A DNA stretch of 64,000 bases from Aquitalea aquatilis (GTDB lineage Bacteria > Pseudomonadota > Gammaproteobacteria > Burkholderiales > Chromobacteriaceae). Under the pieces are notes generated by a model. It did not search any database and was not told where the DNA came from. It worked only from the letters and a program-made list of their open reading frames with translations. This document shows positions 1 to 64,000 of the stretch, piece after piece; the first letter of the stretch is position 1; each line of letters opens with the position of its first letter. Made by a program: the position numbers and the translations under genes. The stretch is from positions 3,162,001 to 3,226,000 of the forward strand of contig NZ_CP039731.1 in assembly GCF_005155025.1 (NCBI RefSeq), written 5' to 3'.

Positions 1-457
1 TGGCCACCGCGTCATCCTGCTGGTCCTGGCCGGCATCAAAATCGCCCGCCAGCAGCAGCGGGGTGTCCACCACCGCCAGCGTGGCGTCCAGCACAAAGCG
101 TTCTGCCAGCTCCGGGCCTTGCAGCTGCTCCATCACCGCGCTGGGCAGGGCCAGCCCCGAGGTTTCGATCAGCACATGGTCGATTTGCTGACGACGCTGC
201 CACAAGGCCAGCATGGTGGGCAGGAAGTGTTCGTCGTCGTCGTAAGCCACCAGGCCGTTGGCCAGATCGTGAATCTCCACCCCGGCCTTGTCGTCCGTGC
301 GCAGGATGGTGCCGTCGATGGACACCTCGCCAAACTCGTTCACCAGAATGGCCAGTCGGCGCTGCTTGCTGTCACGGATCAGATTGGCCAGCAGGGTAGT
401 TTTGCCCGCGCCCAGAAAACCGGTGAGCACGGTGACCGGAATGCGCGGGCTGCTCAT
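1..457 (-). CDS. cobW: CobW-family GTPase, 3' part missing at window edge
   Basis: This is the N-terminal part (about 152 residues) of a CobW/COG0523 G3E GTPase, a metallochaperone-type protein usually linked to cobalt delivery for cobalamin synthesis. The P-loop motif GFLGAGKTTL is visible near residues 12-21, followed by the family-typical 'LVNEFGEVSIDG' switch segment and 'IETSGLALP'. The ATG at 457 overlaps the stop of the upstream cobJ-cobK gene in an ATGA junction, so it is the last visible gene of the cobalamin operon. The C-terminal domain, where CobW proteins often carry metal-binding residues, lies outside the window. The family assignment is firm; the cobalt role is inferred from context. 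Confidence 0.93.
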   Translation of the reverse strand, partial: MSSPRIPVTVLTGFLGAGKTTLLANLIRDSKQRRLAILVNEFGEVSIDGTILRTDDKAGVEIHDLANGLVAYDDDEHFLPTMLALWQRRQQIDHVLIETSGLALPSAVMEQLQGPELAERFVLDATLAVVDTPLLLAGDFDAGQDQQDDAVA

Positions 458-1992
458 GCCAGTTGCTCCAGCGCGGCTTGCAGGCTGGCAAAGTCGGCAA
501 AGCTGACCGGGTAGTCCAGTTGCGGACGGTCCACCACGATGAAGGGAATGTCCAGTGCGGCCGCAGCAGCGGCCTTGGCGCTGTAGCCACCGGCGTCACC
601 CGATTGCTTGCTGATGACGCAGTCAATCTGCCAGTCGCGCCACAGGGTTTCATTGGCGGCCTGCGAAAACGGGCCTTGCATGGCGCACAGCCGCGCGCGC
701 GGAATGCCCAGGTCGATGGCGCGTTGCAGGTGTTGCGGGTCCGGTGCCAGCCGCACAAACCATTGCTTGTCGGCCGCGCCCTCGGCCTGCACGAAGCTGG
801 CCAGCTCCTTGCTGCCGGTGGCCAGGAAAATGCGCTGGCCGTGCTGCATCGCCAGTGCGGCGGCGTCCGCCATGCTGGCGCAGTGGATGGCCGGGTGCTG
901 GTCCGGAGCGCTCGGGCGCTCGTAGCGCAGATAGGGCAGGGCCAGTTCCTGCGCCAGCGCCATCAGCTGTTGTGACATCTCGGTGGCGTAAGGATGAGTG
1001 GCATCGACGATGCAGCGTGCCTGGCTTTGTTGCAGCAGCTCACGGCGGCGCTCCACACCCAGCCGCCCGCTGATGCTGGTGAGGCCGGGGCTGCTGGCTT
1101 CCACCAGTTCCGCACCGTAGTCGCTGGCCGTGCTGACAATCACCGGCTGGCCGTTTGCCGCCAGCTGGCGGGCCAGCGCATTGCCGTCGCTGGTGCCGGC
1201 AAATACCCAGGCCGCTGCGCTGGGCAGCGTGTCGGCCTTGACGGTGTCGGCCGTGTTCTGCCAGTTGAAATAGCCGCGCGGGGTAAACATCCAGTTGCGT
1301 TTGCGCCGGGTGAAGCGATTGCCGATCACCAGCGAGGTCAGCATGTTGAACTGGCGGGTGCGCAGCTCGGCCAGGGTGACGATTTCCACCGTCTGGCCTT
1401 CGCGGTAGGCATTGTGCACGATGCCGCACAGCGTTTCCGGCCGCTTGTGTTCCAGCATGATGTCCAGAATGCGGTACACGCCTTCCTGACGCTGCTTGCT
1501 TTGCACGTTGTAAAACACCACGGCCAGATCGGCCTGGGCAATATGGCGGGCGCGGCTTTCGATCCACTCCCACGGGCACAACAGGTCGGACAGGCTGAGT
1601 GTGGCAAAGTCGTGCGACAGCGGCGCGCCCAGCAGCGAGGCGCAGGCATTGGCCGAGGTGATGCCGGGAATCAGCTGCACATCGAAGGTATCATCCTCGC
1701 GCATGTCTTCGTAGGCCAGCGTGGCCATGGCGTAGATGCCGATGTCGCCGCTGGAAATCAGCGCAACGGTTTTGCCGGCACGGGCTTCGGCCAGCGCCAG
1801 CTGGGCGCGGTCGCGCTCCTGGGTCAGCGGCAGGGTACGGATGTCCTTGCCGGCAATCCACGGCTGGATCCATGTAAGGTAGAGGTCGTAGGCGACGATG
1901 ACATCGCTGGCGGCCAGCGCCTGCTCCACCATTGGCGGGATCAGTTCGCGGCTGCCGGGGCCGACGGAGACAAGATAGAGTTTGCCGGTCAT
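454..1992 (-). CDS. cobJ-cobK: Fused precorrin-3B C17-methyltransferase / precorrin-6A reductase (CobJ-CobK)
   Basis: A 512-residue fusion of two corrin-ring enzymes. Residues 1 to about 245 are a tetrapyrrole methylase (CobJ/CbiH) that uses SAM for ring contraction and C17 methylation; the N terminus 'LYLVSVGPGSRELI' and 'SSGDIGIYAMA' are typical. From about residue 265 a Rossmann-like CobK/CbiJ reductase begins with 'VFAGTSDGNALARQL'. The ATG at 1992 is preferred because homologous methylases begin just before the VGPG motif; an in-frame start at 2082 would add about 30 unrelated residues. It overlaps cobW by ATGA. About 1.1 kb of repeats separates it from cbiG, so it may or may not be transcribed with the operon upstream. 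Confidence 0.93.
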   Translation of the reverse strand: MTGKLYLVSVGPGSRELIPPMVEQALAASDVIVAYDLYLTWIQPWIAGKDIRTLPLTQERDRAQLALAEARAGKTVALISSGDIGIYAMATLAYEDMREDDTFDVQLIPGITSANACASLLGAPLSHDFATLSLSDLLCPWEWIESRARHIAQADLAVVFYNVQSKQRQEGVYRILDIMLEHKRPETLCGIVHNAYREGQTVEIVTLAELRTRQFNMLTSLVIGNRFTRRKRNWMFTPRGYFNWQNTADTVKADTLPSAAAWVFAGTSDGNALARQLAANGQPVIVSTASDYGAELVEASSPGLTSISGRLGVERRRELLQQSQARCIVDATHPYATEMSQQLMALAQELALPYLRYERPSAPDQHPAIHCASMADAAALAMQHGQRIFLATGSKELASFVQAEGAADKQWFVRLAPDPQHLQRAIDLGIPRARLCAMQGPFSQAANETLWRDWQIDCVISKQSGDAGGYSAKAAAAAALDIPFIVVDRPQLDYPVSFADFASLQAALEQLA

Positions 1993-2165
1993 TGCTTCAT
2001 GCTTTCTGCTGCGAGCAGGCGGGGCCTGCCATGTGTTTGTCTGGGCAATGCGTGGTGCGCATTGCGGATGTAAATCCTGCATTTGTTACGTAGCGGTGCT
2101 GGACTGTGGTCCTACGTCGCCGGGTTTTACTGCGCGGTTTTCCTTCCAGTTACTCACGCAAAAAA

Positions 2166-2414
2166 CAAATCAACTTCGCGGGTTTCGCCCCGCCGTCGAG
2201 GTACTTTGCTTTTGCTTCGCCAAAAGAAAGTACCCAAAGAAAAGGCGACCCGCAGCGCGTCGAATTCCCGCCCCAGTCATCCTGCCCAAGGCGCGGCTGA
2301 ACTCGCACCGTGCTACCGTCACGGTGCTCAAACATGCAGCCGCTTAAAACCTTGGGCAGCATGTCTGCGTCGGCTCGCGCTGACGGGACTGGGGCTGCGT
2401 CGAATTTGTTGTTT
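2166..2414. repeat. Extragenic direct repeat, copy A
   Basis: About 250 bases match copy B at 2823-3078 in the same orientation. Shared blocks include 'aacttcgcgggt', 'cgccccgccgtcgaggtact', 'ccaaagaaaaggcgacccgc' and 'gtctgcgtcggctcgcgctg'. Within copy A, GGTACTTTGCTTTTG near 2208-2222 is nearly complementary to CAAAAGAAAGTACC just after it, making a hairpin. The repeat has no visible coding potential. Similar GC-rich extragenic repeats are common in proteobacteria; I do not recognise a named family. Confidence 0.8.
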
Positions 2415-2822
2415 CAACGAACCAACGATTGCGACGATACCTGGCACATCCTAATTTTTACTGCTGTCTTGGCCTCGTCTGGAGACTGGGTCACCAACGA
2501 TGCTGTTTGTTTTTCATAAATCAACCACCGTACCAACGCCCCCATGGGCCCCATCAAGCATGCCGGCGGGTGGCCGGGGCGAGGTCTTAAGCGCCTGCCC
2601 TGTCTGAGCGATTTGACGTTAGCAAATCGCGAGTTCAGGCGCGCCTCGTACCGGTCGGGCCCTGTCGGGCAGCCGCAGGCCATGCTTGTGGGGTGGCCTG
2701 GGAGGTGAAGGAGGGATTGGCCAGGCAATCCCTCCTTCCCGTCCGCCGCGCGGAAGCGGCAGGTAAATCATCATCCGCGTAGCGGATTTCTAACCAGCAC
2801 CTTCCAACGAAAAACCAACAGC

Positions 2823-3078
2823 AAAATCAACTTCGCGGGTCTCGCCCCGCCGTCGAGGTACTTTCTTTTGCTTCGCCACTTCGCCAACAGCAAGGACCCA
2901 AAGAAAAGGCGACCCGCAGCGCGTCGAATTCCCGCCCCAGCCGCACCGCCCAGGGCGCGGCCGGAACTTGCGGCGCGCTATCGTCGTGCCGCTGCGGACA
3001 GCCGACCGCTTAAGACCCTGGGCGGCACGTCTGCGTCGGCTCGCGCTGACGGTACCGGGGCCGCGTCGGGTTTGTTTT
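2823..3078. repeat. Extragenic direct repeat, copy B
   Basis: Second copy of the repeat at 2166-2414. The hairpin arm of copy A is degraded here (GGTACTTTCTTTTG is followed by a scrambled 'cttcgccaacagcaaggacc'), so copy A looks the more intact. It ends 11 bases before the cbiG stop codon. Confidence 0.8.
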
Positions 3079-3088
3079 AGCGGCATAT

Positions 3089-3847
3089 TTATTCGGATGC
3101 AGACACAAACCCATCCTCCACCACCGCCACCGTCACCCCCTCACGTGCCATCTTCGGCACTAACAGCCGCCCGCGCGGGCTGGCGATCAGTGCGCACGGC
3201 TCGCATACGCCGTCCACGCCCACGTTTTGTTGCACCCAGGCGGAGGGCTGGCCGGTCCAGCCGCGGGCAGCCACGTCGGCACGGGCAATCACCCGCAAGG
3301 GCAGCGCGTGGCGGGCGCAGAATTCCAGCAGGCCGGCTTCATCGGCCTTCAAGTCGATGGTGGCCACCTCGCGTACCTCGGTCAGGCTGCGTCCGGCCAG
3401 CGCTTGCAGCACGGCCAGTTCGATGGCCTCGGCGCTTTTGCCACGGCGGCAGCCTATGCCCAGCGTCAGCGGCTTGAGTGCTTCCGTCGCCGTGGTGATG
3501 GCCGGAGTGGCAGCGGTCAGGCGGGCAATCTGGTAGGCCAGCGCATTGGCACCGCCTTCGTGGCCGGACAGCAGCGGAATGGCAAAGCGCGCGGCTTCGT
3601 CCAGCACGACGACTGCGGGGTCGGTGAGTTTGCTTTGTGGCAGGCCATCCAGATAGCGCACGGCAATGCCGCTGGCCATCAGCAACACCCATTGGCGGTG
3701 CTGATGGAAGGCGGCGGCAAACTGCTGGCGCGCATTGTCATCTGGCCGCTGCCAGGGCTGGTAGACGGTGGCGTCCAGTGCGGCGGCCAGTTGCCGCGCC
3801 AGCGGCAGCGCCGATTCGCGCACCGTCCAGATGGCGGTGTGGCTCAC
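3089..3847 (-). CDS. cbiG: Cobalt-precorrin-5A hydrolase CbiG
   Basis: A 252-residue CbiG, which opens the lactone ring of cobalt-precorrin-5A and releases the two-carbon fragment. The central domain carries 'LLSGHEGGANALA' and the C-terminal CbiG domain begins with 'LGIGCRRGKSAEAI'. The chosen start is a GTG at 3847 that overlaps the cobM stop as GTGA, giving the usual family N terminus 'SHTAIWTVRESALPLA'. Longer in-frame starts run through cobM and give low-complexity sequence. CbiG belongs to the oxygen-independent route, so its presence beside CobN shows a mixed pathway. Confidence 0.93.
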   Translation of the reverse strand: MSHTAIWTVRESALPLARQLAAALDATVYQPWQRPDDNARQQFAAAFHQHRQWVLLMASGIAVRYLDGLPQSKLTDPAVVVLDEAARFAIPLLSGHEGGANALAYQIARLTAATPAITTATEALKPLTLGIGCRRGKSAEAIELAVLQALAGRSLTEVREVATIDLKADEAGLLEFCARHALPLRVIARADVAARGWTGQPSAWVQQNVGVDGVCEPCALIASPRGRLLVPKMAREGVTVAVVEDGFVSASE

Positions 3848-4683
3848 GACGCTTGCTGCTCCGGGTCCTGTTCCGGTTCTGCAGCCAGCTCCGGCTTGCG
3901 CTTGCTGGGGCGCGGGGTTTTGCGGTCGCTGCCATCGCGGAAGATATGGGTGAAGCCGGCGGCGTACAGGCTGGATTCCACCCCGCCTTCGCGCGACAGC
4001 GCCGCGCCCACCAGCAGCAGGGTGGTGAGCAGCCAGTCTTTCTGTTTCACCTCTTCCAGCAGCTTGCCCAGCGTGCTGCGGTGGATGGACTGGTCCGGCC
4101 AGCTGGCGCGGCGCACCAGTGCCACCGGGGTGTCCGGCGGGTAGTGCAGCAATAGGTCGGCCACGGTGTATTTCAGCCGCTGGCCGGACAGGAAGATGCA
4201 CATGGTGGCGCGGTGTTCGGCAAAGCGGGCGATGGATTCCAGCTCCGGCACCGCGCTGGCGCGGCCAGACACCCGGGTGAGGATGATGGATTGCGAGATG
4301 GCCGGGCGGGTCAGTTCGCTGCCCAGTGCGGCGGCGGCGGCGGTGAAAGACGACACGCCGGGGACGATTTCGTAGGCAATGCCCAGCGCTTCCAGCCGGC
4401 GCATCTGCTCGGCAGTGGCACCGTAGATGGCCGGGTCGCCGGAGTGCAGCCGCGCCACGTCGATATTGGCGGCCTGGGCGCGGCGGTAGCAGTCCTCCTG
4501 CTGGTCCAGCGACAGTTCGGCGGTGTCCAGAATCTCCGCCTCCGCGCTGCAGTGTTGCAGCATGTCGGTGGGCACCAGCGAACCGGCATATAGCACCATG
4601 CCGCAGCTGCCCAACAGGCGCGCGCCGCGCAGGGTGATCAGGTCGGCGGCACCGGGGCCGGCACCAATGAAATAGACTTTCAT
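3844..4683 (-). CDS. cobM: Precorrin-4 C11-methyltransferase CobM/CbiF
   Basis: A 279-residue SAM-dependent tetrapyrrole methylase. Visible motifs are the N-terminal 'VYFIGAGPGAADLITLRG', 'LHSGDPAIYGA' and 'EIVPGVSSFTAAAAALG'. It methylates C11 of (cobalt-)precorrin-4. The last 25 residues (rich in K, R, E and P) extend beyond the methylase fold and look disordered. It overlaps cobI by ATGA upstream and cbiG by GTGA downstream, so translation is probably coupled. Confidence 0.95.
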   Translation of the reverse strand: MKVYFIGAGPGAADLITLRGARLLGSCGMVLYAGSLVPTDMLQHCSAEAEILDTAELSLDQQEDCYRRAQAANIDVARLHSGDPAIYGATAEQMRRLEALGIAYEIVPGVSSFTAAAAALGSELTRPAISQSIILTRVSGRASAVPELESIARFAEHRATMCIFLSGQRLKYTVADLLLHYPPDTPVALVRRASWPDQSIHRSTLGKLLEEVKQKDWLLTTLLLVGAALSREGGVESSLYAAGFTHIFRDGSDRKTPRPSKRKPELAAEPEQDPEQQAS

Positions 4684-5411
4684 GAATGACGTTTCTCTCT
4701 CGCCTGGCGGCGGATCAGCATGGTGGCCAGATAACCGCTGGCCGAGGCGTCCAGCTGGCTGACATCCGGACAGAGGATTTCATCGGACAGGCCGATGCGG
4801 CGGGCAAAGGCGCAATGCTGGGCAATGCCCAGACTAGCCAGCAGCGCCAGCACATCCGGCAGGCGCTTGCCAATTTTCATCAGCACCACGATGTCGTGGC
4901 TGGCGATGTCCGCTGCCAGCTCCGCCATGTCGTCCGGGCAGGGCAGGATCAGCATGCGCTCCTTGCCTTCGCCCAGCGGCCAGGACAGTGCCGATGCGGT
5001 GGCGGCAAAGCTGGTGACGCCGGGAAAGGTGGTATGCACCAGGCTGGGCAGGCGTTCGCGCAGCGCTGCCAGCAGATAGCCGTAGGTGGAGTAGGTCATG
5101 CTGTCGCCGATGGTGAGGTAGGCGACGCTGTGGCCTTGCTCCAGTTCGGCGGCCACGCTGGCGGCCAGTGCGGCATAGTGGTCGGCCAGCAGGCTGCGGT
5201 CCGGGTCCATGATGAATTCCACGTCACGGAATTTGCTGCTGTCGATGGGCAGGCCGGCCAGACATTGCTGTGCCACCGATTGCTCGCTGCCACGCGCGCG
5301 CGGCAGGTAGATGATGTCGGCCTGCTGCAATGCCTGCAGCGCAGCCACCGGTATCAGCCCGGCCTGGCCCGGGCCTACGCCCACGCCAATGAAATGCCCC
5401 AGTTCACTCAT
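4680..5411 (-). CDS. cobI: Precorrin-2 C20-methyltransferase CobI/CbiL
   Basis: A 243-residue tetrapyrrole methylase that adds the C20 methyl group to (cobalt-)precorrin-2. Motifs are 'FIGVGVGPGQAGLIPVAA', 'LTIGDSMTYSTYGYLL' and 'TTFPGVTSFAATASAL'; the GDSMTYSTY segment is typical of the CobI/CbiL branch. The gene starts inside the end of cbiD (8-base overlap) and its stop overlaps the cobM start. Confidence 0.95.
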   Translation of the reverse strand: MSELGHFIGVGVGPGQAGLIPVAALQALQQADIIYLPRARGSEQSVAQQCLAGLPIDSSKFRDVEFIMDPDRSLLADHYAALAASVAAELEQGHSVAYLTIGDSMTYSTYGYLLAALRERLPSLVHTTFPGVTSFAATASALSWPLGEGKERMLILPCPDDMAELAADIASHDIVVLMKIGKRLPDVLALLASLGIAQHCAFARRIGLSDEILCPDVSQLDASASGYLATMLIRRQAREKRHS

Positions 5412-6558
5412 GTGTGTCTCCGGCGGCCTCGCCCAGCGGCGTGCCGTCCATGCTGAACAGCCGTACTGCCACGCGGCGGGCGCTGGGCAGACGGCTGTGC
5501 ATGCGGGTGGATACCCGCTGTTCTATCTCCATCCAGAAGGCCTTTGCCTGCGGATGGCCTTGCAATATCTGCACGATGTTTTCCACCGTATTGGCCTGGC
5601 GGATGGCCTGTGCCAGCGCCGCGCTCAGGCCCAGTTCCTGCGCCAGTTGCGCCACATCGCCCATGGCCATGGCGCTTTTGCCGGAATGGGTGTCCCATAC
5701 CGTGGGGTCGAGCAGCTTGGCCAGCTTGCCGGGGTGGCCCAGCACCCACAGCGTGTCCAGCACCCGGCCCTGTTCCTGCAGGATGGCCTCGGCCTGCTCC
5801 AGCGAGCTGCCGACGAAGTTGGCAATCTGCACCACCTGTTTTTTGGGCAGGCCGAGTACGTCGGCGGCGTAGCCACGGCCTATCTTGCCGGGAGTGAAGG
5901 CGATGGCAGCAGGCAAGTCGCCCAGCGCCACGCGGATATACACCTCGATGGAGGCCATCCACGCCGCTAGCGACATCGGCTCGACAATGCCGCTGGTGCC
6001 CAGAATGGAAATGCCGCCGACGATGCCCAGCATGGGGTTGAAGGTGCGCTTGGCAATGCGCCCGCCCTCCACGCAGCCGATGGCCAGGTCAAAACCGGGG
6101 TCGGCACGGCCAGCCAGCACCTCGGCCACCGCCCACTGCATCATCTGCCGGGGTACCGGGTTGATGGCCGGTTCGCCCGGCGGAATGCGCAGGCCGGGCA
6201 GGGTGACCATGCCCACGCCTTCTGCGGCGATAAAGCGCAGCTGGCCGCTGCCATTGCGCCGCACCTCGGCAAAGATGGTGGCACCGTGGGTGTTGTCCGG
6301 GTCGTCGCCACCGTCTTTCAGCACTTCGGCGCGGGCGGTGTCCTGGTCTAGCAGATCCACCGCCTGGATGGGTACGGTGAGGTAGTAGTCCGGGTCGGGC
6401 AGGCTGATGTCCACTTCACTGGCGCGCACCCCGTCCAGCAGGCAGGCCAGCGCGGCCTTGACCGCGGCGGTGGCACAGCTGCCGGTGGTGCGACCCCGGC
6501 GCAGGCCATTGGGGGCCGGCACCGTCAAGTCGTAGGGAACGCGCCGTTCGTGGCTCAT
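5404..6558 (-). CDS. cbiD: Cobalt-precorrin-5B C1-methyltransferase CbiD
   Basis: A 384-residue CbiD, the C1-methyltransferase of the oxygen-independent route. The N-terminal signature 'LRRGRTTGSCATAAVKAAL' is present, with 'TINPVPRQM'-like and 'GILGTSGIVEPMS'-type segments in the middle. The ATG at 6558 shares one base with the stop of the upstream cbiX-cbiC gene (TGATG). CbiD together with CbiG explains how the ring is contracted and C1 methylated without CobG and CobF, neither of which is seen in the window. Confidence 0.95.
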   Translation of the reverse strand: MSHERRVPYDLTVPAPNGLRRGRTTGSCATAAVKAALACLLDGVRASEVDISLPDPDYYLTVPIQAVDLLDQDTARAEVLKDGGDDPDNTHGATIFAEVRRNGSGQLRFIAAEGVGMVTLPGLRIPPGEPAINPVPRQMMQWAVAEVLAGRADPGFDLAIGCVEGGRIAKRTFNPMLGIVGGISILGTSGIVEPMSLAAWMASIEVYIRVALGDLPAAIAFTPGKIGRGYAADVLGLPKKQVVQIANFVGSSLEQAEAILQEQGRVLDTLWVLGHPGKLAKLLDPTVWDTHSGKSAMAMGDVAQLAQELGLSAALAQAIRQANTVENIVQILQGHPQAKAFWMEIEQRVSTRMHSRLPSARRVAVRLFSMDGTPLGEAAGDTHE

Positions 6559-8126
6559 CAGTCTTGTGCTGCCTGTTGCTGTTGATGCACATGGCCGATG
6601 GCGTCAATCATCAGTGCATTGACAATGGTGGCCGCCCACGGCGAGCCGCCACGGGTGCCACTATTGGTGATGCGCGGCACTTGCAACAGGCCGCGCAGCG
6701 CGTCCTTGCATTCGCGGGTGCCGACAAAACCCACCGGCAGGCCCACCACCAGTTGCGGCCGCCAGCCGTGTTCGCGTACCAGCCGCACCAGTTCCATGAT
6801 GGCAGTGGGTGCGTCGCCAATGGCGACGATCACCTCGTTGCCAAACTTTTCCCAGGCGCGGCGGATGCCGGCGGCGGAACGGGTGAGGCCGTGCGCCTCG
6901 GCCAACAGATAGGTTTCCTTGTCGTGTACGCCGCACCAGGTTTCCACTTCCAGCTGTTGCAGTACCGCACGCTTGAGGCCGGTTTCCACCATGGTGACGT
7001 CGGTGACGATACGGCGGCAGCGCAGCAGGGCGCGCATGCCGATATCCGCCGCGCCGGGCGAAAACACCAGCTCGTCCACGCTGCTGAAGTCGCCGGTGGT
7101 GTGCACCAGCCGGTGCAGCGCGGTGTGCTGCTCGGCCGGGAAGACCGACCAGTCACGCCCCTCGCGGATGATGCGCATGCTTTCCGCCTCGATGGGGTGC
7201 GGCACATAGGGCGGCCAGCTGGGCGCAGCCGGTGCTACCGCCGGCTGGGCCAACAGGCCGCGCACCTTGCCGTGGTGGCCTTGCTGCGGCGTACCCACTT
7301 GTTGCTCGAAGCCGATGATCTGCACCCGGTATTTGCATAGCGAGCAGTTCATGCTGGCCCGGCCTTCCACGCCTTCCTGTGCCCGCTCCAGAAACACCTC
7401 GGCCACATGTTCGTGCACGCCCAGATACGGCGCAGCCAGCACTTCGATATCCGGGCAGCGCGCGGCCAGATCGTCCACTGCGCCGTAAATGCGCTTGACC
7501 AGTACGCCATCAAACAGGAAATAGGGCAGCACCACGATGCGCTGGAAGCCCAGCAGGCTGGCTGCTTTCAGGCCATCGGCCACCAGCGGGCGGGCGGTGC
7601 CGGAATAGCAGACAAAGGACGCGCCAAAGCCCATGCCCTCTTCCAGCATGCGGGTGAGCTTGGCGATTTCCGAGTTGGCGTCCGGGTCGGTGGTGCCACG
7701 GCCCACCACCACCAGGCAGCTGTCGCCGCGCGCCACGGTATGCGGCGAGCGCGCTTCGGCCTCGATGATGCGCAGGCGGCACAGCTCCAGCAGGCGCGGG
7801 TGCAGGTCCATCGCCGCGCCAAAATGGAAGGCGGTGTCCGGGTGCTCCTGCTGCAAGGCCAGCAGCTCGCTGGGCATGTCGTTCTTGGCATGGGTGGCGG
7901 CCAGCAGCACGCCGGGGGTCATCACCACGGTGTTGGCACCATCGGCAATGGCCGCAGCCACCGCCTGATCGATGGTGGGCGTGGCGAATTCCAGAAAGCC
8001 GTGGTAGATGCTGCGCTGCGGTGCACGCTCACGCATGATGTCCACCAGCGCCATGAATTCGGCAATGCCGGCCGGATCGCGGCTGCCATGCCCGGCCAGC
8101 ACGATGCTGTAATCCTGCGTGCTCAT
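6558..8126 (-). CDS. cbiX-cbiC: Fused sirohydrochlorin cobaltochelatase CbiX / precorrin-8X methylmutase CbiC (CobH)
   Basis: A 522-residue fusion. Residues 1 to about 270 contain two CbiX-type chelatase repeats: the first has the metal-ligand motif 'LAGHGSRDP' and the second the degenerate '[13 protein letters not shown]', where His is replaced by Arg. A cysteine-containing linker ('[11 protein letters not shown]') follows, then a full CbiC/CobH methylmutase from about residue 315 with '[10 protein letters not shown]', 'GMRALLRC' and '[17 protein letters not shown]'. The fusion joins early cobalt insertion to the late 1,5-methyl shift. The ATG at 8126 overlaps the cbiE stop (ATGA). Confidence 0.92.
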
Positions 8127-8845
8127 GCAGACTGCTCCGGCGTAGGCAGATGGCTGGGTTCGATCTGGCTGTCCATCGGCGCTTTGGTGCGGATCAGCAT
8201 GATGCTCATGTCGGAGCAGCGGTGTTCCGCGCATTCGGCCAGCGTGCCGTGCCATTCGGCTTCGCCACGGGTGAGGTTTTCCCACACTTCCACCTGCTGG
8301 TCGGCCGGGATGCCGTTTTCCAGCAGATAAGCGGCGATATGCCAGGGCATGAAGGAGCGCGCTTCGTCCCAGGGGCAGGGAATCACGATGGCATTGCGCT
8401 GGTCTTGCAGCACATGCACCAGGTGGCGCTTGAACGGGCTGAGATCGCCACGGCGGTGGAAGGTGATGAAGGTGGTTTCGTCAAAGCACACCTTGGCGCG
8501 CGAGGCCAGCACCTGGGCCGAGGACAGGCCGGGCATGGTTTCCACCGGGTGGCCGCAGGCGCGCTCCACCCGTTCCAGATACTGGAAGCCGCTGAAGTGG
8601 ATGTCGCCCATGAACACCACCACGCAGTTCTTGCCGGCGTGGTGCAGCTTGGCCACTTCGTCCAGCTGGGCCACCTGGTCGCGGTAGCCCATCTGGATGA
8701 CCTGGGCGCTGTCCGGAATCAGCGGGCGCACCACGTCGATGACGGCGTTGAAGCCGGCGACGACGTCGGCATGGGCAATGAGGTCGGCCGAGCGGCGTGG
8801 CAGGTAGCCAATATCGCCGGGACCGGCACCGATGCAGATAATCAT
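8123..8845 (-). CDS. cbiE: Precorrin-6B / cobalt-precorrin-7 C5-methyltransferase CbiE
   Basis: A 240-residue tetrapyrrole methylase with '[20 protein letters not shown]' at the N terminus and '[15 protein letters not shown]' in the middle, fitting CbiE, the C5-methylating half of CobL. The C15-methyltransferase/decarboxylase partner CbiT is neither fused to it nor encoded elsewhere in the window. The ATG has a good ribosome binding site (AAAGGAAACC). It lies 31 bases downstream of the chlID fusion in the same operon. Confidence 0.88.
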
Positions 8846-8876
8846 GTGGTTTCCTTTATGCGATCAGACGGCGGCG

Positions 8877-10814
8877 TCAGCCCAGTCGCGCCTGAATCGT
8901 GATGGTCAGTTGTTCGCTGGACAGCTGCTCGCAGGGCAGGTATTCCGCCTGCAAGGCCTCGGCCAGCTGGCGGGCGCGGCCCAGTTTCACATAGTCCTGT
9001 TCGGTATCCAGTACCAGTGCCGGAATGGCCGCTGCCGCCAGTTCGCCAGCCAGTTGCAGGCTTTGCTGCCAGGGGTCGGCTTCTTCGCTCAGCGCCACAT
9101 TGGCACGGCCATCGCTCAGCAGTACCAATAGCGGCATCAGGCCTTGTGCGCCCTGGCGTGCCAGCAGGTCGCCAGCCAGTTGCAGCGCATGCGGCAGGGG
9201 TGTACGGCCACCGGTGGGTAGGGCGTGCAGGGCCTGTTCGGCCTGTTCCACCTGGCGGGTGGGCGGCAGTACCAGCTCGGCACTGCGGCCACGGAAGGCG
9301 ATGACCGCCACCTGATCGCGGCGCTGGTAGGCATCCTGCAGCAGGCTCAGTACCGTGCCCTTGACCTTTTCCATGCGCTGCTGCGCCGCCATGGAGCCGG
9401 AAGCATCCACCACCAGCACAATCAGATTGCCCTGTTTGGCTGTTCTCACCTTGTCGTGCAGGTCGGCGCGGGTGACGGAAAATTCGCCGGGATTGCGTTG
9501 CAGCGCGTGGCGCAGGGTGGCATCCAGCGCCAGTGCCTGCGGCTGGCTGTTTGGAATGGCGCGCACCGTATGGCCGCGCTGGGCATTGAGCACGCTGCTG
9601 CGGCGGCCGCTGGCCTGGCTGTCCGTGCTGCGGCTGGCCAGCCGTATGGTGCCGATATCGCTGGCGGCGGCGCTGGCGAACACCTGTTCGCTGCCGCTGT
9701 CCGGGTTTGTTTCGTCCTGATTGTCGTCATCCGGAGTGTCGGCCGGCTGTTCTGACTGCTGTCCGCTGTCTGCGGGCGAGGTATCAGCGGCGGGCGGCGG
9801 CGGATTCTGGGCCTGCTGAGTCAGCTCGTCCAGCTTGTCCTGATCCAGCCCGCTTTGTTCGAAAGGCTTGCGGCGGCGGCGGTGCGGCAGCACCAGCATG
9901 GCGGCAGTGCGGATGTCTTCGGCGCTCACCTGGGTGCGGCCATCCAGTGCGGCCAGCGCCCGTGCCGCCTTGTGCAGCACGATGTCAGCGCGCAGGCTGG
10001 CCACCTCAAATTCGCAGCACAGTTGGCTGATGAAGTCGAACAGCTGATCGCTCACCGTCACAGCGCCCAGCATGGCCTGAGCTTGGCCGATCTGCGCTTG
10101 CAAGGCTTGGCCTTCGGCCTGCCAGCGGGCGGAGAAGGCTTGCGGGTCGGCTTCGAAGGCCAGGCGGCGGCGTACTACCTCGCTGCGGATGGCCGCATCA
10201 CGCGGGGCGGCGACGTCCACCATCAGGCCAAAGCGGTCCAGCAGTTGCGGGCGCAGCTCGCCTTCTTCCTGATTCATGGTGCCGAGCAGGGTGATGCGCG
10301 CCGGGTGGCTGATGGACAGGCCCTCGCGCTGCACGGTGTTGACGCCCATGGCGGCCACGTCCAGCAGCACATCCACCAGATGGTCGGCCAGCAGGTTGAC
10401 TTCGTCGATGTAGAGCAGGCCGCGATGGGCGCTGGCCAGCAGGCCGGGCTTGAAGGCCTGGCGGCCCTGCTTGAGCGCCTGTTCAAAGTCCAGGCTGCCC
10501 AGCACGCGGTCTTCACTGGCCCCCAGCGGCAGGTTGACGAAGGGGACGGCGGCATCTTCCGCCGCCGCATGTTCGCCCTGACAGCAGCTGCATTCGGCCA
10601 ATGGCGAGGCCGGGTCGCAGTTGAAGGCGCAGCCGGGTACACGGCGGATGGGCGGCAAAATGGCCGCCAGCCCGCGCGCGGCGGTGCTCTTGGCACTGCC
10701 CTTGTCGCCACGGATCAGCACGCCGCCCAGCGTCGGGTCCACCGCGCACAGCAGCAGCGCCTGTTTCAGTTGTGGCTGGCCGACGATGGCGGCAAAGGGG
10801 TAGATCTGTTTCAT
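8877..10814 (-). CDS. Fused ChlI-ChlD type chelatase ATPase/VWA subunit (cobaltochelatase small subunits)
   Basis: A 645-residue fusion of the AAA+ ATPase (ChlI/BchI-like) and the von Willebrand A protein (ChlD/BchD-like) that power a class I chelatase with CobN. The AAA+ part carries the Walker A 'GDKGSAKSTAARGLA' near residue 35, a Cys-containing insert ('CNCDPASPLAECSCC'-like) and Walker B 'LLYIDEVNLL'. A Pro/Asp/Glu/Gln-rich linker follows at about 335-395. The VWA domain has the MIDAS motif 'VVDASGSMAA' near residue 470. The start at 10814 overlaps the cobN stop (ATGA). Association with CobN rather than magnesium chelation is inferred from the operon. Confidence 0.93.
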   Translation of the reverse strand: MKQIYPFAAIVGQPQLKQALLLCAVDPTLGGVLIRGDKGSAKSTAARGLAAILPPIRRVPGCAFNCDPASPLAECSCCQGEHAAAEDAAVPFVNLPLGASEDRVLGSLDFEQALKQGRQAFKPGLLASAHRGLLYIDEVNLLADHLVDVLLDVAAMGVNTVQREGLSISHPARITLLGTMNQEEGELRPQLLDRFGLMVDVAAPRDAAIRSEVVRRRLAFEADPQAFSARWQAEGQALQAQIGQAQAMLGAVTVSDQLFDFISQLCCEFEVASLRADIVLHKAARALAALDGRTQVSAEDIRTAAMLVLPHRRRRKPFEQSGLDQDKLDELTQQAQNPPPPAADTSPADSGQQSEQPADTPDDDNQDETNPDSGSEQVFASAAASDIGTIRLASRSTDSQASGRRSSVLNAQRGHTVRAIPNSQPQALALDATLRHALQRNPGEFSVTRADLHDKVRTAKQGNLIVLVVDASGSMAAQQRMEKVKGTVLSLLQDAYQRRDQVAVIAFRGRSAELVLPPTRQVEQAEQALHALPTGGRTPLPHALQLAGDLLARQGAQGLMPLLVLLSDGRANVALSEEADPWQQSLQLAGELAAAAIPALVLDTEQDYVKLGRARQLAEALQAEYLPCEQLSSEQLTITIQARLG

Positions 10815-13800
10815 GGGCGGCCCTGCGGATGTTCGCCACGTGCTTCCAGCATGGCTTCGGTGTTCAGGTGCAGTTGTTGCAGCGCGGCCAGGGTTTCCGG
10901 CTTGGGTGCTTGCCATAGCTGGCGTTGGGCCGCTTCCAGCAGGCGTTCGCTGATGGCATTGAGCGCCCACGGGTTGCTGTCGGCAAAGAACTGCTGCATG
11001 GCCGGGTCCAGCGCATAGCGGGCGGCCAGTTCTTCGTACACCCAGTCGTCCACCACGTGGGCGGTGGCATCGTAGCCGAACAGGTAGTCCACGGTGGCGG
11101 TCAGCTCCAGCCCGCCCTTGTAGCCGTGCTGCTGGATGCTGGCAATCCACTTGGGGTTGGCCACGCGGGAGCGGAACACCCGCAGCACTTCTTCCTTCAG
11201 CCCGCGCACCTGTGGCTGGTCCGGGTTGTGGCTGTCGCCAAAGAAGGCGCGTGGCTGGCGGCCGGTGAGGCTGCGGATGGTGGCGATCATGCCGCCGTGG
11301 TATTGCAGGTAGTCGTCGCTGTCGAAGATATCGTGTTCGCGGTTGTCCTGGTTGTGCAGGGCCACTTCCACGCCGGACAGGCGGTGGCGCAGTGCGGCAC
11401 GGGCATCGGCCCCCTGTACGTTGCGGCCATAGGCATAACCGCCCCAGTTGATGTAGGCGGTGGCGAAGTCGGCATCGCTCTGCCAGTTCTGCTCGTTGAT
11501 CAGCGGCAGGATGCCCGCGCCATAGCTGCCGGGCTTGGCCCCGAACACGCGCAGCAGCGCCGGTTCGGCTTGCTTGTCCGGCAGGGCTTGCAGCAGGCCC
11601 TGGCGGATGTCGTCGAGATAGTGTTTGCGCAGGTAATTGTCCGCCGGGTCTTCGTCCAGTGCGGCCACGGCGTGGACGGCATCGTCTACCAGCGCAATCA
11701 GCTGCGGGAAGGCATCGCGGAAGAAGCCGCTGATGCGCACCGTGACGTCGATGCGTGGGCGGCCCAGTTCGGCGAGCGGAATCACCTCGATACCGGCCAC
11801 GCGGCGGCTTTCGGCCTGCCAGCGTGGACGCACGCCCAACAGGGCGAGGATTTCCGCAATGTCGTCGCCATGGGTGCGCATGGCGCTGGTGCCCCATACG
11901 CTGATGCTGACCGATTCCGGATACTGGCCGGTTTCCTTGCGGTGGCGTGCCAGCATTTCATTGGCCAGCTCGCTGCCCACGCGCCAGGCTGCTTGCGAAG
12001 GCAGGCCGCGCGGATCGACCGAGTAGAAATTGCGCCCGGTAGGCAGGATGTGCGCCATGCCACGGGTGGGCGCACCGCTGGGGCCGGCTGGCACATAGCC
12101 ACCGGCCAGACCGCGCAGCAGGTTGCCGATTTCCTCGTGGGTGCGCGCCAGGTTGGGCAGCAATTCGTCACGGATAAAGCCCAGCACCTGTTGCAGCGCG
12201 GTGCTGTTGCCGGCCTGCGGCAGCACGGTGGCGATGGCGGCGGGAATCGAAGCTGCATCCGGGGCCAGCAGCAGGGCAACCAGCAGGCGCGCCAGTTGAT
12301 TGATATGGTCGATGGCATCGCTGCGGGTGTGCAGCAGCTGTGGGCTGCTCATCTCCAGCGGGACCGGCAGGTTTTCCAGCCGGCGGCCCTTGTCTTCCTG
12401 CAGTCCGTCCCAGTCCACACCCAGTGTGGCGGCCACGCTGGCCGGCAGGCTGGGCACCGCCAGATTGGGCAGGCGGGTGAGGGCGCACAGCATGTCCACC
12501 AGCGCCTCGCCCTGCGGCATGCGGCCAAGGATGTGCAGTCCGTCGCGGATTTGCGCCGCACCCAGTTCGCACAGATAGCCGTCGATGTCTTCGATGAGGT
12601 GGGCCACGTCCACGCCCTCCATCTTGGCCAGTGTCAGCGGTACGCCGTCGGCATTCAGCGTGGCATCCCACTCGTGGGCATGGTCGTGGCCGTGCTCATC
12701 ATGGTCGTGGCTGTGGCCATGATGGTGATGATCATGCGCGCCATGGCTGTGGCCGGTGCTCTTGGCCGCCGGGCGGAACTGCATGCTGCCTGCCTTGACC
12801 GTGCTGGCGCTGGCAGCCTTGGCGGGCTGGCTCAGGCGGTAGCCCGGCTGGGCGGCCTTGGGCGGGTGGGCATGATGATGGTGATCATGCGCCGCATGTT
12901 GGTGATGGCCATGACCGTGTTCGTGTTCATCATGCTGATGGTCATGCCCCAGCATGGCGGCCAGATCGCTGTCCAGCCGCGCCTCCTTGATCAGATCCCA
13001 GATCTGCTGCTGCAACAGCGGCAGCTTGCTCGGGTCCAGCATTTCCACCTGGTAATACTCGTCCACCAGCTGGGTGAGCTGGGCTAGCGGGCCGTAGGTG
13101 TCGGCGGTGGTCATCGGCGGCGTCAGGTGGTCGATGATCACCGAATGGGCGCGGCGTTTGGCCTGCGAGCCTTCACCCGGATCATTCAGGATGAAGGGGT
13201 AAAACATGGGCATGTCGCCCAGCAAGGCGTCCGGGAAGCAGTGTTGCGACACGCCCACGCCCTTGCCCGGCAGCCATTCCAGCGTGCCATGCTTGCCGAC
13301 GTGGACAATGGCGTCGGCCTGCCATTCGTCACGCAGCCAGCAGTACAGCGCGTAATAGTGATGGGTGGGCGGCAGGTCCGGCGTGTGGTAGATGGCGTCC
13401 GGGTCCATGCCATAGCCGCGCGGCGGCTGCAGCGCGACAAAGGCATTGCCCAGCTCCATGCCGGAAAATACCAGCTGGTCGCCATCGACATAGGCGGTGC
13501 CAGGCGCGGCGCCCCAGCGCTCCAGCATGCGTGTTTGCAGCGGGGCGGGCAGTTCAGCAAACCATTGCTGATACTGCGCCAGCGGTACGCGGGCAATGGC
13601 CTGGCGCAATTGCTCGGCGCTGAGGTAGTCGGTGTCGTAGCAGCCACGGTCGATCAACTGGTGCATCAGCGCATCGCTGCTGTCTGGCAGCGGGCCGATC
13701 TGGTAGCCATTGGCCTGCATGGCTTGCAGCAGCGCATACAGCGAGGCGGCGGAGTCCAGCCCCACCGCATTGCCCACTTGCGAGGCCTTGCTGTTGGAAT

Positions 13801-14926
13801 TGGTAAAGATGAAGGCTACCCGTTTGGTGGCAGCCGGGGTGTGCTTCAGTCGCGCCAGCCGGGCGGCAATGCCGGCCAGGCGGCGCATGCGGTCGGGCAG
13901 CGGCTGGTAGTCGCTGCTGGCCGGGTCTTCCGGCTTGAACGACACCGGCACGCCGATGATGCGGCCATCGAACTCCGGCAGCGCCACATTCATGGCGGTG
14001 TCCAGCGGGTTCAGCCCACGCTCGGATTGCTCCCACTGCGCCTGGGTCATGCTGCTGGTGATGGCCTGCAGCACCGGGATATCCAGCTGCTCGAAGGCCT
14101 CTACTGCCCAGCTGGCGCTGGTGGCACCTTCGGCATTCACTTCGCCCATGGCAAAGGACGTCGTGTTGATCAGCACGCAGGGCTGGCCGGCGCGGGTGTC
14201 GCGCAGCAGTTGCAGCGCTGCCGGCATGCCGGCTTCGTCCTGGCTGCGCAGCGACGAGGTAAACAGCGGCAGCGCGTTGATCTGGCGCTCGGCCAGCATG
14301 TCTACCAGCATGTCGATGAAGCGGGTGTTGCCGCTCAGCCAGTGGGCGCGGTAGAAGCTGATGGCTACCGTGGGCCAGCCGGGTTGGCGAATTTCACACC
14401 AATCATCCAGCCAGTCATCCATGCTGCAAGCGTCGGACAGCTCCGGGTGATACAGGCCGTGCTCCGGCAAGGCGGCCGCAGGCAGATAGCCGTGGCCGGT
14501 CATCAGCAGACGGTCGGACAGGTAGCGCAGCAATTGCGCCATATTGCTGCTGCCACCGGCTTGCAGATAGGCATTGGCCTCTTGCTGGATGGATGGCGGC
14601 ACGGTGCACAGCGCGGCCAGCTCCGGGTCCGGCTCGCCGGTGCCGCTGAGGATGATCAGCGCCTGCTTGCGTGCCAGCGCCTGCTGGTGCAGCGCGTCGA
14701 AAGCGGGGATGGACTGTACCCGGCCCAATACCCGCAGCAGCAGGATGCGGGCGCTGGCAAGTGGGCCGTCCAGCAGGGCCTGCATCTGGCTGGCGTCGGT
14801 AATGTGTTGCAGGGCGAAGCTGGCGACGCTGTCGAAGTCTGGCGGCAGCGGGGCGCGGCTCAGGGCGGTGAGGTCGGTGCCGGCGTGGCTGAGCAGCACG
14901 ATGCCGCCCTGGTTGTGCTGCGTCAT
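10811..14926 (-). CDS. cobN: Cobaltochelatase large subunit CobN with a histidine-rich insert
   Basis: A 1371-residue CobN, the tetrapyrrole-binding subunit that inserts cobalt into hydrogenobyrinic acid a,c-diamide with the adjacent ChlID fusion supplying ATP hydrolysis. Typical segments include 'VHVGKHGTLEWLPGKGVG', 'GAFPFILNDPGEG'-like 'FILNDPGEGSQAKRRAHSV' and, near the C terminus, 'YQYHGGM'-type 'DDYLQYHGGMIATIRSLTG'. Residues about 656-755 (DNA 12662-12958) form an insert with two clusters of 14-15 histidines separated by a low-complexity linker. It is probably a cobalt-binding store. The gene overlaps the ferredoxin upstream and chlID downstream. Confidence 0.96.
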   Translation of the reverse strand: MTQHNQGGIVLLSHAGTDLTALSRAPLPPDFDSVASFALQHITDASQMQALLDGPLASARILLLRVLGRVQSIPAFDALHQQALARKQALIILSGTGEPDPELAALCTVPPSIQQEANAYLQAGGSSNMAQLLRYLSDRLLMTGHGYLPAAALPEHGLYHPELSDACSMDDWLDDWCEIRQPGWPTVAISFYRAHWLSGNTRFIDMLVDMLAERQINALPLFTSSLRSQDEAGMPAALQLLRDTRAGQPCVLINTTSFAMGEVNAEGATSASWAVEAFEQLDIPVLQAITSSMTQAQWEQSERGLNPLDTAMNVALPEFDGRIIGVPVSFKPEDPASSDYQPLPDRMRRLAGIAARLARLKHTPAATKRVAFIFTNSNSKASQVGNAVGLDSAASLYALLQAMQANGYQIGPLPDSSDALMHQLIDRGCYDTDYLSAEQLRQAIARVPLAQYQQWFAELPAPLQTRMLERWGAAPGTAYVDGDQLVFSGMELGNAFVALQPPRGYGMDPDAIYHTPDLPPTHHYYALYCWLRDEWQADAIVHVGKHGTLEWLPGKGVGVSQHCFPDALLGDMPMFYPFILNDPGEGSQAKRRAHSVIIDHLTPPMTTADTYGPLAQLTQLVDEYYQVEMLDPSKLPLLQQQIWDLIKEARLDSDLAAMLGHDHQHDEHEHGHGHHQHAAHDHHHHAHPPKAAQPGYRLSQPAKAASASTVKAGSMQFRPAAKSTGHSHGAHDHHHHGHSHDHDEHGHDHAHEWDATLNADGVPLTLAKMEGVDVAHLIEDIDGYLCELGAAQIRDGLHILGRMPQGEALVDMLCALTRLPNLAVPSLPASVAATLGVDWDGLQEDKGRRLENLPVPLEMSSPQLLHTRSDAIDHINQLARLLVALLLAPDAASIPAAIATVLPQAGNSTALQQVLGFIRDELLPNLARTHEEIGNLLRGLAGGYVPAGPSGAPTRGMAHILPTGRNFYSVDPRGLPSQAAWRVGSELANEMLARHRKETGQYPESVSISVWGTSAMRTHGDDIAEILALLGVRPRWQAESRRVAGIEVIPLAELGRPRIDVTVRISGFFRDAFPQLIALVDDAVHAVAALDEDPADNYLRKHYLDDIRQGLLQALPDKQAEPALLRVFGAKPGSYGAGILPLINEQNWQSDADFATAYINWGGYAYGRNVQGADARAALRHRLSGVEVALHNQDNREHDIFDSDDYLQYHGGMIATIRSLTGRQPRAFFGDSHNPDQPQVRGLKEEVLRVFRSRVANPKWIASIQQHGYKGGLELTATVDYLFGYDATAHVVDDWVYEELAARYALDPAMQQFFADSNPWALNAISERLLEAAQRQLWQAPKPETLAALQQLHLNTEAMLEARGEHPQGRP

Positions 14927-15252
14927 GGCGTGCTTTCACTGCTGACATCGCCCAAACCCAGGCGATGGAAAATCAGGGCTTCCACTGGCACGTCGCCCTG
15001 CAGATGCTCGCTGACAATGCGCTGCACCGCGTTGGCATCCACCTTGCGATACCACACGCCTTCCGGGTAGACCACCATGATGGGGCCTTCCTTGCATACG
15101 GCGAAACAATGACTGCGGGTGCGTTTCACCTTGAGGCCGTCACAGGCGTCGATGGCCTGGCCCAGCTGTTTGAACATGGCTTCGGCCTGCTGGCCATTTT
15201 CGGTGCAGCGCGGGCCGGTGCACATCAGCACATGGCGATAGTGCTGTCTCAT
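14923..15252 (-). CDS. Thioredoxin-like [2Fe-2S] ferredoxin of the cobalamin operon
   Basis: A 109-residue (2Fe-2S) ferredoxin-domain protein. The cluster-binding pattern 'MCTGPRCTENG' (C-X4-C) and the later 'SHCFAVCKEGPIMVVYPEG' (C-X3-C) are clear. It is the first gene after the riboswitch and overlaps cobN by ATGA. Ferredoxins of this type recur in cobalamin gene clusters and may supply electrons for cobalt reduction; that role is inferred. An alternative ATG nine bases upstream (15261) is possible; both have weak ribosome binding sites. Confidence 0.88.
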   Translation of the reverse strand: MRQHYRHVLMCTGPRCTENGQQAEAMFKQLGQAIDACDGLKVKRTRSHCFAVCKEGPIMVVYPEGVWYRKVDANAVQRIVSEHLQGDVPVEALIFHRLGLGDVSSESTP

Positions 15253-15423
15253 CGGCGGCATTCCGGCAGGGTGGCGTGGCGTGCCGCTAACGGCTGGCTG
15301 GATGGATTCATGGCGGCCCTCTGGTGACGATAGGTCGCCGCAGGCGAGGGCACGGCGCGCCGGCGATGGGCGGCACGGTGCATTCCCCCGGTACACCCCG
15401 CCCGGATTCAGCCTGCGTCGACA

Positions 15424-15590
15424 CGGATGACGGCCGGTCTCCTGGCTCGCGCTTCTTTACCCGGCATCGCCTTCCCGGGTGGCCCCGGTGGCATCGTGAT
15501 GCGGACTCGTCGCTTACAGTTGCGGGGGCAGCTGCGGTGTCTCACCGCATTCCCGTTTCACCCCTGGCGGGGCACCGTCATTGAAGCGCG
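15424..15590 (-). promoter_or_regulatory. Cobalamin (AdoCbl) riboswitch
   Basis: Read on the minus strand the segment shows the conserved blocks in order: GGTGCCCC near the 5' end, AACGGGAATGCGGTG, the core CCCCCGCAACTGTAAGCG, ATCACGATGCCACCGGGG (B12-box region) and CCGGGAAGGCGATG, ending with AGCCAGGAGACCGGCC. It sits about 170 bases upstream of the ferredoxin start and so should shut down the whole ferredoxin-cobN operon when cobalamin is abundant. No clear U-tract terminator follows, so control may act on translation or through Rho. Confidence 0.95.
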
Positions 15591-15636
15591 CATGATACGT
15601 GACAACCGGGTAAATGGGAATTCTGCCGACTGATTT

Positions 15637-16623
15637 TCAAGGCTTTTCCCATTGCGCCAGTGCGGTTTCCAGCTGTCGCCAGCCGGCCTCGTCTGGTGGC
15701 AGGCCCAGGCGCAGACTGGGGCCGTCGGCAAACTGGCGCAGCAGAATGCCGCGCCGGGCCAGGAAATCGAACAGCGCCGGGCAGTGCGCGCCCTGCAGCC
15801 ACTGAAACAGATGGCTGCCTCCGGCCGGAATCAGGCCGTGCTGTTGCAATAGCTGTTGCAAACGCTGGCTGTCGCTGGCCAGTTGCGTGCGCATCGCCTG
15901 TTGCCAGTTTTTATCCTGCAAGGCCAAGGTCACCACTTCACGCGCCGGGCCGTTGATGCTCCACGGGCCGATGGCCTCGGCCAGTTGCTGCAACAGCGCC
16001 GGCCAGGCAAACACAAAACCCACCCGTGCCCCGGCCAGGCCGAAAAACTTGCCGATGGAGCGCAGTACGATCAGCCCTGGCAGGCCCACATCAGCCAGCA
16101 GGCTGTGCTCTGGCGTGGCATCCATGAAGGCTTCGTCGATGATCAGCCAGCCGCCACGACAGGCCAGTCGGGCGCGCCAGTCCTGCAGTTGTGCACGGGA
16201 GAAGGTGGTCCCGGTGGGGTTGTTGGGGTGGCACAGCAGCAGCACGTCCAGCTGGTCGATGGCAGCGTCGATGTCCTCCGGCGCATGGCGGCTCAACTGG
16301 TGGCCGTTTTGCTCCCAGTGCCAGGGGTGTTCGGCATAACACAAGGGCAGCATGCCCACCCGGCACGCTGGGCGCAGGGTGGGCAATAGCTGGATGGCCG
16401 GCTGCGAGCCGGCTACCGGCAGTAGCAGCGGGCTGCCGTAGTAATCCGCCGCCGCTTGTTCCAGCCCGTCATCCTCTTCGGGCAGCCGCTGCCAGCTGCG
16501 CGGGCTGGCCGCCGGCACTGGCCAGCCTTGTGGGTTCAAGCCGGTGGACAGATCCAGCCAGTCTTGCGCGGGAATGCCGTATTGCTGCGCGGCACGCAGG
16601 ATGCCGCCTCCGTGTTCAAGCAT
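15637..16623 (-). CDS. cobC: L-threonine-O-3-phosphate decarboxylase (CobC/CobD type)
   Basis: A 328-residue fold-type I PLP enzyme that makes (R)-1-amino-2-propanol phosphate, the linker of the nucleotide loop. The family N terminus 'MLEHGGGILRAAQQYG', the substrate-side 'LCHPNNPTGT' and the PLP-lysine segment 'RSIGKFFGLAGARVGF' are visible. The ATG at 16623 lies 8 bases inside the end of cbiB. It ends just upstream of the riboswitch, so the riboswitch does not control it. Confidence 0.94.
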   Translation of the reverse strand: MLEHGGGILRAAQQYGIPAQDWLDLSTGLNPQGWPVPAASPRSWQRLPEEDDGLEQAAADYYGSPLLLPVAGSQPAIQLLPTLRPACRVGMLPLCYAEHPWHWEQNGHQLSRHAPEDIDAAIDQLDVLLLCHPNNPTGTTFSRAQLQDWRARLACRGGWLIIDEAFMDATPEHSLLADVGLPGLIVLRSIGKFFGLAGARVGFVFAWPALLQQLAEAIGPWSINGPAREVVTLALQDKNWQQAMRTQLASDSQRLQQLLQQHGLIPAGGSHLFQWLQGAHCPALFDFLARRGILLRQFADGPSLRLGLPPDEAGWRQLETALAQWEKP

Positions 16624-17557
16624 GTGTGAAGCTCCAGATGAGGCCGCCGCCCAGCAGCGCCACGGCCACCCACAGCCACAGGCTGCGCTGTACCAGCGCG
16701 ATGGCGCGGGCAATGTCTTCGGCTAAGGGCGGGCGTTGCAGGCCCAGCGTGGGGCGCTGCTTCAGCTTGCCGTGATAGCTGGCGGCACCGCCCAGCAGCA
16801 CGCCCAGCGCACCGGCACCGGCGGCCATGACCGGGCCGGCATTGGGGCTGTACCAGGTGGGGGCCTGGGCGCGCCAGCATTGCCAGCCCTGGCGGGTATG
16901 GCCCAGCACGATGTAAGTGAGCGCGGTGAGGCGGGCGGGAATCAGGTTGAGTACATCGTCAAACCGGGCGGCCGCCCAGCCAAAATGCAGGAAGCGCTCA
17001 TTGCGATAGCCCCACATGGCGTCCAGGGTATTGGCGGCGCGGTACAGTACCACGCCGGGCGCGCCCAGCAGCAAAAACCAGAACACGGCGGCAAAGATGG
17101 CATCGCTGCCGTTTTCCAGCACCGATTCGATGGTGGCGCGTGCCACGGCGGTTTCGTCCAGTTCGCTGGTGTTGCGGCTGACGATCATCGACACCTTGTA
17201 ACGGGCCAGCGGCAAGTCGCCAGCGCGCAGCGCATCGAGCACCGCCTGGGCATGCTCGCGCAGGCTTTGCGCGCCAATGGCGAGGTACAGCAACAAGACC
17301 GATGCCAGCTGGCCCAGCCACGGTAAACGTGACAGCCAGCAAGCCAGGCCGGTCAGTGGCAGTAGCAGCAGGCTGATGCCCAGCACACCGCGCAGGCGCA
17401 TGCGCCACACCGGTTCGGCTAGTGGCTGTGCCGGGTACAGCGCCTGTTCCACCCTGCGCACCAGATAGCCATAGCCCACTAGCGGATGCCAGCGCCGTGG
17501 CTCACCCAGCAAGCGGTCCAGCACTACGGCAAACAACAGAAAAACAGCTGAAATCAC
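16616..17557 (-). CDS. cbiB: Adenosylcobinamide-phosphate synthase CbiB (CobD)
   Basis: A 313-residue integral membrane protein that attaches the aminopropanol (phosphate) arm to adenosylcobyric acid. The family start 'LLDRLLGEPRRWHPLVGYG' and the central 'IVSRNTSELDETAVARATIE' are diagnostic, and several hydrophobic helices are present. The start is a GTG at 17557 with no strong ribosome binding site. It shares 8 bases with cobC, whose product supplies its substrate. Confidence 0.93.
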   Translation of the reverse strand: MISAVFLLFAVVLDRLLGEPRRWHPLVGYGYLVRRVEQALYPAQPLAEPVWRMRLRGVLGISLLLLPLTGLACWLSRLPWLGQLASVLLLYLAIGAQSLREHAQAVLDALRAGDLPLARYKVSMIVSRNTSELDETAVARATIESVLENGSDAIFAAVFWFLLLGAPGVVLYRAANTLDAMWGYRNERFLHFGWAAARFDDVLNLIPARLTALTYIVLGHTRQGWQCWRAQAPTWYSPNAGPVMAAGAGALGVLLGGAASYHGKLKQRPTLGLQRPPLAEDIARAIALVQRSLWLWVAVALLGGGLIWSFTHA

Positions 17558-17670
17558 GTCACGCGCCTATATAATCGCCGGCTTCGGGGCGGCCGCTTGC
17601 CGCGCTGCCCTACCGTTGAAAAAGCGACATTCTAGGGGTCTTCCCGAAAAATTGCGCGCTGGAGAACTGC

Positions 17671-19134
17671 ATGTCCGCCAAAACCATCATGATTCAGGGC
17701 ACCACCTCGGATGCCGGCAAGAGCACTTTCGCCACTGGCTTTTGCCGTCTGCTGGCGCGGCGCGGCTTGCGCGTGGCCCCGTTCAAGCCGCAGAACATGG
17801 CGCTCAATAGTGCGGTGACAGTGGATGGTGGCGAGATCGGTCGTTCGCAAGCAGTGCAGGCACTGGCCTGCGGCGTGGAGCCGCACACCGACATGAATCC
17901 GGTGCTGCTCAAGCCCAATAGCAACACCGGCTCCCAGCTCATCATCCAGGGCCATGCCGTGGGCAATATGGACGCGGTGTCCTATCACGCCTACAAGCCG
18001 GTGGCGATGCAGGCGGTGTTGCAATCGCACGCCCGTCTGGCCAGCCAATACCAGTGCATCGTGGTGGAAGGCGCGGGCAGCCCGGCGGAAATCAATCTGC
18101 GCGAGGGCGATATCGCCAATATGGGCTTTGCCGAGGCGGTGGACTGCCCGGTGGTGCTGGTGGCGGACATCGAGCGTGGCGGGGTGTTTGCCCATCTGGT
18201 GGGAACGCTGGAATTGCTGTCCGACAGCGAGCGCGCGCGGGTGGTGGGGCTGGTGATCAACCGCTTCCGTGGCGATCCGGCCTTGCTGCAGTCCGGCGTG
18301 GAGTGGGTGGAGCAGCGTACCGGCAAGCCGGTGCTGGGCGTGCTGCCTTATCTGAACGGCCTGCATATCGAGGCGGAAGACAGCCTGGCGCTGAACCGGC
18401 CACAAGCCGGCACTACGCCGCAGCAGACGCTGCGGGTGGTGGTGCCGGTGCTGCCGCGCATCAGCAACCATACCGATTTCGATCCGCTGCGCCTGCACCC
18501 GCAGGTGGAGCTGTTGCTGGTCAAGCCGGGCCAGCCGCTGCCGCCGGCCGACCTGCTCATCCTGCCCGGCAGCAAGAGTGTGCGGGCTGATCTGGCCAGC
18601 TTGCGCGCTGCCGGCTGGGAGGCGGACATCGCCCGCCACCTGCGCTATGGCGGCAAGCTGATCGGCATCTGCGGCGGTTTACAGATGCTGGGCAAGCAGT
18701 TGCACGACCCGCTGGGGCTGGAGGGTGAGGCGGGCAGCAGTGCCGGCCTGGGCTGGCTGGACATGGACACCACGCTGGCTGCGCACAAGCAACTGACGCG
18801 GGTGAGCGGCCAGCTGGCAGTGGGCGGCGCAGCGGTAAGCGGCTATGAAATCCACATGGGAGTGAGCAGTGGCCCGGCGCTGGAGCAGCCTGCGGTACGG
18901 CTGGAAGACGGCCGCTGCGACGGGGCCATCAGCGCCGACGGTCAGATTCTGGCCAGCTATCTGCACGGCCTGTTCGACCAGCCGGCTGCGCTGACCGCCT
19001 TGCTGGCATGGGCCGGGCTGGCTGCGCCGCAGCCGCTGGATTATCCCGCCATCCGCGAAGCGCATATCGAACGGCTGGCCGACATGCTGGAACAGCATCT
19101 GGACCTGACGCCGCTGGCCCGCTGGCTGCCCTGA
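17671..19134 (+). CDS. cobQ: Cobyric acid synthase CobQ/CbiP
   Basis: A 487-residue glutamine- and ATP-dependent amidase that amidates four side chains of adenosylcobyrinic acid a,c-diamide. The N-terminal dethiobiotin-synthetase-like domain has '[20 protein letters not shown]' and '[11 protein letters not shown]'. The C-terminal class I glutaminase-like domain carries the nucleophile in '[12 protein letters not shown]' and 'SYLHGLFD'. GGAG lies about seven bases upstream of the ATG. It is divergent from cbiB-cobC with a 113-base gap and no second riboswitch. Confidence 0.96.
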
Positions 19135-19156
19135 GCGCGGGTCGGCCTCGGCTGAC

Positions 19157-19897
19157 TTACTGTCTTATTTCAATATCCAGTGTGTGCATGGCCTGGCTGA
19201 AACCCAGCACATGCTGTGCCGGCAGCTCCACGCTGGCACCCTTGTACTGGGTCACCACCGACGCCGACGACTTGTTGTTGTAACTGCGCATGCCATACAG
19301 CGTGTTGCTGTGCATGCTGCCAACAAACAGCCGCAGCGGGGCTTGCAGCCGTATCGCCTCCTGCACTGCGGCAGTCGGCAGCTCGACATACTGCTTCCAG
19401 CTGCAGTAGCCGTCGCCCGGTGTTGGCCGGCACTGGAAATCCTGTAGCGGCTGGCTGCGCGAGTCAGCGCTTGGCAGCAGCATGCGCCGTCGCCCGGCGC
19501 TGTCCTGCCACCATACATGCAGTTGTTCGGCATCCTGCTGCTGCACCTGGGCCACGGGCTGATTGCGCGCTGCCTGCGGGGTGACCGCCAGGTAGTTGCC
19601 GCTGGCATTGATGTCCAGCAGCAGGCGGTAGGCATAGTCGCCGCTGGCACGGTGATTGCTGGCCAGCAAGCTGGCCCTGGCGCTGAGCGTGCCCTTGAAG
19701 CGGGCATCGCCGGCGCGCTGTTCTGCGCCAAAGCTGCGTTCGGCACGGTAAGTCACGATTTTGCTGCAATCCGGACAATCGGTTTGCCCGCTTTCCTTGC
19801 GGATGGGGCCGGCTGGGCCATCCGGCAAGGCCGGGGCGTGGCTGGCGCAGGCGCTGAGCAGCGTGCCCAGCAGGAGTGAAATGACAGTCTTGTTCAT
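19157..19897 (-). CDS. Hypothetical lipoprotein
   Basis: A 246-residue predicted lipoprotein: signal peptide with the lipobox LLSAC at about residues 13-17, followed by Ala/Pro-rich linker. The mature part has a CPDC pair near residue 41 and two further Cys ('FQCRPTPGDGYCSW') that could form disulfides. I do not recognise the family. It is convergent with cobQ and its upstream region is occupied by a MITE-like element, which may supply or disturb its promoter. Confidence 0.75.
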   Translation of the reverse strand: MNKTVISLLLGTLLSACASHAPALPDGPAGPIRKESGQTDCPDCSKIVTYRAERSFGAEQRAGDARFKGTLSARASLLASNHRASGDYAYRLLLDINASGNYLAVTPQAARNQPVAQVQQQDAEQLHVWWQDSAGRRRMLLPSADSRSQPLQDFQCRPTPGDGYCSWKQYVELPTAAVQEAIRLQAPLRLFVGSMHSNTLYGMRSYNNKSSASVVTQYKGASVELPAQHVLGFSQAMHTLDIEIRQ

Positions 19898-19913
19898 GGC
19901 TTGCCTTGGTTAG

Positions 19914-20066
19914 GGCCTGTTAACGCTATTTTTTTCACGGCGGCGGATGTTGAGGGGATGCAATGCGCGGAAAACCGCGCGCCGCAGGGCATTCCCTGCC
20001 AGCGCGGTTTGACAAGGCAGTGCGCTGCTCAACATCCGCGCCGCAGAAAACATAGTGTTAACAGGC
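19914..20066. mobile_element. MITE-like element, copy 1 (short form, damaged right end)
   Basis: About 153 bases bounded by imperfect terminal inverted repeats of about 40 bases: left GGCCTGTTAACGCTAT then GGCGGCGGATGTTGAG; right CTCAACATCCGCGCCGC then ATAGTGTTAACAGGC. It contains nested stems (AAACCGCGC/GCGCGGTTT and GCAGGG/CCCTGC) and no transposase. The left flank is TTAG. The right tip is changed to CAGGCGCTG and runs into a 16-bp palindrome. The longer copy 2 lies at 46853-47115. The IS5-family link is inferred from the YTAR-like target site. Confidence 0.8.
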
Positions 20067-20100
20067 GCTGCGCATTCCAGTGGTCTGGAATGCGCAGCGC
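20065..20100. repeat. Perfect 16-bp inverted repeat (hairpin)
   Basis: GCGCTGCGCATTCCAG and its exact complement are separated by TGGT. It abuts the right end of MITE copy 1 and lies about 120 bases downstream of the hybrid kinase stop codon. There is no T-tract on either side, so it is not a standard terminator. Confidence 0.85.
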
Positions 20101-20220
20101 GACTTTACCGCGACTGGCTAATAACGCCAGCGGCTTTGACTGCTTCTTACGAAAATTTACCCGCCGCCCGCCTGCTGCCCGGGGCAGTCTGACCAGCCGA
20201 GCACACGGCGGGCAGCCACT

Positions 20221-22860
20221 TTAGCGATCTGAGGTATCGGCGGCAGCCAGATGAGGGCGGATTTCCGCCAGCAGTGCCTGGTGGCCCTGCTCCAGCTCTT
20301 GCAGCTGGGTGGCCAGCGCGGCGCCTTGTTGTTGCCGCGCCGCCGTTTCCAGCTGCTGGCATTGCAGGGCAAAGGGTTTGGCACCGATGGACAAGGCCGC
20401 GCCTTGCAGCGCATGGGCCAGCCGGGCCACCTCATCCAGCCGTGACTGGGCGATGGCCTGCTGCAAGCCGGCCATGCGCTTGCTGGAGTCGGTGACAAAG
20501 CTGTGCAGCAGGGTCTGCAGGAAGGCGCTATCGCCATCGCAGTTGTCCAGCGTGGCCTGGTAATTCAGCAGCGGCAGCTTGTCCGTGCCGGCTGGCAGCG
20601 CTGGCGGGGAGGGTGGTGTGGCCATGTCGTGCTCGCCGGCCAGTACCCGTTCGATTTCCTCGAACACGCGCTGGGCATCGATGGGCTTGCTGACATAGCC
20701 GTCCATGCCGGCCTCCAGACAGCGCTCGCGGTCGCCCTTCATGGCATTGGCGGTCATGGCGATGATGGGCAGGCGCGGCTGTTGTGCCAGGGCTTCATTG
20801 CGGCGGATATGGTGGCAGGCTTCCAGGCCGTCCATCACCGGCATCTGCATGTCCATCAACACCAGGTCGAATGGCTGCTGCGCCAGCATGTCCAGTGCTT
20901 CCTGGCCATGGTTGGCGATGCTGACCATGCAGCCGCGCCGGGACAGGATGGCCAGTGCCAGCTTCTGGTTCACTTCGTTGTCTTCCACCAGCAGCACATT
21001 CAGCTGCTGGTGTTGTTCTCTGACCGTGTGGCGGGTAACCAGGCCTGTCGCGCCATTCTCGGCGGTGAGACCAAGCCGCTGGCGGATGACGGCGAGCAGC
21101 TCTTCCTGCGAAACCGGCTTGGTCAGATAGCCGCCTATGTTCAGGTCTTTGCAGCGGCGGCCATCGCCGCGCTCGCCGGAGGAGGTGAGCATGATGATGT
21201 CGGCCTGGCAGCCTTGTTGCTGCAACTGGCCGGCGACATCAAAGCCGGACATGCCCGGCATGTGGCCATCCAGCAGGATCAGCGCAAAGGACTGCTGTTG
21301 CAGCAGGGCCAGCGCCTCGAAGCCGTTGGCGGCCAGCGTGGCCTGCATGCCCCAGTTGCCCAGCAGGGCGGCCAGCCAGCTGCGGTTGGTGGGGTTGTCA
21401 TCGCAGACCAGCACCGGCAGGCCGGCCAGCTCGGCGGGTTGGCTGGGGGCTGCCTGCTCCGCGCTGAGCTTGAGCGGGATGCAGAAAACAAACTCCGAAC
21501 CCTGCGCAGGTTCGCTGTTTACCCGGATGTCGCCACCCAGCAGGGTCACCAGTTTCTGGGTGATGGACAGGCCAAGGCCGGTGCCGCCATAGCGCCGGGT
21601 GGTGCTGTTGTCGGCCTGGGCAAAGGCATCGAAAATGATTTTCTGTTTGGCCGGGGCAATGCCGATGCCGGTGTCACGCACGGAAAAGGTCAGCAGGTAG
21701 CTGTCGGCCGACTGGCGCTTGCCGCTGACGCTGAGGACGATCTCGCCCTGCTGGGTGAATTTCACCGCATTGCCCAGCAGATTGTTCAGCACCTGGCGCA
21801 GGCGCGAGGGGTCGCTGATGAGGCGGTCGGGCAAGCTCGGGTCGATCTGGCAGACTACTTCCAGTCCGCGCTCTTCGGCCTTGAGGGTGAAGGGGTAGAT
21901 GGTCTGGCTGATCAGGCTGCGCAGCGAGAAGGGCAGTGATTCCAGCACCAGCTTGCCGGCGTCTATCTTGGAGAAGTCCAGGATGTCGTTGATGATGATC
22001 AGCAGCGCATCGGCCGAGGATTTGACGATTTCCAGATACTCGCGCTGGTTGGGGGCCAGGTCGGTGTCCAGCGTCAGTTCGGTCATGCCGATGATGCCGT
22101 TCATCGGGGTGCGGATTTCGTGGCTCATATTGGCCAGAAATGCCCCTTTGGCCACATTGGCCGCTTCGGCCTGTTCCAGCGCCCGGTCCAGCTTGCGGCT
22201 GAGTGCTTCGGCCTCTTCCCGCCGTCTTTCGCTGTGCGACAGGTTGCGGTAGGCCAGTGCGGCGATCAGTGCTGCCAGCAGCATCAGCAAGGCGGCGGTG
22301 ATGGCTACCGTGGTATTGATGTTTTGCAGGCTCTGGTTGCTGACATTGGCCGCATCGGTCAGCTGGCTGTTGGCTCCCACCGTCAGCTCGCGCACATTCT
22401 CCACCACGCTGTCCAGCTCGCCGATGAGGGCGGTGGCCTGTGCCCGGTCGAAATAGCCGTCACTGGCGGCAAGCTTGCGGTCGGTGCGCACGACCACATT
22501 GTTCAGGCTGCTGATCTGCTGGCGATACCACTGATTGTTGGTAAACAGCGCCGCATAGCGGTATTCCTTCAGCAGATTGATACGCGATACCAGGATGTTG
22601 TAGCGCAGTTGCAGCTCGTCCAGATCCGCAGTCTGGCCGGTGGCCTGGGCTACCTTGGCGGCGCCCACGGTGCGGAAGTAGTCTATCCCCAGCTGGGAAT
22701 ACACCCACACCACATTGTCCTGGCCTTGCTCGGCAAAGCGTTTCATCTCGGCCTGCTGGCGCTGGTAGAGCATGCCGACCACCAAGAGTGCCGCCAGCAT
22801 CAGGATGCCCAGCAGCCACACCTGGTTGTTGACGCGGTATTGACGTGAGAACAGTGACAC
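20221..22860 (-). CDS. Membrane hybrid histidine kinase with two receiver domains and Hpt
   Basis: An 879-residue signalling protein. Order: transmembrane helix about 14-31; periplasmic sensor about 32-180, unrecognised; second helix about 185-205; HisKA with '[14 protein letters not shown]' near residue 243; HATPase with 'DTGIGIAP' and '[14 protein letters not shown]'; receiver 1 with '[11 protein letters not shown]'; receiver 2 with '[11 protein letters not shown]'; and a C-terminal Hpt with '[14 protein letters not shown]'. The start is a GTG preceded by GGGAT. The small periplasmic protein encoded 19 bases upstream probably feeds signal into its sensor domain. Confidence 0.92.
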
Positions 22861-22879
22861 TGGCTATCCCGGTGGTGAT

Positions 22880-23383
22880 TTATTCAACGCGGATGCGGTT
22901 GACCTGCCATACGCAGCGCGAATAGCTTTCCTTGTTGCGCAGCTCCGGCTTCTTGTCAAACGGGTACATGATGAACAATGGCCCCTTGTCGCGCACCGTC
23001 AGCGTTTTGCCATTGATCTTGCGGGCCAGGATCACATCGTATTTTTCCAGATCGGCCAGCGGTATTTCTGCGGCGTAGTCGTTCAGGGCAACCACATACA
23101 GCTTGCTGCCCTTGCTGCCGGTCGCTTTCAGCACGTCACGGAACAGCGGCCCTTCAAAGGTTTGTTCTTCCTTGTACCACGGTGTCGGCACGGTCATTTT
23201 TACTTGCGGCAGCCTGTCCAGCATGGCGCTGTCAAACACGGCATTGGCACCGCTGTTCTTTTCGGTAATCTGCCCGGAAATGGTCACGATGGGGTGACCG
23301 GCAGGCTTTTCCAATGCCAGTGCGGTGGCCGACTGCAGCGCCAGCAGGCAAGAAAACAGAAAAATGTGGCCGGTTTTTGCCAT
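22880..23383 (-). CDS. Exported molybdopterin-binding-fold protein, likely sensor partner
   Basis: A 167-residue protein with a signal peptide (cleavage probably after ALA at about residue 24). The mature domain resembles the small 'oxidoreductase molybdopterin-binding' fold seen in periplasmic proteins: 'TFEGPLFRDVLKATG', 'VVALNDYAAEIPLADL' and 'LFIMYPFDKKPELR'. No obvious cofactor cysteine is present (the one Cys lies in 'SYSRCVWQ' near the end), so it may bind ligands rather than catalyse. AAGGAA precedes the ATG. Operon position directly before the hybrid kinase suggests a sensing role. Confidence 0.8.
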   Translation of the reverse strand: MAKTGHIFLFSCLLALQSATALALEKPAGHPIVTISGQITEKNSGANAVFDSAMLDRLPQVKMTVPTPWYKEEQTFEGPLFRDVLKATGSKGSKLYVVALNDYAAEIPLADLEKYDVILARKINGKTLTVRDKGPLFIMYPFDKKPELRNKESYSRCVWQVNRIRVE

Positions 23384-23651
23384 GGTGATTTCCTTGATGT
23401 GTAAACGGCGTTCAATGAAAAATACGTGCGGTGCTTGGGTTTGCCGTGCTGCATTCTACAAGCGGACAACAAAAAAGCCATCTTTGATGATTCCGTCATG
23501 CTGACCAGTCCCGGCAGATTGCCTGCTGGCCTGATGTCGCGGCCATTTTTTTATCCGCTACTTTCTGCGTTTTGTCTTGCGCTTTCTGCTGTGCCGGGTA
23601 GTGGGCGATCGGTCAGGTGTCGGCCTTGGCCGGCTCTTGGCACAGCAATAT

Positions 23652-23674
23652 TTGCATAGAAAATAGTGATGCAA
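23652..23674. promoter_or_regulatory. Inverted repeat upstream of the monooxygenase operon
   Basis: TTGCAT-N11-ATGCAA sits in an AT-rich patch about 150 bases upstream of the flavin monooxygenase start, followed by the run 'caatatatatatttt'. It could be a regulator site. The rest of the 23384-23818 gap shows no gene. Confidence 0.35.
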
Positions 23675-23818
23675 TAAAGACAATATATATATTTTCCGTA
23701 TCCAAGACGCTTCCCTAGACTGCAGTGGTCAGGCCGGCATGCCACCCATGCCGCCCGGCATCCCCGCGCTGGCCTTGTCGTGCCGGCGGGCGGGGCATAC
23801 ACAGGGGAGGAGACGACG

Positions 23819-25096
23819 ATGGTGATGGAAAAGACAGATACGCTGGTCATCGGTGCCGGCCAGGCCGGCATTGCCCTGAGCGAACACCTGAGCAAGCTGG
23901 ACGTACCACATCTGGTGCTGGAACGCCAGCGCATCGCCGAACGCTGGCGTTCCGAGCGCTGGGATTCGCTGGTGTGCAATGGCCCGGCCTGGCACGACCG
24001 CTTTCCCGGCCTGGATTTTGCTGATGTCGCAGCAGATGCCTTTGCGGCAAAAGAGCAGGTGGCGGATTACCTGGAAGCCTATGCCCGCCATTTCAAGGCA
24101 CCCATCCGTACCGGGGTGGAAGTGACGCGGGTGACGCGCAATAGCGGCCGTCCCGGCTTCACCGTGGAAACCAGCGCCGGCCTGATCGAAGCACAGCGCG
24201 TGGTAGCGGCTACCGGCCCTTTCCAGCGACCACTCATCCCGGCCATCCTGCCCGAGCAGCCTGGCATCACCCAGCTGCATTCAGCTGCCTATCGCAATCC
24301 ACAGCAGCTGCCAGCAGGTGCGGTACTGGTGGTGGGCTCGGGTTCTTCCGGCGTGCAGATTGCTGACGAACTGCAACGCGCCGGCAAGAAGGTTTATCTG
24401 TCGGTTGGCCCGCATGATCGTCCGCCACGCAGCTATCGCCAGCGCGACTTTTGCTGGTGGCTGGGGGTGTTGGGCGAGTGGGATGCGCAGAAAGTCCAGC
24501 CGGGCCGCGAGCATGTCACCATCGCCGTCAGTGGCGCGCGTGGCGGGCATACGGTGGACTTCCGCCGGCTGGCTGAGCAAGGCATCACCTTGCTGGGGAT
24601 GACCCGTGACTACCTGCAGGGGGTGATGCGCTTCCAGCCTGATCTGGCGGCCAACATCGCTGCCGGCGATGCCAACTATCTGGCGCTGCTGGATGCGGCC
24701 GATGCCTATATCGAACGCAACGGGCTGGACCTGCCGCCCGAGCCGCAAGCGCGGCTGATCGGGCTTGCGCCGGCCTGTGTCAGTCATCCGGTGCTCGAAC
24801 TGGATCTGGCCGCTGCCGGTATCAGCACCATCATCTGGGCCACCGGTTTTGCCGTGGACTACAGCTGGCTGCAGGTCGATACCTTCGATGACAAGGGCAA
24901 GCCCTTGCATCAGCGCGGCATCTCCGCCGAGCCGGGCGTGTACTTTCTTGGACTGCCCTGGTTGTCGCGCCGTGGTTCCAGCTTTATCTGGGGCGTGTGG
25001 CACGATGCCAAGTTCATTGCCGACCATATCTCCACCCAGCGCAAATATCAGGCTTATCACATGGCGGCCGCTCACCCTGCCACCGTACCGGCCTGA
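23819..25096 (+). CDS. Flavin-containing monooxygenase-like FAD/NAD(P) oxidoreductase
   Basis: A 425-residue two-dinucleotide-binding-domain flavoprotein. The FAD Rossmann motif 'TLVIGAGQAGIALSEHL' is at the N terminus and the NAD(P) motif 'VLVVGSGSSGVQIADEL' near residue 170. 'IIWATGFAVDYSWL' near the C terminus is typical of FMO/thioredoxin-reductase-like enzymes. GGAGGAG seven bases upstream selects the ATG at 23819. It starts an operon with a RidA protein and a DUF1028 protein, suggesting oxidation of a nitrogen compound that releases an imine or enamine. The substrate is unknown. Confidence 0.88.
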   Translation: MVMEKTDTLVIGAGQAGIALSEHLSKLDVPHLVLERQRIAERWRSERWDSLVCNGPAWHDRFPGLDFADVAADAFAAKEQVADYLEAYARHFKAPIRTGVEVTRVTRNSGRPGFTVETSAGLIEAQRVVAATGPFQRPLIPAILPEQPGITQLHSAAYRNPQQLPAGAVLVVGSGSSGVQIADELQRAGKKVYLSVGPHDRPPRSYRQRDFCWWLGVLGEWDAQKVQPGREHVTIAVSGARGGHTVDFRRLAEQGITLLGMTRDYLQGVMRFQPDLAANIAAGDANYLALLDAADAYIERNGLDLPPEPQARLIGLAPACVSHPVLELDLAAAGISTIIWATGFAVDYSWLQVDTFDDKGKPLHQRGISAEPGVYFLGLPWLSRRGSSFIWGVWHDAKFIADHISTQRKYQAYHMAAAHPATVPA

Positions 25097-25168
25097 AACA
25101 ACAGCCCGGCCAATCAGACACATCCGGGCTGTTTCGCCAGCCCGTCATCCACTGCAATGAGGTGAAAT

Positions 25169-25591
25169 ATGGTTCACAAGCGCATTCGTCCGTTCAATAC
25201 CAAAGAAACCTATCCGGAACAAAAGCTCGACAATGATCTGTGTCAGGCGGTGGTGGCCGGCAATATCGTTTTCCTGCGCGGGCAGATCGGCCAGGATCTG
25301 GACACGCGCGAATCGGTTGGCATCGGCGATGTCGCAGTACAGACCGAAAAAGCCATGGCCAATGTGAAAATGCTGCTGGAGGAGTCCGGCAGCTGTCTGG
25401 ATCACGTCTGCAAGATCGTCATCTATCTGGTGGACACCCGCTATCGTGAAACGGTGTACCAGGTCGTGGGCAAATGGCTGAAGGGGGTGTATCCGGTGTC
25501 GACCGGGCTGGTGATTTCCGCGCTGGCGCGGCCGGAATGGCTGGTGGAAATCGACATCACCGCCGTCATCCCTGAGGGCTATCAGCCATGA
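25169..25591 (+). CDS. RidA family (YjgF/YER057c/UK114) protein
   Basis: A 140-residue single-domain Rid protein. 'VAGNIVFLRGQIGQDLDT', 'ANVKMLLEESGSCLDHVCKI' and the C-terminal 'LVEIDITAVIPEGYQP' fit the family. The usual Arg of the RidA active site ('PAR') is not present; the equivalent region reads 'VSTGLVISALARPEWLVEID', so it belongs to a divergent Rid subgroup. The gene follows the monooxygenase by 72 bases and overlaps the DUF1028 gene by ATGA. Confidence 0.88.
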   Translation: MVHKRIRPFNTKETYPEQKLDNDLCQAVVAGNIVFLRGQIGQDLDTRESVGIGDVAVQTEKAMANVKMLLEESGSCLDHVCKIVIYLVDTRYRETVYQVVGKWLKGVYPVSTGLVISALARPEWLVEIDITAVIPEGYQP

Positions 25592-26271
25592 CCTTTTCCA
25601 TTGCGGCGCGCTGCCCGCAAACCGGCATGCTGGGGGTGGCGGTGGCCTCGTCCAGCATTGCCGTCGCCAGCCGTTGCTGTTACCTGCAGGCCGGAGTGGG
25701 GGCGGTGATGAGCCAGAACGTGACCAATCCGCTGCTGGGGCCGCTGGCACTGCAAGCCATGGCCAACGGGCTGCACGGCGATGCGCTACTGCAGCAGCTG
25801 GCGCAGGCAGATCCCCATCTGCAATGGCGGCAGCTGCTGGCGCTGCCCGCCAGCGGCGAGGCGGTCACCTTCAGCGGCGAGCATGCCCTGGGCGTCTACG
25901 CCACCGCCAGTGGCCCGCATTGCGTGGCCGGTGGCAACATCCTGCACAGTGCATCGGTGCCGCAGCAAATGGTGGCCGCTTTTGCCGCCAGCTCTGGTCA
26001 TCTGGCCGATCGCCTGCTGGCTGCCATGCAGGCGGCCGTGGCCGCCGGTGGCGAGGCCGGCCCCATCCATGCTGCCGGGCTCAAGCTGGTGGCAAGCCAG
26101 GCGTGGCCGGTGATCGACCTGCGCATTGACTGGAGCGAGCAGGAGCCCGTCGCCGAACTGGCGCAATTGTGGCAGCGCTATCGTCCGCAGATGCAGGACT
26201 ACATCACGCGGGCGGAAAACCCGCAGCAGGCACCGGGCTTCGCCGTACCCGGCGTGGCGGCACCGCGCTGA
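25588..26271 (+). CDS. DUF1028 family protein (putative Ntn-type hydrolase)
   Basis: A 227-residue DUF1028 protein. The family N terminus 'TFSIAARCPQTGMLGVAVAS' and 'GVGAVMSQNVTNPLLGP' are clear; 'CVAGGNILHSASVPQQMVAAF' follows. Members often neighbour Rid proteins and amidohydrolase pathways, and a hydrolytic role on an acylated or cyclic amide is plausible but unproven. Overlaps the RidA gene by ATGA, indicating coupled translation. Confidence 0.85.
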   Translation: MTFSIAARCPQTGMLGVAVASSSIAVASRCCYLQAGVGAVMSQNVTNPLLGPLALQAMANGLHGDALLQQLAQADPHLQWRQLLALPASGEAVTFSGEHALGVYATASGPHCVAGGNILHSASVPQQMVAAFAASSGHLADRLLAAMQAAVAAGGEAGPIHAAGLKLVASQAWPVIDLRIDWSEQEPVAELAQLWQRYRPQMQDYITRAENPQQAPGFAVPGVAAPR

Positions 26272-26400
26272 GTCGTGCTCGCGCGCAGGCGCGCTGGTTC
26301 TGGCGGGCTGCCTTAGTTCTGCCGTCCAGCCAGCCCGCCTGGACCCGCCGGCGATGGCATGAGTGTGTGTCATCGTCTGGCTGTTTTTCTGCTTAGCGTC

Positions 26401-26500
26401 GCTAACAAAACCTCGCAGGGCAGCCGGGCCAAGGCGCGCCGACGCTGACAATACGCCTAGTACGGCAAGCCGGTGCAAGGCAGGAACGGGGGGTGTTAGC
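26401..26500. repeat. 100-base segment with short terminal inverted repeats
   Basis: GCTAACA at 26401-26407 is matched by TGTTAGC at 26494-26500, each followed inward by a C/G run. There is no coding potential. It could be a tiny non-autonomous element or a chance inverted repeat; no second copy is seen in the window. Confidence 0.35.
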
Positions 26501-26867
26501 GGGTCTTATGCAAAACAACTTTAACCTAAACCTGCGTCTTCTTCTTTGCCGGCGCAGTGTGTGATGCGCTGCCCAAATGCGCATGAATTGGGTCAATTGG
26601 CTATTTGATTGATAAATAGGCAGATGCAGCCGAATCTGCATACCCGGTAGCAAGATCGCACCAATTCATTACCCTTGCCCAAGGGTATTAATCGCCCGTT
26701 CCGGGCCGTTTTGTCTGGGAAATTCAGTACTGGGTCTTGTTTTGTCCGGCCTGTCGCTGCTGCAGTAAAAAATCCACTCTGCCAAAAATATTGTGAAGTC
26801 ATATCCTGCCGCCAAGCGGCCGGTCTATTTGCTGCCGGAAATCATGCGCAGGGCAATGGTCGTTTTG

Positions 26868-26881
26868 TTGACCTGGATCAA
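26868..26881. promoter_or_regulatory. FNR/ANR-like box upstream of the triple-RidA gene
   Basis: TTGAC-CTGG-ATCAA differs from the FNR consensus TTGAT-N4-ATCAA by one base. A possible -10 (TATATT) lies at 26917-26922, placing the box near -54 of a predicted start. This is suggestive of oxygen control, not conclusive. Confidence 0.45.
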
Positions 26882-27077
26882 GCTCAACTGTGTTGACTAA
26901 GCATTAGCAGTTCATTATATTGCCGTTTCATTATTCATATAAGTTTTTCCTTTCGGATCATGCAACTGTTGTTGGCATAAACAAATGATGCATATCCGGA
27001 AAGAAGCCGTAGCAATGGCGGATGAAGAATCGGCAAATGTTGACTACGGCATACCCTAAATCAAGTAAAAGGTGAGC

Positions 27078-28355
27078 ATGATCATGAGTGGATATAACGC
27101 AGTTCTGGCAAGAAATACGACAAATGCTCCTGAGAATATGGGTCCTTATTCGCAGACAGCCGCTTTCTCTCATTACAATAATCTGTCGGCACAATTGCCG
27201 ATTGATCCGGCATCCGGCCAATTGGTAGCTGGCGGTGTAAAAGAGCAGGCTGAGCAATCCTTTAAAAACATCAAGGCCATTGTCGAAAGTATCGACCATG
27301 TTATGGATGATGTGGTCAGAATCACCATCTTCCTCAAGAATATTGCCGATCTTGACGCGGTAAATCAGGTCTATGCCACATTCTTCCCGGCTTATCGTCC
27401 TGCATTGACCACGGTAGCGGTAGCTGCATTGCCGCTGGGCGCACTGGTGCAAGTGGAAGCACTGGTTTCCAATGGCGAGGGTACCATTCCGAATGCACCG
27501 CAAGCCGGTGATCTGGTGAAAATCGCCAAAAATATCGAAAAAGCACCGATCAGCCCGCTGTCCACGCAGACCGTGGCTTTTTCCCACTACAACAATATCT
27601 CGGCGCAATTGCCGATTAATCCGCTATCCGGTCAATTGGTAGCTGGCGGTGTGAAAGAACAGACCGCGCAATGCCTGAAGAATGTCAAGGCCATTCTGGA
27701 AGGGATTGATGTGCCTTTTGACGATATCGTCAAGGTTAATGTCTTCCTGAAAAACTTCGCAGATATTGATGCCGTCAATGAAGTTTATACGACCTTTTTC
27801 CCGGATTCGGCCATTGCCCGCGCGGTAGCCTATTTCCCGGCCCGTACGGTTATTGCTGCCGCAGCATTGCCGATGGATGCACTGGTGCAAATCGAAGTCG
27901 TGGTATCGCATGGCGATGGCACGCCGCCGCAAGCAGTTGAAGACCGCCACGGCATCGTGATCAAGGCAAATAACACCGCTGCTGCACCGAAAGACCGTCT
28001 GTCCACCCAGACCGTAGCCTTCTCGCACTACAACCATCTGTCCGCCCAACTGCCGCTGGATGCAGCAAGCGGTGCGCTGGTGGCTGGCGGCATCAAGGAA
28101 CAGGCTGCGCAGTGCCTGAAGAATATCAAGGCCATTGTTGAAAGCATCAACCACCAGCTGGCTGACGTGGTCAAGGTGAATATCTTCCTCAAGAATATCG
28201 AGGATATCGCTGCCATCGACGAGGTGTATGCCACCTTCTTCCCGACTGGCACGCCGGCCCGCCGTATCGTTGGCGTGGCAGCGTTGCCGGGCAATGCCCT
28301 GCTGCAGATCGATGCAGTGGTGTCGCATGCGGAAGGCACTGCACCGCAAGCCTGA
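27078..28355 (+). CDS. Protein of three fused RidA domains
   Basis: A 425-residue protein made of three tandem RidA/YjgF domains (about residues 8-132, 148-277 and 294-417), each with 'FSHYN(N/H)(L/I)SAQLP', 'LVAGG(V/I)KEQ' and 'FLKN'. RidA normally works as a homotrimer with active sites between subunits, so this may be a single-chain trimer. The catalytic Arg (Arg105 of E. coli RidA) is Leu110 in domain 1 but Arg256 and Arg395 in domains 2 and 3; the Glu120 equivalent is Glu127, Glu273 and Asp412. AAAGGTGA supports the ATG at 27078; GTG 27072 and ATG 27084 are alternatives. A terminator follows. Codon use is more AT-rich in domain 1. Confidence 0.93.
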   Translation: MIMSGYNAVLARNTTNAPENMGPYSQTAAFSHYNNLSAQLPIDPASGQLVAGGVKEQAEQSFKNIKAIVESIDHVMDDVVRITIFLKNIADLDAVNQVYATFFPAYRPALTTVAVAALPLGALVQVEALVSNGEGTIPNAPQAGDLVKIAKNIEKAPISPLSTQTVAFSHYNNISAQLPINPLSGQLVAGGVKEQTAQCLKNVKAILEGIDVPFDDIVKVNVFLKNFADIDAVNEVYTTFFPDSAIARAVAYFPARTVIAAAALPMDALVQIEVVVSHGDGTPPQAVEDRHGIVIKANNTAAAPKDRLSTQTVAFSHYNHLSAQLPLDAASGALVAGGIKEQAAQCLKNIKAIVESINHQLADVVKVNIFLKNIEDIAAIDEVYATFFPTGTPARRIVGVAALPGNALLQIDAVVSHAEGTAPQA

Positions 28356-28400
28356 GCATGACAGGCTGGGACATAAGCAACTGCCTTGTTCCTTAAAATG

Positions 28401-28435
28401 AAGAAAGCCGGGTTTTTACCCGGCTTTCTTTTTTT
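28401..28435 (+). terminator. Intrinsic terminator after the triple-RidA gene
   Basis: AAAGCCGGGT and ACCCGGCTTT form a perfect 10-bp stem around TTTT, followed by CTTTTTTT. It lies between convergent genes and the A-run on the left would let it work in both directions. Confidence 0.92.
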
Positions 28436-28511
28436 GCTTGCAGATAGCTTGTGCCAACAGGCGTGGCGGCCATCACGGCTGAGCCCATGGCCACCACGCA
28501 AGCAGATCGTA

Positions 28512-30050
28512 TCAGTGCGCCTGGCTGGTATCGGCCACCCGTGTCGGGCGCGGGGCCAGCCAGATGGCGCAGGCAGCCACGATAAAGGACAGACCGGTCA
28601 GCCAGAAGATCTGGTTGGTCGCCAGCATGATGCTTTGTGATTGCAATAGCTGGGCCAGCTGGCCGGTGGCGGCATCGATGCTCAGGCCGCTGTCACGCAG
28701 TGCGCGCAAGGTGCTGCCCGTGCTGTCTATGCTGCCGACCAGATCAGCATGGTTATAGCTGGCCTTGTCATCCCAGGCGGTGGTCACCAGCGAGGTGGCA
28801 AAAGCGCCGGACAAGGTACGCATGAAGCTCATCAGCCCGGCGGCGGCCGCCATTTCCTGTGGCTCGACGCTGGCCATGGCCAGCCCGGTGAGCGGCACGA
28901 AGAAGAAGGGCATGCCTACGCCCTGGAACAACAGCGGCAGCGCTACTTGCCAGAAACCCATGTCAGTCGTGGAGAAGCTGCGGTACAGCGTGACACCGCC
29001 CAGCCACATCACCCCCATGAACACCAGCGGGCGCGGATCGACCCGGGTGGACAGCTGCGCCACCAGCGGTGCCACCAGCACGGCCAGGATGCCGCTCATG
29101 GCCGTGGCGTGGCCGGCTTCGGTGGCGGTGTAGCCCATATAGCTCTGCAGCCATTGTGGGGTCAGCACCGTGGCACCGAAGAAGGAACCGAAAGCCAGCG
29201 AGATGGTAAGCACGCTGGCCCAGTAGCCACGGTGGCGGAATACCCGCAGGTTCACCACCGGGTTGCGTTCGGTCAGCTCCCAGATGAGGAAGGAGGCAAA
29301 GCCGACTGCCGCCGTTACCGACAGGGCGATGATCTCGGCCGAGTTGAACCAGTCCAGGTTCTTGCCTTCGTCCAGCATGATCTGCAAGGCGGCCACCCAC
29401 ACCACCAGCAGGCCCAGCCCGACGGCATCGACGCGGATTTTCTCGCGCAGGCTTTCCTGGCTCTTCAGCAGCTGCCAGCCGGCATAGCCGCACAGCATGG
29501 TGATGGGGACGTTGATCCAGAAAATCCACGGCCAGCTCACCTGATCGCACAGCACCCCGCCCAGAATCGGCCCCATGATGGGCGCAATCAGTGTGGTCAT
29601 GCTCCATAAGCCAATGGCCGCGCCGGTTTTTTCCTTGGGGAAAATCCGCAGCAGCAAGGTTTGCGACATCGGCATCAGCGGGCCGCCGGCCAGGCCTTGC
29701 AGTACGCGGAACAGCACCAGGGTTTCCAGCGAGCCGGCCATGCCGCATAGCAGGGAAAACAGGCCGAACAGCACCATGGAGCCGATGAACAGCCGCACCG
29801 TACCCAGCCGCGCGGCCAGCCAGCCGGTGAGCGGCACCGTGATGGCTTCGGCTACGGCATAGGAGGTGATCACATATGTGCCCTGGCTGGAAGAAACCGC
29901 CAGGCCGCCGGCAATATTGGGTACCGACACATTGGCAATGGTGGTATCCAGCACGGCCACGAAGTTGGCGGCGGCCAGCACCAGGGCGGCCAGCCACAGC
30001 GTATTGCCCTGCAGCGGTTGCGGGGATGTGGGAGTTTGGCTGCTGGACAT
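28512..30050 (-). CDS. emrB: DHA2-family multidrug efflux permease (EmrB type)
   Basis: A 512-residue major facilitator with about 14 hydrophobic helices. The N-terminal 'FVAVLDTTIANVSVPNIAGG' and 'SSSQGTYVITSYAVAEAI' are the DHA2/EmrB signatures, and the family motif 'RVLQGLAGGPLMPMSQTLL' follows. It is the last gene of a three-gene tripartite pump operon (outer membrane factor, EmrA, EmrB) and follows emrA by three bases. Confidence 0.93.
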   Translation of the reverse strand: MSSSQTPTSPQPLQGNTLWLAALVLAAANFVAVLDTTIANVSVPNIAGGLAVSSSQGTYVITSYAVAEAITVPLTGWLAARLGTVRLFIGSMVLFGLFSLLCGMAGSLETLVLFRVLQGLAGGPLMPMSQTLLLRIFPKEKTGAAIGLWSMTTLIAPIMGPILGGVLCDQVSWPWIFWINVPITMLCGYAGWQLLKSQESLREKIRVDAVGLGLLVVWVAALQIMLDEGKNLDWFNSAEIIALSVTAAVGFASFLIWELTERNPVVNLRVFRHRGYWASVLTISLAFGSFFGATVLTPQWLQSYMGYTATEAGHATAMSGILAVLVAPLVAQLSTRVDPRPLVFMGVMWLGGVTLYRSFSTTDMGFWQVALPLLFQGVGMPFFFVPLTGLAMASVEPQEMAAAAGLMSFMRTLSGAFATSLVTTAWDDKASYNHADLVGSIDSTGSTLRALRDSGLSIDAATGQLAQLLQSQSIMLATNQIFWLTGLSFIVAACAIWLAPRPTRVADTSQAH

Positions 30051-30053
30051 GGC

Positions 30054-31217
30054 TTACTCGCTATGGCTGGTGCTGGCGGTGTCGATGGTGACTTCCATCG
30101 ATAGCCCTACTTGCAGCGGATGGGCGCGCAGTTCGGCCGGGTCCAGTGCGATGCGTACCGGCAGGCGCTGCACCACCTTGATCCAGTTGCCGGTGGCGTT
30201 TTGCGCCGGGATGGTGGCAAAGGCGGCACCCGAGCCACCGGACAGGCCGGCCACCTTGCCGTGGTAAGTGATGCGGCTGCCGTACAGGTCGGCCGTCAGC
30301 GTGGCCGCTTGGCCGATGTGTACCTTGTCCAGCTGCACTTCCTTGAAGTTGGCGTCCACATGCACCTGCTGCAACGGTACTACCGACATCAGCTGGGTGC
30401 CGGACTGCACACGCTGGCCGGTCTGCACCTGGCGCTTGGCCACCACGCCATCCACCGGGGAGCGGATCACCGTGCGTGCCAGGTCGAGGCGAGCCTGGTC
30501 ACGCTTGGCGCGGGCCAGGGCCACTTCGGGGTTGTTGTCCACTGTGGTGTTGACGGTGAGGGTCTGGTTGGCCTTGAGCGAACCCTGCGCGGCACGGGCA
30601 TTGGCTTCGGCCTGTTTGGCGGCGGCTTCGGCGGCGGCCAGGCTGGCGCTGGCCGTGCTGAACACGTTTTGCGCATTGCTCAGCTCCTCACCGGATACCG
30701 AACCGCTCTTGGCCAGTGCCTGGCGACGATGCAGGTCCAGCTCGGCGCGTTGCAGGTCGGCGCGGGCAGAGGCCAGTTGCGCATTGCTGCGTGCCTGGTC
30801 GGCAATACGCGCCTGAATCTGCGCCTGCAGGCCTTCGTCGCTGGCCAGATAGCCTTGCACGCGGCGTTCGGCACGGGCCAGTTCGGCTTCGGCCTGCGAC
30901 AGGTTCAGCTTGGCGTCGCTGTCATCCAGCCGAGCCAGCATGTCGCCGCGCTTGACGGCCTGGGTATCCACCGCCAGTACCTCGCGCACGGTGCCGGTGA
31001 CTTCCGGGGTGACCTGGGCAATTTCGGCTGCAACATAGGCATTGTCGGTGCTGACATGGTGGGAGGCCACCAGTACCCAGTAGCTACCGGCCGCCAGCGC
31101 GCCCAGGGCGACGACACCGCCAAGCAGGGTAAACAGTTTCTTGCGTTTGGCCAGGCGCAGCTGGTCGCTGGTTTGGGGGGCTTGGCTGGCGGGCAGGGTG
31201 TGGCTGATATCACTCAT
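30054..31217 (-). CDS. emrA: Membrane fusion protein of the efflux pump (EmrA/HlyD type)
   Basis: A 387-residue periplasmic adaptor: cytoplasmic tail, one membrane helix at about 28-50, then 'HHVSTDNAYVAAEIAQVTPEV' (lipoyl half-motif), a long Ala/Glu/Arg-rich coiled coil at about 100-210, and the second half 'RSPVDGVVAKRQVQTGQRV'. It links the inner membrane permease to the outer membrane factor. Operon position between the two supports this. Confidence 0.93.
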   Translation of the reverse strand: MSDISHTLPASQAPQTSDQLRLAKRKKLFTLLGGVVALGALAAGSYWVLVASHHVSTDNAYVAAEIAQVTPEVTGTVREVLAVDTQAVKRGDMLARLDDSDAKLNLSQAEAELARAERRVQGYLASDEGLQAQIQARIADQARSNAQLASARADLQRAELDLHRRQALAKSGSVSGEELSNAQNVFSTASASLAAAEAAAKQAEANARAAQGSLKANQTLTVNTTVDNNPEVALARAKRDQARLDLARTVIRSPVDGVVAKRQVQTGQRVQSGTQLMSVVPLQQVHVDANFKEVQLDKVHIGQAATLTADLYGSRITYHGKVAGLSGGSGAAFATIPAQNATGNWIKVVQRLPVRIALDPAELRAHPLQVGLSMEVTIDTASTSHSE

Positions 31218-31267
31218 GATGGTTCTCTAGTATGCGGTTTGTCTGTGTGTGTGCCGGTAGGGTGGGT

Positions 31268-32707
31268 TCAGGCTTGCTGATAGCCGCCGCCCAGCGCCTT
31301 GATCAGGCTGACGTCAAGCAGCAGTAGCCGGGTTTCCAGGCTGGCAGCGCTGCGACGAGTGGCAATGACGTTATCTTCGGCATTCAGCACATCCAGATAG
31401 CTGGCCAGCCCGCCCTGGTAGCGGTTCTGCATGACCTGATAGGACTGTTCGGCGGTTTTCAGGGCCAGTCGGCGCTGCTCCAGCTGCGGACCAAGCTCCT
31501 TTTCCTGTGCCATTACGTCGGCGACATCGTGCAGGGCTTGGGTCAGTGTCTGGTTGTAGCTGGCGACGGCGGCATCGTATTCGGCACGTGCCACGCGGTA
31601 ATTACCCTGCAGCGCCCCGCCACGGAAAATGGGGAGTGAAATGGCCGGGCCGATGCCGCCGACGTCCGAGCCGCTCTTGCCCAGCAGGCTCAGGCCCAGC
31701 GACTGCACGCCCAGATAGGCCGACAGATTGACATTGGGGTAGAACGCCGCGTGGGCCACATCGATGCGGCTGGCTGCGGCTTCGGCGCGCAGGCGGGCGG
31801 CGGCCAGGTCGGGCCGGCGGCCCAGCAAGTCTGCCTGCAGGGTGGCGGGCAGGCCCTGCGCGTGCAGCAGGCTGGCTTGTGGTCGGGCAATCGCCAGCCC
31901 GCGATCCGGCCCGGCCCCCATCAGGGCGGCGAGGCTGTAGCGCTGCTGGGCAATGGCCTGACGCGCTGCGCTGAGGTCGGCGCTGGCACCGGCAGCGCGG
32001 GATTCGGCCTGGCGCAGGCTGCCCAGGGTTTCCAGGCCGTTGTCGTAGCGTTGCTGCAAAAGTTCGACGCTGTGGCGGCGCACGGCCAGTGCTTGCTCGG
32101 CGGCATCCTGTTCGGCAAACAGGCGGGCCAGCTCAGCATAGCTGGCGGCAATCGAGCTGGTCAGTGTCAGCCGGCTCTGCGCGGCTTCGGCCTCGGCGGC
32201 AGCCAGTTCCGAACTGGCGGCGGCCACGGCGGCGCGGTTTTTGCCCCAGAAATCGAACTCGTAGCTGAAGTTCAGCTCTACGCTGGCAGAGTTGTTGTAG
32301 CCGTGGGGGACATAGGCTGCCGGCATGCCGTTGTTATAGCTTTGCTTGAGCTTGGTGACCGAGCTGTCCAGGCTGACACTGGGCAGCCGGCTGGCACCGG
32401 CCTGTTCGGCCTGACCCGCAGCTTTGGCCAGGCGGGCCTGGGCGGCGGCAAGGTCGGGTGCGTTGCTCAGTGCTTCCTGCATGATGGCATTGAGCTGACT
32501 GTCGTTATAATCCAGCCACCAGTTGCTGTTGGCCCATTGGGCTGGGGTGGCGGGGAGGCTTTGCTGGCTGGCCAGCTCGGTGGTGGTTTTGTTGCGGGCG
32601 GCCGGGCCCAGTTCGGGCACGCTGGCGCAGCCGGTCAGCAACAGGCTGGCTAGCAGCGAAAGTTGCAACAGGGTGTGCCCGCGGCGCATGCTTGATGTGG
32701 TGTCCAT
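31268..32707 (-). CDS. Outer membrane efflux lipoprotein (NodT/OprM type)
   Basis: A 479-residue TolC-superfamily outer membrane factor with a lipobox (LLTGC at about residues 23-27), two OEP repeats rich in Ala, Gln and Leu, and conserved 'GRRPDLAAARLRAEAA' and 'YPNVNLSAYLG'. It is the first gene of the operon, downstream of a clear sigma-70 promoter and TetR operators. ATG at 32707 is favoured; the ATG at 32689 would also keep the signal peptide. Confidence 0.9.
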   Translation of the reverse strand: MDTTSSMRRGHTLLQLSLLASLLLTGCASVPELGPAARNKTTTELASQQSLPATPAQWANSNWWLDYNDSQLNAIMQEALSNAPDLAAAQARLAKAAGQAEQAGASRLPSVSLDSSVTKLKQSYNNGMPAAYVPHGYNNSASVELNFSYEFDFWGKNRAAVAAASSELAAAEAEAAQSRLTLTSSIAASYAELARLFAEQDAAEQALAVRRHSVELLQQRYDNGLETLGSLRQAESRAAGASADLSAARQAIAQQRYSLAALMGAGPDRGLAIARPQASLLHAQGLPATLQADLLGRRPDLAAARLRAEAAASRIDVAHAAFYPNVNLSAYLGVQSLGLSLLGKSGSDVGGIGPAISLPIFRGGALQGNYRVARAEYDAAVASYNQTLTQALHDVADVMAQEKELGPQLEQRRLALKTAEQSYQVMQNRYQGGLASYLDVLNAEDNVIATRRSAASLETRLLLLDVSLIKALGGGYQQA

Positions 32708-32722
32708 AATATTGCCAAGGTC

Positions 32723-32799
32723 TTTAACTGTACGGTACGGTACGGTTATAATGCAGCCGAATATTGTCGTCAAGAAAAACTGTACAGTTTGGTACTGTT
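32723..32799. promoter_or_regulatory. Divergent promoters and paired 22-bp operators of the efflux operon and tetR
   Basis: On the minus strand TTGACG (32768-32773) and TATAAC (32745-32750) are spaced by 17 bases and point to the efflux operon. On the plus strand TTTAAC (32723-32728) and TATAAT (32747-32752), spaced by 18, point to tetR. Two 22-bp imperfect palindromes share the pattern AAC-N-GTAC-N-GTNN-N-GTAC-N-GTT: operator 1 at 32726-32747 covers the tetR spacer and touches the efflux -10; operator 2 at 32778-32799 lies upstream of the efflux -35 and in the tetR leader. Confidence 0.8.
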
Positions 32800-32810
32800 T
32801 CGGAGTGTGA

Positions 32811-33410
32811 ATGCGTACAAAAAGCGAAGAACGTCGTCAGCACATGGTGGCAACGGCGGCAGAGGTGTTTTTGCAGCGTGGCTACGAGGCTACGTCGATG
32901 GCGGAAATCTGCAGCCGTGTGGGTGGCTCCAAAGCCACGCTATATGGCTATTTCAAGTCCAAGGAAGAGCTGTTTCTGAGTGTGATGAAGATGCTGGCCG
33001 AGGAGCGCATGTCGCAGGCTTATGCGCGACTGGTGCCGGGCGGGGATATTGCCGCCGCTTTGCGCGCTTTTGCGGAAAACTACCTGCAGGTCATCCTGGG
33101 ACCGGATTTGATGGCCATGCGCGGCATCATCGTCGGCGAGTTGGTGCGTGCCGGGGCGGCGCAGCAGTTTTATGATGCCGGCCCGCGCCAGGGTTGGAAC
33201 AAGGTGGCGGCCTATCTGGGGGCGGAAATGGCGGCCGGGCGCTTGCGTCAGGCGGATGGCTGGGTGGCCGCCATGCATTTGCTGTCGCTGATACAGGCTG
33301 AGTATCAGCAGACCTTCATGATTGGCGTGGTCAGTGAACAAGACCTGACCCTGCTGCAAGAACGGGTGGCCAGGGGAGTGGAGGTATTCATGGCCTGGTA
33401 CGGGGTGTAG
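32811..33410 (+). CDS. TetR/AcrR family repressor of the efflux operon
   Basis: A 199-residue TetR regulator. The HTH segment 'TSMAEICSRVGGSKATLYGYF' lies at about residues 28-48, followed by 'KSKEELFLSVM'. The C-terminal ligand domain resembles the AefR-like group. It is divergent from the efflux genes and its own leader contains one of the two operators, so it should repress both itself and the pump until an inducer binds. GGAG lies six bases before the ATG. Confidence 0.92.
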   Translation: MRTKSEERRQHMVATAAEVFLQRGYEATSMAEICSRVGGSKATLYGYFKSKEELFLSVMKMLAEERMSQAYARLVPGGDIAAALRAFAENYLQVILGPDLMAMRGIIVGELVRAGAAQQFYDAGPRQGWNKVAAYLGAEMAAGRLRQADGWVAAMHLLSLIQAEYQQTFMIGVVSEQDLTLLQERVARGVEVFMAWYGV

Positions 33411-33507
33411 TGCTGTTCCTGCCATGCCGATGCAAAAACCGGCCAAGGCGCTGATGCCGCTCACTCGTTGCGATCAATGTTCAAAGCATCCTAAGCCAGG
33501 AATGATG

Positions 33508-34062
33508 ATGAAGATTTTTGGTATCTTGATCGCATTATTTTCCAGCGCAGTGCTGGCCAAGCCCATTTTTGAAACCTACACCGAAGAGAAAACCACGGGC
33601 TGGTCGGTCGTGTCTCAGGCGCTGGCGGGGGTGATCGTCCGTTCTGATGCGGATTTAAAATTGCAGGCCGATCAAGAAATGGCAGAAAAAGGCGTGAAGG
33701 CTGGCGACTATCGGCAGCTCTTTGTCAGTCGCAAGATTCCCTTGTCTGCTGATCACAAGACCTTTCTTTTTGTGCGGCCCAAATCTTTCCCATATTTCCA
33801 GGCTTTCTATGGTGCGCATATTTTCTGCCACTGGATCGTCGATGATCGAAACAACATTCTCTACGGCGGCAATTCGGATGCTTTCCGGGTGCTGGGCAGT
33901 AGCAGAAACGGGATGAAAGACATCGAGGAGGCGCAATGCCGTGGCGGGAAATGCTACCTGGTGAAGCTTGCTTTCAAGGCTGGAAAATACCAAGAGACCT
34001 CCTGCGCAACGCAAGATATCGACAGCGGCAAGGTCACGAAAGGCTGTGATTCTGGCAAGTAG
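33508..34062 (+). CDS. Hypothetical secreted protein
   Basis: A 184-residue protein with a short signal peptide ('MKIFGILIALFSSAVLAKP', cleavage after VLA). The mature part contains five Cys ('HIFCHWIVDD', 'EEAQCRGGKCYLV', 'TSCATQD', 'GCDSGK'), fitting disulfide formation in the periplasm. The family is not recognised. Three consecutive ATG codons begin at 33502; AGGA at 33498-33501 best supports the third. Confidence 0.72.
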   Translation: MKIFGILIALFSSAVLAKPIFETYTEEKTTGWSVVSQALAGVIVRSDADLKLQADQEMAEKGVKAGDYRQLFVSRKIPLSADHKTFLFVRPKSFPYFQAFYGAHIFCHWIVDDRNNILYGGNSDAFRVLGSSRNGMKDIEEAQCRGGKCYLVKLAFKAGKYQETSCATQDIDSGKVTKGCDSGK

Positions 34063-34179
34063 CGTGAGGCGTTCAGATCGTTCAGCGCAGCAGCAGTGAG
34101 TTTGTACATATTAAGCAAAGTATTCGTGGCCCGATCTGTGTGCTTAAAGCGCGCTTATGCTGGAGTGGCTGCTGCAATC

Positions 34180-34220
34180 AAAAAAGCACCGTTTCCCATA
34201 TGTGGGGACGGTGCTTTTTT
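34180..34220. terminator. Bidirectional intrinsic terminator
   Basis: Between convergent genes, GCACCGT (34186-34192) pairs with ACGGTGC (34208-34214), flanked by A6 on the left and T6 on the right, with an inner CCCA/TGGG stem. It should end both the secreted-protein transcript and the gntR transcript. Confidence 0.9.
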
Positions 34221-34252
34221 AAGTGAACAGCGTTAAGGCGGTGGCCTGATGC

Positions 34253-34900
34253 TCAGTTACACAGCGTTTTCAGATACTGGCCGGCATTGAAGAGGTCGCG
34301 CTCGATGGCGCGGCGCACGGCGGACGGGTCCTGGCGCTGCAGGGCGCGCATCATGTCTTCATGGCAGTCGTTCATGATGCTCCACACGTGCGGGTCCTGG
34401 TGCAGCTGGTTGGAGATGGGGCCGACGTGCAGCCATACGCTTTCGATCAGGGCCAGCAGCATGGCCGAGCCGGAGGCGCGGTAAAGGGTGATGTGGAACT
34501 CTTCGTTGGCCGTCAGGTAGCCTTTGACGTCGTGTTCCTTGATCGCCTGCTCCATGGTGACGGTCAGTTGTTCCAGCAGCTTGTAATCGGCACCGCTCAG
34601 GTTGCGTGCGCCTTTTTCGGCGGCTTCACCTTCCAGCAACATGCGGGTTTGCAGGATGTCATCAAACTGGGTGCGAGTCAGTTGCGGCACGGTGACGCCG
34701 CAGTTGGGAATATTGGCCAGAGCCTTTTCCGCGACCAGTCGTTGCAGTGCAGTGCGAACCGGCATTTCACCGACCTGCATGTCCTGTGCCAGCTGTTTGA
34801 TCTTGAGTCGTTCGCCGGGCAGCCAGCGGCCGAGTGACAGCCATTGGCGCAGCGTGGTGTAGGTTTCGTCCTGCAGGGTGGAGGAGGCTGAAGTCTTCAT
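34253..34900 (-). CDS. GntR family (FadR/FCD subgroup) transcriptional regulator
   Basis: A 215-residue regulator: winged HTH at about 10-75 with 'LKIKQLAQDMQVGEMPVRTA' and 'LVAEKALANIPNCGVTV', then an all-helical FCD ligand domain with 'ANEEFHITLYRASG' and 'HEDMMRALQRQD', whose His and Asp residues usually bind a metal and a carboxylate effector. It is divergent from the glutamine-synthetase-like and aminotransferase genes and probably controls them. The start at 34900 is chosen by family alignment; ATG 34945 is an alternative. Confidence 0.9.
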   Translation of the reverse strand: MKTSASSTLQDETYTTLRQWLSLGRWLPGERLKIKQLAQDMQVGEMPVRTALQRLVAEKALANIPNCGVTVPQLTRTQFDDILQTRMLLEGEAAEKGARNLSGADYKLLEQLTVTMEQAIKEHDVKGYLTANEEFHITLYRASGSAMLLALIESVWLHVGPISNQLHQDPHVWSIMNDCHEDMMRALQRQDPSAVRRAIERDLFNAGQYLKTLCN

Positions 34901-34986
34901 CGTTGGCGGGTCGGTGAGTATTGGAGTTTGCCACAAGGATACCATAGCAGCAGTAGTGCTGTGATGCTTAGCTTTTTTTCATTTAT

Positions 34987-35026
34987 TTGATCAAAAATTG
35001 ACATTGAAATTTTATCTTACTATGAT
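34987..35026 (+). promoter_or_regulatory. Sigma-70 promoter with adjacent palindrome for the ligase/aminotransferase operon
   Basis: TTGACA (34998-35003) and TATGAT (35021-35026) are separated by 17 bases. A perfect 10-bp palindrome TTTGATCAAA (34987-34996) lies directly upstream of the -35 and is a candidate GntR operator. The leader to the ATG at 35128 is about 95 bases. Confidence 0.75.
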
Positions 35027-35127
35027 TATTTCTAGCTTTAATTCCGGTATTTACATTTAATTTCATTCGGGTTGGTGCGGTATTGGAATGCAAGCTATTT
35101 TGCACATATGATCATAAAGGAGAAATC

Positions 35128-36465
35128 ATGCATGAGCATTTGCACAGCTTCATTCGTGAACACAATATCCACGAGGTGGAATGCGTCATTCCCGACATGA
35201 CCGGCGTGGCGCGCGGCAAGATCGTGCCGCGTGATCTGTTTCTGGCGGAAGCCAGCATGAAGATGTCACGGGCAGTGCTGACCATTACCGTCAATGGCGA
35301 ATTTGCCGAATTCGAACGCTTTGTCGGGGCCAATGATCCGGACATGGTGTGTGTGCCGGACCCATCATCCATTCGCCTGGTGCCCTGGGCCATCGAGCCG
35401 GTGGCGGTGGTGATCCACGATTGCGAGGATTTCGATGGCCAGCCGATTGCCATTTCGCCACGGGCGGTGTTGCGGCGCGTGCTCAAGCTGTATGCCGAGC
35501 GTGGCTGGCGGCCGGTGGTGGCACCGGAGATGGAGTTTTACCTGATCTGCCAGAACAGCAATCCGCACGAACCCTTGCGCCCGCCCACTGGCCGCGCCGG
35601 GCGCTCCGAAGTAGGGCGGCAATCGTTTTCCATTGATGCCGTCAACGATTTCGACCCCTTCTTTCAGGAGCTGTCCACTTTCTGCCAGCAGGCCAAGCTG
35701 AATGTGGAAATGCTGATTCACGAAGTGGGTGCCTGCCAGATGGAGATCAACTTTGCCCATGGCGATGCCATGGAGCTGGCCGATCAGGTGTTTCTGTTCA
35801 AGCGCGCCGTGCGCGAAACCGCCTACCGTCACAATATCTTCGCCACCTTCATGGCCAAGCCGATGGAAGGCGAGCCGGGCAGTGCCATGCACATCCACCA
35901 GAGCATTGTCGACAGCAGTAGCGGTGCAAACATCTTTTCGGTAGCTGATGGCACGGCGACGCCGCTGTTCTTCCAGCACATTGCCGGCATGCAGAAATAC
36001 CTGCCGCTGGTGATGCCCATGCTGGCACCGTATGTGAACTCCTATCGCCGGCTCAGCCGCCATGCTGCCGCCCCCATCAATGTACGCTGGGGTTACGACA
36101 ACCGCACCTGCGGCATCCGCATTCCACCATCCGGGCCGACTGCACGACGGCTGGAAAACCGCGTGCCGGGGGTGGATGTGAATCCCTATCTGGCGATGGC
36201 GGCCACGCTGGCCTGTGGTTATCTGGGCATGGTGCAGCAGTTGGAGGCCAGCGAGCCGATGAGCGACAGCGCCTACGATCTGGATTTCGAGCTGCCGCGC
36301 AGCCTGGAAGATGCGGTAGCGCTGATGCAGGACTGCCCCGAGCTATCCGAGATTCTGGGCGAGCAGTTTGTGCAGGCTTTCTGCGCGGTGAAGGAAAAGG
36401 AATTCGAAACCTTCAATCGCGGCATCACCGCCTGGGAACGCGAACACCTGCAGCTGCACGTATGA
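35128..36465 (+). CDS. Glutamine-synthetase family ligase (gamma-glutamyl-amine type)
   Basis: A 445-residue member of the glutamine synthetase superfamily, near the PuuA/GlnA-like amine ligases. Visible are 'DMTGVARGKIVPRDLF', 'VAPEMEFYLI' (metal ligands), 'EVGACQMEINF', 'GSAMHIHQS' and 'NRTCGIRIPPSGPTARRLEN'. The proteins of this branch gamma-glutamylate amines before oxidation or transamination. AAAGGAG lies seven bases before the ATG at 35128. It is followed by an aminotransferase gene, supporting a role in amine or polyamine catabolism; the exact substrate cannot be read from the sequence. Confidence 0.88.
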   Translation: MHEHLHSFIREHNIHEVECVIPDMTGVARGKIVPRDLFLAEASMKMSRAVLTITVNGEFAEFERFVGANDPDMVCVPDPSSIRLVPWAIEPVAVVIHDCEDFDGQPIAISPRAVLRRVLKLYAERGWRPVVAPEMEFYLICQNSNPHEPLRPPTGRAGRSEVGRQSFSIDAVNDFDPFFQELSTFCQQAKLNVEMLIHEVGACQMEINFAHGDAMELADQVFLFKRAVRETAYRHNIFATFMAKPMEGEPGSAMHIHQSIVDSSSGANIFSVADGTATPLFFQHIAGMQKYLPLVMPMLAPYVNSYRRLSRHAAAPINVRWGYDNRTCGIRIPPSGPTARRLENRVPGVDVNPYLAMAATLACGYLGMVQQLEASEPMSDSAYDLDFELPRSLEDAVALMQDCPELSEILGEQFVQAFCAVKEKEFETFNRGITAWEREHLQLHV

Positions 36466-36513
36466 CATGATGGCGGGCGGCTGCCCGCACAGAACAAGAT
36501 CAAGGAGAGATGG

Positions 36514-37872
36514 ATGACGACACGACACGGCATCAACTGGGACAAGGCCCTGCAACTGCACGCTCAGGAGCGTGAACGATTCATCGCGGCGCGTCCGCAA
36601 TCACAGCAATTGTCGGCCCGTGCCGACCAGCACCTGCTGTTCGGCGTGCCGTTGCACTGGATGGATGACTGGTCCACCCCCTTCACCCTGTATGTGAAGC
36701 AGGCACAAGGGGCGAGTTTTGAGGATGTGGACGGCAATCAGTATGTTGATTTCTGTCTGGGCGATACCGGTGCCATGTTCGGCCATGGTCCGGCACCAGT
36801 GGCCAAGGCCGTGGCCGAGCAGGCCGCGCGTGGCATTACCACCATGCTGCCGTCGGAAGATGCGGTATGGGTGGCCAGCGAGCTGGCGCGCCGCTTTGGC
36901 CTGCCGTACTGGCAGTTTGCCATGACCGCCACCGATGCCAACCGTTTCGCCCTGCGCTGGGCGCGTGCCGCCACCGGTCGCCAGCAGCTGCTGGTATTCA
37001 ATGGCTGCTACCACGGCACCATTGATGATGTATTTGTCGATCTGGTGGAGGGTAAGCCGGTGCAGCGCGCCAGCCTGCTGGGGCAGGTGTACGACCTGAC
37101 GCAATACACCCGCGTGGTGGAATTCAATGATCCAGCCGCGCTGGAAGCAGCCTTGCAGGACGGGCAGGTGGCTTGTCTGCTGGCAGAGCCGGCCATGACC
37201 AATATCGGCATGGTGCTGCCTGATCCCGGCTTCTGGGAAGCGGCGCAGGCGCTGTGCCGCCGTTACGGCACGCTGCTGATCATGGATGAAACCCACACCA
37301 TCAGCACCGGCATGGGTGGCTACACCCGTGCCCATGGCCTGCAGCCGGACATGATGGTGCTGGGCAAGCCGATGGGTGGCGGCGTGCCGTGTGCGGTGTA
37401 CGGTTTTTCGGCGGAAATGGCCGAGCGGGCGCAGCAGGCCAAGCGCGAAGCGGTGCCGGGACATAGCGGCATCGGCACCACGCTGACTGCCAACATGCTG
37501 GCGATGGCGGCAATGCGCGCCAATCTGGCCGAGGTGATGACCGAACAGGCCTATGCCCACATGTTTGCCCTGGCCGGTCAGTTGGCCGACGGGCTGCGTG
37601 CAGTCATTGCCCGCCATCAGCTGCCGTGGTGTGTCACCCAGGTGGGCGCGCGTACCGAGTTTCAGTTCACCGCCACCCCGCCGCGCAATGGCAGCGAGGC
37701 CGATGCCATTCTGGACAGTGATATGGAGCACATCATCCATCTCTACCTGCTCAATCGCGGCCTGCTGATCACGCCTTTCCACAATATGCTGCTGGTGTGT
37801 CCGCAGACCACGGCGGCGGATGTCGAGCGGCTGGTGGCGGCATTCGATGGCTTTGTACAGCAGGTGCTGTAA
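36514..37872 (+). CDS. Class III PLP-dependent aminotransferase
   Basis: A 452-residue class III aminotransferase, close to glutamate-1-semialdehyde/omega-amino acid transaminases. 'FCLGDTGAMFGHGPAPVA', 'FNGCYHGTIDD', 'LLIMDETHTI' and the PLP-lysine segment 'MMVLGKPMGGGVPCAVYG' are visible. A strong AAGGAGAG precedes the ATG. It lies 48 bases behind the glutamine-synthetase-like gene and a terminator follows. It probably transfers the amino group of the same amine substrate. Confidence 0.9.
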   Translation: MTTRHGINWDKALQLHAQERERFIAARPQSQQLSARADQHLLFGVPLHWMDDWSTPFTLYVKQAQGASFEDVDGNQYVDFCLGDTGAMFGHGPAPVAKAVAEQAARGITTMLPSEDAVWVASELARRFGLPYWQFAMTATDANRFALRWARAATGRQQLLVFNGCYHGTIDDVFVDLVEGKPVQRASLLGQVYDLTQYTRVVEFNDPAALEAALQDGQVACLLAEPAMTNIGMVLPDPGFWEAAQALCRRYGTLLIMDETHTISTGMGGYTRAHGLQPDMMVLGKPMGGGVPCAVYGFSAEMAERAQQAKREAVPGHSGIGTTLTANMLAMAAMRANLAEVMTEQAYAHMFALAGQLADGLRAVIARHQLPWCVTQVGARTEFQFTATPPRNGSEADAILDSDMEHIIHLYLLNRGLLITPFHNMLLVCPQTTAADVERLVAAFDGFVQQVL

Positions 37873-37882
37873 TCCACCATCA

Positions 37883-37918
37883 GCAGGCCGCCGTACTGGC
37901 GGCCTGCTTCAATTTTCC
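37883..37918 (+). terminator. Intrinsic terminator after the aminotransferase gene
   Basis: GCAGGCCGCC and GGCGGCCTGC form a perfect 10-bp stem with a 5-base loop, followed by TTCAATTTT. It reaches into the last codons of the convergent flavin reductase gene. Confidence 0.8.
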
Positions 37919-38490
37919 ACTTTGTCCACTTGCACGCTGAACTGCTCGCCAATGCTGAAAAAGCTGCCCCCAGCAATGTAGTGCAGGCTGCGCTTGTCAT
38001 CGTGGCCGTCAAACTGCCAATGACCATCGTGCCAGACATCCGGGTCTGCCTTGGCGGCCAGTACTTCGCCAATAAATAGATCGTATTGCTGCTGGTTGTG
38101 CCGCTCGCTGATGATGCGGCATTCCAGATAGGCAATGCAGCCGGCCACATGCGGTGCGGCTACCTTGTCGCCCGCCACCGCCTCCAGGCCGCTGACCGCA
38201 AACTTGTCCACGTCCTTGCCGCTGACACTGCCCGCCTTGAGTACTTGCTCCGCCTGCGCCCGGCAGGGGACATTCAGCACGAATTCGCCAGAGGCTTCCA
38301 TCAGTTGGCGGGTGTGGGTGGCTTTGTCCACCACCACCAGCACCTTGGGCGGGGAGAAATCCAGCGGCATGGCCCAGGCGGCGGCCATGACATTGCTCTG
38401 ATCGCCATGCGCGCTGGACACCAGCACGGTGGGGCCGTGATTCAGCAGGCGATAGCATTTGGCCAGATCGACAGCAACGAGAGTGCTCAT
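37909..38490 (-). CDS. Flavin reductase family (FMN-binding split barrel) protein
   Basis: A 193-residue flavin reductase-like protein: 'NHGPTVLVSSAHGDQSNVMA', 'FVLNVPCRAQAEQV' and 'GCIAYLECRIISE' fit the FMN-binding split-barrel family. The start at 38490 removes a poorly conserved 13-residue extension. It could be an NAD(P)H:flavin reductase or a flavin-linked oxidoreductase; no partner monooxygenase is adjacent. Confidence 0.85.
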   Translation of the reverse strand: MSTLVAVDLAKCYRLLNHGPTVLVSSAHGDQSNVMAAAWAMPLDFSPPKVLVVVDKATHTRQLMEASGEFVLNVPCRAQAEQVLKAGSVSGKDVDKFAVSGLEAVAGDKVAAPHVAGCIAYLECRIISERHNQQQYDLFIGEVLAAKADPDVWHDGHWQFDGHDDKRSLHYIAGGSFFSIGEQFSVQVDKVEN

Positions 38491-38611
38491 GAGGATTTTT
38501 CGCAAGGTGAAGATGGCGGATTCTAGCAATATCCATCGGTTGCCAGCCAGAACCTTGCCGATGGCGTGTACAATGCCGCCTCAGTTTTTACTTTTCATTG
38601 AAAGATCAACC

Positions 38612-38815
38612 ATGTCCCAACGCAAAGACGACGAGCTGGATCCAGAAACCGAAGCCCTGCTGCAATGGTGCGCCGAAGTGGAAGCCCTGTTCGTGGCTGC
38701 CGGTGCCAAGCCGGACGAAGCACAACAGCAGATCGAAGAAAATGCCGAGTGGTTTACCGACATGTTCTTTGATGGCCTGAGTCCAGAAGAGGCCGCCAAG
38801 GCCGCACTGAACTAA
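38612..38815 (+). CDS. Small acidic hypothetical protein
   Basis: A 67-residue, strongly acidic, helical protein ('RKDDELDPETEALLQWCAEV', 'PEEAAKAALN'). No family is recognised. The ATG at 38612 follows GAAAGA and lies five bases before the exonuclease gene's start is reached, so the two are probably co-transcribed. Base composition and codon use fit a real gene. Confidence 0.7.
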   Translation: MSQRKDDELDPETEALLQWCAEVEALFVAAGAKPDEAQQQIEENAEWFTDMFFDGLSPEEAAKAALN

Positions 38816-38820
38816 GCCTC

Positions 38821-39426
38821 ATGTCAGCCTGTTTTGCCGTACTCGACTTTGAAACCAGCGGCCTGTCGCCCGCCGTGGGCAGTCGCGCCACCGAGGTGGC
38901 CGTGGTGCTGTGGCAGGATGGCCGCGAGCTGGACAGCTATCAAAGCCTGATGAATGCCGGGGTGCGGGTGCCGGCCGATATCGAGCGCCTGACTGGCATC
39001 AGCAATGCCATGCTGCGCACGGCACCGCCGGCATCACGGGTCATGGCCGAGGTGGCCGACTTTGTCGGTGACATCCCGCTGGTGGCACATAACGCCGCCT
39101 TCGACCGCAAGTTCTGGGATCACGAACTGGCCTTGCTGGGCCGGCAGCGGCGACAGGATTTTGCCTGCACCCTGCTCTTGGCGCGCCGGCTGCTACCGCA
39201 GGCACCAGACCACAAGCTGGGCACGCTCACCCGCTGGGCGGGCTTGCCTGATGCCGGTCGCGCCCACCGCGCCCTGGCCGATGCCCGCATGGCGGCGCAT
39301 CTGCTGCAGTATCTGCTGGATACGGCGGCCCGCCAGCATCAGCGCCCGGGTCTGGCACATGGTGAGCTGTGCCAGTTGCAAAAGGTCACGGCCGCCAAGG
39401 TGGGGGAGTTTCTACGCCCGCGCTGA
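38821..39426 (+). CDS. DnaQ-like 3'-5' exonuclease
   Basis: A 201-residue DEDDh exonuclease. Exo I 'VLDFETSGLSP' gives Asp and Glu, Exo II 'LVAHNAAFDRKFWD' gives Asp, and Exo III 'RAHRALADARMAAHLL' gives His and Asp, so all catalytic residues are present. It resembles the proofreading epsilon subunit but lacks the polymerase-binding tail. It directly follows the small acidic gene. Confidence 0.92.
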   Translation: MSACFAVLDFETSGLSPAVGSRATEVAVVLWQDGRELDSYQSLMNAGVRVPADIERLTGISNAMLRTAPPASRVMAEVADFVGDIPLVAHNAAFDRKFWDHELALLGRQRRQDFACTLLLARRLLPQAPDHKLGTLTRWAGLPDAGRAHRALADARMAAHLLQYLLDTAARQHQRPGLAHGELCQLQKVTAAKVGEFLRPR

Positions 39427-39454
39427 GGCTGCCGCCGGCTGAGTGCCGCTGACA

Positions 39455-39493
39455 AAACCCCTGTTGTGTCGGTACGCCTTGCCCCAGGGGTTT
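39455..39493. terminator. Possible terminator between convergent genes
   Basis: AAACCCCTG and CAGGGGTTT form a perfect 9-bp stem around a 21-base loop between the exonuclease and an HD-GYP gene. The T-tract is short, so confidence is modest. Confidence 0.5.
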
Positions 39494-39504
39494 ATTCGCC
39501 GCTC

Positions 39505-41073
39505 TTAGTGGCTGCCTTCCAGTGACAGCAAGTGCGGGGTGAAAGCACCCAGTTCCAGCACGCGGATGCAGGCGTCGACGGCTTCCGGGTCCAGTTGCAC
39601 GCCACGCATCAGCCGGATCTGGGCAATGGCCTGCTCGATGCCCAGTGCTGCACGGTAGGGGCGGTCGGACGACATGGATTCGACGATGTCGGCCACGGTG
39701 AGAATGCGCGCTTCCAGCAGGATGGCGTCGCCGCTCAAGCCCAGCGGATAGCCGGAGCCATCCAGATATTCGTGATGCTGGCGGATGATGTCGGCGATGG
39801 GCCAGGGAAAGTCGATGTTTTTCAGGATGTTGTAGGCTACATCCGGGTGGCGTTTGACCAGCGCGAACTCCACCGGATGCAGCCGGCTGGGCTTGCTGAG
39901 GATTTCCGCCGGTACTTCGATCTTGCCCAGATCATGCACCACCCCGCTCAGATACAGCCCGCGCAGCCGTTCGGCTGACAAACCCATTTCCTGTCCGATC
40001 AGTACGGCCAGTTCGGCGACATGCTTCTGGTGGCCGGCGGTATAGGGGTCGCGCTGTTCCAGCACCGAGGCAATGGCCGCCAGTGCGTTCTCCAGCGCTT
40101 TTTCCAGTACCTGGGCCTGACTGGCCTGTTCCTGCAATGATTGCTGATAGGCCACCTGGGTGCGGCGTGACTGGATGCCAAACTGCACATTGCGCGTGAG
40201 TTCTTCAAATACCTGCACTTCCACCGGGCCAAACGATTGCGCCTCGCCAGCGTACACGGCCAGCGCGCCGATCAGGTCAGGGCCTGCCACCAGCGGGATG
40301 GCGACGATGGCTTGCAGGCCAAAGTGGTGCGCGGCTGCTTGCCAGGGCTGGAATTGTGGCTGTTGCTGCAACTCGCCCAGGCTGACCGTGTTGCCCTGAC
40401 GAATGCAATGGCCGATCGGCCCCTGCCCGTTGGGGTCGGTTTCGTCCCAGCTGACCCGCAGCTGTTCGGCATAGCGACGGGCAGTACCGGCGCAGGCCAG
40501 TACTTGCAACTGCTTTTGCTGCACATCGCTGATGCCGCAGATCAGCGCCAGCTGATAGCGCTGGTCCGCCACAATCGCCTCGCATACCGCCTGCAACAGC
40601 TCGCTTTCATCCCGCGCCTGCACCAGCGCCTGGTTGGTCCGGCTATTGGCCTGTACCGCCCATGACTGGCGGCGCATCTCGTCGATGTCTCGCAGCCGCT
40701 GGGTGATGTCGCGGATGATGACCGTCAGCCCGATGCAGTGGCCGTTGGCATCGAGAATCGGCGATTTGCTGGTTTCCAGCCAGCCGGGGTTGCCAGCAAA
40801 GGCACCGGGCTCCTGCAGGGTGATGCTCTGGCCGCTACGGATGACGCGCTGGTCGTCGGCCTGATAGCGGGCGGCCAGGTGTGACGGGAAAAAGTCGAAG
40901 TCGGTTTTGCCGGTGACGGCATCGACTGTGAGGCCAAGATCATCGGCAAAGCGCTGATTGCAGGCGATGAAGGTCGAACTGCTGTCCTTGATGACGACGC
41001 GGTCCGGCAATTGGCGAATCAGCCCCTGCAAGGTGCAGGCGCTCAGCGGTGAGTGAACGGTGGAAGTGGACAT
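39505..41073 (-). CDS. PAS-GAF-HD-GYP cyclic-di-GMP phosphodiesterase
   Basis: A 522-residue soluble signalling protein. A PAS domain at about 15-125 ('FIACNQRFADDLGL'), a GAF domain at about 150-305 and a C-terminal HD-GYP domain at about 325-510. The catalytic 'VVHDLGKIEVP' and 'HHEYLDGSGYPLGL' motifs are intact, so it should hydrolyse c-di-GMP. The gene starts two bases after the stop of another HD-GYP gene and is the third gene of a FIST/HD-GYP/HD-GYP operon. Confidence 0.92.
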   Translation of the reverse strand: MSTSTVHSPLSACTLQGLIRQLPDRVVIKDSSSTFIACNQRFADDLGLTVDAVTGKTDFDFFPSHLAARYQADDQRVIRSGQSITLQEPGAFAGNPGWLETSKSPILDANGHCIGLTVIIRDITQRLRDIDEMRRQSWAVQANSRTNQALVQARDESELLQAVCEAIVADQRYQLALICGISDVQQKQLQVLACAGTARRYAEQLRVSWDETDPNGQGPIGHCIRQGNTVSLGELQQQPQFQPWQAAAHHFGLQAIVAIPLVAGPDLIGALAVYAGEAQSFGPVEVQVFEELTRNVQFGIQSRRTQVAYQQSLQEQASQAQVLEKALENALAAIASVLEQRDPYTAGHQKHVAELAVLIGQEMGLSAERLRGLYLSGVVHDLGKIEVPAEILSKPSRLHPVEFALVKRHPDVAYNILKNIDFPWPIADIIRQHHEYLDGSGYPLGLSGDAILLEARILTVADIVESMSSDRPYRAALGIEQAIAQIRLMRGVQLDPEAVDACIRVLELGAFTPHLLSLEGSH

Positions 41074-41075
41074 GG

Positions 41076-42563
41076 TCAGTTTTTTCTTTTGCTGTCCGGT
41101 AATTCATAACCCTGATCGACAAACAGGCTGAGGCAGGCATCGACCACGGCCGGGTCGTAAATGCTGCCACGGTAATGCTTCAATTGCGCTATCGCTTGCT
41201 CCATGCCCAATTGGCGGCGGAAGGGGCGATGCGACAGCATGGCTTCCATGCTGTCGGCCACGTGGATGATGCGCGCCTCCAGCAGGATGTCTTCACCGGC
41301 GAGGCCGCGCGGGTAGCCGCTGCCATCCATGTTTTCATGATGCTGCCAGGCGATGTCGGCGATAGGCCAGGGAAAGTGGATGTCCTTGAGGATTTCATGT
41401 CCGGCTTCGGCATGCATTTTGACCAGCTCGAATTCTTCATGATTGAGGCGGCGCGGCCGGGTGAGGATTTCCGAGGGAATCTGGATCTGGCCGATGTCGT
41501 GCACCATGGCGGCCAGCCCCAGCCCTTCCAGCTGTTCGGCACCCAGCTGCAGTTGGCGGCCGATGGCGACGGCCAGGTCGCTGACCCGTACTTCGTGGCC
41601 TGCCGTGCTCAGGTCGCGATGCACCATGGCTGACGACAGGGCGCTGATGGCCTGGATCAGCGACTGGCGCAGCGACTCTTCCGCCTGCTTGCGGGCGCTG
41701 ATGTCGATGAAAGCCCCGATGATGCCGCCGATCTGGTTGTCATCGTCGTAGAACAGGTCTTTGGCGTAGACCACATCCATCAGCTGTCCTTGCTGGCTGC
41801 GTATCACGTATTCGAACAGTTGTGGCTGGCGCGTGGCGATCAGCTCGCTGTCTTTCTGGGTGAACATGGCCGCCAGTTCGGCTGGCCATACTTCGGCCGG
41901 CAGCTTGCCGATGATGTCCTCGGCCTGCATGCCGACGGTGCGGCTGAATGCCGGATTGCAGCCCAGGTAGCGTCCTGTTGCATCCTTGTAGAACACGGCA
42001 ATGGGAATGGCGTTGAGCAGGGCCTGGTTGAAGCGCAGTGCGCGGTTGAGCGCAGCCTTGGCCTGATTGCGCTCGCGCTGCATGGTTTCGGCCAGTTGTT
42101 CACTGTCCTGGCACAGCTTGATGGCGCGTGACAGATTGGCCAGCACCGGTGGAAACACATGCTCCAGCGGCAATTGCTGCAACAGCGGTGCCGGGGCCAG
42201 CAGCAGAATGGTGTGGTGCTGGTCCAGCGGCAGGCGCAGGCCGCAGGGATAGCGCGGCTGGCCGGTAAAGCCTTGCAGCAGTGTCTGGGGGAGGTCGGAA
42301 CGAATGCTGCGGCCCAGCAGGCCCGGCGGCAGGGCGATGTCTTCGCCCAGTTGCTGTTGCAGCAGATGGTCGCCAATTACCTTCAGCAAGCGCCCGTGAC
42401 TGGCATCCAGCCCCTGTGGGTGGCTGAGTACCAGCCCGGTGGGGCAGCCGGTATGGTAAAGCAGGCGCTGGACCACCTTGGTGAGCAGGGCATCGACCGT
42501 CACCTCGCGCCCGATGGTGAGTGACAGGTCGTACAGCACGGCCAACAGCTGGTCCTTGTTCAT
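41076..42563 (-). CDS. PAS-HD-GYP cyclic-di-GMP phosphodiesterase
   Basis: A 495-residue protein. An N-terminal region of about 160 residues resembles a degenerate GAF-like sensor, a PAS domain follows at about 170-290 ('FYKDATGRYLGCNPAFSRTV'), then HD-GYP with 'MVHDIGQIQIP' and 'HHENMDGSGYPRGL'. The HD motif has Gln in place of the usual Lys ('HDIGQ'), a conservative change outside the metal ligands. The ATG overlaps the FIST gene's stop (ATGA), so signal input may come from the FIST protein. Confidence 0.9.
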   Translation of the reverse strand: MNKDQLLAVLYDLSLTIGREVTVDALLTKVVQRLLYHTGCPTGLVLSHPQGLDASHGRLLKVIGDHLLQQQLGEDIALPPGLLGRSIRSDLPQTLLQGFTGQPRYPCGLRLPLDQHHTILLLAPAPLLQQLPLEHVFPPVLANLSRAIKLCQDSEQLAETMQRERNQAKAALNRALRFNQALLNAIPIAVFYKDATGRYLGCNPAFSRTVGMQAEDIIGKLPAEVWPAELAAMFTQKDSELIATRQPQLFEYVIRSQQGQLMDVVYAKDLFYDDDNQIGGIIGAFIDISARKQAEESLRQSLIQAISALSSAMVHRDLSTAGHEVRVSDLAVAIGRQLQLGAEQLEGLGLAAMVHDIGQIQIPSEILTRPRRLNHEEFELVKMHAEAGHEILKDIHFPWPIADIAWQHHENMDGSGYPRGLAGEDILLEARIIHVADSMEAMLSHRPFRRQLGMEQAIAQLKHYRGSIYDPAVVDACLSLFVDQGYELPDSKRKN

Positions 42564-43714
42564 GCCGACCGCCACAGGCTGCACAGGATGCTGGCGTTGT
42601 GAAACAGCGGATAGCCCCACTCCTGCAGGCTGGCGATTTCGCCCAGTGTCAGTGCGCCCACCAGTGGTGCGGCGGCGCTGCTGGCTTGCAAGTGGCTGAT
42701 TTCCTGTAGCGCCGCCGGCCCGAAGTGCATATTGCGACCGGCGCAGTAAAAGCCCAGCAGCGGCTGCTGGCTGATATCGCCATGGCGCTGGCGCAAGCTG
42801 GCCACAATGCTGTCCACGCATTCCTGCCCCGGTTCTGCTGGTGCTTGCAGCATGATCAGCAAGGCGTTTTCCGGCACCTCGCCCACGCAGAACACCGAAC
42901 CGTCGTCCTCCAGCGCCACCGGTACGCGGATCAGCACCTGCTGGTTGGCCAGTACCACGCCCAGCGGAAAATGCACGCCAAAGGAGTAGAAGTTTTCCCG
43001 GGTCAGCTCGGCACCAAACTGTTCTTTCACCATCAGCCGGTAACTGTCGAAAGCCGGCCGCCAGTCAATCTGGAAGATGCGGTTGCCGGCGGTGGCGGTG
43101 GCGCAGGTGGTCTGCTGTGGTGCGGCATAGCCATGGGCAATCACCGGATTGGCGGAGGAAGGCAGCAGCAGGCATAGCACGCCATGGCCAATGGTGTGGT
43201 GCTGGTCGAACAGGCAGGGCATGGGCTGAAAGCTTTCGCTGCCGGCATTCACGCCGGCGTAGTACACCTGATCGGCCAGCAGCAGGTATAGCTCATCCAG
43301 AATGGAGGCAATATCCGGCAGCATGGCGTCGAACAGCATGAACAGCGTGGGCTTGCCCTGTGCCGCTGGCCACTGCTGCAGCATGTGCTGCACCTGGTCG
43401 GCCATCTGCCGGGCTGCAATGGCTGCGCCACGGTCAGAATGGATGCCGAGCAGGGCGGCATTGGCCGGCGAGGCATGGGGTAGCAGCCAGGCACCGCCAG
43501 GCAAAAAGCCCTGGCCGTCCAGCAGGCGCGGAAAAATGCCGCCAGCCAGCGCAATGCCCAGATGCAGGCAGCAGGTTTGCAGCTCGGGCAGCCGTTGCTG
43601 ATCGGACTCGGCTACCAGCGCCAGCAATTGCTGGCCGGGATGGCTGGATTGCCATTGACGTAATTGCACTTCCAGCTGTCCGCTGTCCAGCGTGCTGTGC
43701 CAGGGGGCGTTCAT
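42560..43714 (-). CDS. FIST domain sensory protein
   Basis: A 384-residue protein with N- and C-terminal FIST domains, a small-ligand sensor fold found linked to signal transduction. 'GIALAGGIFPRLL', 'YYAGVNAGSESFQPMPCLFD' and 'LLGFYCAGRNMHFGPAA' are recognisable FIST_N/FIST_C segments. No signal peptide or membrane helix, so it is cytoplasmic. It is the first gene of an operon with two HD-GYP phosphodiesterases, and probably passes a ligand signal to them. Confidence 0.85.
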   Translation of the reverse strand: MNAPWHSTLDSGQLEVQLRQWQSSHPGQQLLALVAESDQQRLPELQTCCLHLGIALAGGIFPRLLDGQGFLPGGAWLLPHASPANAALLGIHSDRGAAIAARQMADQVQHMLQQWPAAQGKPTLFMLFDAMLPDIASILDELYLLLADQVYYAGVNAGSESFQPMPCLFDQHHTIGHGVLCLLLPSSANPVIAHGYAAPQQTTCATATAGNRIFQIDWRPAFDSYRLMVKEQFGAELTRENFYSFGVHFPLGVVLANQQVLIRVPVALEDDGSVFCVGEVPENALLIMLQAPAEPGQECVDSIVASLRQRHGDISQQPLLGFYCAGRNMHFGPAALQEISHLQASSAAAPLVGALTLGEIASLQEWGYPLFHNASILCSLWRSA

Positions 43715-43848
43715 CGTCGGGGCCTTCGATCAGTAAGCTGCTCTTGCTAGCAATAGCCTTATCATAAACGAGGACATCGCTGATTCCGACCGATTTGCAC
43801 AATAAATCATGACAAAAACTGGCTGGCGCAATCATATGCTGCTGTCGT

Positions 43849-44415
43849 TCAGTGCTCCCCGGCCAGTGTCGGTGCGCGCTGGCGCTTGCCTTGCAGCCAG
43901 TTGCGCAGCAGGCGGCTGCACAAGGGGATGAAGCAGAACACCATGGCTGGTGTCAGCAGCAGCGTGCTGCACAGCACGCGCAGCACCAGCGGTAGCGCGG
44001 CCAGCTGTTCGCCCTGCAGCAGGTTGAAGCTGAGCGAAACCGGGAAGAAGGCCAGCCAGATCATCACAGCCTGCTTCCAGCGCGGTGGTGCTTGCAGGCC
44101 GAACCAGCTGTCCAGTCCGCTGGCGCAATGCACCTGGCTGTGCTGGATCAGTCCGGCCCCCTGTTGCAGCCATTGCCGGCGCGCGGGGCTGGCGGCCCAG
44201 GTATCCAGGCTGGATTGGCTGGCGAAACGGAACAGGATCTGCCAGCTGTCGTCGCCGGCGCCTCCGGACGGAGGTGAGAGCAGTCCCGAACCCAGATAGC
44301 CAGTGGCCTGGCTGGCGAGGGCTTCGCCGTGACGGATCCACTGGTGAAATTCGGCATGGCGTGCCGGGTCGATGCGGCGGGTGATCAGCAAGGTAAGCGG
44401 GGTGTCGGGTGTCAT
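43849..44415 (-). CDS. Antibiotic biosynthesis monooxygenase (ABM) domain membrane protein
   Basis: A 188-residue protein with an ABM-like ferredoxin-fold domain at about 7-105 ('LTLLITRRIDPARHAEFHQW', 'ILFRFASQSSLDTWAASPAR') followed by two hydrophobic helices at about 115-165 and a basic tail. AGGAG lies seven bases before the ATG. Proteins of this layout are common and poorly characterised; whether the domain oxidises a substrate is unknown. Confidence 0.82.
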   Translation of the reverse strand: MTPDTPLTLLITRRIDPARHAEFHQWIRHGEALASQATGYLGSGLLSPPSGGAGDDSWQILFRFASQSSLDTWAASPARRQWLQQGAGLIQHSQVHCASGLDSWFGLQAPPRWKQAVMIWLAFFPVSLSFNLLQGEQLAALPLVLRVLCSTLLLTPAMVFCFIPLCSRLLRNWLQGKRQRAPTLAGEH

Positions 44416-44549
44416 GTCTGGCTCCTGCAGGCGAGCCGTACCGCGTCGGGGGGGGAGCGGACGGCACGCTTCCGGGGTGATGGAAGCGTTTCTGTCACGG
44501 TTAAAGCAAGCAATATGCCTGCCGTGACGCAGCCGCCCGTCGTCCAGTC

Positions 44550-46787
44550 TTATTTGCGCAGCAAACGCAGGCCGTTGCCCACTACCAGCAGGCTGGCGCC
44601 CACATCGGCGAACACCGCCATCCACATGCTGCCCATGCCCAGCAGGGTCAGCAGCAGGAAAACAGCCTTGATGCCCAGTGCCAGTGCGATGTTTTGCACC
44701 AGAATGGCGTGGGTGGCGCGTGACAGGCGCACAAAAGCCGGGATCTTGGCCAGATCGTCGTCCATCAGGGCCACGTCGGCGGTTTCGATGGCGGTGTCCG
44801 AGCCCATGGCCCCCATGGCGAAGCCGATGTCGGCGCGGGCCAGTGCCGGGGCATCGTTGATGCCATCCCCCACCATGCCGACCAGGCCCTGGCCAGACAG
44901 GGCGGCTATCGCGTCGGCCTTGTCCTGCGGCAGCTGATTGCCGCGCGCCACGTCGATGCCGGCCTGGCTGGCGATGGCGCTGGCCGTGGCCTGATTGTCG
45001 CCACTGAGCATGATGGTTTTCACACCCAGCTGGTGCAGTTCGGCAATGGCAGCGGGGCTGCCGGGCTTGATGGTATCGGCCACTGCGAACATAGCCAGTG
45101 CTCCGCTATCGTCCAGCAGGGCTACCACGCTCTTGCCCTGCGCTTCCAGAGCGGCCAGTTGTGTGGCCAATTCTGGTGGGCAGTGGCCGCGCTCCTGCAG
45201 CAGTCGCTGGTTGCCCAATGCGTAGTTTTGGCCGGCGATATTGCCCTGTATGCCCCGACCGGGCAGGGCGAGGAAATCCTCGACCGGAAGCAGCGGCAGG
45301 GCATCTGCTTGTGCTGCACGCGATAACGCTTGTGATACCGGGTGGTCGGAACGGCCGGCCAAGCTGGCGGCCAGTTGCCGGTAGTCGGCGGGGCTGGCTG
45401 TACCCAGCGCGACAAAGTCGGTCTGTTCCGGCTTGCCGTGGGTGATGGTGCCGGTCTTGTCCAGAGCCAGCCAGCGCAAGTGTCGGCCCTGTTCCAGCCA
45501 CACACCTCCCTTGATCAGGATGCCGCGTCGTGCGGCGGCGGCCAGGCCGCTGACGATGGTGACCGGGGTGGAGATGACTAGTGCGCAAGGGCAGGCGATG
45601 ACCAGCAGTACCAGCGCCTTGTATAGCCAGTCATGCCAGCTGCCAGCGCCCAGCAGCGGCGGCAGCAGCGCAACAGCCAGCGCCAGCAGAAAGACCGCGG
45701 GGGTGTAGTAGCGGGCAAAGCTGTCGACAAAGCGCTGGGTGGGCGCGCGTGCGCCCTGTGCCTGCTCCACTGCATGAATGATGCGCGCCAGCATGGTGTC
45801 GTTGGCGGCGGCACTGACCCGGTATTCAAACGAGCCGCTGGCATTCAGCGTACCGGCGTACACACTGTCGCCCACGTTTTTTTCCACCGGCAGGCTTTCG
45901 CCGGTCATGGCCGACTGATTGACGCTGGAGCTGCCGGCAAGCAGCACGCCATCCAGGGCGATGCGCTCGCCGGGAGCCACCCGCACGCTGCTGCCGATGG
46001 CGATGTCGGCCAGGTCCATGCTCTGCCAGCTGCCATCCACCTGCTGCACCATGGCCTGGGGCGGTGTCAGCTGCAATAGGCTGCCGATGGCATTGCGGGC
46101 GCGCTCCAGCGAACGGGCCTCGATGCGCTCGGCCAGGGTAAACAGCACCATCACCATGGCGGCTTCCGGCCATTGTCCCAGCAACAGCGCGCCGGTGACA
46201 GCGATGCTCATCAGCGCATTGATGTTGAGGGTGCGGTTGCGCAGGGCTATCCAGCCTTTTTGGTAGGTACCCAGGCCACAAATCAGAATGGCGGCCAGCG
46301 CCAGCAAGGCAGCCAGCCAGCCAGGTAGCGCCAGCCAGCTGCACACTTCGGCCGCCGCCGCCGCCACGGCAGCCAGTGCCAGTGGCCACCAGGCGGCAGG
46401 CTGTGCGGGCCGGGCAGGTGGCGCGTCGCCGGTTTGCGGTTCGAAACCAAGGCTGCGCAGGGCCGCCAGGATGTCCGGCAGCACGCTTGGCTGATGGCTG
46501 ACCGTCAACACCCGCTGCATCAGGTTGAATTCCATGTCCTGCACGCCGGGCATCGTGCCCAGCTTGTTGCGGATCAGTGCTTCTTCGGTGGGGCAGTCCA
46601 TTTGCAGGATGCGGATAGGGGTGCGCAACTGGGTGCCGCTGGCCTGTGCCGCTGGCAGCGCCGCCAGGGTGCTTGTGGTGGCGTTGCTGCAGCCACAGCT
46701 GTGCTGATGGGCATGCTGCTCGGCATGGTTATGGCCATGCTCGTGCTCATGGTTTCCATGCGAACGAGGGGGCTGTTGATGTTTCAT
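44550..46787 (-). CDS. cadA: Heavy-metal P-type ATPase (Cd/Zn/Pb exporter)
   Basis: A 745-residue P1B-type ATPase. A His-rich N terminus (residues 9-32) ends in 'HSCGC', followed by an HMA domain whose metal motif reads 'MDCPTEE'. Membrane helix 6 has 'VIACPCALVIS' (CPC), the phosphorylation site is 'LDKTGTITHGKPE' and the hinge 'GDGINDAPALARADIG'. The CPC motif with a CadR regulator next door indicates export of Zn, Cd and Pb. GGAGACC supports the ATG at 46787. Its promoter is the MerR-type site listed below. Confidence 0.94.
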   Translation of the reverse strand: MKHQQPPRSHGNHEHEHGHNHAEQHAHQHSCGCSNATTSTLAALPAAQASGTQLRTPIRILQMDCPTEEALIRNKLGTMPGVQDMEFNLMQRVLTVSHQPSVLPDILAALRSLGFEPQTGDAPPARPAQPAAWWPLALAAVAAAAAEVCSWLALPGWLAALLALAAILICGLGTYQKGWIALRNRTLNINALMSIAVTGALLLGQWPEAAMVMVLFTLAERIEARSLERARNAIGSLLQLTPPQAMVQQVDGSWQSMDLADIAIGSSVRVAPGERIALDGVLLAGSSSVNQSAMTGESLPVEKNVGDSVYAGTLNASGSFEYRVSAAANDTMLARIIHAVEQAQGARAPTQRFVDSFARYYTPAVFLLALAVALLPPLLGAGSWHDWLYKALVLLVIACPCALVISTPVTIVSGLAAAARRGILIKGGVWLEQGRHLRWLALDKTGTITHGKPEQTDFVALGTASPADYRQLAASLAGRSDHPVSQALSRAAQADALPLLPVEDFLALPGRGIQGNIAGQNYALGNQRLLQERGHCPPELATQLAALEAQGKSVVALLDDSGALAMFAVADTIKPGSPAAIAELHQLGVKTIMLSGDNQATASAIASQAGIDVARGNQLPQDKADAIAALSGQGLVGMVGDGINDAPALARADIGFAMGAMGSDTAIETADVALMDDDLAKIPAFVRLSRATHAILVQNIALALGIKAVFLLLTLLGMGSMWMAVFADVGASLLVVGNGLRLLRK

Positions 46788-46815
46788 GCTGGTCTCCACT
46801 GCGACATTGGCTTAC

Positions 46816-46846
46816 AGTAAACACCTTGTAGCAACTTCAAGGTCAA
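46816..46846 (-). promoter_or_regulatory. MerR-type promoter and CadR operator of the exporter gene
   Basis: Read on the minus strand: -35 TTGACC (46841-46846), a 19-base spacer and -10 TTTACT (46816-46821). The spacer contains the dyad CCTTG-N9-CAAGG (46824-46842). A 19-base spacer is the hallmark of MerR-family promoters, which the activator untwists. The MITE begins a few bases upstream of the -35. Confidence 0.88.
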
Positions 46847-46852
46847 GCCTAG

Positions 46853-47115
46853 GGCCTGTTAACACTATTTTTTTCACGGCGGCGGATGTTGAGGGGATGC
46901 AATGCGCGAAAAACTGCGCGCCGCAGGGCATTCCCTGCCAGCGCAGTTTGACAAGGCAGTGTGCCGCTCAACATCCGCCCCGCAGGGCAGGCCCGACCAG
47001 CTTGCCACTGCTGCGTTGTCGGATTTGCGCTTGGAGCGACCAAGCGCTGCACCCTCCGCCTTGCATTGACAAGCTTTCAGGGCCTGCGCCGCAGAAAACA
47101 TAGTATTAACAGGCC
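46853..47115. mobile_element. MITE-like element, copy 2 (long form), inserted between the cadA promoter and cadR
   Basis: About 263 bases with terminal inverted repeats GGCCTGTTAACACTAT and ATAGTATTAACAGGCC, flanked on both sides by CTAG, consistent with a 4-base YTAR target duplication as made by IS5-type transposases. It matches copy 1 at 19914 except for about 105 extra bases near the right end. Subterminal GGCGGATGTTGAG and CTCAACATCCGCC and inner stems AAACTGCGC/GCGCAGTTT and GCAGGG/CCCTGC make it highly foldable. No transposase is encoded. Confidence 0.85.
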
Positions 47116-47133
47116 CTAGCCTGGGAGGGTGGG

Positions 47134-47565
47134 ATGAAAATCGGCGATCTGGCCCGTCACGCGGGCTGCACCACGGAAACGGTGCGTTTTTACGAGAAGG
47201 AAGGGCTACTGCCGACGGCTGACCGTGCCGCCAACAATTACCGCAGTTATGGCTCGCGCCATCTGGAGCGGCTGTGCTTTGTGCGCAATTGCCGGGCTCT
47301 GGACATGACTCATGAGGAAATCCACCAGCTGCTGGCGCTGATGGAAACGGCCGGGGGCGACTGTGGTGGTGTAAACGAATTGCTGGACGCGCATATCCAG
47401 CATGTGGACCAGCGTATTGCCGAGCTGCTGCAGCTCAAGCAACAACTGGATGCCCTGCGCCAGCGCTGTCAGCAGCAGCAGGGTGTGGACGCCTGCGGCA
47501 TTCTGCAGGGGCTGGCGGAAATGGAAACCAGCGCCCGGCCGGAACGCCACACCCATCTGGGCTGA
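47134..47565 (+). CDS. cadR: Cd(II)/Pb(II)-responsive MerR-family regulator CadR
   Basis: A 143-residue MerR regulator. The HTH has 'MKIGDLARHAGCTTETVRFY' and 'EKEGLLPTADRAANNYRSYG'. Metal-binding Cys occur at 77, 112 and 121, as in CadR/PbrR, and the tail 'RPERHTHLG' gives His ligands. It activates the divergent cadA promoter when Cd, Zn or Pb binds. The MITE separates it from the operator by nearly 300 bases, so cadR can no longer share the compact divergent promoter usual for this pair. Confidence 0.94.
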   Translation: MKIGDLARHAGCTTETVRFYEKEGLLPTADRAANNYRSYGSRHLERLCFVRNCRALDMTHEEIHQLLALMETAGGDCGGVNELLDAHIQHVDQRIAELLQLKQQLDALRQRCQQQQGVDACGILQGLAEMETSARPERHTHLG

Positions 47566-47593
47566 GTGGCGGGCCGGCGGGCACTTTACTGTC

Positions 47594-49213
47594 TCATACC
47601 TGATACTGCGCCACGGTTTGCAGAATGCTTCTGGCCTGGTGGTGCAGTTCGCGTGCGGCATCGGCCGAGCTGCTGGCCGCCGAGGAGTTTTCTTCGGCCA
47701 TTTGCGCGATTTGCTCCACCCGCTGGGCAATAGTGGTGCTGGTGCTGGTCTGCTCGGAAATACTGCCGGAGATATCATGCACCAGCCCCATGGCCTGCTG
47801 GGTGTTGTTCTGGATCTGGCCGATGGCGATATTGGCTTCGCGCGCGCCGTCCGCTTCGCGATTGGCCCGTTCCACCACGGTTTGCATGCTGCTGACCGCG
47901 TCCTGCGTCCCCTGCTGCATCTTGCTGATGACCGAGGAAATCTCGGTGGTGGATTTGGCTGTGCGTTCAGCCAGCTTGCGTACCTCGTCGGCCACCACGG
48001 CAAAGCCACGGCCCATCTCACCGGCACGGGCGGCTTCGATGGCGGCATTCAGCGCCAGCAGATTGGTCTGCTCGGCAATGTCCTTGATGATGCCCATGAC
48101 CGTGGCGATGGTCTGGCTGTCTTCTTTCAGCTGGTTGATTTGGCTGGCCGCGTTGCGGATGGAGGTCGATACCTGGGTAATGCCTTCCACCGTGGCCAGG
48201 ATGACCTTGCCGCCCTGGGTGGCGGTGCTGCCGGCGGCACTGGTCTGGCTGCTGGCTTCCTGGGCGCGGTCTGACACGTGGTTGATGCTGACCGTCATTT
48301 CTTCAACGGCAGCGGCCATGGCCGAAGCAGCCTCGCTTTGCACTTCCGAGCTGCGGGCGATCTGCGAGGTATTGGCCGCCATGCCTTCGATGGCCTGATC
48401 CACCGATTCCACACTCTGGCGAATATTCTGGAAACTGCCTTGCAACTGTTGCAGCAGGGCATTGAAGGCGGCGGCCGTTTCGCCTACTTCGTCCTTGCTC
48501 TTTATCGGTGCCCGCAGGCGGAAATCCAGCGATTCGCACACCGTCTGCATCACGTTACGAATGCTTTGCAGGCTAGCGCGGATATGGATGAACAGCGTGC
48601 CGCCCAGTACGCCGCATAACAGCAGGCACAGGCCGATAATGGCCGCCGACAGCATGATGGCTTGCTTGTAAGCCAGGGTATTTTCTTCCGACAGCTTGTC
48701 AGCGTACTGGTAGTTGAATTTCACATGCTCGGTCAGCTGCTTGTTGAGGGCTGCCGTGGCTGCGCGCATGGGGCCGCCGATAATGACCTGCTCTGCTTCC
48801 TGGGTTTTGTTGTCCTTGGATAGTTGCAACAGGGCATTGCGGGTGCTGCGGTATTCCTGCAGCAGCTTGCGGTCCTGTTCCAGCAGTTTGCGGTCGTCCT
48901 CGTTGGAAATCAGTTCTTTCTCGTAACGGACCAGGGCATCATCCAGCCGCTGATCATTGCTATTGATCGCCTGCAGGTCTTTTTCTTTTTGCGCCGGGTC
49001 GTGGTCGATGACATGACGGTAGGTGCCGGTACGCGACTGGGTCAGTGCATCCTGCGCATCATCCAGGGTGGAAATGCTGGGAAAGGTGTTGGCTTTCAGG
49101 TAGTTGAAGCGCTCATTGGCCTGGCTCTGTTCATACAGGCCGAAGCCGCCTATGCCCAGCAGGGCAAGCAGGGCGATGCCCAGCGTGAGCGCCAGTCGTT
49201 GTGAAATATTCAT
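47594..49213 (-). CDS. Methyl-accepting chemotaxis protein (4-helix-bundle sensor)
   Basis: A 539-residue chemoreceptor: transmembrane helix at about 7-27, a periplasmic four-helix-bundle MCP sensor at about 30-185, second helix at about 190-212, HAMP, and a cytoplasmic signalling domain with the hairpin tip '[20 protein letters not shown]' followed by '[20 protein letters not shown]'. The C terminus lacks a CheR-binding pentapeptide. AAGGGGA precedes the ATG at 49213. The ligand is unknown. Confidence 0.94.
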
Positions 49214-49354
49214 GTTTTCCCCTTTTCCCATTGGCTATCTGTTGCTGACTTTCTGCTTTGCCTGTTCCGTTATAGCTGGCAGCCAGCATGTGACAAGCCA
49301 TCTTTTATATGACTTGTGCATCGCCGGCGGTGGCAGGGTAGTGACGCGTGAGCT

Positions 49355-49371
49355 TGTCGCAAGTCTGAGAC
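49355..49371 (+). promoter_or_regulatory. Candidate activator site 1 upstream of the fap-like operon
   Basis: TGTCGCA-N5-GAGAC, about 210 bases upstream of the sigma-54 promoter. The same 12 specified bases recur at 49483, in the same orientation. Enhancer-binding proteins usually bind at such distances. Assignment to the nearby regulator is an inference. Confidence 0.5.
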
Positions 49372-49482
49372 GCTTTGCCCGCCCTCAACCCGCACGGCAG
49401 GCCCGTGGCTGTTGGCAGGGCCACCTTTCCCGGTGACATCGCGCAGGCCAGGCGTGGCGCTTACCCGGCAGCCCCCGTTTTC

Positions 49483-49499
49483 TGTCGCAGCGGCGAGAC
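49483..49499 (+). promoter_or_regulatory. Candidate activator site 2 upstream of the fap-like operon
   Basis: Second copy of TGTCGCA-N5-GAGAC, 128 bases after site 1 and about 80 bases before the -24 element. Here the motif is also part of an inverted repeat, CTGTC-N10-GACAG (49482-49501). Confidence 0.5.
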
Positions 49500-49564
49500 A
49501 GTTGTGCGATCCGCCGCCAGCGCCCGCGCGCGAATTCCCTTATGGCATGCGGGTATGGGTGGCC

Positions 49565-49580
49565 TGGCACGCTTTCTGCA
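49565..49580 (+). promoter_or_regulatory. Sigma-54 promoter of the fap-like operon
   Basis: TGGCAC-N5-CTGCA matches the -24/-12 consensus TGGCAC-N5-TTGCW with the invariant GG and GC ten bases apart. Transcription would start near 49591, about 25 bases before the ATG at 49617. This rules out the alternative ATG at 49581, which falls next to the -12 element. A sigma-54 activator gene lies in the same locus. Confidence 0.88.
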
Positions 49581-49616
49581 ATGAATAGGACATTCCCCAG
49601 CCCTCAGGTGGTCAGC

Positions 49617-50024
49617 ATGGACAGCACATTATTCCGCCGCGTTTTTCCGGCTTTGCTGGCGGGCAGCCTGCTGGCTTCGGCTGCGGCACAGGGCGAGGGC
49701 GAGATGGTGATCGGTCGTGAAGTACCGGCCCGCCCGGCCATCCGTCACGGCGATCCCAGCCCGGATGTCAGCCGGGTTTCGACTTCACCGTCCAGTAGCG
49801 TACCCACCGTCACACAACAGCTGGCCGACCCCTTGCTGGCAGCCACGCATGCGGTGATGGCCGACCCGGCCTTGCGTTCGCCAGTGGTCGTGCTGGATGG
49901 GCAGTCTGCCTGGTCTGGTATGGCAGCTGGCGGTGCTAATGGCAAGTCGCCAGCCGGCATGGCGGGCGCGGCACTGTCCGGTGTGGGAATGGGGCATCTG
50001 CTGCAATCGGCCCTGCACCCATGA
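49617..50024 (+). CDS. Small exported protein, first gene of the amyloid operon (FapA position)
   Basis: A 135-residue secreted protein: signal peptide 'RVFPALLAGSLLASAAAQ', then a low-complexity, Ser/Pro/Ala/Gly-rich mature chain with 'PTVTQQLADPLLAATHAVMA' and no Cys. It has the size and position of FapA, a periplasmic chaperone-like protein of Pseudomonas Fap operons, but sequence similarity is not obvious by eye. AGGTGG supports the ATG at 49617. It is 29 bases from the next gene. Confidence 0.7.
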   Translation: MDSTLFRRVFPALLAGSLLASAAAQGEGEMVIGREVPARPAIRHGDPSPDVSRVSTSPSSSVPTVTQQLADPLLAATHAVMADPALRSPVVVLDGQSAWSGMAAGGANGKSPAGMAGAALSGVGMGHLLQSALHP

Positions 50025-50053
50025 GCGGGCTAACGGTGGCAAGGAGACAAGTC

Positions 50054-50647
50054 ATGCACATCACGCAGATGTTGTGGTTGGCAAGCGGGCTGTGTGCAGC
50101 ACTGGCCCAGGCCGACCAGCTGGCACTGATAAGCGATAGCGGCCAGGCGGCACAGGGCGTGCTGGCGGTGAATCAGGTAGCCGGCACGGCCAATCAGCAA
50201 GGCAATCTGCAGGCGCTGGCCTTCGCTGCCGGGGTGGCACAGGCGCGCATCAGCTTGCCGCAGCAGCAGGGAAGCACCCAGGCGGTGGCGGAGCAAAACC
50301 TGCGCGCCAGCATTGTGGGTGCGTCGTTTGCCGGAAGCCAGGGATTGCTGGCCGTAAACCAGACGGCCGGCAATGCCAACCAGTCACTCAATGCCTTCAG
50401 CCTGGCGCAGGCCGCCCGGCCACAGGCCAGTGTCCGTGACCTGCCGGCGGCGGTGCAGGATGCCGTGCTGGCCGGCACGACCGCAGCGGCAGCACCCGTC
50501 GCCGGGGCTGTCGCCAATACCGGACAGATAACCGAATTATCCGCAGCAGCTTTCCAGGGAAGCCGGGGGCTGGTGCAGCTTAACCAGATTGCTGGCAGCC
50601 ATAACCTGGCTGTCAATGTCGTGGCCGTGCAATGGGCCAACCCGTGA
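50054..50647 (+). CDS. fapB: FapB-like minor amyloid subunit
   Basis: A 197-residue exported protein (signal peptide cleaved near ALAQA, residue 20). Three imperfect repeats at about 35-58, 97-119 and 172-193 share G-(V/L)-(L/V)-x-(V/L)-NQ-x-AG-x-x-N, e.g. 'GVLAVNQVAGTANQQGN' and 'GLLAVNQTAGNANQSLN'. Such Gln/Asn repeats between Ala/Ser-rich linkers are typical of functional-amyloid nucleator subunits. AAGGAGAC precedes the ATG. Size and place match FapB. Confidence 0.8.
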   Translation: MHITQMLWLASGLCAALAQADQLALISDSGQAAQGVLAVNQVAGTANQQGNLQALAFAAGVAQARISLPQQQGSTQAVAEQNLRASIVGASFAGSQGLLAVNQTAGNANQSLNAFSLAQAARPQASVRDLPAAVQDAVLAGTTAAAAPVAGAVANTGQITELSAAAFQGSRGLVQLNQIAGSHNLAVNVVAVQWANP

Positions 50648-50711
50648 GCAGTGCCGGTTCTGGCCAGCCGTGGCGGAGCCGGTATTCAAGCAAATCGCTA
50701 GGAGAACAATC

Positions 50712-51521
50712 ATGACCGCAATGCTGCAGAAAAAAGTGCTTTTCGTCGCTCTTGTTGGTGTGTTCGGCGTAGCGCATGCCGTGGAACCGCCGGCTCCGCC
50801 GTCCACCACGACGACCAAGATCAGCAATAATCTGTCCAATACCTATAGCAATACCGACGTTAACGTCACCGGCACCGCCTATCTGGAAGGCATCGCCGTG
50901 TACGAGGTGTTTGATCCCAAGGCCGATGCCCTGGCCAGCGCCCGCGTGAACGACGTGCAGAAAAACCTGGGCAACAAGCTGAATGTGACCGATCCGGCCA
51001 ATGCGGGGGTAACTGGCAGCGTGAGCAATATCCAGGGTAATGCCGGCGTCAACAATGCTGCTGGTTTCTTCAATCAGCAGGCTAACAATGTGGCGATCAG
51101 TTCGGCTTCCGGCAAGCACAGCGGTGCTGCGGCCTCCACCTCCTTCGAGCAGCTGAACGACGGCAATAACTACACCTTTGCCGAGCCGATGCGCGGTACC
51201 TCCAATGACATGAATGCCAGCCTCAGCAACTCGGTGAACAACATCCAGGGTAATGCCGGGGTGAACAACGCCGCCGGTGCTGGCAACCAGCAGAAGAATG
51301 ATGTCGCCCTGGCCTCGGCCAGTGCTGCCGTGCTGGCTACCGCCTCGGCCGGTGGCATGCAGGTGAATCAGGGTACTGCGGTGACCACCTTCTTCCCGCT
51401 CAATGCCACCGCCAGCATTTCCGGTTCGGTGAATGGCATCAGCGGCAATGTCGGCGTCAACAATGCTGCCGGCCTGTCCAATCAGCAGGTTAACAGCCTG
51501 TCGGTTGCGGCCACCCACTAA
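50712..51521 (+). CDS. fapC: FapC-like major amyloid subunit
   Basis: A 269-residue exported protein, probably the fibril subunit. After a signal peptide (cleaved near AHA, residue 23) come an Asn/Thr-rich segment and three strongly conserved repeats at about 103-130, 174-201 and 239-266 with the pattern S-V-x-x-I-x-GN-x-GVNNAAG-x-x-NQQ-x-N. Linkers are about 43 and 37 residues. The mature chain has no Cys, so the CxxC motif reported for Pseudomonas FapC is absent. CTAGGAG precedes the ATG. A hairpin region follows, probably tuning expression of the next genes. Confidence 0.88.
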   Translation: MTAMLQKKVLFVALVGVFGVAHAVEPPAPPSTTTTKISNNLSNTYSNTDVNVTGTAYLEGIAVYEVFDPKADALASARVNDVQKNLGNKLNVTDPANAGVTGSVSNIQGNAGVNNAAGFFNQQANNVAISSASGKHSGAAASTSFEQLNDGNNYTFAEPMRGTSNDMNASLSNSVNNIQGNAGVNNAAGAGNQQKNDVALASASAAVLATASAGGMQVNQGTAVTTFFPLNATASISGSVNGISGNVGVNNAAGLSNQQVNSLSVAATH

Positions 51522-51528
51522 GAAAGTG

Positions 51529-51634
51529 TTCACGATTTAGCGAACGCGGGGTCACCCGCATCTCGCAGATCGTGAGCAGGTTCTAAGCCAGGAGACGCCG
51601 GCAGCGCAGTCGTCAGGCCACGCTGCCGGCTTTT
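51529..51634 (+). promoter_or_regulatory. Hairpins between fapC and fapD, one between ribosome binding site and start
   Basis: Hairpin 1 pairs TTCACGAT (51529-51536) with ATCGTGAG (51569-51576) and holds an inner GCGGG/CCCGC stem. Hairpin 2 is a perfect 10-bp stem, GCCGGCAGCG (51597-51606) with CGCTGCCGGC (51621-51630), followed by TTTT. AGGAG (51590-51594) lies just before hairpin 2 and 43 bases from the fapD ATG; folding would bring it to an effective 9 bases. Hairpin 2 could also act as a partial terminator. Confidence 0.65.
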
Positions 51635-51637
51635 GCC

Positions 51638-52342
51638 ATGAAAACCACTATCCGCTTGCTATTGTCCATCCTGCTGGGCCTGGCCTGTCCGGGTGGCGAA
51701 CAGTTTGCCCAGGCCGCAGACCTGGCCGTGCCGGCCTATACCGGCGAGGGCAATGTCTACAAGCAGGTACACAGCCTGCGGGAAATGCGTTTTGCCCATG
51801 TGGTGGAGCAACATACCGATTTCAGCTGCGGGGCGGCGGCGCTGGCCACCTTGCTGCGTTATGGCTTTGGCCGCGATATCGACGAGCAGCAGGTCATCGC
51901 CGGCATGCTGGCCGGAGCCAATGCCGATGTGGTGCGCCAGCAGGGTTTTTCCATGCTGGACATGAAGCACTATGTAAATACGCTGGGCCTGCGGGCCAGC
52001 GGTTTTGTCAGCGGCCCGGAGCGTTTGCCCGCGCTGCGCATTCCGGCGCTGATCATGCTGGACATCAATGGCTACAAACACTTTGTCATCCTGAAAATGG
52101 CGACCCGCGACACGGTTTATGTAGCGGACCCGGCGCTTGGCAACCGCGCGGTGGCTATGGCGGAGTTTGCACGGCAGTGGAATGGCGTGTTGCTGGCGGT
52201 GGCCGGCCCCGGCTACCAGCCACAAGGGCCGTTGCGGCAACCGCCCAGCCTGTTGTCGGCGCGGCAGTTGATGAATGGCATGCAGCCGGTGCAGCCGGCC
52301 GATCTGGTGGAGTACGGCTTTATCTACAGTGATTTCTTATAG
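51638..52342 (+). CDS. fapD: C39-family peptidase of the amyloid locus (FapD-like)
   Basis: A 234-residue exported protein with a signal peptide (about 1-27) and a papain-like peptidase C39 domain. Catalytic Cys64 lies in 'HTDFSCGAAALATLLRYGFG', His148 in 'GYKHFVILKM' and Asp164 in 'YVADPALG'. FapD of Pseudomonas is a periplasmic C39-like protein needed for fibril secretion. No ribosome binding site lies immediately upstream; see the hairpin entry. Confidence 0.88.
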   Translation: MKTTIRLLLSILLGLACPGGEQFAQAADLAVPAYTGEGNVYKQVHSLREMRFAHVVEQHTDFSCGAAALATLLRYGFGRDIDEQQVIAGMLAGANADVVRQQGFSMLDMKHYVNTLGLRASGFVSGPERLPALRIPALIMLDINGYKHFVILKMATRDTVYVADPALGNRAVAMAEFARQWNGVLLAVAGPGYQPQGPLRQPPSLLSARQLMNGMQPVQPADLVEYGFIYSDFL

Positions 52343-52389
52343 TTGCGGCCTGTGGGCACAGCCCCGCCGGCGACGACCGGGAGCATAGC

Positions 52390-53067
52390 GTGCGTATCTT
52401 ATCCAGGGCAGTGCCGGTACTGCTGGCATTGACTGCCAGCGTGCCGGCGCAAGCCATGCTGGCGTATGTAGACGACGGCGTGCTGGACAGCTTGCGTGGT
52501 CGTTATATCGATGCCGGGCAGATCGTGCGCTTCGGCGTGCAGATGCTGACTACCTGGCAGAACCAGGCTGGGGTGGTGCAAGGGGCCGGGCTGCAGTTGA
52601 CGGCCCAGACCGGCGCGGTGCCGGTGATCAGCCGTTACACCCTGAATGGCGATGGCACGGCAACGACGTCGGCGGCGACAGCGCCGACTAGCGGGCTGGC
52701 ATCGGTACAAGGCGTGGTGCAGCTTAATCAGCAAGCCGGCAATGGCAACCGTTCCAGCAACAGCACCAGCATCGACATCCGGCGTGACGGCACGGCCAGC
52801 CTGCAGATGCCGGCCGGCTGGCAGGCGGGTAGTGGCAGTAGCTCACTGGGTAGCGGCCAACTGGCGGTGAATATCGATCTGGGGAGTACGGGGCGCATTG
52901 GTCAGATGCTGGGCCAGGGGCAGTTGCTGCAGTTTTCCAGCATTAACGGCAGCGGCATCAGTACCGACAATAGCCTGCGTATCCAGCTGGTATTGCAGCC
53001 GCAGGCCGCCGGTTTCGGCTTCAGCATTCCCAACCGCTTGATGCTGTCCGGCACCGGCGTGCGCTGA
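52390..53067 (+). CDS. Exported protein with amyloid-like motif (FapE position)
   Basis: A 225-residue exported protein starting at a GTG preceded by GGGAG. After the signal peptide (cleaved near AQA, residue 22) a segment 'DDGVLDSLRGRYIDAG' is followed by one copy of the Gln/Asn motif 'GVVQLNQQAGNGNRSSNS' at about 108-125, related to those in FapB. It fits FapE in size (about 225) and order, a minor extracellular component. It is the last gene of the plus-strand operon and converges with the regulator gene. Confidence 0.75.
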   Translation: MRILSRAVPVLLALTASVPAQAMLAYVDDGVLDSLRGRYIDAGQIVRFGVQMLTTWQNQAGVVQGAGLQLTAQTGAVPVISRYTLNGDGTATTSAATAPTSGLASVQGVVQLNQQAGNGNRSSNSTSIDIRRDGTASLQMPAGWQAGSGSSSLGSGQLAVNIDLGSTGRIGQMLGQGQLLQFSSINGSGISTDNSLRIQLVLQPQAAGFGFSIPNRLMLSGTGVR

Positions 53068-53099
53068 GTCATCTTCATCTGCGCTACGACGCCGCCCGC

Positions 53100-54434
53100 T
53101 TATTCGACGGCGCTCATCTCGTATTTCTTCAGCAGGCGGTACAGCGTGGCGCGGGAAATGCCCAGCGTGCGTGCCGCCTGACTGCTGTTGTGATTGTTCA
53201 GTTGCAGCGCAGTGGCCAGCGCTTCCCGTTCCGCCCTTTCCCGGACTGCCTCCAGCCCATTGTCTAGTGGTGCCAGCATGCTGCTGCCCAGGCCCATGTC
53301 TTGCGGGCGGATGACCCGGCCGCTGGCCATGGCCAGACCCTGGCTGATGCGGTTGGACATTTCACGGATATTGCCCGGCCAGTCGTGTTGCAGCATGGCT
53401 GCCAGCGCCTCGTAAGACAGCCGCTTGAACGGAATGCCGTGGCGACTGGCGCTCTGCTGCAATAGGTGTTGTGCCAGCAGCGGAATGTCCGAGCGCCGTT
53501 CGCGCAGCGCGGGCAGTTGCAGCTGGCAGACACACAGGCGGTAGTACAGATCCTCGCGGAAGCGCCCCTTGCCGATGGCAGCCGGCAGGTCGACATGAGT
53601 GGCCGACAGCACGCGGGTATCGATGCTACGGCTGCGGTTGTCACCAAGCCGGTCTATGGTGCCTTCCTGCAGAAAACGCAGCAGGTTGACCTGTGCCTCT
53701 ATTGCCATGTCACCGATTTCATCCAGAAACAGCGTGCCATTCTGCGCCGCTTCGATGCGCCCGATGCGGCAACTGGATGCGCCGGTAAACGCCCCGCGTT
53801 CGTGGCCGAACAGCTCGGACTGCACCAGGTTGACGGGCAGGCCACCGCAGTTGACCGCCTGGAAGGGGCCGTCGGCGCGGTCGGAGTACTGGTGGATCAG
53901 TTGCGCCACCAGCTCCTTGCCGGTACCGGACTCACCGGTAATCATCACCGTGACATTCACCCGGGCCAGCCGGCGGATTTCCTGACGCAGGCGGCGGATG
54001 CTAGGGTGCTCGCCCACCAGTTGTTGCGGCTCCTGCTCGGTCTGTTCGTGCTGGCTGCGGCGGCGTAACAGGGTTTTGCCGTGCAGCCTGCCCAGGGTGA
54101 CGGCCAGCCGTTCATTTTCAACGGGCAGGCAGTGGTAGTCATAGCAGCTGTCGTTGATAAAGGCGCGCACGGCCGCTTGTTCCAGTTGGGCGCGCTCGGT
54201 CAGCAGCAGCCACTCCAGATCAAGCTCGCTGGCCAGTTGCTGCAGCGCCGTTCTCTTGCGCAGCAGCTTGCTGTCCAGTAATAGCAGCCCGGCACTGCAG
54301 CGGGGGCTGCGTTGTGCTTTCCACTGCTGCGGATCGTGGATATGGATGATGTGCCAATGCTGCTGGCGCAGCGCGTGCAGTACTGGCAGCAGGGCATCCG
54401 ACCCCACTGCCAGCAGCGTCTTGTTTGCTTGCAT
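53100..54434 (-). CDS. Sigma-54-dependent enhancer-binding regulator of the amyloid locus
   Basis: A 444-residue activator. The N-terminal ~130 residues look like a degenerate receiver ('LLAVGSDALLPVLHALRQ', 'AGLLLLDSKLL') without a clear phosphorylation pocket, similar to VpsR-type c-di-GMP-linked regulators (inference). The AAA+ domain has Walker A 'ITGESGTGKELVAQLI' near 166, the sigma-54 loop 'ERGAFTGASS' near 215, and 'GTLFLDEIGDM'. The Fis-type HTH at the end is 'SQAARTLGISRATLYRLLKK'. GGAG precedes the ATG, 11 bases after fapF. It probably activates the sigma-54 promoter at 49565. Confidence 0.9.
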   Translation of the reverse strand: MQANKTLLAVGSDALLPVLHALRQQHWHIIHIHDPQQWKAQRSPRCSAGLLLLDSKLLRKRTALQQLASELDLEWLLLTERAQLEQAAVRAFINDSCYDYHCLPVENERLAVTLGRLHGKTLLRRRSQHEQTEQEPQQLVGEHPSIRRLRQEIRRLARVNVTVMITGESGTGKELVAQLIHQYSDRADGPFQAVNCGGLPVNLVQSELFGHERGAFTGASSCRIGRIEAAQNGTLFLDEIGDMAIEAQVNLLRFLQEGTIDRLGDNRSRSIDTRVLSATHVDLPAAIGKGRFREDLYYRLCVCQLQLPALRERRSDIPLLAQHLLQQSASRHGIPFKRLSYEALAAMLQHDWPGNIREMSNRISQGLAMASGRVIRPQDMGLGSSMLAPLDNGLEAVRERAEREALATALQLNNHNSSQAARTLGISRATLYRLLKKYEMSAVE

Positions 54435-54445
54435 GACCGACTCCG

Positions 54446-55708
54446 TTAAAAACGGTAGGGAAACTTCACCGAAAATGCGTAATTGGGGCTGTCCGGCGTC
54501 ATGCCCAGCGACAGGTTGGGAATGATGGAGAGCCGTTTGCTGAAGGCATAGGTCAGGCCCAGGTTCAGGTTGGCCGCATTGGCGCTGCTGCCGATCACGT
54601 CGGTCCAGTTGCTGCCCTGTTGGCGCATGCGCGCCTGTTGCACCATCTGCTGCGAATAGGACAGGCCCAGGCTGAGCTTGTCGTTGAGGGCAAAGGCGAT
54701 GCCGGCTCCCCAGCTCCAGCTGTCACCCAGGCGCACATCGCCCGGCTGGGTAACGCCAGCGGTGGGGCTGATGTCACTGAAGTGGCCATCCAGATAATGG
54801 GTGTAGCTGAGGCTGGCAAACAGCACGGCCGGGTCTACGGTCTTGACGAAGGACAGGCTGGTACTCAGGCCCCAGACGCCGTTGCCAGTGGGCAGGCGGT
54901 CGGGGATGGACAGATTGTTGTTGCTAGCTGACTGCACCAGCTTGATGCCGTAGGGATTGCGCCCGGTGGGGGCCTTGGCGCGCACACTCCACACGATGTC
55001 CGGCCAGTCGGCATTTTCTTCCACCAGCTTGTAACCCACGCCAAAGCTGACATCGCCCAGCGTCGGTCCTTGCCGCACCGAGCCTTGCGACACGCTGTTG
55101 GCGGCACCGCCGGCACCACCGGAAAAGTAGGTGGCATCACGCGCCACGAAGGGGATGTCCACGTCCAGCTGCCAGCGCGGGCTGGGTGAGTAGCGCGTAG
55201 TCAGGCCCAGGGTGACGCTGTCGCTGACCACCTTGTCCAGATTGATATTGCCCAGAAAAATCGAATCCAGTGCCAGAAACCCGTTCAGCACCAGCTCGCG
55301 GGTGTCGTAGTGGGTGTAGGTAAAGCTGGGTTCGATGGAGAATTTGCCGGCAGCAAAGCCGCTGGCTTCCTGATAGATGTCTTCCACGCTCTTGGGCACT
55401 TCGCTGACGACTGGCAACGCCGGTCCATTGCCTGCGGCCACCGCTCCACTACCTGCAGTTGGGGACTCACTGCTGGCCGGGTTGTTGGCGGCACTGGCGG
55501 CATTGCTACCGTGTTGCAGGCTGGCCAGCTGTCTTTCCAGCTGGCGGATACGGCTTTCCTGTTGCTGATTGGTCTGGGCCAGGGCGCTTATTTGCTGTTG
55601 CAGGCTTTCCAGGCTGATTTCAGCCTGTGCCTGCAATGGAAAAGCCAGGGCAAGCGCGGTTAACAGCAGTGGTTTGACGCCGGAATAGGTAGGGCGCGGC
55701 AGCGGCAT
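54446..55708 (-). CDS. fapF: FapF-like outer membrane amyloid export porin
   Basis: A 420-residue outer membrane protein. After a signal peptide (cleaved near AQA) comes a heptad coiled coil at about 29-65 ('LESLQQQISALAQTNQQQ'), a Ser/Ala/Pro linker, the helix 'VPKSVEDIYQEASGF' and a beta-barrel of alternating strands ending in the C-terminal 'VKFPYRF', as expected for BAM-inserted porins. FapF uses coiled-coil and plug helices to gate fibril export. AAGGAA selects the ATG at 55708 over 55714. It lies on the opposite strand to fapABCDE and shares an operon with the regulator. Confidence 0.87.
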   Translation of the reverse strand: MPLPRPTYSGVKPLLLTALALAFPLQAQAEISLESLQQQISALAQTNQQQESRIRQLERQLASLQHGSNAASAANNPASSESPTAGSGAVAAGNGPALPVVSEVPKSVEDIYQEASGFAAGKFSIEPSFTYTHYDTRELVLNGFLALDSIFLGNINLDKVVSDSVTLGLTTRYSPSPRWQLDVDIPFVARDATYFSGGAGGAANSVSQGSVRQGPTLGDVSFGVGYKLVEENADWPDIVWSVRAKAPTGRNPYGIKLVQSASNNNLSIPDRLPTGNGVWGLSTSLSFVKTVDPAVLFASLSYTHYLDGHFSDISPTAGVTQPGDVRLGDSWSWGAGIAFALNDKLSLGLSYSQQMVQQARMRQQGSNWTDVIGSSANAANLNLGLTYAFSKRLSIIPNLSLGMTPDSPNYAFSVKFPYRF

Positions 55709-56046
55709 GATCATTTCCTTGTAGCACAGGTGCGGGCTGGGCAAGGATCAATACCGGCCAAGACGGGGCAGGCATGCCGGTGCTTCCCGATCACCTGATG
55801 GGGTGAGTGATGCATTGCATGGCCCGACTTGATGTTATTTATTTAAACTGTAGTTTGTGTAACTTATTTATATTGTATATTAGTCGAGCACATGGCCAAG
55901 ACAAGTTGAATTTGACTGTGCTGCGTGAAAGTGCGAAATAATCAGCGGCAACATGGCGGGAACAATGCAATGGCACAGCTGCTGTGCATGTCAGCGCCAG
56001 TTGGCGCGCATTCATGATGAACAAGCTTGATGACAGGGAGTAAACG
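55709..56046. other. AT-rich divergent intergenic region upstream of fapF
   Basis: No gene seen. The segment around 55825-55885 is strikingly AT-rich ('tgttatttatttaaactg'), suitable for promoters of both fapF (minus) and the pseudo-phosphatase (plus). A weak GG-N10-GC match exists on the minus strand near 55811-55826, and TGGCACAGCTGCTGTGC near 55972 has only a -24 match; neither is convincing. Confidence 0.5.
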
Positions 56047-56577
56047 ATGAGGAAGCTGATTGCATTAACAGGCATGCTCTTGTTGCTGGCTAGCGGGCTG
56101 GTCGCGGCTGCCGAGCCATTCAAGCTGGCTTTTGTCGATACCGGCAATACCGGGCGCAGTCTGACGGCCGAGGCACTGGCCCGGCAGCGTATCGAGCAGC
56201 AGAAGCTGCCCATCGCGGTGATTTCGCGAGCGGTCGACATGGACCCCTACGACAGCAGCCCCGAGGCGAATGCGGCCAGCCTGCTGCTGCAGCGTGGCAT
56301 CGACGTGTCGGCCCACCATGCCGCACAGCTGAATGCCAATGATGTACGCCACTCCGACCTGATTCTTACCATGACCGCCAAACACAAGGCCAAGGTGCTG
56401 GAGCTGTTTCCCGAAGCCAAAGGCAAGACTTTTACCTTGTCCGAATACGCCAGCGGTAATACGGATGATGTCGCCGATGCCTGGGGCAAGCCGCTGGCGG
56501 TATACCAGGAGATGCTGCGCCAGGTAGAAGGCTATCTGCCGGCTGTGCTGGACAAGGCACAACATAAAAAGCCGTAA
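56047..56577 (+). CDS. Exported low-molecular-weight tyrosine phosphatase-like protein lacking the catalytic cysteine
   Basis: A 176-residue protein with a signal peptide (cleaved near AAA, about residue 22) and an LMW-PTP/arsenate-reductase fold. The P-loop that normally reads V-C-x-GN-x-C-RS is 'FVDTGNTGRSLTAEALARQ': the nucleophilic Cys is Asp31 and the second Cys is Gly36, while Arg37, Ser38 and the later Asp144 region remain. It cannot act as a normal cysteine phosphatase and is probably a binding or regulatory protein. GGGAG precedes the ATG. Confidence 0.85.
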   Translation: MRKLIALTGMLLLLASGLVAAAEPFKLAFVDTGNTGRSLTAEALARQRIEQQKLPIAVISRAVDMDPYDSSPEANAASLLLQRGIDVSAHHAAQLNANDVRHSDLILTMTAKHKAKVLELFPEAKGKTFTLSEYASGNTDDVADAWGKPLAVYQEMLRQVEGYLPAVLDKAQHKKP

Positions 56578-56656
56578 CAGCCTGCTCACTCCCTTTCGCC
56601 CTGCCTGACCCTTCGTTCCCTGGATCGTGAACACCTTCCAGGCGCTGCGATGGCCG

Positions 56657-57016
56657 CTAGGCTGGTCTTGCTGCAGGCGCGCTGGGCTCGGTCACCACAC
56701 CCCAGATGGCGAAGTCCTGCTCGTAGCTGGGTTCGATCAGGGGGTAGTCCGGGTGTGCCGCCAGCAATTGCAGCCGGCTGCCACTGCGCTGCAGTCGTCG
56801 CACCAGCAGCTCGCCGTCGACGGCAGCCACTACCAGACAGCCCTGTACCGGGCTGCCTTGGCCATCTACCGCCAGCAGACTGCCGGCCTCGATGCCGGCA
56901 CCGGCGAGTGCCTGGTCTGGCATGGGCAGGCAAAACAGCCCGCTGCGCTCGCTGGGGAGTAGCGCTGGTGAGGGCATGGCAGATGGCGCGGTATGGCAGG
57001 GGAGCGTGGTGGTCAT
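56657..57016 (-). CDS. UmuD-like S24 peptidase-fold protein with degenerate catalytic dyad
   Basis: A 119-residue UmuD-like protein: 'GIEAGSLLAVDG', 'VVAAVDGELLVRRLQ', 'AAHPDYPLIEPS' and 'FAIWGVVTEP' align with the UmuD C-terminal domain. The serine of the S-M motif is replaced (Ala36, 'PDQALAGAGI') and the Lys of V-K-R-L is Arg73, so autocleavage and protease activity look lost. No umuC gene is adjacent and no good LexA box is seen. The ATG at 57016 has a weak ribosome binding site; ATG 57040 is an alternative. Confidence 0.78.
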   Translation of the reverse strand: MTTTLPCHTAPSAMPSPALLPSERSGLFCLPMPDQALAGAGIEAGSLLAVDGQGSPVQGCLVVAAVDGELLVRRLQRSGSRLQLLAAHPDYPLIEPSYEQDFAIWGVVTEPSAPAARPA

Positions 57017-57215
57017 GGCAGCAATTTTGAAATTGTACATAATCAAATATAGCAGATGACTGCTTGGCCGGGCAATGGTAGATGCCGTGCTTTTTCTTGC
57101 CATCCGGCGGCGAATTTGGCAGGTCAGTGCAAATTTTCCTTGATGTGGCAGGCTCTGGCTGGTTACCCTCACGCTTTGTAGCCATCAGCCAACAATACCG
57201 GCGCAGGAGCCTTGC

Positions 57216-57491
57216 ATGACCAAACAACAACTGATTGCCATCCTTTCCGAAAAAACCGGCAGTAGCAAAGTCGATGTACTGCGTTTCATGGACGCGCTGG
57301 AACAGACCATCCGCGAAGAACTGGTGAATGGCGGCGAACTGACCCTGGCCAGCACCGGAAAGTTCAAGGTGAAAGACACCGCAGCACGCAATGGCCGCAA
57401 CCCCAAGACCGGCGAGACCGTGCTGATTCCGGCCAAGCGCAAGGTGGTATTTACCCCGATCAAGGCACTGAAAGACGCAGTGGCCAACTGA
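57216..57491 (+). CDS. HU/IHF family DNA-binding protein
   Basis: A 91-residue histone-like protein. 'MTKQQLIAILSEKTGSSKVD' and the DNA-arm 'AARNGRNPKTGETVLIPAKR' with the intercalating NP are typical of HU. AGGAG precedes the ATG and a terminator follows. Since HU assists sigma-54 loops and recombination, its closeness to the amyloid locus may be coincidence. Confidence 0.94.
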   Translation: MTKQQLIAILSEKTGSSKVDVLRFMDALEQTIREELVNGGELTLASTGKFKVKDTAARNGRNPKTGETVLIPAKRKVVFTPIKALKDAVAN

Positions 57492-57534
57492 AACAGCCCG
57501 ACTGTTTCCGGCGTGGCCGGAAATGCTCACCCAG

Positions 57535-57556
57535 GGACGCTACGGCGTCCTTTTTT
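57535..57556 (+). terminator. Intrinsic terminator after the HU gene
   Basis: GGACGC and GCGTCC pair around TACG, followed by six T. Confidence 0.88.
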
Positions 57557-57875
57557 CATGCGTTCAGGATAAATGTGCAAATGACTGGACTGTGCGGGAA
57601 ATTTGTCCAATAAATAAAGTGCTGTAAGACGAGATTGTGAACGGCTGGCAGTTTTGATATCGCGGGGAGCGGTATGGCGGTAGATGAGCCAGTAAATGCC
57701 CGTTAATACCATTATTCTTGAGGTTTTATTTTAAAATGCTCAATGAATTAGTAATGGTGTTGACGTGCTTGAGTGAAGATCGGAATATGGCAGCCTGCCT
57801 GTTGATTGTTTAATGTCTGCAAAAGCGCAGCAGGCGGCAATGTGGTTTTAAGCAATTATAAAAATAGGATCCTCC
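57557..57875. other. AT-rich leader region before the dCache chemoreceptor
   Basis: No gene is seen in these 319 bases. AT-rich runs ('ttgaggttttattttaaaat' near 57718) suggest a promoter, but I find no clear sigma-28 motif. The ribosome binding region is AGGATCC before the ATG. Confidence 0.5.
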
Positions 57876-59747
57876 ATGCGTACTCTACGTTCCAGAATGC
57901 TGGTGTTTGTATTGATGATGCTGGTAGCCATCTCGCTGCTGTTTTGCGGTGTGGCTTACTGGAAGATGAAGGACGCCTTGCTGTCTTCCATCAGTGATCA
58001 AATCAGCCAGACAGCAAACAACAAGGTCAGCTTCATTACCGAATGGGTAAGTACCCGTCAGAATATTGTGGGTTCTGCTCTGCTGCACTTTACCGAGGGG
58101 GACATGAAACCCATCCTCGACCAGTCGCAAGTAGCCGGCAAGCTGGATGACATGTATGTCGGCGAACCCAGCAAGAAGATGACCCAGTTCACCGGTTCTA
58201 CTCCGGTGCCGCCGGGTTATGACCCGACTGGTCGCCCGTGGTATCTGGCGGCCAGCAACGCGCAGGAAGCCATTGCTACCGCGCCGTATATCGATGCCGC
58301 CACCAAGAAGCCCATCATTACCTTTGCCAAGGCCCTGCGCAAAGACGGCCAACTGGTAGCGGTGGCCGGTGGTGACGTATCGCTGCAGCGGGTGGCTGAA
58401 GAAGTGGTGTCCTCCAAGCTGCCGGGCGATGGCTTTGCCTTCCTGATTACCGGTGACGGCTCGGTGATTGCCCATCCGGTCAAGGATTCCGGCATGAAGA
58501 AGATCGGTGAGGTAATGACCGGCTTCGACCTGAACGGCATCAGCAAGGACGGCGCACTGCAAACAGTGAGCATCAACGGCGAATCCAGCATGACCGCGCT
58601 GTATCCGGTGGGGAAGACCGGCTGGCTGCTGGGCGTGGTGGTGCCGGTGGCTGCGGCTACCGTGTCCGTTACCCATTTGATCGAGCTGATGATCGGTGTG
58701 CTGATTGCCGGTGTGGTAGTCGTGGCACTGCTGGCCACGGTTGGTGTGGCGCGCATGCTGTCCGGCCTGACCGAGCTGCGTGATGCCATGCGCAATGTGG
58801 CGAGCGGCGACGGCGACCTCACCCTGCATCTGCCGGTGCACTCGCAAGATGAAGTGGGCCAGATTGCCGAGGCGTTCAATGGCTTCGTGCACAAGCTGCA
58901 CGGCATGTTCGTGTCGGTACGTAACGACGCGGAAGCCCTGGCACGAGATACCTCGGCCCTGCACCAGGCGGCAGAGAGCATTGCCTCGGATTCGCGTGTG
59001 CAGTCTAACGAGCTGTCGGCCACGGCGGCAACCATCGAGCAGATTACCGTCAGCATCAACCATATCGCCGACAATGCCGGCGAGACCGAAGTGCTGGTGG
59101 CCAGCACCCGCGAGAACTCGGAAGACTCCTACCAGGCCATGGAAAAAGTGGCCAGCGAGGTGCAGTCCATCGTGCAGACTGTGGACGCACTGCAGAGTGC
59201 CATGGGTGACCTGTCTTCTCATTCCGAGCAGATTCGCGGCATCGTGGCAGTGATTCGCGATATTGCCGACCAGACCAACCTGCTGGCACTGAATGCGGCC
59301 ATCGAGGCCGCCCGTGCCGGTGAACAAGGCCGCGGCTTTGCGGTCGTGGCTGATGAAGTGCGCAAGCTGGCCGAGCGTACCGCCTCGGCCACGGTGGAAA
59401 TCGCGCAGATGATCAATAGCGTGATGAGCCAGACCGAAGTGGCCATTGGTCACACCAGCAAGACCAACGAGCGGGTGGCCACCGGTGTGGCCCTGTCGCG
59501 TGAAGCTGCAGACAAGGTGGGCAAGATCAAGGCCAGCACCCACGATATCGCGGGTCGCATGTCGGAAATCACCAGTTCGACCAAGGAGCAGAGCACGGCT
59601 ACCACCGTCATGGCGCAAAGTGCCGAACGCATCAATGCCAAGGCGCTGGAAAGTGATGAAAACGTGCAACGCATCCTCAGCATCATTCAGGACCTGTCCC
59701 GTCGCGGCGGCGACCTGCGTGCGCTGGTGTCGCAGTTCAAGCTGTAA
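57876..59747 (+). CDS. dCache-type methyl-accepting chemotaxis protein
   Basis: A 623-residue chemoreceptor: membrane helix at about 8-28, a double-Cache periplasmic sensor at about 35-260 with '[13 protein letters not shown]' and '[17 protein letters not shown]', second helix at about 272-295, HAMP, and signalling domain with '[20 protein letters not shown]' and '[17 protein letters not shown]'. dCache sensors with this motif often bind amino acids or other small metabolites. A strong terminator follows. Confidence 0.95.
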
Positions 59748-59779
59748 GGCTGGTGTGGCTGCAGTAGTCTGCCACTGAA

Positions 59780-59808
59780 CAGAACCCCCGCCATGGCGGG
59801 GGTTTTGC
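59780..59808 (+). terminator. Intrinsic terminator after the dCache chemoreceptor
   Basis: AACCCCCGCC and GGCGGGGGTT pair around AT (perfect palindrome 59783-59804), followed by TTTGCTT. Confidence 0.9.
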
Positions 59809-60187
59809 TTGTCCAGTCAACAATGGAGTGTGCTGTTACCAGGCCCGGCCATGCTGGGCCTCGCTATTCAAGCCGCTGCTTGCGTGGCCGTCCGGCTTGC
59901 TCCCCCGGCGGTGTCCTTGCCCTGCCTGCATGCGGTGTTGGCTGGAGGGCCGGCGCGCTGATCTTGAACCATCGTCTCACCCGGCATGCCGGGTTTTTTA
60001 ACGTTTGGCTGGCCGTGCCGGGAGGGCTGCTGCCAATGCGCCACCATGACTGACGAAAAGAACAGTTTTTTGCTCGGAACTTTCACCTCACGACAAGGAA
60101 GTATCGTCTGTTAGCCACGGGAATGAATGGCCAAGATAGCTGACAGGTGTTGTGGATCAGTCTGACCATCTGTCTGGAGGTGTGGTG
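59809..60187. other. Intergenic region with an orphan terminator
   Basis: No protein gene is supported. Between the chemoreceptor terminator and a second terminator at 59979 lie about 170 bases with a GGCCC/GGGCC hairpin near 59851-59870; this could be a small RNA or remnant. The remaining bases to 60187 lead to two tiny genes. Confidence 0.45.
59979..59999 (+). terminator. Orphan intrinsic terminator
   Basis: The perfect 16-bp palindrome ACCCGGCATGCCGGGT is followed by a T-run and then AACG. No gene ends directly upstream; the nearest is the chemoreceptor, 230 bases before, which already has its own terminator. Confidence 0.75.
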
Positions 60188-60334
60188 ATGAAAGCCTATT
60201 TGCTGACCGTGGTGGAGCGGGATGGCCGTCGTTATACGGTGTGTGCGCTGGCCAGCAGTTGCGGCGAGGCCTGCCTCAACGTGCTGGACATGTTGGGGCG
60301 GGTGGCCGGTATCAGCGGGAGGCGCATCAAATGA
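60188..60334 (+). CDS. Tiny hypothetical protein (48 residues)
   Basis: A 48-residue basic protein ('MKAYLLTVVERDGRRYTVCA', ending 'GRVAGISGRRIK'). A strong GGAGGTG precedes the ATG. The stop overlaps the next tiny ORF as ATGA. The family is not recognised; the N-terminal half looks like a short beta-hairpin and the C-terminal half a helix with two Cys. The strong ribosome binding site and coupling argue for a real gene. Confidence 0.65.
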   Translation: MKAYLLTVVERDGRRYTVCALASSCGEACLNVLDMLGRVAGISGRRIK

Positions 60335-60420
60335 AGGCCAGGCTCTATCACTGGCTGGGTGGCGTTCTGCTGTCCAGCCTGTTCATCGCCGCGCTGGCCT
60401 TGGCCCAGGCGCTGGAATAG
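60331..60420 (+). CDS. Tiny single-pass membrane protein (29 residues)
   Basis: A 29-residue protein consisting of a short basic start (MKARLYHWL) and one hydrophobic helix of about 18 residues ending in ALALAQALE. GGGAGG lies about 10 bases upstream and its ATG overlaps the stop of the 48-residue gene (ATGA), so the two are translationally coupled. It is below usual annotation length limits. Confidence 0.6.
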   Translation: MKARLYHWLGGVLLSSLFIAALALAQALE

Positions 60421-60427
60421 CCTGGCC

Positions 60428-61480
60428 TCAGCTGCTCAGGTTGGGGCTGCCTTCGTCGGCATAGGCCTGGTGGATTTTCAGTATCTCCGGCAGCGCCTTC
60501 CTGAAGGCCGGTATCAGCTCCGGGTCAAAGTGCTGACCGGACTGGCTGTACATGTAGTCGAGTGCCTCTGCCAGCGGCAGTGCCGGCTTGTAGGGGCGCA
60601 CTGACAGCAGGGCGTCGAATACGTCGGCAATGGCCACGATGCGCCCGACCAGCGGGATGGCATTGCCACGCAAGCCATAGGGATAGCCGCTGCCATCCCA
60701 GCGTTCGTGGTGGGTGAGGGCGATGCTGCGGGCGGTTTGCAGCAGTTCGTCATCATGGATGCCGATGATGTCGGCCCCCATCAGTGGATGCTGCTTCATC
60801 AAGACCCACTCGGCACTGTCCAGCTTGCCGGGTTTGAGCAGGATGTGGTCTGGAATGCCGATCTTGCCGATGTCGTGCATGGGGGCGGCCAGCTGCAGTA
60901 TTTCCTGCGCCTTGTCACCCAGGCCTGCCACTTCGGCAATCAGCCGCGAGGCATGTGCCATGCGGATGACGTGATTGCCGGTTTCATTGTCCTTGAACTC
61001 GGCCGCCCGCCCCAGGCGCTGGATGATCTGCTGGCGCGAGGTCAGCAGTTCGTGGGTACGCTGGGCCACCATGCGCTCCAGTTCGCGCGTCTGGTCGTAC
61101 AGTGCCAGCTGGGTACGCACCCTGGCCTTGACCACCGGTGGGCTGATCGGCTTGGTGATGTAGTCGACCGCACCGATTTCCAGTCCCAGTTTTTCGTCTT
61201 CCACCGAGCACATGGCGGTGACGAAGATTACCGGAATGTGCTGGCGGTCGGGATTGGCCTTCAGTCGACGGCAGACTTCATGGCCGCTCAGCCCCGGCAT
61301 CATCACATCCAGCAGGACAAGGTCGGGCGGCGAGTCGGAATAGATGATCTGCAGCGCCTTTTCGCCATTGGCCGCCACCTTGATGCTGTAATCGTCTTCC
61401 AGGATGGCGGCCAGCAATTCGATGTTTTCCGGTACGTCATCAGCAATCAATATGCTCTGGCGCAGTCTGAGATCGGCCAT
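60428..61480 (-). CDS. HD-GYP response regulator (RpfG-like c-di-GMP phosphodiesterase)
   Basis: A 350-residue two-domain protein. Receiver at about 8-125 with phospho-acceptor Asp in 'LVLLDVMMPGLSG' and Lys in 'YITKPISPPVV'; a short coiled linker; HD-GYP at about 150-340 with 'MHDIGKIGIP' and 'HHERWDGSGYPYGL'. It should hydrolyse c-di-GMP when phosphorylated, most likely by the hybrid kinase whose gene ends 11 bases upstream. Confidence 0.94.
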   Translation of the reverse strand: MADLRLRQSILIADDVPENIELLAAILEDDYSIKVAANGEKALQIIYSDSPPDLVLLDVMMPGLSGHEVCRRLKANPDRQHIPVIFVTAMCSVEDEKLGLEIGAVDYITKPISPPVVKARVRTQLALYDQTRELERMVAQRTHELLTSRQQIIQRLGRAAEFKDNETGNHVIRMAHASRLIAEVAGLGDKAQEILQLAAPMHDIGKIGIPDHILLKPGKLDSAEWVLMKQHPLMGADIIGIHDDELLQTARSIALTHHERWDGSGYPYGLRGNAIPLVGRIVAIADVFDALLSVRPYKPALPLAEALDYMYSQSGQHFDPELIPAFRKALPEILKIHQAYADEGSPNLSS

Positions 61481-61491
61481 GGTGTGGGCTT

Positions 61492-64000
<2,509 letters not shown>

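Follow-up and report, generated by a model that had tools for sequence, protein, structure and literature searches.

A Fap functional-amyloid locus of Aquitalea with a linked sigma-54 activator and a dyad-bearing fapA promoter

Described fap systems and their control

The fap genes of Pseudomonas fluorescens PF07 are reported to lie in the order fapABCDEF, with fapA-E driven by RpoN through an adjacent activator, BrfA, and with fapF showing an expression pattern different from that of fapA-E; 5'-RACE located the RpoN promoter there, and loss of brfA lowered the levels of fapA and fapC transcripts (PMC9207406). Sensing of c-di-GMP has been reported for the P. fluorescens BrfA (PMC13101488), and control of fapA-E by RpoN and a linked c-di-GMP-sensing protein has been in print since 2022 (PMC9207406, PMC13101488). 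In the 2013 survey of Dueholm (PMC3792158), 4 of 16 genera, Chromobacterium included, have fapF outside the main operon, and a -35/-10 promoter is predicted before the lone fapF of Chromobacterium. That text names no sigma-54 activator or -24/-12 site: the words "sigma" and "RpoN" do not occur in it, and "regulator" occurs once, in a reference title. Among regulators of biofilm matrix genes, VpsR and FleQ are reported not to require RpoN, unlike BerB of Burkholderia cenocepacia (PMC5552954).

Gene identities and layout of the Aquitalea locus

The window analyzed here, a 64,000-nucleotide stretch of an Aquitalea genome, contains seven intact genes between positions 49617 and 55708: fapA-E on the plus strand, and a regulator gene and fapF on the minus strand. 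The original prediction had placed a complete Fap-like locus at 49355-55708; all seven genes fall inside that span, but its start at 49355 is promoter DNA and the genes begin only at 49617. Each of the six predicted Fap proteins has its own Fap model as its best NCBIfam match. FapA (49617-50024, 135 aa, a putative chaperone) is detected weakly by NF058617 (E 2.6e-06, 27.9 bits against a cut-off of 110), FapB (50054-50647, 197 aa, the putative minor fibril subunit) by NF058557 (E 7.8e-29), FapC (50712-51521, 269 aa, the putative major amyloid subunit) by NF058558 (E 2.2e-32), FapD (51638-52342, 234 aa, a C39 peptidase, PF03412) by NF058616 (E 6.3e-80), FapE (52390-53067, 225 aa, GTG start) by NF058559 (E 1.3e-22), and FapF (54446-55708, minus strand, 420 aa, the putative outer-membrane amyloid exporter) by NF058560 (E 7.4e-155). 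None of the six reaches the curated NCBIfam equivalog cut-off, and that for FapF is likewise passed by 0 of 61 genomes of the family and 0 of 369 of the class. A Pfam search returned no Fap model match for FapA, FapB, FapC or FapE.

Motifs and solved structures point the same way. The repeat proteins that had been noticed by eye match the Fap amyloid models, albeit below the cut-offs, and NQ-x-AG / GVNNAAG units, again counted by eye, number three in FapB, three in FapC and one in FapE. FapC matches the solved FapC structures 9u4u (E 3.4e-20) and 9nqd (E 3.8e-20), the Cys, His and Asp regions of FapD align with C39 peptidases of solved structure, as the predicted intact triad implied, and residues 102-420 of FapF align with the solved FapF barrel (5o65, 5o67 and 5o68; E 8e-112 to 2e-110), which bears out the proposed porin. 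FapF was also modeled with AlphaFold from six closely related sequences, which gave a helix at residues 33-71 and placed the strands in the interval 122-417; the mean pLDDT of 43 is too low for a test of the N-terminal coiled coil, and the model was kept out of the evidence. We considered whether these genes might instead encode a FapF/FapD-like exporter for a different fiber or pilus of the Fil type, given that FapD and FapF also match the FilB and FilC models and that relatives hold another family of loci of this kind, whose repeat proteins are not Fap proteins. However, the Fil models score far lower than the Fap models (FilB 110.9 against 267.6 bits, FilC 49.1 against 515.9 bits), and FapA, FapB, FapC and FapE are all there, which makes a Fil-type system highly improbable. 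Judged by its sequence, the locus gives this Aquitalea species a complete and well-preserved Fap functional-amyloid system which, taken alone, is an ordinary one.

Promoters, dyads and the linked regulator

The regulator gene (53100-54434, minus strand) follows fapF with 11 nt between the fapF stop and its own start, and encodes a 444-aa enhancer-binding protein with a VpsR domain (PF20161, 53 bits), an AAA+ sigma-54 domain (PF00158) and a Fis-type helix-turn-helix (PF02954). GAFTGA, Walker A and Walker B patterns are all found in it, in keeping with the predicted operon of fapF and a sigma-54 activator on the opposite strand; across the family, the strict patterns missed Walker A in 4 of 12 regulators and Walker B in 2. 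No other protein encoded in the genome matches the VpsR domain, and a single sigma-54 gene is present. Upstream of fapA, a candidate -24/-12 promoter (TGGCACGCTTTCTGCA, 49565-49580, plus strand) is preceded by two putative upstream activating sequences, a distal dyad of the type TGTCGCA-N4-YGAGAC at 49355-49372 and a proximal one at 49483-49500 whose center lies 73 bp before the -24/-12 site. Both emerged from an alignment of eight fap promoters of the family, where conservation partly reflects shared descent. They are not perfect palindromes and are therefore called imperfect: 3 to 8 of 10 half-positions pair across the 16 sites of the family, and the two sites of the window have 5 and 7 such pairs. 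This promoter and its dyads support, in silico, the predicted sigma-54 control of fapA-E.

For fapF and the regulator, a sigma-70-like promoter (TTGTCT-N16-TAATAT, 55877-55904, minus strand) has matching positions in all eight aligned fapF upstream regions, as judged by eye. A general sigma-70/terminator scan that required 9 of 12 matches omits this site, lists a pair 5 bp away (55899-55872) and gave no excess over shuffled sequence (2 sites against 1.4), so that the case for the fapF promoter is its visually assessed conservation. Transcription of the fapF-regulator pair apart from fapA-E is supported in silico. The proposal that fibril genes and exporter may be separately controlled holds in silico, whereas its implied novelty does not, given the precedents of 2013 and 2022: detached fapF genes (PMC3792158) and the PF07 expression pattern mean that such control is not peculiar to this locus.

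This layout, a fapF-regulator operon facing fap[A]BCDE, is found in 12 of the 13 fap loci of the family. In the genus, the exact dyad motif occurs in 4 of 10 genomes, twice in each and at fap only, and a diverged form without an exact match is visible in the alignment for the fap-bearing genomes G002, G006 and G007. The G031 locus (L055) has fap genes with neither a linked regulator nor dyads; fapF is read in pieces in G006 and G044, and the end of the G006 regulator is out of frame.

The signal to which the activator answers was considered separately, because the genes and promoter logic could be right and the signal be something other than c-di-GMP. The N-terminal part of the regulator matches solved VpsR weakly (E 0.0072), and an alignment of its AAA+ core with FleQ places Gln-Leu where FleQ has Arg-Asn after Walker A, the pair that we take to be the c-di-GMP contacts, so that contacts of the FleQ type appear to be absent. 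VpsR itself, however, binds c-di-GMP. With BrfA as a second, fap-linked precedent (PMC13101488), we think another signal somewhat unlikely, and c-di-GMP is kept as the probable input.

Linkage, promoter sites and dyads across the class

Among 369 class genomes, 17, counting that of the window, encode FapF at E <= 1e-70, and all 16 others have a related regulator no more than about 7 kb from a FapF gene; that of G218 is a fragment at a contig edge. The regulator of G323 neighbors a FapF for which no subunit genes were detected, and the other FapF locus of that genome has no regulator within the 12 kb examined. Of 14 loci, 8 have a -24/-12 site (p < 0.05) upstream of fapB on the sense strand and none has one on the antisense strand. 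Among 19 loci not used to build it, the dyad motif was found upstream of fapB in 13, compared with 5 of 174 control windows, and none of 500 column-permuted motifs exceeded 4 of 19. The matrix of the motif was built from eight family loci, which contain it by construction, so the tests are the 19 other loci and the lack of matches elsewhere in the genus. A first look preceded the choice of the score threshold (12), and the 19 loci are not independent (five belong to the family of the window, L090-L092 to one genus and L093-L095 to one family). The dyad is missing from the remaining six loci, five of which have a linked regulator. At L086, one of the 13 positives, it sits at an implausible place next to fapB. 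The proximal dyad center lies 70-74 bp from the -24/-12 site in L045, L049, L056, L090, L091 and L092 and 61 bp in L100; in L093, L094, L095 and L099 the sole dyad lies 143-161 bp from the nearest downstream candidate, and several of the candidates there score low. A plasmid search gave six records, of which two were examined: in the Aeromonas caviae record the regulator is linked and fapB has a -24/-12 site but no dyad, and a Vibrio record has FapF- and FapD-like frames only.

These counts bear on whether the activator might serve other genes and lie near fapF by accident, with fapA-E using another enhancer-binding protein or sigma-70. Binding and expression at the Aquitalea locus are predicted from sequence, the loose -24/-12 pattern has 22 other exact matches in the genome, and five or more regulator-like matches turn up in every one of the 16 class-wide genomes, so proximity by itself is not distinctive. 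Against accident stand the adjacency of the regulator to fapF in the family, its proximity to FapF throughout the class-wide set, and its rank as the genome's best regulator match in 13 of those 16 genomes, together with the confinement of the exact dyad to fap promoters in the genus, the nearly constant distance between dyad and -24/-12 site at seven other loci, and the BrfA precedent (PMC9207406). An accidental neighbor is accordingly improbable, and the regulator is probably a dedicated, BrfA-like fap activator.

From the gene identities, the linkage and the conserved promoter and dyads, we propose a model to which we assign a probability of about 85%: a Fap system with a sigma-70-type fapF-regulator operon, a VpsR-domain activator acting on the dyads, and RpoN-driven fapABCDE. 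The exporter and the switch protein would be made beforehand, as follows if fapF and the regulator are read from a sigma-70-type promoter. The VpsR-domain regulator would occupy the two dyads upstream of fapA and, once activated, probably by high c-di-GMP as BrfA is, would spend ATP to open RpoN polymerase at the -24/-12 site and turn on fapABCDE. FapB, FapC and FapE would then exit through FapF with the help of FapD, and biofilm amyloid would assemble.

Comparison with known systems

The six proteins are those of Pseudomonas fapABCDEF, with three repeats in FapB and FapC, a C39 FapD and a FapF barrel; here fapF lies on the opposite strand with a regulator, and the scores are below the NCBIfam cut-offs. 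With the fap loci of PMC3792158, such as that of Chromobacterium, the locus shares the detached fapF and a predicted -35/-10 promoter before it. With the RpoN-BrfA system of PF07 it shares a -24/-12 fapA promoter, an adjacent Fis-type RpoN activator and a fapF expressed or transcribed apart (PMC9207406). The likeness to BrfA drawn here is one of linkage and activator type; brfA is a 1,326-bp gene, hence 441 aa against 444 aa here, and is a reverse gene downstream of fapA-F, whereas the Aquitalea activator follows fapF in one operon. BerB (PMC5552954) is likewise an enhancer-binding protein with GAFTGA, dependent on RpoN and c-di-GMP, and has a biofilm matrix component as its output; it differs in acting via an exopolysaccharide regulator and reportedly lacks an N-terminal input domain. 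With VpsR the regulator has the VpsR domain in common, and with FleQ an alignable AAA+ core.

The RpoN-activator wiring of the Fap amyloid would extend from P. fluorescens to a distant family, and the dyads offer a concrete candidate binding site for the activator. Where present, they could help to find further regulon members, for example at a second, Fap-like export locus found in relatives, where the same dyads occur in part. A wider reading, for and against which we see the odds as even, is that Fap loci across the Gammaproteobacteria (sensu GTDB) have their own linked VpsR/BrfA-type sigma-54 activator and that a large part of them use conserved dyads near GTGTCTCA-N4-TGAGACAC, with the proximal dyad some 70-74 bp ahead of the -24 box and the second a further 77-79 or 128-130 bp upstream. 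In Chromobacteriaceae, a second FapF/FapD-type export locus, with a repeat protein other than a Fap subunit, would be governed by this dyad and activator family too, so that a single regulatory code would cover a broader class of exported fibers. Both the Fap system and this type of control had been described in Pseudomonas, and Aquitalea is a further example; what this analysis adds is a putative enhancer layout common to part of the class and the second Fap-like export locus in relatives.

Gene content of the locus

The locus is a complete Fap system that probably has its own sigma-54 activator. It lies in a single-contig genome of 4.36 Mb in the genus Aquitalea and comprises five genes on the + strand (fapA to fapE, 49617-53067) and two on the - strand (fapF and the regulator gene, 55708-53100), the two groups being convergent. 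In an NCBIfam scan each of the six Fap proteins had its own Fap model as top match, with none of the six reaching the curated cut-off. By sequence comparison, the solved structures 5o65, 5o67 and 5o68 align with the window FapF across the barrel, the FapC structures 9u4u and 9nqd align with the window FapC, and FapF from five named Aquitalea loci is 80-97% identical to that of the window. The seventh gene product carries VpsR, AAA+ sigma-54 and Fis-HTH domains (Pfam); a genome search identified this regulator as the only VpsR-domain match, and the genome has one sigma-54 gene.

The 116-base gap between fapC and fapD (51522-51637) contains a hairpin-like sequence at 51528-51545, and such hairpins were no commoner in the region than in shuffles. 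Divergent from fapF, a low-molecular-weight phosphotyrosine phosphatase family protein with, by eye, a signal-peptide-like start is encoded at 56047-56577. Translations judged by eye place a divergent heavy-metal P-type ATPase and MerR-like regulator at 44550-47565.

Linkage of the regulator to fapF

Among 61 Chromobacteriaceae genomes, 15 had a FapF match at E <= 0.001 and 16 a regulator match at E <= 1e-90, the additional genome (G008) being 61% complete with a match that begins at base 1 of its contig. Of the 19 family loci fetched, one is that of the window and 18 came from relatives; 13 carry fap subunit genes and the remaining six (L057-L062) represent a second kind of locus. In 12 of the 13 fap loci, fapF and the regulator gene form a single operon opposed to fap[A]BCDE; unlike these, L055 yielded no regulator. 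Similarity detected fapA in eight of the 13, and a fapA-like frame was seen by eye 5' of fapB in L055 and L056. An extra FapC-like open frame lies downstream of fapE in L045 (13945-14955, genome G033).

Class-wide, 17 of 369 genomes, the window's included, encode FapF at E <= 1e-70. In all 16 others a FapF gene has a related regulator no more than about 7 kb away (15 from the search plus G218, where the regulator is a fragment truncated by a contig end). In G323 the linked regulator adjoins a FapF without subunit genes detected by the profiles used, and no regulator was found within the 12 kb fetched at its other FapF locus. In 13 of the 16 the linked regulator is the genome's best match, each of the 16 having at least five regulator-like matches. 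Its position varies: some copies lie 5' of fapB, and others follow fapF or are convergent with it. Ten of these linked regulators were scanned with Pfam; seven passed the VpsR cut-off, one fell narrowly under it, and two had no VpsR match at E <= 0.001.

Promoters and dyads

The -24/-12 site TGGCACGCTTTCTGCA lies at 49565-49580 on the + strand, its GC element 38 bp ahead of the fapA start. The element TGGCAYGCTTYMTGC is retained across eight aligned fapA promoters (seven from Aquitalea and one, G028, from another genus), a conservation due partly to shared descent. Against shuffles, the window site gave p 0.007 and eight family sites gave p 0.007-0.159; at p < 0.05, a sense-strand site was present in 8/14 class-wide loci and an antisense-strand site in 0/14.

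Two imperfect dyads of the TGTCGCA-N4-YGAGAC type, putative upstream activating sequences, stand ahead of fapA at 49355-49372 (distal) and 49483-49500 (proximal). Across 10 genus genomes this pattern has eight matches, two in each of four genomes and every one at a fap promoter, against a single match for the reversed control; three more fap-bearing genus genomes hold a diverged form that the exact pattern misses. A weight matrix built from eight family loci was used to scan the 1200 bases 5' of fapB in 19 others, at a score of at least 12. With this threshold chosen after a first look and some of the 19 being close kin, a dyad was found in 13/19 loci (4/5 family, 9/14 class-wide) versus 5/174 control windows taken from these loci (Fisher p 3.6e-12), and column-permuted matrices reached at most 4/19 loci in 500 trials. 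One of the 13 positives, in L086, adjoins fapB and seems to be spurious. The proximal dyad precedes a -24/-12 candidate by 73 bp in the window, by 70-74 bp in six test loci and by 61 bp in one, while L093, L094, L095 and L099 have a single dyad at 143-161 bp; several of these -24/-12 candidates score only 12.5-13.5 of 16. Paired dyads are spaced 77-79 or 128-130 bp. The dyad is widespread and not universal, since L087, L088, L096, L097 and L098 have the regulator and no such dyad upstream of fapB, and in Aeromonas caviae, which also has the regulator, the fap-type dyad was not found.

For fapF, we note a candidate -35/-10 promoter, TTGTCT-N16-TAATAT, at 55904-55877 on the - strand; by eye, a TTG-type -35 and TA-type -10 with a 16 bp spacer are kept in eight aligned fapF upstreams. 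A generic promoter scan did not single out this candidate. The best match of a -24/-12 scan at fapF (400 bases before the frame and 150 within) scored 9/12, inside the coding region.

Related export loci and known Fap systems

The second-kind loci L057-L062, from six Chromobacteriaceae genomes, are Fap-like export loci. They encode a related VpsR-type regulator (44-47% identity) and a FapF-like porin, with a FapD-similar C39 peptidase in five of the six (L061 ends too soon). When scanned, the L060 peptidase matched FapD best, then FilB, and the L057 and L060 porins matched FapF best, then FilC. A small FapE-like protein was recognized by eye; two were scanned and had no family match. L057, L059 and L062 encode proteins that look secreted and are repeat-rich or of low complexity, with no Fap repeats; of two scanned, one had no match and the other a weak match to an acid-shock repeat model. 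Dyads scoring 16-21 precede -24/-12 sites scoring 14.5-15 by 95 bp in L059 and L062 and by about 199 bp in L060. L057 has a -24/-12 site scoring 15.5 and no dyad, L058 a dyad scoring 14.9 and a weak -24/-12 site, and L061 neither in the stretch examined. G031, whose fap locus L055 has neither linked regulator nor dyads, also has a second-kind locus with a regulator.

A literature search for Aquitalea and amyloid found no publication, and one for fapF and Chromobacterium yielded Dueholm 2013 and a single P. aeruginosa paper. In passages of Dueholm 2013 (PMC3792158), fapF is detached from the operon in 4/16 genera, and the lone fapF of Chromobacterium has a predicted -35/-10 promoter upstream. 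An excerpt of PMC8202526 reports downregulation of the fap operon in an rpoN mutant. Sections of PMC9207406 describe a -24/-12 promoter at fapA mapped by 5'-RACE, reduced transcription of fapA and fapC when brfA is absent, and a differing expression pattern for fapF. BrfA is described in part of PMC13101488, citing Guo 2024, as a c-di-GMP-sensing enhancer-binding protein of a type widespread in Pseudomonas. The locus itself belongs to an already known type of system, and its useful addition is the regulatory layout.
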